DNA from: Candidatus Poseidonia sp.
GTDB lineage: Archaea > Thermoplasmatota > Poseidoniia > Poseidoniales > Poseidoniaceae
NCBI GenBank assembly: GCA_030827745.1
Contig: JAURDW010000012.1
Span: forward strand, 1 to 40,036
Length of the DNA: 40,036 nucleotides
Direction of reading: 5' to 3'
Each line of letters begins with the position of its first letter. Position 1 is the stretch's first letter. The notes beneath the pieces are model-generated. The model was given only the letters and a program-made list of their open reading frames with translations, made no database searches and was not told the origin of the DNA. Positions 1 to 40,036 of the stretch are shown here, piece after piece. A program made the translations under genes and the position numbers.

Positions 1-192
1 CACGAAGGCAAAAAACGTCAGGTCCGGCGAATGTTCTCTGCGGTAGGTCACGATGTTTTGGCCTTGCAGCGACGCAGCATCGGTGAACTCGACCTGATGG
101 AATTGAACCTGCCCCTTGGCGCGTGGCAGGAAGTGCTTCATGCCGACATTGAGGCCATGCTGACGCAACGGGCCGGGGACAAAAGACCTTGA
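1..192 (+). CDS. RsuA/RluB-family pseudouridine synthase, 3' end only
   Basis: Frame 1 is open from the first base to TGA at 190-192 and gives 63 residues. They begin HEGKKRQVRRMF, then read VGHDVLALQRRSIGELDL and LPLGAWQEV. This is the C-terminal signature of the RsuA/RluB/RluE/RluF family, which makes pseudouridine in ribosomal RNA: the EGxxRQVRRMF strand, then xRxxIGxLxL, then LxxGxWxxL. The catalytic aspartate and any S4 domain lie outside the window, so the exact target cannot be told. The family is typical of bacteria and uncommon in archaea, which suggests transfer. The next gene starts 34 bases downstream on the same strand. Confidence 0.8.
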   Translation, partial: HEGKKRQVRRMFSAVGHDVLALQRRSIGELDLMELNLPLGAWQEVLHADIEAMLTQRAGDKRP

Positions 193-226
193 ACAGGCTT
201 CGTTGAGGTCTGAGCAAGGTGACGGT

Positions 227-1408
227 ATGCCCGGTGATATGTCCTGGATGAAAGCACGCTACGACGAGTTGAACGAGAAATCGTTGTTGTGGGAACCGCC
301 AACGCTCGAAGGCCCAAATCAACCGCGCTGCCAGATGGATGGGAAACCCACCATCATGCTGTCGGCGAACAACTACCTCAATTTGACCACCCACCCAAAG
401 GTTGTCGCTGCCATGCAGGAAGCCACCGCCACCTATGGGGCAGGAAGCGGTTCGGTGCGAGCCATCGCCGGTACCATGGACATCCACCTCGAAGCGGAAA
501 AGAAAGTGGCAGAATTCAAAGGCGTCGAGGCCTCGCTCATTTATTCGGCAGGTTACACCGTCAACGTCGGCCTGATTCCGACCTTGGTCACGGGCCCAAA
601 CGACGTCATCATCTCCGACGCCCTCAACCACGGGTCCATCATCGACGGGGTTCGCTTGACCAAAGCGTCCCGAGCCGTCTATGCCCACAACGACATGGGC
701 GAGTTGGAAGCGGTGCTCAAAGCACATGAAGGCTCGGAACGAAAACTCATCATCACCGACGGCGTCTTCTCCATGGATGGCGACATTGCACCGCTCGACG
801 AAGTCACCGCCCTTGCTGAAGAACACGGGGCGATGGTGTACGTGGACGATTGCCACGGTGAAGGCGTGTTGGGTGACGCTGGAGCCGGCATCGTTGACCA
901 TTTCAAGCTCCAAGGAAAAGTCGATTTTGAGACCGGTTCGTTTTCCAAGGCGCTCGGTGTCCAAGGCGGCATTCTTGCCGGCACCGACATGATGCGCACC
1001 CACGCTCTCAACCACTCCCGCTCATGGTTGCTCTCCGGCTCTCAGCCACCGGGGGTTGCCGCTGCTCAGAAAGCGGCGATTGAGGTGTTGATGACCGAGC
1101 CTGAACATCATGCACGCTTGTGGGAGAACACGGATTATTTCCGCAAAGAACTCCAAGCTATGGGCTTCGACACCGGCGATTCCGTGACACCCATCATCCC
1201 CGTGATGTGCGGTGAATCCAGCACGGCCAAAGCCATGACCCACGCTCTGGGGAAGGAAGGCGTTATGGCGGGGGCCATCGTTTTCCCCATGGTCGCACGA
1301 GACAAGGCCCGCATTCGCACCCAAATGTCGGCAGGCCTGTCCCGTCAAGACCTCGATGATGTGTTGGCGGTCTTCGAAAAGGTTGGTCCCCAGGTCGGCG
1401 TCATCTGA
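227..1408 (+). CDS. kbl: Glycine C-acetyltransferase (2-amino-3-ketobutyrate CoA ligase)
   Basis: A PLP enzyme of the alpha-oxoamine synthase family, 393 aa. It should join glycine and acetyl-CoA to 2-amino-3-ketobutyrate, or run in reverse in threonine breakdown. Visible family marks are SANNYLNL, GSGSVRAIAGTMDIH, SDALNHGSIIDG, the VDDCHGEGVLG cofactor strand, and SFSKALG, in which K241 should hold PLP. The TMDIH stretch and the C-terminal ARIRTQMSA favour KBL over 8-amino-7-oxononanoate synthase, and no biotin genes are near. The frame is open from a TTG at 203, but ATG 227 has AAGGTGA just upstream and is preferred. No threonine dehydrogenase gene is in the window. Confidence 0.85.
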   Translation: MPGDMSWMKARYDELNEKSLLWEPPTLEGPNQPRCQMDGKPTIMLSANNYLNLTTHPKVVAAMQEATATYGAGSGSVRAIAGTMDIHLEAEKKVAEFKGVEASLIYSAGYTVNVGLIPTLVTGPNDVIISDALNHGSIIDGVRLTKASRAVYAHNDMGELEAVLKAHEGSERKLIITDGVFSMDGDIAPLDEVTALAEEHGAMVYVDDCHGEGVLGDAGAGIVDHFKLQGKVDFETGSFSKALGVQGGILAGTDMMRTHALNHSRSWLLSGSQPPGVAAAQKAAIEVLMTEPEHHARLWENTDYFRKELQAMGFDTGDSVTPIIPVMCGESSTAKAMTHALGKEGVMAGAIVFPMVARDKARIRTQMSAGLSRQDLDDVLAVFEKVGPQVGVI

Positions 1409-1410
1409 GG

Positions 1411-2022
1411 TCACTCGGACTCAAAGGCGTCAACGACTTCGAGCATTTCGGTGTCTTCACCGACCATCTCCTCGGCCTCACCGGTCGGTTCCTCCTTCGG
1501 TGGAATTCCAGCAAACGGGTCGTTCCCGTCCTCAATCATGCACAGCAATCGCCACCGGGGTGCCCAAGAGAGGTGAACATAAACGGGTCCGGGCAACAAG
1601 AGCAGCGTCCAAACGAGCAAGGCCGGCATGCCCACCAATCCGGTCCGGTCAACGGTGAGCAACGCCAAGCCGACGAAGGGCATTGGGTAAAGAAACGCCC
1701 TCGGGGGCGTGACGGGATGGCGTTTTGAAAATGCGACCAAAGCCAAGGACATGAAGCCCAAGAAGGCACAAGCGAGGAGCAGGAGGGAGGTGTGGTAGAG
1801 CCATTGGACGGCCCAAACATCGTTGCCCTCTTCGCCAAAGGCGTACGGGAGGAGCAACGCCAGCGCCACGAGCAAGCCGTAGAACGCCCCGATGTTGGCG
1901 GGGTGGTTCAACCAAAGCGGAAGTCGGGCGAAACGCCGAGAGAGTGAGGTGCCAAGCAGGGTTTCCTGCTCGTTGATGGCCAATTGCTCGACCTTGGACA
2001 TCCAAGTTTCGTCGGTTGGCAC
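1411..2022 (-). CDS. Unknown membrane protein, about four TM segments
   Basis: A 203-aa protein that I do not recognise. The soluble N-terminus of about 45 residues is followed by hydrophobic segments near GAFYGLLVALALLLPYAF, LLLLACAFLGFMSLALVAF, RAFLYPMPFVGLALL and ALLVWTLLLLPGPVYVHLSW. The last 45 residues are very acidic. The start is GTG at 2022, chosen because AGGAAGGG lies just before it; ATG 2001 in the same frame has no such site. The gene is convergent with the acetyltransferase, with two bases between the stop codons. It lies downstream of another small membrane protein on the same strand and may be co-transcribed with it. Confidence 0.65.
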   Translation of the reverse strand: MPTDETWMSKVEQLAINEQETLLGTSLSRRFARLPLWLNHPANIGAFYGLLVALALLLPYAFGEEGNDVWAVQWLYHTSLLLLACAFLGFMSLALVAFSKRHPVTPPRAFLYPMPFVGLALLTVDRTGLVGMPALLVWTLLLLPGPVYVHLSWAPRWRLLCMIEDGNDPFAGIPPKEEPTGEAEEMVGEDTEMLEVVDAFESE

Positions 2023-2079
2023 GGCCCTTCCTCGGGTGAACGGGTTTTCAAAGTAAGGGGTGAAATCAAGCGAATACGC

Positions 2080-2760
2080 TCATTCTTTCTTCCTAAAAAA
2101 CGAAACCAGGGGGCTTTCAATCTCCACGTTTTCCTCTTCTTCAAGCCACGACCGCTCAAGCAGGCCCGTGTCCATGTTTTCTCGTTCACGGGCGTCCTCA
2201 ATGGGGTCGGGGACATCGTTCACGGCGTCGCGCAACGCAATGGCTTGGTTGATCACGGCCAGGTGACGGACCATGGTGGGCGTGCGTTCCTTGGCCGAAC
2301 TGAAGTGGCCGAGCACGGGAAAGTCCAGCGTGTCTTGTGCGAGGCTGAAGCCACCAAGCAAGTCATCTGGAACGGTTCGAACACGATGCGGTCCTGGGTC
2401 GCACCAAGTTCCGTCTGCCAAACGAATGCGGAGGTCGGCTTTCCCCATGGGTTCGTCGTCCATGAAGGGATGGTGCATGTTCACGGCCAGCGGGGTGGTG
2501 GCATGGCTGCGGTACCGCAAAGCGATGGCGGTGAGGTTCACCACCAAGGTCAAGCCAGCCACGGCCGAGGCAACGAGCGCATCGATGGAAGCCCACGTCA
2601 GCAGGGCAAAAAGCACGACGGCAAGGCCGGCACTGCCGCCGAGACCCGCATTCCGTCCGTTGATGAATGGCTGTGCGACATGGGTTTGGATGAACGGAAT
2701 CATGTCCGGTGGCAACGAGGTGTCCGAAGGACCCATGCGGTCAGTATCGTGTTGGTTCAT
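2080..2760 (-). CDS. Unknown membrane protein with two TM segments and cytosolic tail
   Basis: A 226-aa protein of unknown function. Two adjacent hydrophobic stretches (about residues 38-75, including GLAVVLFALLTW and AVAGLTLVVNLTAIAL) form a membrane hairpin. A soluble C-terminal region of about 140 residues follows and ends in a highly acidic stretch and FFRKKE. The frame is open for another 35 codons upstream, but those lie over the 3' end of the DUF309 gene. ATG 2760 follows that gene's TGA after one base, so translational coupling is likely. The hairpin-plus-tail layout gives no clear family. Confidence 0.6.
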   Translation of the reverse strand: MNQHDTDRMGPSDTSLPPDMIPFIQTHVAQPFINGRNAGLGGSAGLAVVLFALLTWASIDALVASAVAGLTLVVNLTAIALRYRSHATTPLAVNMHHPFMDDEPMGKADLRIRLADGTWCDPGPHRVRTVPDDLLGGFSLAQDTLDFPVLGHFSSAKERTPTMVRHLAVINQAIALRDAVNDVPDPIEDARERENMDTGLLERSWLEEEENVEIESPLVSFFRKKE

Positions 2761-2761
2761 T

Positions 2762-3154
2762 TCAATCCCTCGCCTGCGGGAGCTGGTGGTCGGCGGCGAC
2801 CAACGACCATGTTCCGACGTCGTCTGCGTAGGCGTTGACCATGGCGAGGTGGGTTTCGATATCAAGGCCCCACATCGAGGTCCAGCCGGCCAACTTCGGC
2901 GCCAATTTCTGCCACTGCTTGGTCACGCCGGCCGTGTTCCTTCGCTGATGATGGAGAAGCAATGCTGCGGTCTGTATCAAGCCTTGGACGAGGAGAATTT
3001 CGGCCTCGGGTGCTTTTCGCTGTTTCAACGATTTCCACATTTCCTCCCACGCTTCATGGGCGTGCCAGAAGCGACCGTTGTTGAAGAGGTCGCAGCCTTC
3101 GGCAAAGTACGCCGATTCCTCGGTGCTCATCGGCACGGGGGCTGGGTCAGGCAT
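2762..3154 (-). CDS. DUF309 family protein
   Basis: A 130-aa helical protein. It carries the DUF309 core: a GCDLFNNGRFWHAHEAWEEMW segment (the F-N-x-G-x-[FY]-x-x-A-H-E-x-W-E pattern) at about 19-39, then LVQGLIQTAALLLHH. Members are small, mostly uncharacterised proteins of bacteria and archaea; the paired His/Glu residues suggest a metal or small-molecule site, but no reaction is established. The gene is followed after one base by the two-TM protein at 2080-2760. The 164 bases upstream, between this gene and the divergent gene at 3319, hold the promoters for both directions, though I see no strong TATA box there. Confidence 0.8.
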   Translation of the reverse strand: MPDPAPVPMSTEESAYFAEGCDLFNNGRFWHAHEAWEEMWKSLKQRKAPEAEILLVQGLIQTAALLLHHQRRNTAGVTKQWQKLAPKLAGWTSMWGLDIETHLAMVNAYADDVGTWSLVAADHQLPQARD

Positions 3155-3318
3155 GGATGTCCGTCAGCCTCGGGGTTTGAAACGCTTCGTTCAATTTGAA
3201 AGTTCATCATGCCTCGGATGGCGAGAGGCTTTGGGAAAGGAAATCCATCGGACCACGGGCCAACCGCCGCACTCTTCAAGAGGGGGTTTGGCCAAGAAGG
3301 CGTGTAAGGTGCAGACGC

Positions 3319-5274
3319 GTGGTTGAGTTGGAGCACGGAGATTTGCTGGAAGAGCGCCGAGGAGGCGTTGATGTCCTGCGGGTTATGGTGCGAAATTTGG
3401 CGGTCCACGAACAATCCGGGGCCGTTGAGATCCGGGCGGCAAACAGCGACGCACCCCGGCACGGTTGGCTCTTGTTTCGTCTCGGTCACCCCGTCATGGC
3501 CTTTCACGAAGGCGAGGTGACCGCCTCCGGACTCGATGCGCTGATGGCCATTGAGGACGATGCGTTGAACATCGATAACGAAGTTCGTTTGTACGAGTTG
3601 ACCATGAACGCCCTGCGAACGGCGATGGCCAACCATCCCGAAAGCGTCCTTCATCTCGAACACCAGCCTTCGGAATCTGAAGACGAGACGTGGTGGTCCT
3701 CTGTTCGTCTGCCAGCCACCTCATGGCGACGTGCAGCGCGGCTGGAAGACATCGAAGAGATGGCGCTGTCCTCCGAAAATCGACGCCGAGCCAGCCCCTC
3801 TATCACCCGGGAAACGCTTTCGCCTGGAGGGGTGTACTTGCTCGACTCGCCCGACCCGCATCCGATGATTCAATTGGCCGTGGAACTGGCAGAACGGGGT
3901 GTTCCGCTCTTGGGCTTGTTTGGACTGCCCCATGCCTCTACGGACGTGACCCAGCGCCTGCCAAGACCCCAATGTTATGCGCTGCTCTCTCCGCACGGTG
4001 GGTACGACGTGCTGGAAGACAGAGCGGCGCTTTTATCGGCGGTGAACGGCTTTCAATGGGGGAACGAACGAAGTGTTCTGGTTCTTGATGGCCTTGACCG
4101 CCTCGGCAACGCCTTTGGAGACGATGTCATGCTGAACCTCTTCCGTTCCCTGTGCGACGGGGCTCGTTTCAACGACCATGCCATCTTGTGTTCCACCGAC
4201 CTTGAAATGTTTGATACCTCTATTCGTCACGGTTTGTTGAGCGAAGTCACCGTCCTCCGCAGGGCCACCCTCGACGCTTGGCTGGATGAGCCCGATTTGC
4301 TTTGGGACGAACCCTTTTTGCTCGCACCCGACGAAGAGGAAGAGCAGTGGTTGGCCGCCCAAATTCAACATCAAGGCGCAAAGTTAGGCGCCGCTGCCTC
4401 CGGCATGGATGCTCCCCTCGAGGGTGGGAGCGTGACGGTCGATGACGAAACGCGCGCAGAGGCCACCGCTGCGCTCACGGAAGTTGTGGGCGGCTGGGAA
4501 GAGAACACCTCACCGACATCAGCTTCCAACGCTGATGGCGCCGTTCCATCCTCGGGTACGCCGATTGGAGAGACGGCGTGGCGCCCTCACGGTGAGGCCT
4601 CTTTCAACGAAGGCCGTTTCATCACCGAATCCCCACGGTTCAAGGGGGAACCCGACCCGTTGGAGCCCACCGCTCCTCCTCGTCGCCCCTTGGTGGAAAA
4701 GAGCGAAATTCTTCCCTCCTCCCCAAAGATGAGGCAGGCACAGCGCCTTCCGAGCAGAAAAAAATCGCCTGCCCTTCCCGAGCCTCGAGCGAGTGACCAA
4801 TCGCGACAAACAGCAGGCCTTGCTCACTTGAATGCTGAGCTCCCTGATTGGCCCGAACCCCACCGGCCTCATGATGCCTATCGCAAAGAAAACATGGACG
4901 CCTTCTCCCGACGCCAAACCGAAGCGGCTGAACGCCAGGGCGCTCGCATGCTTCCCCGTTCGTCGGCTCAGCTTCGGGAGGCGGTCGCCGCTTCACCCGA
5001 GGTCGGCCAGACGGCGCTCCCCTCTCCGCCACGTTTCCAAACCGTGACCTTGCCTTCCGACGGCGATGGAGAACCGCTTCCGAGCAGTTTGATTCCCGTT
5101 AACCGAGAGGCTTCCAAACCTTCCCGAGAAACAGCACAACTCGAGCAAAAAGTCGTTGATATGGAGGCCCTCTACGAGGCGTGGACTGCCTACGAGGAAA
5201 AGGACTTGGAGTCAAGTGCTCTTTACAACGAGAAAGGCGAAGCCCTGAAACGCTACAAGGGTGATGGGCCGTGA
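3319..5274 (+). CDS. DUF4388-like / DUF835-like protein with long disordered C-terminal region
   Basis: A 651-aa soluble protein. Residues about 10-115 resemble the DUF4388 (PatA N-terminal-like) fold: GAVEIRAAN, then HGWLLFRLGHPVMAFHEGE and GLDAL. Residues about 170-320 look like archaeal DUF835: LSPGGVYLLDSPDP, the VLVLDGLDRLGNAFGDD strand-turn-helix and the helix NLFRSLCDGARFND. About 300 residues follow that are rich in Pro, Ser, Glu and Arg and look disordered, ending in a charged helix. The frame opens at a TTG at 3196, but GTG 3319 has TAAGGTG eight bases before it and matches the domain start. Its stop overlaps the GTG of the next gene (GTGA), so the two are coupled. DUF835 proteins are linked to archaeal signalling; the role here is unknown. 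Confidence 0.75.
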   Translation: MVELEHGDLLEERRGGVDVLRVMVRNLAVHEQSGAVEIRAANSDAPRHGWLLFRLGHPVMAFHEGEVTASGLDALMAIEDDALNIDNEVRLYELTMNALRTAMANHPESVLHLEHQPSESEDETWWSSVRLPATSWRRAARLEDIEEMALSSENRRRASPSITRETLSPGGVYLLDSPDPHPMIQLAVELAERGVPLLGLFGLPHASTDVTQRLPRPQCYALLSPHGGYDVLEDRAALLSAVNGFQWGNERSVLVLDGLDRLGNAFGDDVMLNLFRSLCDGARFNDHAILCSTDLEMFDTSIRHGLLSEVTVLRRATLDAWLDEPDLLWDEPFLLAPDEEEEQWLAAQIQHQGAKLGAAASGMDAPLEGGSVTVDDETRAEATAALTEVVGGWEENTSPTSASNADGAVPSSGTPIGETAWRPHGEASFNEGRFITESPRFKGEPDPLEPTAPPRRPLVEKSEILPSSPKMRQAQRLPSRKKSPALPEPRASDQSRQTAGLAHLNAELPDWPEPHRPHDAYRKENMDAFSRRQTEAAERQGARMLPRSSAQLREAVAASPEVGQTALPSPPRFQTVTLPSDGDGEPLPSSLIPVNREASKPSRETAQLEQKVVDMEALYEAWTAYEEKDLESSALYNEKGEALKRYKGDGP

Positions 5275-7310
5275 GCACGCCAACCAAACTGCGTTCGGTC
5301 CTTGAAGACGCAAAGCGACACCTCGGCGAGCGGGCGACTGAACCCCCGTTGCCCTCAGCGCCTCTGCAGGACAAGGCCAAGACCAATCACGAACCGGCTC
5401 GCTCAAAATTGAACACGCTTCGAGGTGTGGCCTCGGTTGAACCACGCCGCCTGTCGGTGTTTCAGCGCGTCGGTGTTCCCCAGCGGCCCACCTACGACTT
5501 GATCGCTGAACGCGTTCTTGGACCGGATGTCCCCCAACACCGTACGTTTCTCGACAAAGGTTCAACCTACGCTGACCATGTCGCCACACGCTTGCGTCAC
5601 CTGCAGGAGCGCCTGAACGCCCAACCGATTGACGAGGAAAACCTCGGCCGAGAATCGGATTTTGTGGGTGTCGAAAACGATGGGCGCCCCGTTTGGAGTC
5701 AGGTGCTGGCGCACCAGCGTGGACGAGCGTCGCATGCACTCCTTGGCGAAAGCGAATTTGACTCTACGCCTCTGCCATCTCCCGCTGTGGCCCACCGGGG
5801 GCCTCTTCCGAAATGGCCCGCTCGGTTATCGTGGTCTGCCCAAAGGACCTTCAAGCAATGGTTCGTCGCTGAAGAAAACTTTGACGCCACGCGCCTGTGC
5901 GAGGCGGTGGTGGACGGTCCAGGACAACGCTTCAACCCCCTCCTTCTTTCGGGGGAAGCCGCCGCAGGCACTTCGCTGCTTCTCCATGCCACCGGTCAGG
6001 CGTTGCTTCGCCGAAACGAAGGGCACGTCCTCATCGTCACTGCGGCCGACCTTCACGGTGTCGACCCAACCGACGCTCTCTGGCAGGAAGCGTTGCCGGA
6101 TGCAACGGCCCTGCTTGTGGACGATGTCCACATGTTTGCAACGCATGAGGTGTGGAAGCACCAGCTCGGGGTGCTTTTGGACCAGGCTCTGAACATGGGT
6201 GTCCATGTGGTGGCGGGCGGTCGATTGCCCATCGAGGCCTTTCCCTCCTCGCGCTTGAAAGAGGTGATGCTCCATGCGACAAAGGCCTCCATTCATCCAC
6301 CCTCGGTCGGGACACTCATGGCCTATGCTCGGTGGCGGTGCGTGCAAAAAAACATGCTGTTGGCCGACACCCACCTCGCCCAAGTGGCCCGCGAATCTTC
6401 AGCAAGTTGGTCCAGCGTTGATGGTCGCCTGGACCGCATCGCCCTCGCTCTTGAAGGGGGGGCCGTCCTCCTGGACCACGACGACCTCCATGTCGTGCTT
6501 GGTGATGGTCCTGCCCCCGAGGATTCCGACCTTGAACGCCAACGTGTTGAAGACGTGGCTGCGGCGATGGTTGGCGATGTCCTCGACAGCGTTTATGCAA
6601 GCGTTGAGACCGGCGGCATTGATTTGAAATCCAAGATTGAGCCTTGGGGCGAGGACGATTATGTCCCGCCTTCCCTTGACGAGGACCTCGCAGCCTCCCA
6701 CCACACCACCTCCTTTGAAAACCGCCTCCGTGAGACCATTGAGCATGTCACGCCCGGCCGTCCATCGACCTTGGACGTTCATGAACGCGACCAGTACTTG
6801 GTCTCCAATCGGGAAACGCTGAACGTTGCGGACGTTGAGCGGGCCGTGGATATCCTCATCGACCTTGACGAAGGCATCGATGCTCGGTTGCAGACAACCG
6901 AGCAAACCAGCGTCACTGCCGCCACCGAGTTGAGCAGCCTCGAAGAGAGCATGGTGGCGCTCGGTCAGCGGGCGTTGGAGGCGGATATTGACGAACTCAT
7001 CACCATTGCCGACGAACTTCGCACCATCGAGGAGCGCTTGGTTGAACTTGACCCCGAGCGGGAGCCGTTGCCGCCGTATGAAGAGAACCTCCCCGCTCAG
7101 GTCAAGCGAAAGGTCGGCCGGCGACGGGCACCAAAGAAAACGCCCCCCTCCACCTCCCCCCTCGATTCGTACGAGCCTGAAGGTGAGTGGAACATCGACG
7201 ATGTGGGCATCTCGGCGGACGACCTCCTGCAGGAAGAAGCCAGTCCCAAAACCCCGACACGCCTCGCGCGTCTCCGTCCAAAAACGGTGTTGGTGGGTGA
7301 AGAGGAATGA
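5271..7310 (+). CDS. Large protein with a DnaA/Hda-like AAA+ domain (degenerate Walker A)
   Basis: A 679-aa protein starting at GTG within the GTGA overlap. Residues about 190-410 follow the bacterial DnaA ATPase core in order: TFKQWFVAEEN (DnaA TFxxFVxGxxN), FNPLLLSG before the P-loop, ALLVDDVHMF as Walker B (D284, D285), a GGRLP sensor-1-like strand, SSRLKE where DnaA has its arginine-finger segment, SIHPPSVGTLMAY (DnaA IxPPxxxTR) and a VDGRLDRIALAL lid helix. The P-loop reads GEAAAGTS (228-235), with Thr in place of the lysine. The sensor-2 arginine is also not evident. No DnaA domain IV helix-turn-helix is seen; the C-terminal 270 residues are acidic and helical. ATP hydrolysis is doubtful. 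Archaeal initiation normally uses Orc1/Cdc6, so its role is open. Confidence 0.75.
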   Translation: MSTPTKLRSVLEDAKRHLGERATEPPLPSAPLQDKAKTNHEPARSKLNTLRGVASVEPRRLSVFQRVGVPQRPTYDLIAERVLGPDVPQHRTFLDKGSTYADHVATRLRHLQERLNAQPIDEENLGRESDFVGVENDGRPVWSQVLAHQRGRASHALLGESEFDSTPLPSPAVAHRGPLPKWPARLSWSAQRTFKQWFVAEENFDATRLCEAVVDGPGQRFNPLLLSGEAAAGTSLLLHATGQALLRRNEGHVLIVTAADLHGVDPTDALWQEALPDATALLVDDVHMFATHEVWKHQLGVLLDQALNMGVHVVAGGRLPIEAFPSSRLKEVMLHATKASIHPPSVGTLMAYARWRCVQKNMLLADTHLAQVARESSASWSSVDGRLDRIALALEGGAVLLDHDDLHVVLGDGPAPEDSDLERQRVEDVAAAMVGDVLDSVYASVETGGIDLKSKIEPWGEDDYVPPSLDEDLAASHHTTSFENRLRETIEHVTPGRPSTLDVHERDQYLVSNRETLNVADVERAVDILIDLDEGIDARLQTTEQTSVTAATELSSLEESMVALGQRALEADIDELITIADELRTIEERLVELDPEREPLPPYEENLPAQVKRKVGRRRAPKKTPPSTSPLDSYEPEGEWNIDDVGISADDLLQEEASPKTPTRLARLRPKTVLVGEEE

Positions 7311-7783
7311 GGGCGCCTTGGTGGATGGAAGGCGTGGCCTTCCAGTGCCAGCCCAACTGCGGACGGTGCTGCGATCAACCAGGAGGGATCGTTTACCTCT
7401 CACCCGACGATGCTCAACGGTTGGCGCATCACGCCGGTCTCGACGTGGAGGCTTGGTTGGAACGGGATGCTCGCCAGACCTTCGACGGGCGCTATGTCCT
7501 CAAGAGCCGAGAGGACGACGGTGTCTGCATTCACCTCAACGAGCAGAAGCAATGTTCCGTCTACGAGGTTCGACCACAACAATGCAAGGCCTTTCCGTGG
7601 TGGGGTGAGAACCTCGCCACACCTGCGGCATGGGGCAACACGAAGCGTTCCTGTCCCGGAATCGATGCAGAGGATGCCCTTGTTGTGGACGGTCAAACCA
7701 TTCGCCTGCATGTCTTCGCCGACCGCACCTCCACCAAAGGCTTCCGCGAATGGCCCGTGGTGAAGAGACGATGGAACCGTTGA
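7307..7783 (+). CDS. YkgJ-family CxxCC metal-cluster protein
   Basis: A 158-aa protein of the YkgJ zinc/iron-chelating family. It shows CQPNCGRCC near residues 14-22, the family's first cysteine group, then CIHLNEQKQCSVYEVRPQQC with the conserved [YF]xxRPxxC ending, a KAFPWW stretch and a later CPG. The family is thought to bind Zn2+ or an iron cluster; substrates are mostly unknown. The ATG overlaps the TGA of the DnaA-like gene (ATGA), so this is the third gene of a coupled operon. A hairpin and T-run follow its stop. Confidence 0.85.
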   Translation: MRAPWWMEGVAFQCQPNCGRCCDQPGGIVYLSPDDAQRLAHHAGLDVEAWLERDARQTFDGRYVLKSREDDGVCIHLNEQKQCSVYEVRPQQCKAFPWWGENLATPAAWGNTKRSCPGIDAEDALVVDGQTIRLHVFADRTSTKGFREWPVVKRRWNR

Positions 7784-7788
7784 CCTGC

Positions 7789-7829
7789 GGCGGTGTAGGT
7801 CGCCACACCGCTCGCTGATGGCGTTTTTT
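7789..7829 (+). terminator. Hairpin plus T6, probable terminator of the 3319-7783 operon
   Basis: GGCGGTGT (7789-7796) pairs with ACACCGCT (7805-7812), one G-T pair, over an 8-nt loop. Six T follow at 7824-7829. It sits five bases after the stop of the CxxCC gene and before the citrate synthase promoter. Archaeal termination depends mainly on the T-run, so the hairpin may be incidental. Confidence 0.5.
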
Positions 7830-7841
7830 GGATGAGCCGCC

Positions 7842-7848
7842 TTTATAC
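7842..7848 (+). promoter_or_regulatory. TATA box for citrate synthase
   Basis: TTTATAC lies in an otherwise GC-rich gap. With the usual archaeal spacing, transcription would begin near 7871. This leaves a leader of about 30 nt holding AAGGAG at 7887-7892, eight bases before ATG 7901. Confidence 0.5.
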
Positions 7849-7900
7849 GAAACATGGCTGTCGGCGTCTTTGAGGGCGAAGAATGGAAGGAGATGAACCG

Positions 7901-9049
7901 ATGTTCACCGTCAACCGCTCTCATCTCAACACCGGGCTTCGTGGCGTTCCCGTCGGCACCTGCCGCACCTCGTTCGTGACCCCTACCGAAGGTGTCCACT
8001 ACTGCGGCTATCCAATCGCCGAGTTGGCCCATTTCTCCCCCGAAGACATCGTGTATCTCTTGTTCCACAAGGAATTGCCGACCCCCTCCCAAGCCGAGGC
8101 CTTCCGCGCAGACTTGGCGTCCCGTGGGGCGGTTCCAAGCAGCGTCGCAGCCGTGTTTCACACCTTGCCTCGCGACGGCCACCCCATGGACTGGTTGAGC
8201 GTGGGCATTCATACCCTCGGCATGTTGGACACGACAGGCGATTGGAAAGAGGATGCCCTCAACCTCATCGCACGAATGCCTCGTTTGATGGCGCTTCTCT
8301 TCCGAATTCGAGAAGGCCGAGGCGAGAACATTCCCGAAGACGACCTTTCAGCAAGCATGGTTCAGCGCTTTGTGCGCACCCTTGACCTCGAGAGGGTTGA
8401 CCAGGACCTGATGGAAAAAATCCTCGCCACATACCTTGTGCTTCACATGGACCACGGCGGCGGCAACTTGTCCACCTTCACAGGGAAAGCCGTGGCCTCC
8501 GGTCACGCCACCGTGTACGCCTCCATCGCTGGAGCCATGAACGCCCTTTCCGGACCGCTTCACGGCCGAGCCAACCAATCCTGTCTTGAATTCGTTCTCC
8601 GAATTGGGACCAGCGATCCCGATGAAGTCGAGGCTTTTGTTCGCGGTGAACTTGCTGCCAAACGCCCTGTTTTTGGTTTTGGCCATGCCGTCCTGCGAGC
8701 AGAAGACCCCCGGGCTACGGTGCAATTTGACCTTGGCGAGAAACTTTGCCCCGACGATGAGAATTTCAAAATCATTCGTACGTTGAGAGAAGTGGCACCG
8801 CGTGTCCTTGCTGAAAATCCCAAGATTTCCAATCCGAATGCGAACGTCGACATCGCAAGCGGAGCCTTGCTCCACCATGTCGGTTTCACCGACCCGACCT
8901 ACTATACGACCTTCTTTGGGTGGGCTCGCGTGGCTGGCATTGGAGCCCAAATCATCGATGAGCGTACCGTCCTGCGAGGTGGAAAGGGCACGCCCATCTA
9001 TCGGCCAAAATACATCGCAGAAGAACAATCCCTACGTCATCTTGAGTGA
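7901..9049 (+). CDS. gltA: Citrate synthase
   Basis: A 382-aa citrate synthase that condenses oxaloacetate with acetyl-CoA at the entry of the TCA cycle. The catalytic triad can be placed: H221 in SGPLHGRAN, H262 in FGFGHAVLR and D317 in NVDIASG. The HMDHGGGNLSTFT segment and the C-terminal arginine motif RGGKGTPIYRPK are also family-typical. ATG 7883 is in frame, but ATG 7901 is better supported because AAGGAG precedes it at optimal spacing. The last 13 bases overlap the 3' end of the convergent phosphodiesterase gene. No other TCA gene is in the window. Confidence 0.92.
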   Translation: MFTVNRSHLNTGLRGVPVGTCRTSFVTPTEGVHYCGYPIAELAHFSPEDIVYLLFHKELPTPSQAEAFRADLASRGAVPSSVAAVFHTLPRDGHPMDWLSVGIHTLGMLDTTGDWKEDALNLIARMPRLMALLFRIREGRGENIPEDDLSASMVQRFVRTLDLERVDQDLMEKILATYLVLHMDHGGGNLSTFTGKAVASGHATVYASIAGAMNALSGPLHGRANQSCLEFVLRIGTSDPDEVEAFVRGELAAKRPVFGFGHAVLRAEDPRATVQFDLGEKLCPDDENFKIIRTLREVAPRVLAENPKISNPNANVDIASGALLHHVGFTDPTYYTTFFGWARVAGIGAQIIDERTVLRGGKGTPIYRPKYIAEEQSLRHLE

Positions 9050-10212
9050 CGTGCAAGGACCGGTCGAGCGGTCTTTCCACTTCCTCGATGTCCGATGAGC
9101 CGAGGTGCGGACCTCGGTGGCGTGGCCTCGGTGGCCGAATCAAGGATGGCCTCTACTTCACCTGGCCAATTCCATGCCGTTTTCCACTCGCTAACCAGCA
9201 TCCGGCGTCGGGACTTGTCGGCTTCAGCCCAAGTAGGGGTGTCAGCGTTCAGTTCAGCGAGCAGGTCAAGATGGTTTTCTTGGCTCGTTGCTTCAAGCCG
9301 TGCCCATTGGGCTTCATCAAGCGGTTGCGTAGCCGGTTGCCTCCACCGGGGATGGCCCGAGGGCAACCATGTCAATTCCGGATCGGCTTTGTCCGTCAGC
9401 CCCGTGAGCCCCGCCCTCAAGAGGGAGTGTTCAATGTCCGTTCGAGCGGGCCAAACATACGTCGGCATCCCTCTTCGTTCACGATTCAGGCGAAGTCGTC
9501 CGCCACCATGAAGCCCAACGGAACGCCCAAGAGGCAGGTGTTGTGTGGGTGATTGAAAATATTCCACGGCACACGGGAGCATCGAACTTCCCTGTTTTTG
9601 GTGCCGTTTCACGAGGCGACGAAACGGTGTGGTGAGGTATTGAGGAAAGACCTGCATCCGCTGAGTTGTCCGATTCCCGTAGGGTGGGATGTAGGGAATC
9701 AATGCTGCCCACGGCCGGGGTGTGCCAGCCAAAGCCGCCGATGCTGGCATCCCTTTGTGGAATGCATAGAACACGGTGTTCTCTATCGGGATGGACCTGA
9801 GGTCAAGCGCTTCATGCGCGAGTTGCATGGCTTGGGCAACGTGGCGGTTGTGCTGCCGACGCCCGAAGTAGCCTCCACCGGAGGGTGCCTTCGGATGCGG
9901 TCGCTTGATTTCGATGCACCCCATTTTTCCATTTTCGGCCCACTGACGTTGGACTTCTGGGTCGTCCAACAAATCATCAAAGGCGAGAAAGCCGAAGTCC
10001 ACCAAATCATCAAGTTGCCACGCCTCCACCCACACTGGCTTCCCTTCCAGATGGAATTTGGGAACCGAAACATCCCGGTCATGGTGGACCACCAGTTGAC
10101 GGTCAGCGGTGATGCGAACATCAAACTCGATGCCGTCAAAGTGCTCAATGCCGTGGCGAAGACTCGCAAGCGTGTTTTCTGGCGGTTGGTGCCAGCGGTC
10201 TTCTCCCTCCAT
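9037..10212 (-). CDS. Glycerophosphodiester phosphodiesterase-like protein, apparently circularly permuted
   Basis: A 391-aa TIM-barrel protein of the GDPD family, which hydrolyses glycerophosphodiesters to glycerol-3-phosphate and an alcohol. The catalytic set is present but out of order. E12-N13 (PPENTLASLRHG), E29-x-D31 (IEFDV) and H44-D45 come first, then CIEIKRP, the VFYAFHK strand and YVWPARTDI...GLTGLTDKADPE, which is the usual barrel end. After about 85 more residues the protein ends in RLIGHRGSGKT (H375, R376), the strand that opens ordinary GDPDs. No HRG strand precedes the ATG: an in-frame TGA lies 27 bases upstream of it. GHRGSGKT also fits a P-loop pattern, but at the extreme C-terminus that is not meaningful. 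The gene is convergent with gltA. Confidence 0.75.
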   Translation of the reverse strand: MEGEDRWHQPPENTLASLRHGIEHFDGIEFDVRITADRQLVVHHDRDVSVPKFHLEGKPVWVEAWQLDDLVDFGFLAFDDLLDDPEVQRQWAENGKMGCIEIKRPHPKAPSGGGYFGRRQHNRHVAQAMQLAHEALDLRSIPIENTVFYAFHKGMPASAALAGTPRPWAALIPYIPPYGNRTTQRMQVFPQYLTTPFRRLVKRHQKQGSSMLPCAVEYFQSPTQHLPLGRSVGLHGGGRLRLNRERRGMPTYVWPARTDIEHSLLRAGLTGLTDKADPELTWLPSGHPRWRQPATQPLDEAQWARLEATSQENHLDLLAELNADTPTWAEADKSRRRMLVSEWKTAWNWPGEVEAILDSATEATPPRSAPRLIGHRGSGKTARPVLARHSR

Positions 10213-10299
10213 GATGCACCTAAGTTCCGGGCCTTCTCAAGGTTTGCCAGCCGGTGCGGGTTGCAGAAGTGGGCTGATGCGAAACACTTCGGCCCGAAC

Positions 10300-10308
10300 G
10301 CATAAAAC
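10300..10308 (+). promoter_or_regulatory. TATA box for the PAP2 gene, leaderless start
   Basis: GCATAAAAC is centred about 27 bases before ATG 10331, the spacing expected for a leaderless archaeal transcript. This supports ATG 10331 over the in-frame ATG 10313. Confidence 0.5.
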
Positions 10309-10330
10309 TGGAATGTTCCGCCTTGCAGTC

Positions 10331-11785
10331 ATGGACCCCTATGAAATCATGATGGGGATGATTTTGGTCCTCACGCCGGTGATTTGCTGGTTCTTCACGC
10401 GCCATCAGCCGGGTGAACGCATCCCTTGGCGGGCATGGGCACAGGAGTTCCACGACAAGCGATACTACCTCCATGCCATGGGGTACATCGTCATCATCCG
10501 ATGGAAATCCATCACCGACAAACTCAACGAACCGATGAAGGCTCGGACCGGTCATTGGACCTCTTGGGTGTACGGAATTGAGGGTGAATTTACAAAATGG
10601 GTTCAGGACACGTTTGCAAACGGCTCCCTTACAGAGTTTCTCAACTTTCACTACCTCTTTGTGTATCTGTTCCTGATTTATGTGACCACCGTTTACTTTG
10701 CCTTTTCCGGCGACCGAGACATGACCGACAAGGTCACGCTGAATTATTTGCTCATTTACGCCCTCGCCGTGCCCTATTACCTCTTTTTTAACGTCGAGGT
10801 CACCTCCTCGTGGATTCCTGGTATGGACGCCTTGCTCTACCATGAAGGATGGTACACGGTCTTCTACGCTCTCCATGACCCGTTGGACAATGCGGTTCCG
10901 AGTTTGCATGTCGCCATTCCGTTTGGTATCCTGATGCTCAATTACCTCCACGTCAAAGAGTCCGGAGGCACCATGCGTGAATGGCGACACTGGCCCTACC
11001 ACCTCTTCGTTCTCGTGAACACGGTCCTGTTCATGTTCACGATTCTCTACTTGGGCATTCATTGGGTCGTTGACATTCCTCTCGGGATTCTCATCGGAGG
11101 CATCGGTGCCTTGTTCATTCATCATCTTCAACCTCGAATCCGAAACGATTACGGCTCCTTCATCCAAGGTTTCACAAAAGAAAAAATCCGACGTCACATC
11201 TTTGTTGAGGGCGTGGTGATGCTCGTGTTGTTCACCGCTATGCTCATGGCCGTGAACTACCAAGAGGAAAACCTGGACGACCGCGTGTCCTTTCGCCTGG
11301 GCCCCGGTGACAGCACCTTTGAAATCGTGCAAAAGTTCGAGCCCGGTGAATTTGTCATCTCCAACATCACCAATCTCAACGACGACGGCGTGCTTGAAAT
11401 TGTCGTGGTGATGGTGGAAACCAGCGTGCCGGCCATGGAGGCGGGGAGCATTGATTGGGAGGTCATGCAAGGATTAGGCGACCATCACAACGTGGCGCCA
11501 CAGACCACGTTGAGTTTGAACATCACCTCGCCAAAGATGTACCATTTCATCGTGATGCACTATGACGCGAACGACGGGCAACCTTCGGTGATGGAAGTCC
11601 GCATCATCAACGACTACGGTGACGACCGGATGTGGCAGGCCGCCCTGCTCAGCCTTCCATCGTTGTGGATGACCGGATTTGTCGTGTACCGTCTTTACCG
11701 ATTGAAGAAAGAGGGCCGAAGTTTTGTGGATTCTACACCCTCATATGTGTGGGCATCTTCCCCGTCGTTGGGCGAAGAGGCGTAA
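10331..11785 (+). CDS. PAP2-superfamily membrane phosphatase/phosphotransferase with extracellular C-terminal domain
   Basis: A 484-aa polytopic membrane protein. The N-terminal 290 residues hold about six TM segments and the PAP2 motifs VPSLHVAIPFGI and LGIHWVVDIPLG, with both active-site histidines. This layout resembles the inositol phosphotransferase/lipid phosphatase branch. After a TM near VEGVVMLVLFTAMLMAV comes a non-membrane region of about 150 residues rich in beta-strand patterns (NLDDRVSFRLGPGDSTFE through EVRIINDYGDD). One last TM follows (AALLSLPSLWMTGFVVYRL). The region between these TMs should face outside. A lipid head-group reaction is likely; the substrate is unknown. tatC follows four bases later, so co-transcription is likely. 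Confidence 0.75.
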   Translation: MDPYEIMMGMILVLTPVICWFFTRHQPGERIPWRAWAQEFHDKRYYLHAMGYIVIIRWKSITDKLNEPMKARTGHWTSWVYGIEGEFTKWVQDTFANGSLTEFLNFHYLFVYLFLIYVTTVYFAFSGDRDMTDKVTLNYLLIYALAVPYYLFFNVEVTSSWIPGMDALLYHEGWYTVFYALHDPLDNAVPSLHVAIPFGILMLNYLHVKESGGTMREWRHWPYHLFVLVNTVLFMFTILYLGIHWVVDIPLGILIGGIGALFIHHLQPRIRNDYGSFIQGFTKEKIRRHIFVEGVVMLVLFTAMLMAVNYQEENLDDRVSFRLGPGDSTFEIVQKFEPGEFVISNITNLNDDGVLEIVVVMVETSVPAMEAGSIDWEVMQGLGDHHNVAPQTTLSLNITSPKMYHFIVMHYDANDGQPSVMEVRIINDYGDDRMWQAALLSLPSLWMTGFVVYRLYRLKKEGRSFVDSTPSYVWASSPSLGEEA

Positions 11786-11789
11786 ACCC

Positions 11790-12587
11790 ATGACCGACGA
11801 TTCCATTGAAGCAACCGTGAAACGGCTGGCCGAATCCTCCGGTGGTCAAATTCTCACGGCATTGCGCGACGGCCTCCAACGTTCGCTCCCCGCCTATGTC
11901 GGCTTGTTCGTGCTCGGTTTTGTCACCTCGTTCCCGGCAACAAGTCGGCTGATCGCCTGGTTGGTCGATGCAGACCGACTGCCCGCCGATGTCGATATCA
12001 TCGTCGTTTCCCCCGTCGAATTCCTGTTCTTGCAACTCCGCATAGCGAGTTCCTTTGGCCTGATGCTGGTGACGGTGTTCATGGTGGTGCAGGTGGCCCG
12101 TCACGGCGTGCGTCACCAAGCCATTCAGGCCCGCTTCCAAGAATTGGATGTCCGGCTTCCTCGGCCTGGACCCACCACGCTCCTTGCCTTGGCGGCGGCG
12201 CTTCTGCTCATGTTTTTGGGGCTCTTTTACGCATGGTATGTGTTGATTCCAATGCTCCTTGATTATTTGACCAGCGATGCCCAACAAGCTGGGCTTTCAA
12301 CGGAATGGCGCCTGTCAAGTTACGCCGGTTTTCTTGTGAACTTGTTGGCGGCATCGGCCGTTGGTTTTCAAGCACCTTTGGTGACCACCGTGGTTCTCCG
12401 AGCCCGACTCGTATCCAGAAAACAACTCGTACAATCCCGCCGTGGCATTTGGTTCGGAGCTTTTGTTCTCGGAGCCTTGATGTCGCCGCCTGACCCGTTG
12501 TCGCTTTTCTTGGTGGCGTTGCCGGTCATCGTGCTGTTTGAAGCCGCCATGCAAGTTGACCGGTTCACTCGGTCCGAAGAGACGTGA
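11790..12587 (+). CDS. tatC: Sec-independent translocase TatC, divergent
   Basis: A 265-aa membrane protein with about six TM segments. The second half matches TatC well: LFYAWYVLIPMLLDYL, SSYAGFLVNLLAASAVGFQAP, ARLVSRKQLVQSRRG, and LMSPPDPLSLFLVALPVIVLFE (TatC TPPDPxSQxxLAxPLxxLYE). The first half is atypical: the N-terminal HLxELRxR motif is replaced by LTALRDGLQRSL, and the GLxxxER loop that helps bind signal peptides is not recognisable. The start is ATG 11790, after the PAP2 stop at 11785. TatA is not in the window. The 3' end overlaps the convergent PHP gene by 23 bases. Confidence 0.8.
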   Translation: MTDDSIEATVKRLAESSGGQILTALRDGLQRSLPAYVGLFVLGFVTSFPATSRLIAWLVDADRLPADVDIIVVSPVEFLFLQLRIASSFGLMLVTVFMVVQVARHGVRHQAIQARFQELDVRLPRPGPTTLLALAAALLLMFLGLFYAWYVLIPMLLDYLTSDAQQAGLSTEWRLSSYAGFLVNLLAASAVGFQAPLVTTVVLRARLVSRKQLVQSRRGIWFGAFVLGALMSPPDPLSLFLVALPVIVLFEAAMQVDRFTRSEET

Positions 12588-13476
12588 ACAGGCGGTCCAA
12601 CAAAACCGGCATGTTCCCCGGGCGAGGCTGATAGTCCAGGCCGTGGAAATCAGAACCGACCGATACACCCAATCCTCGGTTCTTTGCACCCTCCATCAAT
12701 TCGTGCCGATAGGCATCGTTGTGGCTTCGGTGAACGGCTTCAACGCCGTCCACCTGCGCCAACACCAGAGCGTCAAGCAAAGCCTCGCTTGGCACACCGT
12801 AGTAACGTGGATGAGCAAGTGAGGTGACGCCTCCCGCTTTTTGAACGGCTTCAACCGCTTCATCGATGCTCGGTTTGCTGTGCGGAACGAAGGCTGGTAA
12901 TCCGTCGCCAATCCATGTCTCAAAGGCCTCGGATTTTGAGGTGACGTAGCCGAGCGCTACCATCTCTTCGGCGAGATGGGGTCGACCCACCGAGCCGCTC
13001 GCTCGCGCCAACACCGCTTGAACGTCCACCGGCATGCCGAGTTCCGATAACCGGGCGCACATGGCCTGCATCCTCGGTCCTCTTCCATCCTGCTTGGGTG
13101 CCAGCCACGCCTTGAAGCCCTCAAGGGCTGCGTCGGGATGCAAGGCGTTGTGCTCGGGGAAGAACGCGAGCAGGTGCCAGGAAGACGAGGCTCGCTCTCG
13201 ACCTTGCTCGGCCATGTACGCTGCATCGGGCGGCAAGGCGGGCTCGCACGTGATTTCAACGCCGGGAACAAAGCGCATGCCCCGCCGTCTTGCCTCCCGT
13301 TGACCTTCCAGCCAGCCGTTGGTTGTGTCGTGGTCGGTAAGGGCCCATGTCTTCACGCCGGCTTCCTGCATCAAGCGGGCTACGATGGCCACTTCGTGCT
13401 GACCATCGCTATGCGTTGAATGGGAGTGAAGGTCCACCGTTTGCGTCCACACGGTGACCCCTCTTTCTCGCTCCAT
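12565..13476 (-). CDS. PHP-domain phosphoesterase (RNase AM/YciV-like)
   Basis: A 303-aa metal-dependent phosphoesterase of the PHP family. Motif I is DLHSHSTHSDG, then ALTDHDT and VPGVEITCE; later come GRPHLAEEMV, LAHPRYYG and GSDFHG, which supply the remaining metal ligands. The GRPHLA and AHPxxY motifs and the size match the E. coli YciV/TrpH group, which acts on 3',5'-nucleoside bisphosphates and trims RNA 5' ends. Activity on that substrate is inferred. ATG 13476 is used; GTG 13452 is a possible later start. The gene is next to an unknown proline-rich protein on the same strand. Confidence 0.85.
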   Translation of the reverse strand: MERERGVTVWTQTVDLHSHSTHSDGQHEVAIVARLMQEAGVKTWALTDHDTTNGWLEGQREARRRGMRFVPGVEITCEPALPPDAAYMAEQGRERASSSWHLLAFFPEHNALHPDAALEGFKAWLAPKQDGRGPRMQAMCARLSELGMPVDVQAVLARASGSVGRPHLAEEMVALGYVTSKSEAFETWIGDGLPAFVPHSKPSIDEAVEAVQKAGGVTSLAHPRYYGVPSEALLDALVLAQVDGVEAVHRSHNDAYRHELMEGAKNRGLGVSVGSDFHGLDYQPRPGNMPVLLDRLFTSLRTE

Positions 13477-13490
13477 TTCAAGGGTTCTTT

Positions 13491-14561
13491 TCAGAACAAA
13501 TCGTCAAGGTTGGGCAGAGCCGGTGTTTCAAACGCAGCCGAGGGTGATGGTGCGGGGGCTGGTGGAGGTGTTGTTGAAGGCGTTCCGGGTGGGGCTGAGA
13601 CCTCGAAAAGATCGTCAAGGTCGGGGAGCACGGGTGGAGGAAGGCCCGAGGGATGCGCAGCGGGCACTTCGGATGCGAGCCCCTCTTCGTCGACAGATGA
13701 AGCGGTTTTTCCTTCGTTCAAGAGTTCGCTGAGGTCCGGAAGTTCAGGTGCGCTTGCGCCTTCTCCAGACTTGGCCGAAGGCGAAGTTGTTGCACTTTGC
13801 GGCGGGTCAGCTCCAGGTATTGGATGGTGAGGGCCGCTCATTTCAGGCGAAGATGCTTCTGAAGTGGTTTCAGCCAAGGTAGCTACCGGTAGGGGGACGG
13901 AGGCAACGCCATCTCGCACAAAGACACGGTTCGGCTCGAGACCAGGTATGTTGGTGGGGTCAACCGTGGGTTGGTCTTCTCGACCTGGAAGCGGCACCGG
14001 CTTCACCAAAACGCGTTGCAAGGTTTCTCCCGTCGTTTCATCGGTTGGATTCGCCTCCCGCCGGTGAGCGTCGTTGATGTTCGTTGTTTTTTGGTTGTCT
14101 TCACCGAGCAAGGCCGTGGTTTGGTTGGCTTGCTCTGGGGCCTTGAGAACGGCATCAACATTGGCGGCAAATTCGCCCCTGGAAAGGGTTGAGATGGCGG
14201 ATTGCACCGTTTCGCTTTCCGTCGTGGTTGTTTCGCCTAGAATTCCGCTGATAATAGAGGCCGTTGTTGGGTTGATGGAAGTCGAAGAGGGCGTGTTGGT
14301 TCGTGTGAGGGTCTGTTCAAAGTCCTCGATATCGTTTTGTTCTCGGTGTTGGCCAAGGTCGGGAATTTCCCGCTCCTTGTTTGCGAGGTTGGCCACGGCG
14401 ATGGCCACTGCAGCAAGGCTGACGGCGACGACTTCTTCTCCGCTGATGCCCTTGGCGCCGATGAAATTGAGTTGGAGGTTGGCCGCACTTGCAACGAAGA
14501 GTGCAGCCGCAGCAAGGGTTGCCACGGCCGCAAGTCGGGGTGCGCGAGGGTCGTGGGCCAC
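13491..14561 (-). CDS. Membrane-anchored Pro/Ser/Thr-rich protein with repeated LPxLxxL motif
   Basis: A 356-aa protein that I cannot assign. Two N-terminal hydrophobic segments (LAAVATLAAAALFVASA and EVVAVSLAAVAIAVANLA) form a membrane hairpin. About 290 residues follow that are low in hydrophobics and rich in Pro, Ser, Thr, Glu and Asn, probably disordered. Near the C-terminus one short motif occurs three times: ELPDLSELL, VLPDLDDLF and ALPNLDDLF, the last being the final nine residues. The spacing between copies is about 40 residues of proline-rich linker. The pattern suggests a docking motif read by a partner. It lies between folD and the PHP gene on one strand, 14 bases before the latter's ATG. 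Confidence 0.65.
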   Translation of the reverse strand: MAHDPRAPRLAAVATLAAAALFVASAANLQLNFIGAKGISGEEVVAVSLAAVAIAVANLANKEREIPDLGQHREQNDIEDFEQTLTRTNTPSSTSINPTTASIISGILGETTTTESETVQSAISTLSRGEFAANVDAVLKAPEQANQTTALLGEDNQKTTNINDAHRREANPTDETTGETLQRVLVKPVPLPGREDQPTVDPTNIPGLEPNRVFVRDGVASVPLPVATLAETTSEASSPEMSGPHHPIPGADPPQSATTSPSAKSGEGASAPELPDLSELLNEGKTASSVDEEGLASEVPAAHPSGLPPPVLPDLDDLFEVSAPPGTPSTTPPPAPAPSPSAAFETPALPNLDDLF

Positions 14562-14589
14562 GACCCCTTGTGGCTGTGCTGCGTTTTAT

Positions 14590-15477
14590 TCATTCTGTTC
14601 CGCCGGCACGACGCCATTCCGCCGAACGAACGGTGTTCTCCATGAGCATAGCGATGGTCATTGGACCCACGCCTCCCGGAACGGGCGAAAGCCAAGAGGC
14701 TACGTTTTCAACCTCCGGCGCAACATCGCCGGCCAAACGCCACCCCCTTTCCCGGGTGGCGTCCTCAACCCGGTTGATGCCCACGTCAACGACGACGGCT
14801 CCAGGCTTGACCCATTCGGGTTGGACCATTTCGGGTCGGCCAACCGCTGCAACCAGCACGTCGGCTTCGGCGCACACCAAGGGGAGATCTTCGGTCTTGG
14901 AATGGGCGACGGTGACGGTGGCGTCCGCTCCGCGTGCAGCCAAGAGCAAGGCGGCGGGCATGCCAACAATCCGAGACCTGCCAAGCACGACAGCGCGCTT
15001 CCCCTTCAATTGAATCCCGGCCCAATCCAACATCCGCATCACGCCGCTTGGGGTGCATGGCAGCATCCCATCGGTGCGCCCTTGGACCAAACGGCCGAGG
15101 TTCTGTGGGTGAAATCCGTCAACGTCCTTTGTGGGTCGAATCATGTCGGTGAGGGCCTCTTCGTCCATGTGGGCTGGAAGGGGTGATTGAATCAGAATGC
15201 CGTCCAAATCCTTCTGCTCATTCATGGCTAAAACGTGCTGGCGGACCGTTTCTTCAGGAGTGTCAGCAGGAAGGGCGATGTGGGTGGACCGAATACCAAG
15301 ACGTTCGCACATTCTCACCTTCGAATTCACGTACACGTGCGAAGCTGGGTCGTCCCCGACGATGAGCACGGCGAGATGTGGTACGATTCCATCGGTTTTC
15401 AGGGCGTTGACACGCTCGAGCAGGGCGGTCTCGACTTCGCTCGCACAGGCTTTTCCATCCAATCGCTGTGCAGGCAC
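14590..15477 (-). CDS. folD: Bifunctional methylenetetrahydrofolate dehydrogenase/cyclohydrolase FolD
   Basis: A 295-aa cytosolic enzyme. It oxidises 5,10-methylene-THF to methenyl-THF with NADP and hydrolyses that to 10-formyl-THF, supplying one-carbon units. Visible motifs are VGDDPASHVYVNSK (with the catalytic lysine in YxxxK), ILIQSPLPAH, KDVDGFHPQNLGRL, PCTPSGVMRMLDW, VVLGRSRIVGMPAALLL (nucleotide fold) and the C-terminal SPVPGGVGPMTIAMLMENT. The frame is open up to 15576, over the small membrane protein gene, but GTG 15477 gives the normal N-terminus (PAQRLDGKACASEV) and is preferred. No clear ribosome site precedes it. Confidence 0.9.
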   Translation of the reverse strand: MPAQRLDGKACASEVETALLERVNALKTDGIVPHLAVLIVGDDPASHVYVNSKVRMCERLGIRSTHIALPADTPEETVRQHVLAMNEQKDLDGILIQSPLPAHMDEEALTDMIRPTKDVDGFHPQNLGRLVQGRTDGMLPCTPSGVMRMLDWAGIQLKGKRAVVLGRSRIVGMPAALLLAARGADATVTVAHSKTEDLPLVCAEADVLVAAVGRPEMVQPEWVKPGAVVVDVGINRVEDATRERGWRLAGDVAPEVENVASWLSPVPGGVGPMTIAMLMENTVRSAEWRRAGGTE

Positions 15478-15517
15478 ATGCGCGTGACAGAGGGTGGCTT
15501 CTTGAGGCTTGCTTTTG

Positions 15518-15748
15518 TCACAACGGGGTTTTGATGCCCATCGCACGAACCACGCACCAGCCGGCTCGCGCTTCAAAGATGGCGAAGGCGCCCCCGAGGA
15601 AGGAGGCCGCCGCAGCGTACCACCCCAAATCGTTGGAAAGGACGTCGGTGAGAAGAAGAACGGCGAGAACGAGGGAAAAGGCTACGCCACCGAGTCCCCC
15701 GACGAAGCGGGCTGCCTTTCCTTTCGCATCAATGTTGCATTCCAGCAT
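15518..15748 (-). CDS. Small two-TM membrane protein, DUF2892-like
   Basis: A 76-aa protein. The N-terminus MLECNIDAKGKAARFVGGL leads into two hydrophobic segments (GVAFSLVLAVLLLTDVL and WYAAAASFLGGAFAIFEARAGWC). The [N]hxxxxRxxGGxxG opening, then two short TM and a C-terminal cysteine before R, fits the DUF2892/YgaP-like inner membrane family; function unknown. A TATA box (TTCATATA on this strand, 15771-15778) is centred 26 bases before the ATG, so the transcript should be leaderless. It is followed by folD 40 bases downstream. Confidence 0.65.
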   Translation of the reverse strand: MLECNIDAKGKAARFVGGLGGVAFSLVLAVLLLTDVLSNDLGWYAAAASFLGGAFAIFEARAGWCVVRAMGIKTPL

Positions 15749-15770
15749 GAGCGAAACTAAGTCGCAAGAG

Positions 15771-15778
15771 TATATGAA
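15771..15778 (-). promoter_or_regulatory. TATA box for the small membrane protein at 15748
   Basis: TTCATATA on the minus strand is centred 26 bases before ATG 15748. The same octamer precedes the gene at 20586. Confidence 0.5.
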
Positions 15779-15791
15779 TCGGTGTTTTTGA

Positions 15792-15868
15792 TGGAGCCAA
15801 CGGAGGGACTCGAACCCCCGACCGTCTGATTACAAATCAGACGCACTACCAGACTGTGCTACGTTGGC
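15792..15868 (-). tRNA. tRNA-Thr (anticodon UGU), CCA encoded
   Basis: On the minus strand the cloverleaf is complete. The acceptor GCCAACG pairs perfectly with CGTTGGC. The D arm is GCAC/GTGC. The anticodon stem TCTGA/TCAGA encloses loop TTTGTAA with anticodon TGT. The T arm is GGGGG TTCGAGT CCCTC. The discriminator base is T, as usual for archaeal tRNA-Thr, and CCA follows directly in the DNA. There is no intron. A weak TATA-like TTCATCAA lies about 28 bases upstream. Confidence 0.95.
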
Positions 15869-15970
15869 TTCATGAGAACGGTTGTGCATCTCCTTGATGA
15901 ACAAAGCGGAACAAACCACCCGTGAAACCCAACGGTGAAAGCAAAAAGAGACGGCGGGTTGGGCGGGGCT

Positions 15971-17266
15971 ATGGTGGTCGATTCGGGCATGCATTACCTG
16001 TCCAGTCACGGCCACGAAAAAAGCGGCAACGACGTCATCTTCAGCTGGCTGGCCCGCTATCAAAACGCTGCCGCTGCTGGGGCAGATGCCGTCAACGGGA
16101 CCGTTGGAGCCTTGCTTGAGGACGACGGGTCCTTGGCCATCAACGCCGTGGTTGATGCCGCCCTGCGCGTGGCGCCCGCCCCCGAATTCTCTGCCTATGC
16201 TCCCCTCAAGGGGCTGCCTGCCTTTTTGGACCTCGCTGCAACGCTTGCCCTCGGAATCCATCGCGAGACGCTCGAGGCGAGTGGCCTCTTCACGGGAGCT
16301 ACGGCCACGCCAGGGGGTTCCGGGGCGTTGTTCCTCGCCGCCAACAATTTCGTGGAGCGAGGCGAAGCCGTCTTGCTTCGAGATCGGCACTGGGGCCCTT
16401 ATGCGGGCTTTTTGCGAGGGTGTGATCTTCGAACGGCGACGTACCCGCTGCTTCCAGATGCACCCAACGACGCCCATCCATTCCTCGATTTGGAGGCCTT
16501 TTGCGCTCAACTCGAAGGTTTGGCCTCAACGCAAAAAACCGTGATGACGTGGTTGAACGACCCTGCGCACAACCCCACGGGGCTTAGCCTGCCCTCAGAA
16601 AGTCGCTCAGCCCTCTTGATGGCGTTCATGGAAAGTGCCATGCGCCACGAACATACGGGGCACACGTTGCTCATCGATGCCGCCTACCATCTTTACGCGG
16701 AGGAACCCCACGGGTGGGCCGAAACCATCGCCGATGTCATCGCCAGCGGGGTGCCATGGCCCGAAAACATGCTGATTTGCTTCGCCCTTTCGCTCTCAAA
16801 GTCACACACCATCTACGGTTTGAGGGCCGGTGCCCTCGTGTACGTGCACCCTGATGAGGCCCATATTGACCGGCTCAACGATGTGATGGGGGTGACGGGA
16901 AGACAGACATGGTCGGCGGCACCACGTATCCCTCAACACGTGTTGAGCGAACTGCACGCCTCGGCCGAACACGGTGAGGCATGGTCTGAGGAGCGAGACC
17001 GTCTGGGAGCCTTGCTCGACCATCGCAGGACGGCCTTCCTTCGTGCATGTGAGGTGCGGGACGTGGCGGTCAACCCAAGCCACGACGGGTTCTTTGCATG
17101 GTACGAATGCGACGACCCCGTTGCGGTCGCTGAAGCATGCGCTGACCAACACGTCTACCTTGTCCCCCTTTCGGGTGGTGTTCGCATCGGCTTGTGCGCT
17201 GTTCCGCTCGCCAGCGTGGAACGCGTCGCTGAGGCCTTGTCCCGAGCCAGGAGTGGTGAAGCGTGA
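15971..17266 (+). CDS. Class I aminotransferase, aromatic/aspartate type
   Basis: A 431-aa PLP aminotransferase of fold type I. It shows GGSGALFLAANNF (cofactor phosphate loop), RDRHWGPYAGFL, NDPAHNPTGLSL (the NPTG motif), LLIDAAYHLYAEEP, and SLSKSHTIYGLRAG, where K277 should bind PLP. HNPTG with SLSKxxxxYGxRxG points to the aspartate/aromatic aminotransferase group; which amino acid is used cannot be told. The frame is open from GTG 15935, but ATG 15971 has GGGCGGGG in front and gives a normal N-terminus. The end overlaps the next gene's GTG by four bases. Confidence 0.8.
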   Translation: MVVDSGMHYLSSHGHEKSGNDVIFSWLARYQNAAAAGADAVNGTVGALLEDDGSLAINAVVDAALRVAPAPEFSAYAPLKGLPAFLDLAATLALGIHRETLEASGLFTGATATPGGSGALFLAANNFVERGEAVLLRDRHWGPYAGFLRGCDLRTATYPLLPDAPNDAHPFLDLEAFCAQLEGLASTQKTVMTWLNDPAHNPTGLSLPSESRSALLMAFMESAMRHEHTGHTLLIDAAYHLYAEEPHGWAETIADVIASGVPWPENMLICFALSLSKSHTIYGLRAGALVYVHPDEAHIDRLNDVMGVTGRQTWSAAPRIPQHVLSELHASAEHGEAWSEERDRLGALLDHRRTAFLRACEVRDVAVNPSHDGFFAWYECDDPVAVAEACADQHVYLVPLSGGVRIGLCAVPLASVERVAEALSRARSGEA

Positions 17267-17640
17267 CCCGCATCACCCGAGAGAATTTCCTCATCACAGG
17301 CTTTGTTTGCATCGTTTTTGGCGCTTCAATGAGCGTGGCCGGCCTCGCTCCCATGGCCATGACCGTGGGCATGTTTGGCGTGGTGTTCTTCGTCGTCGGC
17401 ATGACCATGGGGCGCCAAAGCGGGCTTTCCGACGAAGCGGTGGCTCGTTGGACGCCCGACGCTGAGATGCTCCCTGACGCAGGCCGGTTCATGTTCCGTG
17501 TGGACGTGACGCTCGATGACCCCGTGACCTCCTCGATTTTATGCGGTCCTTGCGGTCACCTGACCGTTCAAAGCGGGCCAAAACCATCCGTTTTTTCCTG
17601 CCCGAAATGCACCCGGCTCCTTTGGGATGAAGAGGAGTGA
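17263..17640 (+). CDS. Membrane protein with two TM segments and C-terminal zinc ribbon
   Basis: A 125-aa protein starting at GTG inside a GTGA overlap with the aminotransferase gene, so the two are coupled. Two TM segments (FLITGFVCIVFGASMSVAGL and MAMTVGMFGVVFFVVGMTMG) are followed by a soluble part with CGPCGHL and CPKCTRLLW, two CxxC pairs about 19 residues apart that should bind one zinc. Family and function are unknown. A T-rich stretch (ATTTTTTGG, 17646-17654) soon after the stop may end the transcript. Confidence 0.65.
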   Translation: MTRITRENFLITGFVCIVFGASMSVAGLAPMAMTVGMFGVVFFVVGMTMGRQSGLSDEAVARWTPDAEMLPDAGRFMFRVDVTLDDPVTSSILCGPCGHLTVQSGPKPSVFSCPKCTRLLWDEEE

Positions 17641-17755
17641 CACTGAATTTTTTGGGTGGCGTTCATCCTTGAGTGGACCAGACCACCGTTGGCTTCCCCG
17701 GTTTGAACAGCGTCTTCAACGGTGATTTCAAAGCGGAAGCGAGGTTGGGAAGACC

Positions 17756-19243
17756 ATGGTTGCACCAAACCTGTTGAATCCCGAGCGACGAATGTTGCTT
17801 GCGATGCAGGGTCAGCCAGGCAAAGAGGTGTGGTCGCTCAACGACGTCTTGGCGGCGTGCGGTTGGACCGACCAGGCGGTGGCCGTCGGCGCAGGTCACG
17901 GTTTGCAAAATCACGGTTTGGTCAATCTTCACGAGAAGGTGCTTCAGGAGGTTCGCTTGGATGATGAAGGGGAGCGAGCGCTGGCCGACGGCTTGCTTGA
18001 AGCCCGTCTTTGGGCGTGGATGGCTTCTCAAAATGAACCCTCCATGAAGGACCTGCAGAACGCCTTTGAGCGCCACGAAGCCGGTCCTGGCGTTGGCTTG
18101 TTGAAGCAACTCGGTGTTCGCTTGGAAGGTGGGGTCTTGCGAGTTGAAGATTCCTCGGCCGTGCAAACAGCCATTGAGGTCCGGACGGCATTTCTTCACG
18201 ACCTGCCGTGTTCAATCAGCGACCTCGACCCTGTTCTTCTCGCTCATTTTTCAGGACGCCGAAACCTTGTGACAACGATCGAACACACCGAGCGCACATG
18301 GACCGTGACCGAGGCGGGAAAAGCCATTGCACCCGAAGACCTGGTCGAACACCTCGTCGTCACCGACATCACGCCCGAACTTTTGCAAACCGATGCTTGG
18401 CGCGAGGCCGAATTCCGTCGCTTTGATGTTACGCTTGAGGCCGCAACCCCACGAACCGGGCGCAGTCATCCCATGCAAGCCCTCATCGAGCGCATACGGA
18501 CGGTCTTTCTGGAGATGGGGTTCTCGGAACTCGTGGACGATTACGTCCAATCGGCGGGCTGGAACATGGATGCATTGTTCATCCCGCAAGACCATCCTGC
18601 GCGAGAGATGCAGGACACTTTTTACCTCGATGAACCGGGAGAAATCCCGCTTGACGAGGCTTTGATGGCCACATGGAAAGCCATTCACGAGCACGGGGGT
18701 GAAACGGGATCCACCGGCTGGGGCGGATCGTATTCAACCGAAGTCTCGCAACGTCCCCTGTTGCGCACCCACACCACCGTCAACACCGTCCAGTACCTTG
18801 CTCGGCATCCCAACGAAGCCTGCCGTGTCTTTTCCGTCGACCGCGTGTTCCGAAAGGAAGCCATTGACCGAACCCATTTGCCCGAATTTCATCAGATTGA
18901 AGGCATCATCGTGGAGGAAGGAGCCAACCTGCAGATGCTGGTCACGACCCTCAAGACCTTTTACGCCAAAATGGGCTACCCCGAAGTTCGGGTGCGCCCA
19001 GCGTACTTCCCCTACACCGAACCCAGCCTCGAAATTGAGGTCAAATGGCGAGGAAAGTGGTTGGAACTGGGTGGTGCCGGCATCTTCCGCCCCGAGGTCA
19101 CCGAACCGCTGGGCATCACTTCGCCCGTCTTGGCTTGGGGGATGGGCTTGGAACGGCTGGCGATGCTGGTTCTTGGCCTTGATGATATCCGTCAACTCTA
19201 CATCTCTGACCTTGATTGGTTGCGCCAACAACCCATCTTGTGA
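17756..19243 (+). CDS. pheS: Phenylalanine-tRNA ligase alpha subunit (archaeal type)
   Basis: A 495-aa catalytic subunit that charges tRNA-Phe, normally as an alpha2-beta2 enzyme. The first 180 residues are winged-helix-like, as in archaeal and eukaryotic alpha subunits. The class II catalytic core follows: HPMQALIERIRTVFLEMGF, LLRTHTTVNTVQYL, motif 2 CRVFSVDRVFRKEAIDRTH, FHQIEGIIVEEG, YFPYTEPSLEIEVKW, and motif 3 GMGLERLAMLVLGLDDIRQLY. The length is normal for the archaeal form. ATG 17756 has GGGAAG upstream. The beta subunit gene pheT does not follow and must lie elsewhere. The gap 17641-17755 holds the promoter region and the T-run. Confidence 0.93.
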   Translation: MVAPNLLNPERRMLLAMQGQPGKEVWSLNDVLAACGWTDQAVAVGAGHGLQNHGLVNLHEKVLQEVRLDDEGERALADGLLEARLWAWMASQNEPSMKDLQNAFERHEAGPGVGLLKQLGVRLEGGVLRVEDSSAVQTAIEVRTAFLHDLPCSISDLDPVLLAHFSGRRNLVTTIEHTERTWTVTEAGKAIAPEDLVEHLVVTDITPELLQTDAWREAEFRRFDVTLEAATPRTGRSHPMQALIERIRTVFLEMGFSELVDDYVQSAGWNMDALFIPQDHPAREMQDTFYLDEPGEIPLDEALMATWKAIHEHGGETGSTGWGGSYSTEVSQRPLLRTHTTVNTVQYLARHPNEACRVFSVDRVFRKEAIDRTHLPEFHQIEGIIVEEGANLQMLVTTLKTFYAKMGYPEVRVRPAYFPYTEPSLEIEVKWRGKWLELGGAGIFRPEVTEPLGITSPVLAWGMGLERLAMLVLGLDDIRQLYISDLDWLRQQPIL

Positions 19244-19269
19244 GGGTTCTGATGAACCACGGGGAGAGG

Positions 19270-19277
19270 TTCATAAA
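19270..19277 (+). promoter_or_regulatory. TATA box for the first YbjQ-family gene
   Basis: TTCATAAA is centred 26 bases before ATG 19300. This is leaderless spacing and decides that start over the upstream in-frame ATG 19252. Confidence 0.5.
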
Positions 19278-19299
19278 CGAGCCAACGGTGTTGAACACC

Positions 19300-19635
19300 A
19301 TGCAACCTGAAGCAGTTTCGCTCTTCATGTCCAACGTGGAAACCATCCCCGGAAAAACCATCACGCGCTCTTTAGGCCTCGTGACCGGGTCAACCGTACG
19401 TGCCAAACACCTCGGAAAGGACATTTTCGCTGGATTGAAGAACATCGTCGGTGGTGAGTTGAAAGCGTACACCGAGTTGCTCAACGAATCGCGAAACGAA
19501 GCCCTCCAGCGCATGATGTTGCAGGCGCACGGCATGGGGGCCAACGGTATCGTCAACGTTCGGTTTGCCACTTCAAGCGTCGCCGCCGGCGCTTCGGAAC
19601 TGTTCTGCTACGGCACCGCTGTTTTCGTTGAATGA
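19300..19635 (+). CDS. YbjQ/UPF0145 (DUF74) family protein
   Basis: A 111-aa protein with the complete family pattern: VETIPGKTITRSLGLVTGSTVRAKHLGKD, GLKNIVGGELKAYTELL, then ALQRMMLQAHGMGANGIVNVRF and a C-terminal CYGTAVFVE. Members form small ring-shaped oligomers; some are called heavy-metal binding, without a proven role. The start is ATG 19300, set by the TATA box at 19270. A diverged, membrane-anchored relative follows ten bases after the stop. Confidence 0.85.
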   Translation: MQPEAVSLFMSNVETIPGKTITRSLGLVTGSTVRAKHLGKDIFAGLKNIVGGELKAYTELLNESRNEALQRMMLQAHGMGANGIVNVRFATSSVAAGASELFCYGTAVFVE

Positions 19636-19644
19636 GGTGGTTGC

Positions 19645-20139
19645 ATGAGCGAGACGTTGGTCCTTGTAGCCTGGGTTCTTGGGCCTCTGCTTGCGACCCT
19701 TGCGTTCCCGTTGACCTCTTGGGGCTTGGGTCGTTGGTACCAAAACCGCGTCATGAACGCCCTTCTTGCAAAGGAAAAAACCGAGGGCGGTTCGTTTCAG
19801 GATGCGAACCACCTCTCCACCGCTTCGAGCACGGCCATTCTTTCTGCCAGGTCCTCTGCGCTGCTACATGTCAGCATTTGCGTTGGTCCATCGATGGGTC
19901 AGATGTTTTTCATGTGGTTCAAGAGCCTCGTTGGAGGTCGCCTCCACTCGTACGATGTCGTCCTTGAGTATGGGCGTCGGGAAGTTCTCTATCGGCTTCG
20001 TCAACAGGCCAAGGCACTCGGTTGCACATCCATTCACAACATTCGTCTTGAGACCTCGGTCATCTCGTTTGCACAAAATCAAGACAGCAAGCGGTCTTCG
20101 GTCGAATTTTTGGCCTTTGCCACGGGGCTTCTTTCCTGA
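19645..20139 (+). CDS. Membrane-anchored, diverged YbjQ-like paralog
   Basis: A 164-aa protein. An N-terminal TM (VLVAWVLGPLLATLAFPLT) is followed by a linker, then a region that follows its neighbour's fold: LVGGRLHSYDVVLEYGRRE against the VGGELKAYTELL helix, VLYRLRQQAKALGCTSIHNIRLETS against ALQRMMLQAHGMGANGIVNVRF, and FLAFATGLLS at the end. It has lost the IPGK and STVRA signature, reading VGPSMGQMFFMWF there. GAGGTGG precedes the ATG. It is probably an old tandem duplication with a membrane anchor gained. Confidence 0.65.
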   Translation: MSETLVLVAWVLGPLLATLAFPLTSWGLGRWYQNRVMNALLAKEKTEGGSFQDANHLSTASSTAILSARSSALLHVSICVGPSMGQMFFMWFKSLVGGRLHSYDVVLEYGRREVLYRLRQQAKALGCTSIHNIRLETSVISFAQNQDSKRSSVEFLAFATGLLS

Positions 20140-20586
20140 TCATTCCCATTCGTCTTGGAAACGACGCTGCCGTTCCTTCGCGTTCTCGTCCAGATGTTCC
20201 TCATCGGGCTGGTGGTTCTCGGGGTCAACGTTGAGCGGCTCATCCACCTCACCGAAGCCGTAGCGTTTGTTGAAACGGTGCTGGATGAAATCTCGGACCT
20301 TCTCTTCTGTGACGGATGCAAAACCCTCCCGCGGTCCCTTGGAGCGCCGACGTTCCCGCTCGAGCTGGAATCGTTGGTGCTGGCGCCAGAAATCCCGAAA
20401 CATCCGGACGCACAACTCGGTGTCTTCGTTGAGGTTCATGTGGTCTGGCCAGTCGAGTTCAGCCACGATGGTGGAGAACCGGTGAACGGCGTTGGCGTAG
20501 GCCTCAACCTTCTCCAGTACATCCGTTGGCTGAGGGTCTGATTCATCGTCGCTGTTGGCCTCATCCGTTCGTTTTTCTTCGGTCAT
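20140..20586 (-). CDS. Acidic soluble protein of unknown function
   Basis: A 148-aa highly charged protein. An acidic N-terminus leads to a helical middle (EKVEAYANAVHRFSTIVAELDWPDHMNL and ELCVRMFRDFWRQHQRFQLERERRRS), then a very acidic tail ending RRFQDEWE. I recognise no family. A TATA box (TTCATATA on this strand) lies 25-26 bases before the ATG, so it should be leaderless. Its stop codon abuts that of the convergent paralog gene. It is divergent from ribK. Confidence 0.6.
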   Translation of the reverse strand: MTEEKRTDEANSDDESDPQPTDVLEKVEAYANAVHRFSTIVAELDWPDHMNLNEDTELCVRMFRDFWRQHQRFQLERERRRSKGPREGFASVTEEKVRDFIQHRFNKRYGFGEVDEPLNVDPENHQPDEEHLDENAKERQRRFQDEWE

Positions 20587-20607
20587 GACCTTATCGTTGT
20601 CTGACCG

Positions 20608-20615
20608 TATATGAA
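20608..20615 (-). promoter_or_regulatory. TATA box for the acidic protein gene
   Basis: TTCATATA on the minus strand is centred about 25 bases before ATG 20586. It forms a divergent promoter pair with the box at 20641 in an 83-base gap. Confidence 0.5.
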
Positions 20616-20640
20616 CCGTTCATTCGGACCTGAACGCATC

Positions 20641-20648
20641 CTCATAAA
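20641..20648 (+). promoter_or_regulatory. TATA box for ribK
   Basis: CTCATAAA is centred about 25 bases before ATG 20670, consistent with a leaderless ribK message. The start has no ribosome binding site. Confidence 0.5.
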
Positions 20649-20669
20649 GCAGAACACGGGCCCTGGACC

Positions 20670-21134
20670 ATGGAATTGAAGGGAGAGGTCAGCAGTGGCC
20701 TTGGTCGTGCCCATGTCTTCATGGCCCAGCCTCACTACCAAGACCAATTCAAATCCATCCTTGGTGGCCAAGCATGGCCCGGAACCCTCAACGTGCGCGT
20801 GGACGAAGCCTTGTTGAGCCACTACATCGCCTTGCGGCAAAAAGCTGGGATCGACACCCTGGATGCTCCTGATGAGGCTCGGGAGGCAGCGGCCAGCATC
20901 GACGTGGAACAGCACACCCTCGTGCGCATCCGGGGCTTTCTTCGCGACGGGGTTTCCTTCGGCGGAGCCTCCGCTTTTCCCGGAACCGTCACCGTGGACG
21001 GCACCTCCGTTCCCTGTGCCGTGCTCATTCCCGACCTGACCCGGCACGTCGATGTCATCGAGGTGATTTCCACGGTTTTTCTGCGAGAAAAGTTCGACCT
21101 CAAGGACGGCGACCGCATCAGCATCTCGCTATGA
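20670..21134 (+). CDS. ribK: CTP-dependent riboflavin kinase (archaeal RibK, DUF120)
   Basis: A 154-aa archaeal kinase that makes FMN from riboflavin using CTP. Family marks are GEVSSGLGRAHVFM at the N-terminus, QFKSILGGQAWPGTLNVRV (the conserved L-G-x-x-x-x-P-G-T-L-N) and a C-terminal VIEVISTVFLREKFDLKDGDRI. This enzyme is specific to archaea, so it is one of the best clues to the domain of the host. It is transcribed from a TATA box at 20641. Its last six bases overlap the 3' end of truA on the other strand. Confidence 0.9.
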   Translation: MELKGEVSSGLGRAHVFMAQPHYQDQFKSILGGQAWPGTLNVRVDEALLSHYIALRQKAGIDTLDAPDEAREAAASIDVEQHTLVRIRGFLRDGVSFGGASAFPGTVTVDGTSVPCAVLIPDLTRHVDVIEVISTVFLREKFDLKDGDRISISL

Positions 21135-22052
21135 TTCGCCGTGATGGGTGACGGGCAAGATGCCGATGGTCGCCCATTCGTTGTGAAGCATGCTTTTGAT
21201 TTCGTGCTGGGCAGCCCGCTGCCAACGGCCCTTTCGGGTCCGTTCTGCTGTTCGCCCAAGAGGTGGTGATGAAAACGAGGTGGCATGCGTGCTGGGCGGA
21301 ATCGGTGCATTCTCCCACGCAACCCCCCACAACACCAACCACTCAGGAGGCGCGACGCCAAAATCCACGGGGCGTTCCGGGTGGTCGATGGCGGCCTTGA
21401 CCTCCCCGGGTTGCAGTTCACCCGCCGCCAACCGGAACAAGGCGTTCGCCGTTCGTCGGACTTGGTTCCAAAGAAACGCCTCCCCTGTCATCTCGAATCC
21501 CATGATTCGGTCACCTTCCATCCACGGTTGCATGTTCAGAACCGTTCGGATGGGGTTCTTTCCCTCTTCGAGACGTGCGAAGTTTCGCGCATCGTAAGTG
21601 CCCACAAAAAGGTTCAACCAGGCCTTGAAGTCTTCGAGGGGAGGTGCATCCCAGAACTCCATGCCCTCCAACCGATACCGGTACACGCGATGGATGGCCA
21701 AACGTGGATTGTGGTTTGAGGCGACTTCCTCCACCGTGAGAAAAGCGATGTTCTTGTCCAAACGGTCGTCGACTGCCCGTATCAACTTGCGAGGCGTCAG
21801 CGCCTGCCAGAGGGCCGCATCAAGGTCCACAACGCCACCGTTGATGCGGACATGCACCCCAGCGTCGGTTCGGCTAGACAACACAAGGACTTGGTCTTCC
21901 TCGGGTCCTCGAAGCCACTTCAGGGAACGAAACACGCGAACAAGCTCACCTTGAACGGTCTTGACATCGGGCTGAATTTGGCTGCCGTGAAACGCATCCC
22001 CAAGGTAGCCAATGCGGAAAAAAAGGCGAACCTTTGGTTCGGCCACCACCAT
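21129..22052 (-). CDS. truA: tRNA pseudouridine synthase TruA
   Basis: A 307-aa enzyme that makes pseudouridine at positions 38-40 of the tRNA anticodon arm. The catalytic motif is SSRTDAGVHV, where the aspartate (about residue 63) is the nucleophile. Also visible are IGYLGDAFHGSQIQPDVKTVQGEL at the N-terminus (broken here only by length), HRVYRYRL, FVGTYDARNFARLEEGKNPIR and MTGEAFLWNQVRR. The C-terminus carries about 40 basic, Ser-rich residues beyond the usual core. The gene follows the TPR-like gene after three bases. Confidence 0.9.
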   Translation of the reverse strand: MVVAEPKVRLFFRIGYLGDAFHGSQIQPDVKTVQGELVRVFRSLKWLRGPEEDQVLVLSSRTDAGVHVRINGGVVDLDAALWQALTPRKLIRAVDDRLDKNIAFLTVEEVASNHNPRLAIHRVYRYRLEGMEFWDAPPLEDFKAWLNLFVGTYDARNFARLEEGKNPIRTVLNMQPWMEGDRIMGFEMTGEAFLWNQVRRTANALFRLAAGELQPGEVKAAIDHPERPVDFGVAPPEWLVLWGVAWENAPIPPSTHATSFSSPPLGRTAERTRKGRWQRAAQHEIKSMLHNEWATIGILPVTHHGES

Positions 22053-22055
22053 CCC

Positions 22056-22574
22056 TCAATCGTCGGAACCGAGTGCAGCGATGGCGTCTTCGGGAGAGTA
22101 GCCAAGGGCGCCCACGGCCCACACCAACGCTTGCTTCAACCAAGGTTGCACCATCGCTTCCCTCCGGCTGGGGTCCATGACCTCAATGGCATCAACAAGG
22201 TTGCGGCTGGCCGTGTAGAGGATTTCGTCGACGGGGATGTCTTCAAGTTCGAGGCGACGGGCGTAGCGCTGGAATTCCTTGACGGCCACCGGAATTCGTC
22301 GGCATTCCAAGGCGAACGAGGCAAAATCGGCGATGTATTCCATGTTCTCTTCGTCCAACTCCATGGCCTTCTTGTAGGCGTTCATGATCTTTCGGCCGGG
22401 AATGACATCTTCCTGGGCGTCCATGTTTTTCAGGTTCGCAAACTCGGCCCACATGTGATGGAGTTCGGCCACGTCGCTGTGGTTTGCGAGCTGGTTTTCG
22501 AGTTCAGAAAGGGCGCCATCAAGATCGCCGTTTCGGAAGAGGTCAATGGGTTTTGCAAGCAGTTCTTCAACCAT
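22056..22574 (-). CDS. TPR-like helical protein
   Basis: A 172-aa helical protein of unknown role. The helix pairs LFRNGDLDGALSELENQLAN and AYKKAMELDEENMEYIADFA resemble TPR units, and VAVKEFQRYARRLE extends the same pattern. ATG 22574 is preferred because GGAG lies nine bases ahead; ATG 22583 directly touches that site, and the frame stays open to 22625. It is probably co-transcribed with truA, three bases downstream. It may serve as a scaffold; no partner can be named. Confidence 0.65.
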   Translation of the reverse strand: MVEELLAKPIDLFRNGDLDGALSELENQLANHSDVAELHHMWAEFANLKNMDAQEDVIPGRKIMNAYKKAMELDEENMEYIADFASFALECRRIPVAVKEFQRYARRLELEDIPVDEILYTASRNLVDAIEVMDPSRREAMVQPWLKQALVWAVGALGYSPEDAIAALGSDD

Positions 22575-22638
22575 GGTGGTCATCTCCAACTCGGCGTAGT
22601 TCGGCGGGCTTTTCAAGCCTCGCACCCGAACTCAAGAC

Positions 22639-23694
22639 TCATGCTTCGTCGTTTTGTGATTGGCCAAGGGCCGTCTTGATGTCTTCCAGCATGTTGGATT
22701 GCGAATGTTTTCGATGCATCTCGTTGAGCATCATCTTGATGTTGTCCCACTTCCGAATTTTGTAGAAACAATGCTTTGGGTCGGGGTCCACACGCCGGGT
22801 GGTGCGCTGATAGGAAAGAACGGCGAAAAGGGAGCGGAAGAGGCCTTTACGCACCATTTCAGCAGCCGACTCGTCGCCGGTGCCTTTGCCAGTACCGGGA
22901 GCGATACCGGCCGATGCACCCATCGATTCCTCAACGAGGCCGACTCCCGAGTCGGTCATGATGGTCACGGTGGCAAACCCGAGAATCGTTCCCATGGGGG
23001 TGCGTTCAACCATCACCTCGGAAATTCGGTCGAAGAGAATGCGACGGTGCGAGCGAGAGAGCAAGAATGCATGCTGGAAAATCACGGCGTTCGAGGTCAC
23101 AGCGTAGGAGAAACTTCGCTGATATTTGTAAGTCAGTCCCCAAAAGGCCAGGAGGAAGGCCACCCCCGCCCAGAGGTAGTTGTACCCAACGGGGATGACG
23201 TCGTAGGCGCCGTCTTCGGCACCAAAGATCGAGGCGACCATGCTCACCAGGTCATCGATGGTGATGAGCACGGGCAAGAAGGTGGTGAGGAGAAGGGCGG
23301 TGGTCACCCACTTTCCTGAGGTGGACACGTTGAGCATTCGGTTGGCCCAAGTAACGAAGAGCATCAAGAGGACAAACCCAATTGGAACGGTTTCGCTGTC
23401 GGTGAACTCGATGAGTTTCACCGTGAGTTTGACGAGCAGATTGGCGTCGTCGGCCACGTTCAGGCCGTCTTGAGCGGAAAAGAACAACATGTGGACGCCA
23501 AAGACCAGGGCGCCAAGGATGTACATGCCCAAAAAAGCCAACGTGCTCGGGCGTGCTTCGCCGTTCTCCAGCACTTCCTCACCGGGAATCAAGCGGTACT
23601 TGTTGTGTGCGTTGCCGCCTTCATCGGGCGATTCCGCCGGCGAATCAACCTCTGCCGTATCGGTGGTGATTTCTGGATTTGCGTCTTCCGTCAT
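22639..23694 (-). CDS. Membrane protein with bacterial PH-like (bPH2, DUF304) domain
   Basis: A 351-aa protein. An acidic N-terminus of about 45 residues precedes TM segments near LAFLGMYILGALVFGVHMLFF, GFVLLMLFVTWA, WVTTALLLTTFLPVLITI and YLWAGVAFLLAFWGLTY. Then SYAVTSNAVIFQHAFLL, HRRILFDRISEVMVERTPMG and LGFATVTIMTDSG form a bPH2 domain like those of YdbT-type proteins. A long, mostly charged tail follows. GAGGGG lies just before the ATG. Members sit in the membrane and have no proven function. Confidence 0.75.
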   Translation of the reverse strand: MTEDANPEITTDTAEVDSPAESPDEGGNAHNKYRLIPGEEVLENGEARPSTLAFLGMYILGALVFGVHMLFFSAQDGLNVADDANLLVKLTVKLIEFTDSETVPIGFVLLMLFVTWANRMLNVSTSGKWVTTALLLTTFLPVLITIDDLVSMVASIFGAEDGAYDVIPVGYNYLWAGVAFLLAFWGLTYKYQRSFSYAVTSNAVIFQHAFLLSRSHRRILFDRISEVMVERTPMGTILGFATVTIMTDSGVGLVEESMGASAGIAPGTGKGTGDESAAEMVRKGLFRSLFAVLSYQRTTRRVDPDPKHCFYKIRKWDNIKMMLNEMHRKHSQSNMLEDIKTALGQSQNDEA

Positions 23695-23740
23695 GGGGAC
23701 CCCTCAAGGTTTGTTGACGCCCGCTGAATGAAATAACTTC

Positions 23741-23760
23741 CCCCTCATTTGAGGGGTTTT
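23741..23760. terminator. Short hairpin with T4 between two minus-strand genes
   Basis: CCCCTC pairs with GAGGGG over an ATTT loop and is followed by TTTT on the plus strand. It lies just beyond the stop of the lipocalin-like gene (23762) and before the PH-domain gene. On the minus strand it is followed by AAGTTATTT, so it may end the ABC operon. Confidence 0.35.
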
Positions 23761-23761
23761 C

Positions 23762-24961
23762 TCAGTGGAGCATACCCCAAGCGTGTTCGGCGTTGCCTCG
23801 AATCCACCCGTAATCGTGGCGTTTGCGGCTTCCAAATTCATCCTCAATCTCGAGCCGATTGACCTCCAAGGGATACTCGTTGTAGGTCAAATGGGACCAT
23901 ACCCCACCGCGAGTGGGCTGGTCAAAATGCCAATGGGCGCGCTCAACGGCTTGGACATGGAGTTTGATGCTTGTTCGGCCGTTGTGCATGCGCACGAGGA
24001 ACCGGGGCAACGGGGCACCCGGTGACTGGCCGTGCCCGCCTTCGACCTGTTCGGAGGCTTCCTTGAGCACTTCGACCCTGGCGAAGCGTTCCGTCCGTTG
24101 ATGCTTCGCGTCGTGAAACAAGCCTCCTTGCGAAAGCGAAATGTGGTTCATATCGCGCTTTTTCCAGGGTCGGGCATCGCGAGCGAACACGGTCGGTGCG
24201 AGGTGAGGGACAAACCAATCCATGTAGGAACCGTCCTCAAAGTGAAGCACACCCCAATACCACGGCGGCGAGGGTGCTTGCACGCACACCTTTTGGAAAT
24301 ACGCTGTACCCGTGACGGCCTCCCCGTCGATTTCACCGGCGACTCGGGTGCCGTGAACACGAAGAATATCGTAGCCCATGCCTCCGCCGTATGTGGCGGT
24401 TGAAGGCCTCGCCACCGACATGGGAGGGTTCCACGGTGTCAGGGTGAGGTTCATGGTGGCCGGTGCACCGTTTTCAATCGCTGACTTGTCCCCTCTCAAA
24501 TTGATCCAAAAAGAACGCTTGTTGCTCTCTAATCCCATGGAGAGGTCGTCGGGCAGCAGTGGAACGACCGCACCACCGCCGATGCCTTCGCCCGAGGACG
24601 GCCAATGCGGGTGGAGGTCATCCATCACCACCATGGTGCACGTGCGCTTGATGTAGGGTTCATGCATTCTTTCGCCGTCAAACCACCACGCACAGACCAT
24701 GCCGTCAATCGCCATTCCTCCTTGCTCGTCCGTTCCCGGTCGGCCCTTGGGTTTCCACGGAAACCCGCTGACTTCGACCCTGTCGTTGTCTTTGGTTGAC
24801 CAGAGGACCATCAGTTGCTTTCCAGCGGGATGTTCATCATCGTCGAGCATGACGAGCCACCACCACCAATCCCAGGTTAAATGCCAAAGCGGCTTTCTCA
24901 GGCCCAAACGCCACATCGTCGAAAAATCGCCTTCAAAGATGGGAGGGTTTTCGCTTTCCAT
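23762..24961 (-). CDS. Lipocalin-like protein, AttH/CrtC-type, last gene of ABC operon
   Basis: A 399-aa protein rich in Trp and beta-strand patterns. The opening (KPLWHLTWDWWWWLVMLDDD, then QLMVLWSTKDND) and the later AVTGTAYFQKVCVQ, PPWYWGVLHFEDGSYMDWF resemble the two-barrel AttH/CrtC/tocopherol-cyclase-like family, in which a W-x-W opening and a GxAxFxx...W.W.xLxxDG core recur. The match is by eye and partial. There is no signal peptide. The gene begins nine bases after the stop of the second ABC permease, with GAGGGA ahead of its ATG, so it probably works with the transporter, perhaps handling a lipid or isoprenoid; that is inference. Confidence 0.5.
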   Translation of the reverse strand: MESENPPIFEGDFSTMWRLGLRKPLWHLTWDWWWWLVMLDDDEHPAGKQLMVLWSTKDNDRVEVSGFPWKPKGRPGTDEQGGMAIDGMVCAWWFDGERMHEPYIKRTCTMVVMDDLHPHWPSSGEGIGGGAVVPLLPDDLSMGLESNKRSFWINLRGDKSAIENGAPATMNLTLTPWNPPMSVARPSTATYGGGMGYDILRVHGTRVAGEIDGEAVTGTAYFQKVCVQAPSPPWYWGVLHFEDGSYMDWFVPHLAPTVFARDARPWKKRDMNHISLSQGGLFHDAKHQRTERFARVEVLKEASEQVEGGHGQSPGAPLPRFLVRMHNGRTSIKLHVQAVERAHWHFDQPTRGGVWSHLTYNEYPLEVNRLEIEDEFGSRKRHDYGWIRGNAEHAWGMLH

Positions 24962-24970
24962 GCGCTTCCC

Positions 24971-26269
24971 TCACTCAATTTCTTTCCCTTTGAACAACGT
25001 GCTGCCCAAAAGCCAGCACGCAGCGGCTTGGCCAAGCATCACCAGCGAAGAAATCACCACGGTGGCAAGGGCGCTGAGGTTGAGGCCCGGCGTGGAAGCA
25101 AAGATGTCCAGAGCTTCTGCACCCTCCAAGGGTCCGTTCCCCCCGCCCCACATGCCCATTTGAATCAACAGCGGGGTGTCTGACCACGCCAAGGCTGCAC
25201 CTGCATCCACGATGTTCATCGCCCATCCAATGACGGAAAACCGGAGGATGGCGGCGTCGGGTGCGCCAAGCGTGGTCAAGATCATGCCGAGTTCCCACGC
25301 AGCGATGGGAAGCGCCAGCACCATGCCGTGCTTCCAAAGCACGCCCAACATGCAAAACAACATGCTGTACACCATCACGGCGAGGAGGGCGGCCAGCCAA
25401 ACCGAGAGCCAAACGCCGAGGTCAGCGAATCTGAACACGCCTTCACTCGGTCCCGCAAGTCCCGTCACGATGGCCAAGAGCACAATGAGGAGGGTCACGT
25501 AGGTCCACGCGATGGCGAGGAACCCAAGAATGCGGTAGAGAAACACCTCCCCTCGGGCGATGGGTTTTGCCAGCATGAAATGCATCGTTCCCGACGTCAT
25601 CTCTTGACGAATCAAGCCGGTCGCCATGAAGAGGGGGACAAAAATTCCGATCAAGAACACCACGCCAAGTTTGCCGATGGCCAACACGAAGCTGCGGTGA
25701 ATCGCTTCCAAAGCGTAGGCCTCGTCGTCGGGGTCCTCGTCGACGTTGCCGTCCGTGGAGATGAGATACGTGCCTGAATAGCGATTGAGGTCCAGTTGAA
25801 TGTCGCAGGGAATGCCGTTCCCGTTGCGGTCTTTTTGAGAGTCCGTTCTCTCTTCGACGTTGCAGTCGCCGTTGTCGTCGTAGCCTACGCTTCCTTCGTT
25901 GAGGGCGTCCCAGTCAAAATCGTCCTCGTTCACCCAAACACTCGCATCGTCCGGAGGGATGGGTGGGCTCAGCAGTCCAGGGTGGGAATCGGCGTCCAAA
26001 AGGTCGGTTCCGTAAAGGCGTTCTTGGCCGTTGGGGTAGCCGTCCATGTCCCAATCGTAACTGTCGCCGTCGTTGTCAACGGCCTCGTAATCTCGGGTCA
26101 TGCTGTCGATGTAAAACATCGTCAAAACACCCATGGCGGCGATGCCAACCAAGAGCACCACCCAAGTCGACAGCCGTTTTCGTTGTTGACGGACGGTGAA
26201 CTCAGCGACGGCCATCGCCTTCCGGTCAAGACCGCTCCACAGGCTTGGAACCTCGTCCGTGCGACTCAT
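24971..26269 (-). CDS. ABC-2 type permease with calcium-binding-like extracellular loop
   Basis: A 432-aa membrane subunit. After a first TM (LSTWVVLLVGIAAMGVLTMFYI) comes a loop of about 140 residues before the second TM. It contains DNDGDSYDWDMDGYPNGQE, GTDLLDADS, then DDNGDC and DRNGNGIPCD, which fit thrombospondin type 3-like Ca2+ motifs. The rest is a normal ABC-2 core: a TM, then RQEMTSGTMHFMLAKPIARGEVFLYRI (the cytosolic coupling segment) and four or five TMs. The ATG overlaps the stop of the second ATPase gene (ATGA). Confidence 0.8.
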   Translation of the reverse strand: MSRTDEVPSLWSGLDRKAMAVAEFTVRQQRKRLSTWVVLLVGIAAMGVLTMFYIDSMTRDYEAVDNDGDSYDWDMDGYPNGQERLYGTDLLDADSHPGLLSPPIPPDDASVWVNEDDFDWDALNEGSVGYDDNGDCNVEERTDSQKDRNGNGIPCDIQLDLNRYSGTYLISTDGNVDEDPDDEAYALEAIHRSFVLAIGKLGVVFLIGIFVPLFMATGLIRQEMTSGTMHFMLAKPIARGEVFLYRILGFLAIAWTYVTLLIVLLAIVTGLAGPSEGVFRFADLGVWLSVWLAALLAVMVYSMLFCMLGVLWKHGMVLALPIAAWELGMILTTLGAPDAAILRFSVIGWAMNIVDAGAALAWSDTPLLIQMGMWGGGNGPLEGAEALDIFASTPGLNLSALATVVISSLVMLGQAAACWLLGSTLFKGKEIE

Positions 26270-27258
26270 GCACTCCCTCCTGCAAGGTAGTTCAACAAGG
26301 ACTCCAAATCGTCGTCAGGGTTGTCGATGAGGTGAACTCGGTGATTGTTCTCAACGATGAGGCGAGGCAGTTCAGCATGAAGCTCCCCGAAATGGTAGGT
26401 TTGAATCAGCAATTCAGTTTCGTTTGGAAAACGAAGGCCAAACACGGCGGGGTGGTCAAGGATGTCTTTGGCCATGTTCCGAGCGTCTTCCCCGACGATA
26501 CGGATGGTGTGGGGAATTTGATCCAAACGCTCCCGAATCGCGTGGAGGTTGCCTAACGCCACCAATTTGCCGTGATGAAGGATGACAATTTGTTCCGTGA
26601 TTCGCTCAATCTCGTTCAAAATGTGGCTGCTCACCAACACCGTTCGGCCCAATTTGCCAAGTTCGCGAATGACGTTCATGATGGTGGTTCGAGCCAACGG
26701 GTCGCAGCCCTGCAGGGGTTCGTCAAGGATGATGAGTTCGGGGTCGTTGACCAAGGCATGGGCAATCTTCGTGCGTTGCCGCATGCCTTTGGAAAACCGG
26801 CCGATTTCCTTGTGGGCGACATCGGCCAAGCCGACGAAATCAAGCACCCGCATGGCCTCTCGCTCGGCTTCTTGGCGGGTCATCCCGTGAAGTCGCGCAA
26901 ACGTGCTTACAAAATCAAGGGCCGTCATCCAGTCGTGCATTTTCTCGTGTTCGGGGACGAAGCCCACTTTGGCGTAGGGTGCCGGGTTCTTCCACGGGTT
27001 TGTACCGAAGAGTTTGACCTCACCAGCAGAAGGACGCAGTTTGCCCATCAAGAGTTTGAACAACGTTGATTTCCCTGCCCCGTTCATGCCCAAGATGCCG
27101 GTCACACCGCCTGTTAATCCAAGCGTGATGTTGCTGAGTGCATGGATGCGGCCGTAGGATTTTGAGACGCCTTGAAAATACACCACAGGGGCGTTGGGCA
27201 CCGAAGGCTGGGGGGCGGTTTGCGCAGGTTTTCCTTGCTGTGTGATGTCGGGAATCAT
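26266..27258 (-). CDS. ABC transporter ATP-binding protein (second pair)
   Basis: A 330-aa ATPase. A Pro/Gln-rich N-terminus of about 25 residues precedes the core: GMNGAGKST (Walker A), the Q-loop region VGFVPEHEK (Glu where Gln is usual), FSKGMRQRTKIAHAL (signature), LIILDEPLQGCDP (Walker B) and SSHIL (switch His). A C-terminal domain of about 100 residues follows the core. The frame extends upstream to 27411, but ATG 27258 overlaps the previous stop (ATGA) and is the natural start. It is coupled on both sides to a permease. Confidence 0.88.
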   Translation of the reverse strand: MIPDITQQGKPAQTAPQPSVPNAPVVYFQGVSKSYGRIHALSNITLGLTGGVTGILGMNGAGKSTLFKLLMGKLRPSAGEVKLFGTNPWKNPAPYAKVGFVPEHEKMHDWMTALDFVSTFARLHGMTRQEAEREAMRVLDFVGLADVAHKEIGRFSKGMRQRTKIAHALVNDPELIILDEPLQGCDPLARTTIMNVIRELGKLGRTVLVSSHILNEIERITEQIVILHHGKLVALGNLHAIRERLDQIPHTIRIVGEDARNMAKDILDHPAVFGLRFPNETELLIQTYHFGELHAELPRLIVENNHRVHLIDNPDDDLESLLNYLAGGSA

Positions 27259-28271
27259 TCTCGCGTCACCTCCATGGAGGCGACCCTCGTAGCGAGGACA
27301 TAGAGGGCCAGAGCGTTCATGGCGACCAAAGCGAGCAGCGAGTACGTCCACGAATACTGGTCGTACGTGGTTTGTGTCCCGATCACCGCTTGGCCGACGT
27401 GAGCCACGCAATCGTAGGGGGAGACAAGGTACAGAATTTCGCGCTCAAACAAATTCTTGACGATGCTGGCGAGAGTTTTGGTGCCGAAAACGATGGCCAA
27501 GAGGCCGATGCCCGGGAAGAAGCGGCCGGTTGAGACGCTCGAGAGGCTCAACCCAATGCTCGTGTAGGTGAAGATGAGCAGCAAGCCAGCCAAGATGCCG
27601 GCGAGGAACATCGGAAAGACATCGACCATCCACGCCCATCCACGTCCGTAGGCAACGACCTCGGCGAGAAAGTAGAGCAGGTACGAGCCGAGCACGACCA
27701 TCGCTTGAATCAGCGCCACGGAAACGAATTTCATGCTGACGTAATCGAAGCGGGAGACCGGGCGAGAAAAGTACAGGGCAGAAGTGCCGTGTTCGCGGTC
27801 TTCCGAGATGACGCTGCCGACCAGCAAGGCGGCGATGATGGGGTAGTAGAGAACGTTGCGCGGGAAGAAGCCCAAGACATGGCCGTACAGGTTGTCCCTG
27901 CTCACGCCAAAGAGCCCGTGAAACTCGGAACTGCCGACCAAACCAGAGAGCAAGGTCATGCCGGCATCCGAGAGCGAAGCGAGGAAGGCGATGAGGATGA
28001 AAATCCGTGTTGGCATCGTCCATGGTCGGTGCCCTTTGCGGAAGATGCCGAGGAGGTGGTGACGCAGAATGGCCCAATTTCGCATCCATCTCGGGTTGAG
28101 CGTCCCTCGCCACGGAGTGTAATGCTGTTCGAAGATCTCGCCGCCTTGGGCGGTGTTGGCTTGCGACAATTCCTGATCGGTTTCATCCCCCGTGTTGGCA
28201 CCCCATGCCACATCCATGCGACCCTGGCCGGTCACGGGCGCTTCCGGTTGCAAGGCCACCTCCTCCCTCAC
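27255..28271 (-). CDS. ABC-2 type permease (first pair)
   Basis: A 338-aa membrane subunit. About 80 soluble residues lead into a TM near MPTRIFILIAFLASLSDAGM. The coupling segment SEDREHGTSALYFSRPVSRFDYVSMKF is typical of ABC-2 permeases of the NosY/ABC2_membrane_2 type, and four to five TMs follow. GTG 28271 overlaps the stop of the first ATPase (GTGA), and its own stop overlaps the next ATG. It has no calcium-motif loop, unlike its partner permease. Confidence 0.82.
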   Translation of the reverse strand: MREEVALQPEAPVTGQGRMDVAWGANTGDETDQELSQANTAQGGEIFEQHYTPWRGTLNPRWMRNWAILRHHLLGIFRKGHRPWTMPTRIFILIAFLASLSDAGMTLLSGLVGSSEFHGLFGVSRDNLYGHVLGFFPRNVLYYPIIAALLVGSVISEDREHGTSALYFSRPVSRFDYVSMKFVSVALIQAMVVLGSYLLYFLAEVVAYGRGWAWMVDVFPMFLAGILAGLLLIFTYTSIGLSLSSVSTGRFFPGIGLLAIVFGTKTLASIVKNLFEREILYLVSPYDCVAHVGQAVIGTQTTYDQYSWTYSLLALVAMNALALYVLATRVASMEVTRE

Positions 28272-29278
28272 GAAGACCCACCTCCCAAGGATTCGGGGGC
28301 ATCCACGCGCTTGGCTTCAAGGGGGGAGCGAAGGAGGTCTTCGCTGGACTTGACGGCGTAACCGAGGTTGTCCATGATGGCCAAAAAGAGGTCTTCGAGG
28401 GAGGCTTCGTATTCGTGCATCCGCCGAATTTGTGCGCCCACATCTGCGGCAGCCCGCAAAATTTGGGTCGTTGTGTCATCTTGCGTGTGAGCGATTCGCA
28501 TCACCCTTCCCTCGCGACGGACGCGGAAGCCTTGGCTGAGGAGACGCTCCTCAAGCGGTGTAGCACCGCCCCACACGTGGATTTCGATTTCCCGGTCAAT
28601 GGCCTTGAGGTCTTCGATTTTTCCTTGAGCGGCGAGTTTGCCTTTGTGCAGCAGGATGATGTTCTCGCAAACCCGTTCAACATCGTCCATCAGGTGGCTC
28701 GCCATCAAGACCGAGCGCTGGCCGTCGTTGACCATGGTGTTGAGCGTCGATATCATGAATTCTCGGGCTTTGGTGTCCAACCCGTTGGAGGGTTCATCCG
28801 CGATGACCAAGTCGGGGTCATGGATGATGGCGCATGCCAGTTTCGTTGCCTGCTTCATGCCGGTGGAGAAACTGCTGATTTCCCGGTAGCGTTGCTCGCC
28901 AATGCCCACGAACTGGAGCGCTTCGTGGGCGCGATTCATCGCCACCACCGGGTTCATGCCGAGAAGTTCGCCAGAATATCGGACTTGATGAATGGCGTCC
29001 ATGTCTGGATTGAGGGCGTCGTATTCGGGCATGTAGCCGATGCGCTGCCGAATTTCCACGCCCTGGTGCCGGATATCGTAGCCGAGCACCGTGCCCTCGC
29101 CCGACGTGGCTTGAATCAATCCGAGGACGGTCTTCAGGAACGTGGACTTTCCAGCCCCGTTTTGCCCCAACAGACCGGTGGCGCCTCTGGGGATGCTGAT
29201 GTTCAGGTTGTCCAAGGCCACATGGGGACCGTAGGCCTTGGTCAGCCCTTTGGTGTGGATGATGCGTTCATCCTCCAT
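28268..29278 (-). CDS. ABC transporter ATP-binding protein (first pair)
   Basis: A 336-aa ATPase and the first gene of the ABC operon. It has GQNGAGKST (Walker A), the segment IGYMPEYDAL where the Q-loop lies (Glu again), FSTGMKQATKLACAI (signature), LVIADEPSNGLD (Walker B) and ASHLMDD (switch His). A C-terminal domain typical of the CcmA/DrrA type follows. ATG 29278 is used; GTG 29287 in the same frame is possible. I see no clear TATA box in the 56-base gap to tgtA, so transcription may read through from tgtA. Confidence 0.88.
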   Translation of the reverse strand: MEDERIIHTKGLTKAYGPHVALDNLNISIPRGATGLLGQNGAGKSTFLKTVLGLIQATSGEGTVLGYDIRHQGVEIRQRIGYMPEYDALNPDMDAIHQVRYSGELLGMNPVVAMNRAHEALQFVGIGEQRYREISSFSTGMKQATKLACAIIHDPDLVIADEPSNGLDTKAREFMISTLNTMVNDGQRSVLMASHLMDDVERVCENIILLHKGKLAAQGKIEDLKAIDREIEIHVWGGATPLEERLLSQGFRVRREGRVMRIAHTQDDTTTQILRAAADVGAQIRRMHEYEASLEDLFLAIMDNLGYAVKSSEDLLRSPLEAKRVDAPESLGGGSS

Positions 29279-29334
29279 TGGGCTCACGAGGAACGGTCGT
29301 CAACGGCAACCCATGAAGGCTTTGTTCGTTCGTT

Positions 29335-31563
29335 CTAACCTTCCAAACCACCGCGGGTCTTCACGGCGATGCCTTTGGTGAACGTTCTCATTTCATCAGC
29401 CGTGCATTGTGCGATGCCGTGGCCGAGCAGGGTGTTGTTTTGGTTGACGATGAGGCACGCTTCACCGGGCGACAACCACGGGTCGCAGCCGATGACAAAG
29501 CCGTGGAAGACGTTCCGGCCTTTTCGAACGAAGGGTTCGGCGTCGGTGTCCACGACCACAACGGCGGGTCCGCTGTGCGCATGGCCCCGCCATTCGGCGG
29601 CTGAAACGGTTGAGGGAACGGCTTCGGTTCGAGCCTTGAGCAGAGCGGTAGCGCCACCGTTGGCCAAGGACATGCCGCCGTCACGCAATCGAGGGCTGAA
29701 CAAATGGAGGCCATCGGCGTTGTTGACGTTTTTGACGCGGCCTTCGCGGTTGGTCACAAAGGTGCATTCGCTGGCGATCGAAGCCGCCACGTTTCGGGAG
29801 GTGTTCAACAGCACCATCTGCTTGGCGACGACTTGCTCAACGCGGAGTGCGTGTCGGGCTTGGGTTTGATGTTCACCCGACAAGCCTCGGTGGACATCGG
29901 CTTCCTGGTCGGCCGCCAACAGAGCCTCTGAAAGCCGCTGTTTCAGCCCCGGTCCGTTCACGTCAACGGTCGAGACCGGTTGTCCAGTGAGTCCGAGCCG
30001 CATGAGTTCCGAGGCCATCCAGGCGGGCTCGGGCTCGTGACGCAGAACCCATTGGGGAGCGTCGAGGTGGGCAAAGGGGTTGAGGTCCTCAAGGGCAGCG
30101 GGGACAAGGCCGAGCGGAGAGAGGATAAGCGGCTGGACGTGCGGGCACGTGTGGGCCAACCATTCCAAAACGTCGCCTAACCGTTCGCGGTACGGGCCGC
30201 GAATGCCGTGGAACACCACAACGGCCTCGGTGTTTTGCTGCGGTTCCCATCGCGTGTGCAGCATGCGTCGGGCCTTGACGATGTGTGGGCGAACAAAGGT
30301 GTCGTCGCCTCCCCATTGAACGCCACCGCTGCGCGGTGTTTGTTGACTCCACACGACCCAATCCCAAGCGTCTTCCCACATTCCTTGGTCGCTGCCTGTG
30401 TCCCGAGCAGCATCGCGGTCGGTGTAAAAGCGCTCAGGGCGCAGGTTTCGGTCAACGGAGGGCGATGTGGTCAGCCACAGAAAGGCTTCACGAAGGGCGG
30501 GGTGCTGGTGGCTTCGCTGTTCTGCAAGTTGCCAAATGGTGCCGTCCCTTACGGCCTGCTTGCACCGTGCAAGTTCAGCCAAGGTGACCTCCAAATTGTA
30601 ATGGGCGAGGGTTCGCTCCTTTTCTTCTGAAGGAAGTGCGCGCACGTCTTCTGGGGTGAGCGAAGCAACGCAGGGCATCAACAACGGCCAGTCCACCAAT
30701 TCGGCGATACGTTCAGTTCCCCACGGAGTCAACAAGCGGCCGTCTCGGGCAAACAAGGCATACGCCGCCGAATCAAAGAGGTCGGCTCCCAAGGCGATGG
30801 ACATGGGGAAGAGCATGGGATGGCCGCATCCAAACATGTGGACGGGTCGGTCAGCGGGCAAAAGAGGAACAGTGGCCATCATGATCTTGGCGTAGTCCTT
30901 GTACCGCTGCTGTTCCATGACCGGCACGATGCCTCCGATGGGATGCACGGCGAACGGATGAGTGCCCATCAAGCGGGCGGAGATGTGACGGAGATGACGA
31001 AACAGGCCGCCTTGAATTGGCCCGTTGAGCATCGTGTCCTCCGAAGCAAGGAGGCTTTGTTCTGCCCGTTGGGCGGTCTCCCTGACAGCTGCATCCACTT
31101 CTTCCTCGCTCATGTCGGGTCGCGTAAACACGTCGAGCATCGTGGCAATGTCGACCCCGATGGACCGCTGGAAGCGAACGATTTCGTCAATTCCAACTTC
31201 CACATCTCCGTAGACATAGGACTGGAAGGTTCCCGAATCCGTCATGATCACGCCAGGATAATCGAGCAGGGCGTGAACCCCGTCGGCGGTGGCTGCGTTG
31301 CGCAAGGCTTCGTGTTTCCAGATGATGTAGGAATTCGTGATGAGGGCTTGTATTCCGTAGGTGTCCCACATCACCCTTGGCTCAATGGTGCGGATGTTTG
31401 GGTTGACCACGGGGAGCAGAGCCGGCGTCTCCAGCACGCCGTGCTTGGTGTGCAACCGCCCGAGGCGGGCTTGCCCGTCTCGCTGGGTGACCTCAAAGCG
31501 GCCGACATCCTGTTCTCGGCAAGGTTGTGGGTCCGGTCGAACGCCTTTCTTCCATGCGGTCAT
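29335..31563 (-). CDS. tgtA: Archaeosine tRNA-guanine transglycosylase TgtA with PUA domain; zinc site lost
   Basis: A 742-aa enzyme that swaps guanine-15 of tRNA for preQ0 on the way to archaeosine. The catalytic domain (about 20-370) shows TDSGTFQSYVYGDVEV with the acid/base Asp, GPIQGGLFRHLR, HPIGGIVPVMEQQRY and FGCGHPMLFPMSIALG followed by ADLFDSAAYALFA, the nucleophile segment. Where archaeal TGTs read PCSCPVCxxYTP, this one reads PLLMPCVASLTP (292-303), so the three zinc cysteines are gone. A middle region resembles the C1/C2 and ArcS-like domains. The C-terminus is a PUA domain (VVVVDTDAEPFVRKGRNVF, LSPGEACLIVN). AGGAGG precedes the ATG by seven bases. Confidence 0.87.
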   Translation of the reverse strand: MTAWKKGVRPDPQPCREQDVGRFEVTQRDGQARLGRLHTKHGVLETPALLPVVNPNIRTIEPRVMWDTYGIQALITNSYIIWKHEALRNAATADGVHALLDYPGVIMTDSGTFQSYVYGDVEVGIDEIVRFQRSIGVDIATMLDVFTRPDMSEEEVDAAVRETAQRAEQSLLASEDTMLNGPIQGGLFRHLRHISARLMGTHPFAVHPIGGIVPVMEQQRYKDYAKIMMATVPLLPADRPVHMFGCGHPMLFPMSIALGADLFDSAAYALFARDGRLLTPWGTERIAELVDWPLLMPCVASLTPEDVRALPSEEKERTLAHYNLEVTLAELARCKQAVRDGTIWQLAEQRSHQHPALREAFLWLTTSPSVDRNLRPERFYTDRDAARDTGSDQGMWEDAWDWVVWSQQTPRSGGVQWGGDDTFVRPHIVKARRMLHTRWEPQQNTEAVVVFHGIRGPYRERLGDVLEWLAHTCPHVQPLILSPLGLVPAALEDLNPFAHLDAPQWVLRHEPEPAWMASELMRLGLTGQPVSTVDVNGPGLKQRLSEALLAADQEADVHRGLSGEHQTQARHALRVEQVVAKQMVLLNTSRNVAASIASECTFVTNREGRVKNVNNADGLHLFSPRLRDGGMSLANGGATALLKARTEAVPSTVSAAEWRGHAHSGPAVVVVDTDAEPFVRKGRNVFHGFVIGCDPWLSPGEACLIVNQNNTLLGHGIAQCTADEMRTFTKGIAVKTRGGLEG

Positions 31564-31613
31564 ACGCTTGCCTCCTGCTGTTTTGATTTCAAAGGCTCGC
31601 TGAAACTTGGCGC

Positions 31614-32075
31614 TTAAGGGCTGGCTGGGTCGACGAACTCCACGTTGCCGTGAGCGAGAATGAACTCTCGGCCCAACTCGTCAAAGGTTTCCAAGAGTGC
31701 CGAAGAGAAGCGGATGCGAAGAATTTCCTCATCTGCCTCAAGGTCGGTTTTCACGCCCTCGAGGGTCCCCGGAGCGGCACCGCATGAAAGGCAAGCTCCG
31801 GTCAAGTCCAGCACCATGTCAAGCCCTGCCTCCGTTTGATGGGCCGAGGTCACGGCGATGCCTCCACCGTGGCCGTCAAGGGCGGCCCGGACCGCACCGA
31901 GTCGAGCCACGAGCGCAGGAACGAAATGCTCTGAACCCACAAGGTCACGCAACGCCATGTTTCGCAAGCGGTGGTCCTCTTCGACGTTGGCGGTTTCGGC
32001 GATTCTGCGAGCGGCTTCAGCGTCCATGGCTGCTTTGGCTTCAGCTGCGTACTTGGCCACCAAATCATCGTCCAT
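31614..32075 (-). CDS. Nfu/NifU C-terminal-like iron-sulfur carrier protein
   Basis: A 153-aa protein. The helical N-terminal part (AAEAKAAMDAEAARRIAE) is followed by a Nfu-like fold from about residue 55: GAVRAALDGHGGGIAVTS, then LTGACLSCGAAPGTLEGVK, where the CxxC pair sits in the family pattern G-x-C-x-x-C-x-x-x-x-x-T-L. Nfu proteins carry 4Fe-4S clusters to target enzymes. It is divergent from sufC across 123 bases, which supports a role with the SUF system. The N-terminal extension is not typical, and the match is to the cluster-binding part only. Confidence 0.7.
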   Translation of the reverse strand: MDDDLVAKYAAEAKAAMDAEAARRIAETANVEEDHRLRNMALRDLVGSEHFVPALVARLGAVRAALDGHGGGIAVTSAHQTEAGLDMVLDLTGACLSCGAAPGTLEGVKTDLEADEEILRIRFSSALLETFDELGREFILAHGNVEFVDPASP

Positions 32076-32165
32076 GGTGCTGGCTGGGCATGGTCGCCTT
32101 CAACCCTCGTACCAAACGGGACATGGGGGTCACGATATCGCTGGCCTCCCACGCTACTACATCCC

Positions 32166-32173
32166 TTGATAAA
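32166..32173 (+). promoter_or_regulatory. TATA-like box for the SUF operon
   Basis: TTGATAAA lies about 29 bases before ATG 32199, close to leaderless spacing, in the only AT-rich part of the gap between the nfu-like gene and sufC. No operator palindrome is obvious. Confidence 0.4.
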
Positions 32174-32198
32174 GGAGGGACGAGACGACGGATTAGGG

Positions 32199-32954
32199 AT
32201 GACCATGAGCGAAGAGATTCTGCGCGTTGAGAACCTCCACGTGAGCGTTGACGGCACCCCGATTCTCAACGGCATGGATCTGCTGGTGAACCGAGGTGAA
32301 ATTCACGTCATTATGGGCCGCAACGGTGCGGGCAAATCCACCCTGGCGAGCGTTATCATGGGCCACCCAGCCTACGAAATCACCCAGGGCAACATCCACT
32401 ACATGGGCACGAACCTCGAGGAGATGGATGTCTTTGAGCGGGCGCGTGCCGGCATGTTCCTTTCCTTTCAATACCCCGCTGTCATCCCAGGGGTAAAGGT
32501 GGGTACCTTTCTCAAAAAGTCGGTTCAAGCCGTGCGCGAGGAGGAAGTCAAAGGCCGCGAGTTCCGCAAGGAAGTTAACGAAGCCATGGCGAGCCTCGAA
32601 ATGCAAAAATCCGTCTTGAACCGATACGTCAACGACGGCTTTAGCGGGGGCGAGAAGAAACGACTGGAAATCCTCCAGATGTTGCTGCTCAAGCCCCACC
32701 TCGCTCTCCTTGACGAAACCGACTCCGGGCTTGACATCGATGCGTTGCGCATCGTCTCCAAAGGCATCAACACGGTGGCGCCCAACGCTGGATGCCTCAT
32801 CATCACCCACTACCAGCGCCTGCTCGACCACGTCAAGCCGCATTTCGTTCACGTGATGATCGATGGAGCCATCGTCCAATCGGGAGGTCCCGAGTTGGCC
32901 CTGAAACTCGAAAGCGAAGGCTACGAATGGCTCGATGCCCCCAAGGAGGCCTGA
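32199..32954 (+). CDS. sufC: SUF system ATPase SufC
   Basis: A 251-aa ABC-family ATPase of the SufBC2D scaffold. It has GRNGAGKST (Walker A), [13 protein letters not shown] (the Q-loop form typical of SufC), [15 protein letters not shown] (signature), [12 protein letters not shown] (Walker B, where SufC has DETDSGLD) and ITHYQRLL (switch His). These are diagnostic of SufC rather than a transporter. ATG 32199 or 32205 may start it; the open frame reaches back to 31971 but that part is not coding. sufB follows two bases after the stop. Confidence 0.93.
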
Positions 32955-32956
32955 AC

Positions 32957-34363
32957 ATGAGCGACGATGCACGGGAAGCAGTTGGCGACTATCAATTCGG
33001 GTTTCACGACCCCGAAAACGCCACCATCCGATTTGATAAGGGCCTCTCCGAACAAGTGGTGCGGGACATCTCCGAGCTCAAGAACGAGCCCGATTGGATG
33101 ACCGAAATCCGTGTCAAGGCCTACCATCATTTCATCGAACGTGAGATGCCCGATTGGGGCAACTGCGGCCAATTGAACGGCATCGACTTCGACAACGTGA
33201 CCTACTTCCTTCGCTCCTCCAACGCCACCGAGCGCGATTGGGACGACGTTCCTGAAGACATCAAGAACACCTTTGACCGACTTGGCATTCCAGAAGCTGA
33301 ACAAAAGTGGCTCGGCGGCGTGACGGCGCAGTACGAATCCGAAGCGGTGTACCACTCCATCCGGGAGGACCTTGAGGCGCAAGGTGTTCTTTTCTTGGAC
33401 ATGGACAGCGGTTTGAGAGAACACCCTGAACTTGTGAAGAAGTATTTCGGCACGGTCGTCCCGCATTCGGACAACAAATTCTCCGCTCTCAACACGGCGG
33501 TTTGGTCGGGAGGTTCCTTCATCTACGTGCCCAAAGGCGTCCATGTCGAAATGCCGGTCCAAGCCTACTTCCGCATCAACGCCAAGAACATGGGCCAGTT
33601 TGAACGCACCCTCATCATCGCTGATGAAGGCAGCAGCATTCACTACGTCGAAGGCTGCACCGCACCGACGTATTCCACCGATTCGCTTCACTCTGCCGTC
33701 GTGGAACTCATCGCTATGAAAGACGCCAAGATTCGGTACTCCACCATCCAGAACTGGTCGGCCAACGTCTACAACCTTGTCACCAAGCGAGGTGTGGCCC
33801 ACGAAGGAGCCACGGTGGAATGGGTGGACGGCAACATTGGCTCAAAATTGACCATGAAGTACCCGGCTGTCCTGCTCAAAGGCGAGGGCGCCCATGCGGA
33901 AATCATCTCGGTGGCCTATGCCGGGCAAGGACAACATCAAGACGCCGGGGCGAAGGTTCACCACCTCGCACCCAACACCACCTCCAACATCCTCTCGAAA
34001 TCCATCTCGAAGAACGGCGGGCGCTCCTCGTACCGGGGGATGCTCCAAGTGACGCCAAAAGCCCACGGATGCCGCTCAAAAATCGTCTGTGACGCCCTCA
34101 TGCTCGACAGCGACTCACGCTCCGACACCTACCCCACCATGGAAGTTGGGAACTCAACGGCCGACCTGGAACACGAAGCCAGCGTCTCCAAGGTATCGGG
34201 CGACCAACTCTTTTACCTCATGAGCCGAGGTTTCTCCGAAGAAGAAGCGATGGGCCTCATCGTCAACGGTTTCTTTGAGCCTTTCACCCGAGAACTGCCG
34301 ATGGAATACGCCGTGGAACTCAACAAGTTGCTTGAATTGGAAATGGAGGGTTCCATCGGATGA
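32957..34363 (+). CDS. sufB: Fe-S cluster assembly scaffold SufB
   Basis: A 468-aa scaffold subunit on which iron-sulfur clusters form. It shows [75 protein letters not shown], and [15 protein letters not shown], whose cysteine matches the position implicated in sulfur acceptance in E. coli SufB. The C-terminal [17 protein letters not shown] helix pairs with SufC. AAGGAGG precedes the ATG. The stop overlaps sufD (ATGA). Confidence 0.94.
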
Positions 34364-35403
34364 AGTATGCCGACCTGGCCGTTCCCTCCCGTGCTCTTCA
34401 TCTGTGGCGATACACTCCATGGGCACGCATTCATCCCTCCTCGGTGGAGTCCGTTCCGGACGCCACCCCCGTTCGGTTCTCCCTGATCGAAGGCGGTGCT
34501 GCGCTTGTCGACGGCGCCCCTCGCATCGTTGACGGCGACGACATCGCAAGGGTGTTTCTGAGCGAACTGGGTTCTTCAGCAACCACCGTCCAAACCGACG
34601 GAAGCACCGGCGTTGTCCATCTGCAGGCCGTGGCCTCAGGGCATGTTGCCGTAGGCCATCTTCACCTCGAATTCAACCACGACACGGCGGTTGTTCTGCA
34701 CCTCTCTGGCGAAGCGGACTGGACGGGTCTCCACGTCACCGGGGCCGTGGCACCCAACACCCGCGGGGCATTTGGCCTCATCAATGAACTCTCTTCAAAC
34801 GGGAAACTCCTTCACTGCGAAGACTGGGCGGTTGAGCGAGACGCCTTCCTTGAACTGGCGGGGCTCTCCATCGGAGGTTTCCGATGCAAAAGCGACATCC
34901 GAACCCGCTTCCACAACACCGGTGGGCGCCTCAACCAAGCGATTTCTGTCCACGGTGCGGGCCAACGGCACGTGGACCACCACGTGGAAATTCACCACGA
35001 CGTGGCCCACACCGATTCGTCGCTTCACGTTCACGCCGCCTGCGATGACCAAAGCCATGCCATCGCGACGGGTCTTCTCTCCATCGCTGAAAACGCCAAT
35101 CACTGCGATGCCGGTCAGGTATTCAAGAACCTCTTGCTCTCGGAAAAAGCGAGGGCTGAGGCCATTCCTGAACTCGAGGTGCTCGCTGACGAAGTCGCCG
35201 CCGCCCACGGGGCCGCCAGCGCACCGGTGGACCCCAACCAATTGCACTACCTGATGAGCCGAGGCTTGGATGAAGAATCAGCGGTCGCCCTGCTGATTGA
35301 AGGATTCATGCAGGACGGTTTCTCAACGTTGGAAAACGAAGCTCTTGTTGACGAAATGCGAACACGGTTGACGGTTCACCTCGAATGCGAACTGAAGAGG
35401 TGA
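34360..35403 (+). CDS. sufD: Fe-S cluster assembly protein SufD
   Basis: A 347-aa partner of SufB. The N-terminal third is weakly conserved. The beta-helix core shows [56 protein letters not shown] (SufD HxxxxTxSxxxxKxxxxd region) and [18 protein letters not shown]. It ends with [21 protein letters not shown], the SufC-binding helices shared with SufB. It is shorter than typical bacterial SufD (about 420 aa), chiefly at the N-terminus. Coupled to sufB by ATGA; sufS follows four bases later. Confidence 0.88.
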
Positions 35404-35407
35404 ACCG

Positions 35408-36601
35408 ATGTCGCTTCGTGACCAATTTCCCATACTCCAACGGAAGGTGAACGGCTATCCGCTCGTGTACCTTGATAATGCAGCAACCACCCAGAAGCCG
35501 CAGGTTGTTTTGGACGCCATGAACGTGTACTACTCCCAATCCAACGCCAATGTCCATCGCGCCGTCCACACCCTCGCGGGCGAAGCCACCGACGGCTACG
35601 AATCCTGCCGAACCAAGCTTAAGGAGCGCTTCAACGCCTCCAAAGTCATCATCACCAGCGGCACCACGGAAGCGATCAACCTCGTGGCTCATGCTTGGGG
35701 CCGAGCCAACCTCAGCGCCGGTGACGCCATCGTACTCACCGAAATGGAACACCACTCCGACATCGTTCCCTGGCAGATGCTTGCTGAAGAACGCGGGGTG
35801 GAAATCCGCTATGTGCCCGTCACCCAGCATTTCACCCTTGACATGGAGGCCTTCACGCATTCCCTCGAAGGCGCCAAATTGGTTTGTGTGGTGCACACGT
35901 CCAACGTCCTTGGTGTTCGCAACCCGCTGGAGGACATCATTGCCCAATCCCATGCAGCAGGTGCGAAGGTGCTCATCGATGCGGCTCAGGGCGTGCCCCA
36001 CGCGACGGTGGATTTCGAAGCCTTTGGCGCCGATTTCATGGCCTTCTCCGCCCACAAAATGTGCGGTCCAACCGGGATCGGCGCCCTGCTTGTTCAGCCC
36101 GATGCTTTTGAGCAAATGCAGCCTTTCATGGGAGGAGGCGACATGATTGAAACCGTCAGCATTGAAGGTTCGACCTACCAAACCAACGAGCACAAATTCG
36201 AGGCGGGGACGCCTCGCATTGCCGAAGCCATCGGTTGGTCGGCTGCCTTGGACTGGATGGAGTCCTTTGACCTCGATGCGGAGCATGAACGCATGGTTGG
36301 CATCGCCCGGTGGGTGGCAGGCGAACTGCGCAAGCTCGGCATGGCGGTCTACGGTCGCCATGACGACGACGATGCCGCCGTCGTGTCCTTCCTTCACCCC
36401 ACCATCAACAGCGAGGACATGGCCCACCTGCTCGACGCCCGAGGCTACGCTGTCCGAACGGGGCACCATTGTGCGCAACCTTTGCTTCACCGACTCGGCA
36501 TCACGGGTACGGTGCGAGCCTCGTTTTATGTCTACAACACCCGAGAAGAAGCCGAAGGTTTGGTCGCTGAACTCAAGGAGATTGTGGAGAAATTTGCATG
36601 A
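35408..36601 (+). CDS. sufS: Cysteine desulfurase SufS
   Basis: A 397-aa PLP enzyme that removes sulfur from cysteine for cluster assembly. It shows YLDNAATTQKPQVV, NANVHRAVHTLAGEAT, TSGTTEAINLVA, EMEHHSDIVPWQ, the PLP lysine K217 in FSAHKMCGPTGIG, and the catalytic C355 in RTGHHCAQPLL. This loop and HHSDIVPW place it in the SufS group (type II) rather than IscS. It is followed by sufE, overlapping by four bases (ATGA). Confidence 0.94.
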   Translation: MSLRDQFPILQRKVNGYPLVYLDNAATTQKPQVVLDAMNVYYSQSNANVHRAVHTLAGEATDGYESCRTKLKERFNASKVIITSGTTEAINLVAHAWGRANLSAGDAIVLTEMEHHSDIVPWQMLAEERGVEIRYVPVTQHFTLDMEAFTHSLEGAKLVCVVHTSNVLGVRNPLEDIIAQSHAAGAKVLIDAAQGVPHATVDFEAFGADFMAFSAHKMCGPTGIGALLVQPDAFEQMQPFMGGGDMIETVSIEGSTYQTNEHKFEAGTPRIAEAIGWSAALDWMESFDLDAEHERMVGIARWVAGELRKLGMAVYGRHDDDDAAVVSFLHPTINSEDMAHLLDARGYAVRTGHHCAQPLLHRLGITGTVRASFYVYNTREEAEGLVAELKEIVEKFA

Positions 36602-37014
36602 CGTTCTATCCTGAAGCCCTTCGTGAACTGGTTGAGGAATTCCAAGAGGTCGAGGACAAGCGGGAACGCATCGAGATGTTGTTTGAACTCGCCGAGGAAG
36701 TGCTTGAACTGCCTCGTGACGCTTGGACAGACAGCACCCGTGTTCGCGGGTGTCAATCCGAAGCCCATGTCAAAGTCGGTGTTTCCGAAGGTCGCATTGA
36801 ATTCCTTGGTGCAGCCGACGCCAAACTCGTTCAGGGGCTGATGGGCGTGCTCAGCATCGCCATTCAAGGCCTCGCCCCTGCGCAAGCCTTGCTCATTCCG
36901 CCCGATTTCGCAGAGGAAATGGGCTTGCTGAATTCCTTGACGGCAAGCCGCTCCAACGGTTTTCGCAACATGTACGACAAGGTGATGAAGGAGCTACGCC
37001 AGCAAACGGAGTGA
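36598..37014 (+). CDS. sufE: SufE sulfur acceptor
   Basis: A 138-aa protein that takes the persulfide from SufS and passes it to SufB. C52 in RVRGCQSEAHV is the acceptor; PRDAWTDSTRV precedes it, and LVQGLMGVLSIAIQGLAPAQA and SRSNGFRNMYDKV are the usual helices. The size is normal. SufE is common in bacteria and rarer in archaea, and its coupling to sufS (ATGA) suggests the operon was acquired as a unit. Confidence 0.92.
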   Translation: MTFYPEALRELVEEFQEVEDKRERIEMLFELAEEVLELPRDAWTDSTRVRGCQSEAHVKVGVSEGRIEFLGAADAKLVQGLMGVLSIAIQGLAPAQALLIPPDFAEEMGLLNSLTASRSNGFRNMYDKVMKELRQQTE

Positions 37015-37019
37015 GACGC

Positions 37020-37337
37020 ATGACGACCAAAGACGACGTGATGAAATGCCTCGATGAGGTTGAGGACCCCGAATTGGAATTGTCCATTGTGGAACTTGGC
37101 CTCGTTTACGATGTTCGCTTTGAAGAAAAGGACGAGGGCCTCCACGCTGAAGTTGACCTGACCCTCACCTCACCCGGCTGTCCTGCGGCACCTGAAATCA
37201 TGGCGGCGGCCCACCGTGCGGCCTTGCAAACCAACGGTCTTTCCTCGGTTCACATCAATTTGGTCTGGACGCCACGTTGGGACCCGAAGGTCCATGCGAG
37301 CGAAGATGCGAGGATGGACATGGGCATTTGGGATTGA
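37020..37337 (+). CDS. sufT: MIP18/DUF59 family protein SufT
   Basis: A 105-aa protein with the MIP18 pattern: CLDEVEDPELELSIVELGLVYDV (DPExxxxIxxLGLV), LTSPGCPAAPEIM with the conserved cysteine, and VWTPRWDPKVHASEDAR. Family members help mature iron-sulfur proteins. GTG 37011 would overlap the sufE stop, but ATG 37020 has GGAGTGAG just before it and is preferred. This is the last gene of the SUF operon. Confidence 0.9.
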   Translation: MTTKDDVMKCLDEVEDPELELSIVELGLVYDVRFEEKDEGLHAEVDLTLTSPGCPAAPEIMAAAHRAALQTNGLSSVHINLVWTPRWDPKVHASEDARMDMGIWD

Positions 37338-37354
37338 CCGTGCTCCATCAGCAC

Positions 37355-37392
37355 CCTCCAACAACGTTGAAGGCAATCCGAGGGGACCTCGG
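37355..37392 (+). other. Two adjacent hairpins before the MFS fusion gene
   Basis: CCTCCAAC (37355-37362) pairs with GTTGAAGG (37366-37373), one mismatch. CCGAGG (37378-37383) pairs with CCTCGG (37387-37392) over loop GGA. The second ends three bases before ATG 37396 and covers the GGGG stretch that could bind the ribosome. They could end the suf message or limit translation of the next gene. Confidence 0.3.
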
Positions 37393-37395
37393 CCC

Positions 37396-39540
37396 ATGCG
37401 ACCGGCCCACTTCGTGTTGATGCTGGTCGTCACGGCCTCGCTCTCAGGATGTTTGGGCACCGGAGGTGGCGATGAGGCAACCGGTGGCGAGGCAGGCAGT
37501 GGTGAAACCTACACGGTCGCTTCCACACTCACCAGCATCGAGGTTGAAGGCAAATCTGCCAATTACGAGGACGGCCAGTCGGTGGAATGGTCGGTTGATT
37601 CAGGCACGGTCGCCGACGCCATCAAGGCCGCTGGTGGAAACGTGGTCGGCGTCCTCTTTTCGCTCAGTTACGGCGAGGACGAAACGTCCGGTGGACCGAT
37701 TTGCACCGGCGGCGAAGCCGACCAACCCGATACGATTTCGGCCACCACCAGCAAGGGTGAGTGGTCCCTTTCGGGCTCGGGCGAGAACCCCGGGTCCCAT
37801 GAGGTGAACTTGACCTGGCACAACGCCTCGTTGCTCTCCGGCACGATTCAGGGGCTGACGGTCGAGGAAATTGAAGCGCAATTGGCCTTCGGCGACGCCG
37901 CCTTGGGCGCTTACGATTTGACCGTTCAAGTGGACGCCGATGCCTTCAGCGGACCGTTGTGTTCCCACGACGACGAAGGCGAAGAAGTCGCCACGATGGT
38001 CAGCCTGCTCGTGTTGGATTTCACCGTCCTTGACGAGAACGGGGAAGAACTCACCTCGCTCTCGGTGGGTGACGGCTCGTTGCCGCTGGTGCTCTTTGTC
38101 GGCTGGATTTTTCCGGTCGTTTTCCTCGTTGGGTACGTTTCAACCAAACAGCGAGACCGCTTCCATCTTGATTTGGACTTTGGTGAGCCCGAAACGGAGG
38201 TCGTTGGCGGGGAGTCAACTTCCGATGGCGAGACGCTCGTGGACAGCTATCGGGCCCGCGTCGTGACCCTCTCTGCGCTTTATGTCGCTCAAGGTGTCCC
38301 TTGGGGCTTCATCACCGTTACGATGGTGACCTTCCTTGCTGCAGAGGGCGCCGACGCCGGTGACTTGGCCTACCTTCTGACGCTGGGCACCCTACCGTGG
38401 TCGTTCAAGTTCCTCTGGGGGCCCGTCATCGACCGCTTCCAAATCCCCGAATTGGGACGACGGCGACCTTGGATTCTCATCGCCCAGACCGGGATGATCG
38501 CTCTGCTCGTCACCATGTTGCTGGTGCCCGACTTGACCAACAACATCTCGCTCTTGGGGGCCTTGTTCTTTGTGTACAACGTGTTCACGGCGCTGCAAGA
38601 CGTGTCCACCGATGCGCTGGCGGTTGACGTCCTCCAGTCACACGAATTTGAACGCGTCAACAGCTACATGTTCACGGCGAAGTCATTGGGCGGTGTCATT
38701 GGTGGTGCTGGCCTTGGGACCATCATCGGCATCGTCGGCATCAAGGGCGCCTTCCTCATTCAAATTCCCATTCTGGTGGTCATCATGATGGTGCCCTTGT
38801 TCATGCGGGAGCGCCCCGGTGAGAAGCGCTTCCCGTGGGACGAGGGCGAGAAGATGGAGGTTGACGAGGACGGCGCTGCGGACGCTGGCGGCGACGGCGG
38901 TCAAGAGGCACGGGATTTTGCGATCATCTTGCGCAACATCAAGACGGCCTTTTCGGTTCGATCGGCCCAACTTGGTATTGCTGTCAGCTTGGTGATTTCA
39001 TTGGCGTTCATTCTCATCCCGATTCTCCCGCTGCTCTTCCTTCAAGAATTGGGCTGGACCCAAGAAGAGTTCAACGCCACCAAGGGTGGTATCATTCTCA
39101 TTGTCACCATGCTCGGGGCCATGGCGGGAGGTGAACTGGGGCGTCGGTTTGGAGGGAAATCCTCGCTGATGTTTGCCGCTTTAAGCGCCTCGTTGACCAC
39201 GCTGGTTTGGGGCACGTTCGACCACCTGTGGAGCGAAGGCTGGTTCATGATGCTCGTTTGGATGGTTCACACCTTCCTCTGGGCCATCGTCTCCATCTGT
39301 GCTTATTCGCTGATGATGCGGGTGACCTGGGCGGAAGTCGGTGGGACGCAATTCACCGGTTACATGGCGATGATGAACCTCTCCGCCATCATTGGCTATC
39401 AGTTGGCGCCGATTTTTGCTGAGCGCTACAACTACCAGACCATCTTCTACATCGCTGCGGTGCTGGAGACCTTCGTGATTTTGGCCGCGCTTTGCATCGG
39501 CGCCGAAGAGACCGGTCGGGCGCTCAACGCCCCTGCTTGA
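37396..39540 (+). CDS. Lipoprotein-type extracellular domain fused to AmpG-like MFS transporter
   Basis: A 714-aa fusion. Residues 1-19 are a lipoprotein signal ending in a lipobox (ASLSGC). About 210 residues of extracellular, Gly/Glu-rich beta-type sequence follow, then a TM (LPLVLFVGWIFPVVFLVGYVS) and a 60-residue acidic cytosolic linker. From about residue 290 a 12-TM MFS carrier begins: ALYVAQGVPWGFITVTMV, LPWSFKFLWGPVIDRF, LGRRRPWILIAQ, ALQDVSTDALAVDVL. The FLWxPxxDR and QDVSTDA motifs fit the AmpG/PAT family, which moves muropeptides or acyl-CoA-type substrates; the substrate here is unknown. A charged loop of about 45 residues splits the two halves. Confidence 0.82.
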   Translation: MRPAHFVLMLVVTASLSGCLGTGGGDEATGGEAGSGETYTVASTLTSIEVEGKSANYEDGQSVEWSVDSGTVADAIKAAGGNVVGVLFSLSYGEDETSGGPICTGGEADQPDTISATTSKGEWSLSGSGENPGSHEVNLTWHNASLLSGTIQGLTVEEIEAQLAFGDAALGAYDLTVQVDADAFSGPLCSHDDEGEEVATMVSLLVLDFTVLDENGEELTSLSVGDGSLPLVLFVGWIFPVVFLVGYVSTKQRDRFHLDLDFGEPETEVVGGESTSDGETLVDSYRARVVTLSALYVAQGVPWGFITVTMVTFLAAEGADAGDLAYLLTLGTLPWSFKFLWGPVIDRFQIPELGRRRPWILIAQTGMIALLVTMLLVPDLTNNISLLGALFFVYNVFTALQDVSTDALAVDVLQSHEFERVNSYMFTAKSLGGVIGGAGLGTIIGIVGIKGAFLIQIPILVVIMMVPLFMRERPGEKRFPWDEGEKMEVDEDGAADAGGDGGQEARDFAIILRNIKTAFSVRSAQLGIAVSLVISLAFILIPILPLLFLQELGWTQEEFNATKGGIILIVTMLGAMAGGELGRRFGGKSSLMFAALSASLTTLVWGTFDHLWSEGWFMMLVWMVHTFLWAIVSICAYSLMMRVTWAEVGGTQFTGYMAMMNLSAIIGYQLAPIFAERYNYQTIFYIAAVLETFVILAALCIGAEETGRALNAPA

Positions 39541-39560
39541 GGATTGTTTGGGTGCTTGTG

Positions 39561-39584
39561 GTTCGGACGCCATGTCGTCCGGAC
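39561..39584. terminator. Palindrome between convergent genes
   Basis: GTTCGGACG (39561-39569) pairs with CGTCCGGAC (39576-39584), with one G-T pair, over a 6-nt loop. It fills most of the 48-base gap between the two convergent stop codons. No T-run follows on either strand, so terminator activity is uncertain. Confidence 0.3.
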
Positions 39585-39588
39585 ATCA

Positions 39589-40036
39589 TCAACGCTTGAC
39601 GACGATGGTCAGCACGTCCCCGTCTTTCAGTTGGTGGTCAAGCCCCACCCGCTGGTCGTCGAACTTTGCACTCGGCCCGCGCACACGGGCAAAGCGGAAC
39701 TTCCTCACGAAATCTCGGTGCAACTTCACGCAGATGTTCTCCACCGTGGAGTCGTCCTTGACGATGAGGGGCTCTTCCATGTCCGCCTCCTGACCTTGGG
39801 GTTTGAGGTAGACCCGCATGAACCCGAGGTTGTTGTAGATGAAATCCTTGAGTTCGTCCAGGCCGATGTCCTTGAAGGCGGAGATGTTCATCACGGGCCA
39901 TTCTTCGGGCAGCGCAGAGCGGGCACGGGCGATGTCGTGTTCGGTGGCGATATCGATTTTGTTGATGGCGATGACCGCTTTTTCGTAGACACGGTTGCCT
40001 GCGAGCGCATCAACGATTTGCTCGGCGGTCGAGTCT
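39589..40036 (-). CDS. DRG/Rbg-family GTPase with C-terminal TGS domain, 3' part
   Basis: The frame is open from the window edge to TGA at 39589, giving 148 residues of the C-terminal part. It starts DSTAEQIVDALAGNRVYEKAV and contains the G4 motif NKID, the ISAFKDIGLDELKDFIY segment (G5 region, then a helix) and a TGS domain (MRVYLKPQG through DGDVLTIVVKR). This order is that of the DRG/Rbg ribosome-associated GTPases of archaea and eukaryotes. The P-loop and HTH insert lie beyond position 40036. An ATG at 39894 is internal, not the start. Confidence 0.88.
   Translation of the reverse strand, partial: DSTAEQIVDALAGNRVYEKAVIAINKIDIATEHDIARARSALPEEWPVMNISAFKDIGLDELKDFIYNNLGFMRVYLKPQGQEADMEEPLIVKDDSTVENICVKLHRDFVRKFRFARVRGPSAKFDDQRVGLDHQLKDGDVLTIVVKR

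Follow-up and report, generated by a model that had tools for sequence, protein, structure and literature searches.

A DnaA-type AAA+ core paired with a DUF835-related protein in Poseidoniales: a candidate split regulatory complex

The locus and the identity of gene B

Two overlapping genes, here called A and B, lie on the forward strand of the window, a 40,036-nucleotide stretch of a Poseidonia (Marine Group II) genome. Their features are as follows.

3319..5274, + strand: gene A, partner of gene B; the ORF opens at 3196 and the start was set at 3319 by homology; GTGA overlap with gene B
3319..3657, + strand: N-domain of gene A, residues 1-113, common to the N-terminus of single-chain relatives (HMM, predicted model)
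3826..4323, + strand: DUF835-like domain of gene A, residues ~170-335, putative degenerate KaiC/RecA-like fold (model, orthologues)
4369..5271, + strand: C-terminal part of gene A, Pro/Ser/Glu-rich and weakly conserved (sequence, alignment)
5271..7310, + strand: gene B, DnaA-domain-III-like protein of 679 aa, GTG start (ORF translation, Pfam, NCBIfam, fold match)
5823..6476, + strand: DnaA domain III core of gene B, residues ~185-402 (Pfam and NCBIfam matches, fold match)
5952..5975, + strand: degenerate Walker A GEAAAGTS, residues 228-235, with Thr234 in place of the lysine (alignments and census)
6111..6125, + strand: Walker B LLVDD, residues 281-285, Asp-Asp kept (D284 in 94/98 and D285 in 95/98 proteins)
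6252..6266, + strand: RLKEV, residues 328-332, in place of the DnaA RLxSR; Arg finger lost (Arg at 332 in 0/98)
6411..6413, + strand: sensor-II position, Ser381 in the window (Arg in 78/98)
6825..7049, + strand: predicted long helical hairpin, residues 519-593 (model, block-mean pLDDT 75-93; conserved columns)

Gene B matches the Pfam family Bac_DnaA (PF00308) at E 2e-7, its 31.7 bits exceeding the cut-off of 23. The sole other Pfam family at E <=1, nSTAND_NTPase5, scored 17.6 bits, below its own cut-off of 34 and under Bac_DnaA, and a STAND NTPase identity was rejected. The DnaA model TIGR00362 aligns with residues 190-391 at 48.7 bits, far from its equivalog cut-off of 343.9, and phmmer against PDB sequences returned two DnaA chains and nothing else at E <=1. 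Residues 181-400 of the AlphaFold model have block-mean pLDDT values of 78-94; its best PDB fold match is domain III of Bacillus subtilis DnaA (TM 0.85 by target length), and the matches ranked 1-17 are all DnaA or Hda entries. The core of gene B is DnaA domain III by fold and motif order, both shared with bacterial DnaA, just as a first-pass annotation made from the sequence had read residues ~190-410; the profile and structure comparisons it had proposed both point the same way.

Unlike bacterial DnaA, gene B and its relatives have no match to domain I or domain IV models, and an N-domain and DUF835 are added. The search covered Pfam at E <=1 for gene B of the window, and at E <=0.1 for nine relatives from outside Poseidoniales and one other Poseidoniales B, one relative being judged on the best 25 of its 29 families. 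The annotation had counted the missing domain IV as degeneration; the absence stands, but since the nine outside relatives likewise lack a match, it is not a degeneration of gene B. The analogy with Hda, which the annotation had also raised, is weak. Hda, the regulatory inactivator of DnaA in bacteria, does have a DnaA-III-type core without domain IV and is among the top 17 fold matches. Unlike Hda, however, gene B is much longer, has a partner gene and reaches 30.2 bits with the Hda model TIGR03420 against an equivalog cut-off of 194.8. Among 98 distinct Poseidoniales B proteins, the PCNA-box pattern occurs in none and a loose bacterial clamp-like pattern in 14 (counted without a shuffle control).

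A viral origin and a role in defence were considered and rejected. Viral contigs contained no close relative of gene B, the query being the single window protein, and neither gene A nor gene B had a PADLOC match to defence systems at E <=0.01. The two single-chain relatives scanned reached PADLOC E values as low as 3.5e-7 and 4.9e-10; these are probably generic AAA+ and coiled-coil matches.

Gene A, its pairing with B and the single-chain relatives

Of 80 loci, 75 have gene A upstream of gene B and the remaining five are cut by contig ends; in 61 loci the two genes overlap by 4 nt. In the family to which the window belongs, 111 of 115 genomes have gene B, as do 92 of 154 in the order Poseidoniales. 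Both genes occur together in 90 of these 154, A alone in two and B alone in two, and several f2 genera have neither among the matches listed. DnaA is the hallmark replication initiator of bacteria, archaea relying on Orc1/Cdc6, and the first-pass annotation had found a DnaA relative unexpected here. The relative is real, yet it is no oddity of a single genome: beyond the family and the order, Bac_DnaA matches at E 1e-20 or better occur in 12 further Thermoplasmatota families. A link with the archaellum was rejected, archaellin genes (99 of the 154 genomes) not tracking A-B in this survey; A-B occurs in genus g17, which lacks archaellin, whereas g14 and g21 show the reverse, absence meaning not among the matches listed.

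The N-domain of gene A, alpha/beta in the predicted model, is matched by an HMM built from the N-domains of single-chain relatives (E 9.9e-7). Of 21 gene A proteins this HMM recovered 20; its only other matches in a set of 811 ORF translations were DnaA-bearing chains. Assignment of the N-domain to DUF2226 or DUF4388 was rejected, neither model exceeding its cut-off in any of 60 genomes and neither having a match in G000.

DUF835 is a KaiC-like domain regarded as inactive. Pfam DUF835 lies above cut-off in all eight gene A orthologues scanned from other genera; the gene A of the window has no Pfam match to it. Run with default filters, a purpose-built HMM missed three of 21 gene A proteins, those of the window, L072 and L064, and matched the other 18; with filters off, the window protein scored 7.9 bits. 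Its DUF835 assignment, being below threshold, is putative and rests on orthology. The fold of this part resembles KaiC and archaeal KaiC-like RecA ATPases (TM 0.16-0.41 by target length, among the matches listed), but no fold match of the gene A model reaches E 0.001, the KaiC matches falling just above this value. The first-pass annotation was silent on gene A, its DUF835 domain and the single-chain relatives.

In these relatives one chain begins with the N-domain, continues with a helical region that often includes a zinc ribbon, and then carries DnaA domain III followed by DUF835. DUF835 follows Bac_DnaA in seven of the nine relatives scanned (one each from f8, f24, f30, f37, f38, f42 and f43) and was not found in the chains of the other two, from f33 and f11; in f18 it is placed inside the frame of L092. 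The gene A HMM matches on either side of the DnaA core, to the N-domain and to DUF835, in f8, f18, f30, f37, f38, f42 and f43, with whole-protein E values of 1e-27 to 1e-41, and the DUF835 flank only in f24. Domain III of B. subtilis DnaA shares 42-67% identity with the cores of other Thermoplasmatota in the closer lineages and 30-36% with those of f24, f43 and two further copies. We coin the name archaeal DnaA-DUF835 protein for any single chain or gene pair combining N-domain, DnaA domain III and DUF835; A-B falls under it, with the DUF835 of the window included by orthology. One paper (PMC5847659) places DUF835/iKaiC proteins in archaeal two-component systems. The proteins described there have DUF835 in common with orthologues of gene A and with the single chains; unlike them, the A-B family has a DnaA AAA+ core, and no receiver or PAS domain is among the matches listed.

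Gene neighbourhood bears on the proposal that the DnaA core, with or without A, tunes replication through Orc1/Cdc6, gyrase or recombination proteins in the manner of Hda, itself among the nearest folds. By ORF reading, thiC, gyrB and gyrA are neighbours of the single-chain gene in f30, f37, f38 and f42 (searches named gyrB at two of the loci and ThiC at one), and RadB adjoins it in f8 and f18. The gyrase neighbourhood, however, may be a single inherited arrangement, the neighbours of A-B in Poseidoniales include no DNA-linked gene, and the PCNA-box pattern is absent as noted above. Orc1/Cdc6 is over cut-off in all 19 genomes tested, that of the window included, and in a one-contig genome its two genes lie ~0.31 and 0.82 Mb away from A-B. 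We regard such a replication regulator as unlikely. It is also unlikely that B is itself a chromosomal initiator.

Motif state and selection in gene B

The first-pass annotation had reported loss of the Walker A lysine, and Thr234 in GEAAAGTS bears this out. In the survey it had called for, the 98 distinct Poseidoniales proteins have Lys at this position in 42 cases, Arg in 29, Cys in 23 and other residues in four, whereas all 19 cores from other Thermoplasmatota retain Lys. Census and tree indicate repeated change of this position within Poseidoniales; the tree, which included three bacterial sequences, has joined long branches and a midpoint root and is read only for this pattern. All 98 proteins retain Gly233 and Ser/Thr235. 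Since these residues and the Walker B Asp are retained, B may still bind nucleotide. Of the other motifs that set the window protein apart from bacterial DnaA, the Arg-finger position holds Val332 and the sensor-II position Ser381; the annotation's remark that the sensor-2 arginine is not evident is correct for the window and does not extend to most of the 98 relatives.

An unusual but active ATPase, in which Arg, Cys or Thr would still permit nucleotide binding and B would be an ATP switch throughout Poseidoniales, would agree with the well-kept Walker B, the frequent sensor-II Arg and the 42 proteins with Lys. Judged from these residues it is distinctly improbable, given that the Arg finger is lost in every protein and that the window combines Thr234 with loss of the sensor-II Arg.

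That B is a former ATPase heading for loss, with no selected role, is very improbable: the repeated lysine change, the lost Arg finger, the weakest gene A DUF835 occurring in the same genus and the absence of both genes from several f2 genera would fit, but core dN/dS is 0.03-0.12 in 11 lysine-less pairs, the P-loop Gly and Ser/Thr are invariant, no internal stop is among the matches listed and the gene pair is retained. Purifying selection on B is strong. A general rule coupling lysine loss to DUF835 decay was rejected, the drop in score being confined to one clade; Arg-bearing members (median 47.3 bits) and the single Cys row outside the genus (42.4) keep their DUF835 scores.

A putative split regulatory adapter

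Homology of the parts, pairing of the genes and loss of motifs are directly supported. Because other families carry N-domain, DnaA domain III and DUF835 in one chain, A-B is a split version of that protein, and B seems to be one half of a regulatory complex and not a replication starter. We give a probability of roughly 0.6 to the reading that the two products form a complex with B as its DnaA-type scaffold, and that this complex serves as a regulatory adapter, not a chromosome initiator. This agrees with the annotation's expectation of a structural or regulatory role for a degenerate protein.

The split into two genes itself predicts a stable complex of A and B. Gene B would supply the DnaA-type AAA+ assembly core, and gene A the N-domain and KaiC-like domain, which would serve for binding or output. 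Most single-chain relatives probably retain an AAA+ core that ATP can switch. Poseidoniales B has lost the Arg finger and Poseidonia B also the P-loop lysine, which would make the latter a pseudo-ATPase, a scaffold independent of ATP hydrolysis. The adapter would regulate some cell process other than the start of chromosome replication.

More tentatively, and with odds well below even, A-B and its relatives may represent an undescribed archaeal regulatory machine that joins a DnaA core of bacterial type to an inactive KaiC core as one unit. In several Thermoplasmatota families it would be an ATP switch on one chain; in Poseidonia it would be a complex of two gene products with both NTPases inactive. 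It may have come from bacteria together with gyrase and may be linked to the state of the chromosome.

If the adapter reading is true, a large archaeal family that combines a DnaA core with a KaiC-like domain would show reuse of the DnaA motor for purposes other than replication initiation, in hosts that already possess another initiator. The natural P-loop series of Lys, Arg, Cys and Thr would then be a ready-made experiment on the change from ATPase to scaffold, and since relatives with an intact motor occur across Thermoplasmatota, function would be testable provided that a cultured one exists.

DnaA core and its partner gene

The two genes and their surroundings in the window are as follows.

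2080-2865, minus strand: membrane-protein-like gene, likely real as judged by eye, resembling a gene upstream of gene A in relatives
3196 (opening of the frame; start about 3319 by homology), plus strand: gene A, the ORF upstream of gene B, ending in a GTGA overlap with it
5271-7310, plus strand: gene B, ORF of 679 residues with a GTG start
7307-7783, 3' of A-B: CxxCxxCC protein (Pfam name)
7883-9049, 3' of A-B: citrate synthase (Pfam name)
9037-10212, 3' of A-B: GDPD (Pfam name)

The DnaA domain III core proposed for gene B in the first-pass annotation was borne out, at residues about 185-402 by Pfam, NCBIfam and PDB comparison. Bac_DnaA reached 31.7 bits (cut-off 23), and nSTAND_NTPase5, the sole further family listed in the Pfam scan, 17.6 bits. 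TIGR00362 (DnaA) reached 48.7 bits and the Hda model 30.2, and DnaA proteins were the sole matches among PDB sequences. An AlphaFold model built from 75 aligned sequences (pLDDT 68 overall, block means 78-94 across domain III) had DnaA or Hda as PDB matches 1-17, B. subtilis DnaA domain III being the best (TM 0.85 by target length). Gene B is the single Bac_DnaA match in the window's own genome, which is 81.5% complete.

Gene A precedes gene B in 75 of 80 loci (the window and 79 from named relatives: Poseidonia sp., Ca. Poseidoniaceae and other Marine Group II records); in the remaining five, the contig starts at most 608 bases ahead of gene B. Spacing is -4 in 61 loci, -1 in 5, -55 in 4, -31 in 3, and -22 and +515 in one each. 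Among 154 Poseidoniales genomes, profile searches found A in 92, B in 92 and both in 90, the count for A being slightly generous since the match listed in genomes G036, G092 and G252 is another DUF835 gene. Within Poseidoniaceae, gene B was matched in 111 of 115 genomes and in 20 of the 21 better ones, some matches being weak or partial. A search of viral contigs found no close relative of gene B. Phylum-wide, 104 of 292 Thermoplasmatota genomes have Bac_DnaA at E <=0.001 (91 above cut-off), though some of these owe the match to weak similarity in the P-loop region of another ATPase; matches at E <=1e-20 occur in 12 families outside Poseidoniales.

The window's gene A gave no Pfam match; DUF835 was above cut-off in all eight orthologues scanned, taken from 20 and all from other genera. 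For gene A, a 350-residue model (mean pLDDT 78, pTM 0.54) yielded no fold match at E <=0.001; KaiC CI and a RecA-family ATPase, which its DUF835 part resembles, came at E slightly over 1e-3. With the DUF2226 and DUF4388 models the N-domain gave no match. A survey of two-component systems in archaea (PMC5847659) labels DUF835 as iKaiC. Many Poseidoniales genomes carry, away from A-B, another DUF835 gene with a frame of ~280-440 aa (G003:C31:34814-35161 and G011:C1:1265717-1266079, among others).

Single-chain relatives

Nine DnaA-bearing relatives outside Poseidoniales were scanned with Pfam. In seven, from families f8, f24, f30, f37, f38, f42 and f43, domain III is followed by DUF835 in one protein; DUF835 is absent from those of f33 and f11; a family search added an f18 protein with DUF835. 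No domain IV model was among the matches listed for the nine (for one relative, the best 25 of 29).

An HMM made from gene A only flanks the DnaA core on both sides in chains of f8, f18, f30, f37, f38, f42 and f43, with independent E of 5e-4 to 1e-15 N-terminally and 3e-17 to 1e-30 C-terminally; it matches the C-terminal stretch alone in f24 and the N-terminal alone in f33 (locus L082). Conversely, nine N-domains from single chains were made into an HMM, which they match by construction; this HMM finds gene A in 20 of 21 cases, with E 9.9e-7 for that of the window, and its remaining matches among 811 ORF translations are DnaA-bearing chains only. An HMM of eight single-chain DUF835 domains matches 18 of 21, plus other DUF835-like proteins, and misses gene A of the window, L072 and L064. 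Gene A and the single-chain flanks thus have domains in common, so A and B together make up the same set of parts, the DnaA core occupying a separate gene. As split parts of one chain, A and B are predicted to meet. In the accessible literature on archaeal DnaA, DUF835, KaiC, Poseidoniales and Aciduliprofundum, mostly outside subscription journals, we found no description of a DnaA-DUF835 family.

A DUF835 gene adjoins the DnaA gene of the second f33 copy (L083); the f20 locus L085 also has one, at a distance of two genes. By eye, numerous helical repeats bearing a WxxxGY-type motif precede the core in the f33 (L082:9975-14198, 1407 aa) and f11 (L099:6834-10589, 1251 aa) proteins.

State of the ATPase motor

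All 19 DnaA cores from other Thermoplasmatota loci keep the Walker A lysine; 14 have the Arg finger and 13 the sensor-II Arg. Across 98 distinct Poseidoniales B proteins, the site of the lysine is occupied by Lys in 42, Arg in 29, Cys in 23, Ile in 2, Gly in 1 and Thr in 1, the last being the window, which confirms the reported lysine loss. The Arg finger is found in none of the 98; P-loop Gly233 and Ser/Thr235 are kept in all, and the Walker B Asp pair in 94 and 95. The sensor-II Arg, judged not evident in the first-pass annotation, is indeed missing in the window (Ser), yet present in 78 of the 98.

A tree was built of 119 cores: 97 from the 98 B proteins, 19 from other Thermoplasmatota and 3 from bacteria. 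On it, the presence or absence of Lys requires four changes, at least three forced by well supported branches; the position has therefore changed repeatedly, with perhaps one return to Lys, in L144. None of the 26 rows of the window's clade has Lys. The dN/dS values argue strongly against decay of gene B: across 11 pairs within this clade the core gave 0.03-0.12 and the whole gene 0.06-0.14, the latter being uncertain in five pairs where whole-gene dS exceeds 1 (17 pairs were tried; two, both Lys, gave no evaluation).

Gene A, scored for DUF835 alongside 92 of the 98 B proteins, has median bits of 49.4 with Lys and 47.3 with Arg. Scores are lowest in the window's lysine-less clade (median 13.6 with Cys; 7.9 in the window, with Thr); since the drop is confined to one clade, it counts as one event.

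Possible role and gene neighbourhoods

Canonical Orc1/Cdc6 was above cut-off in all 19 genomes of a chosen set, and in a one-contig MG-II genome its genes lie at 1.83 and 0.70 Mb, far from A-B at 1.52 Mb; A-B is therefore unlikely to be the initiator. With moderate confidence, we regard A-B as a regulatory adapter complex. A link to the archaellum was rejected, as archaellin genes do not follow A-B presence.

Nothing about function can be read from the Poseidoniales neighbours of A-B, which are the CxxCxxCC protein, citrate synthase and GDPD. Their order is much alike in many loci inspected, the CxxCxxCC gene being on the opposite strand in several f2 loci. Bacterial dnaA is often close to gyrB-gyrA. 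Reading ORFs by eye, we found thiC, gyrB and gyrA near the single-chain gene in four families (L089, L090, L093, L094), gyrB being confirmed in two of these loci and ThiC in one. A RadB recombinase gene adjoins the single-chain gene in two families (L091:3575-4267, L092:7346-8029). In L085 (8451-10336), genes for a KaiC-like and a 7TM-DUF835 protein come after a DnaA-core gene. In the window, 2080-2865 (minus) had no Pfam match, and the ORF opposite it, 2273-3199 (plus), looks like an antisense frame.
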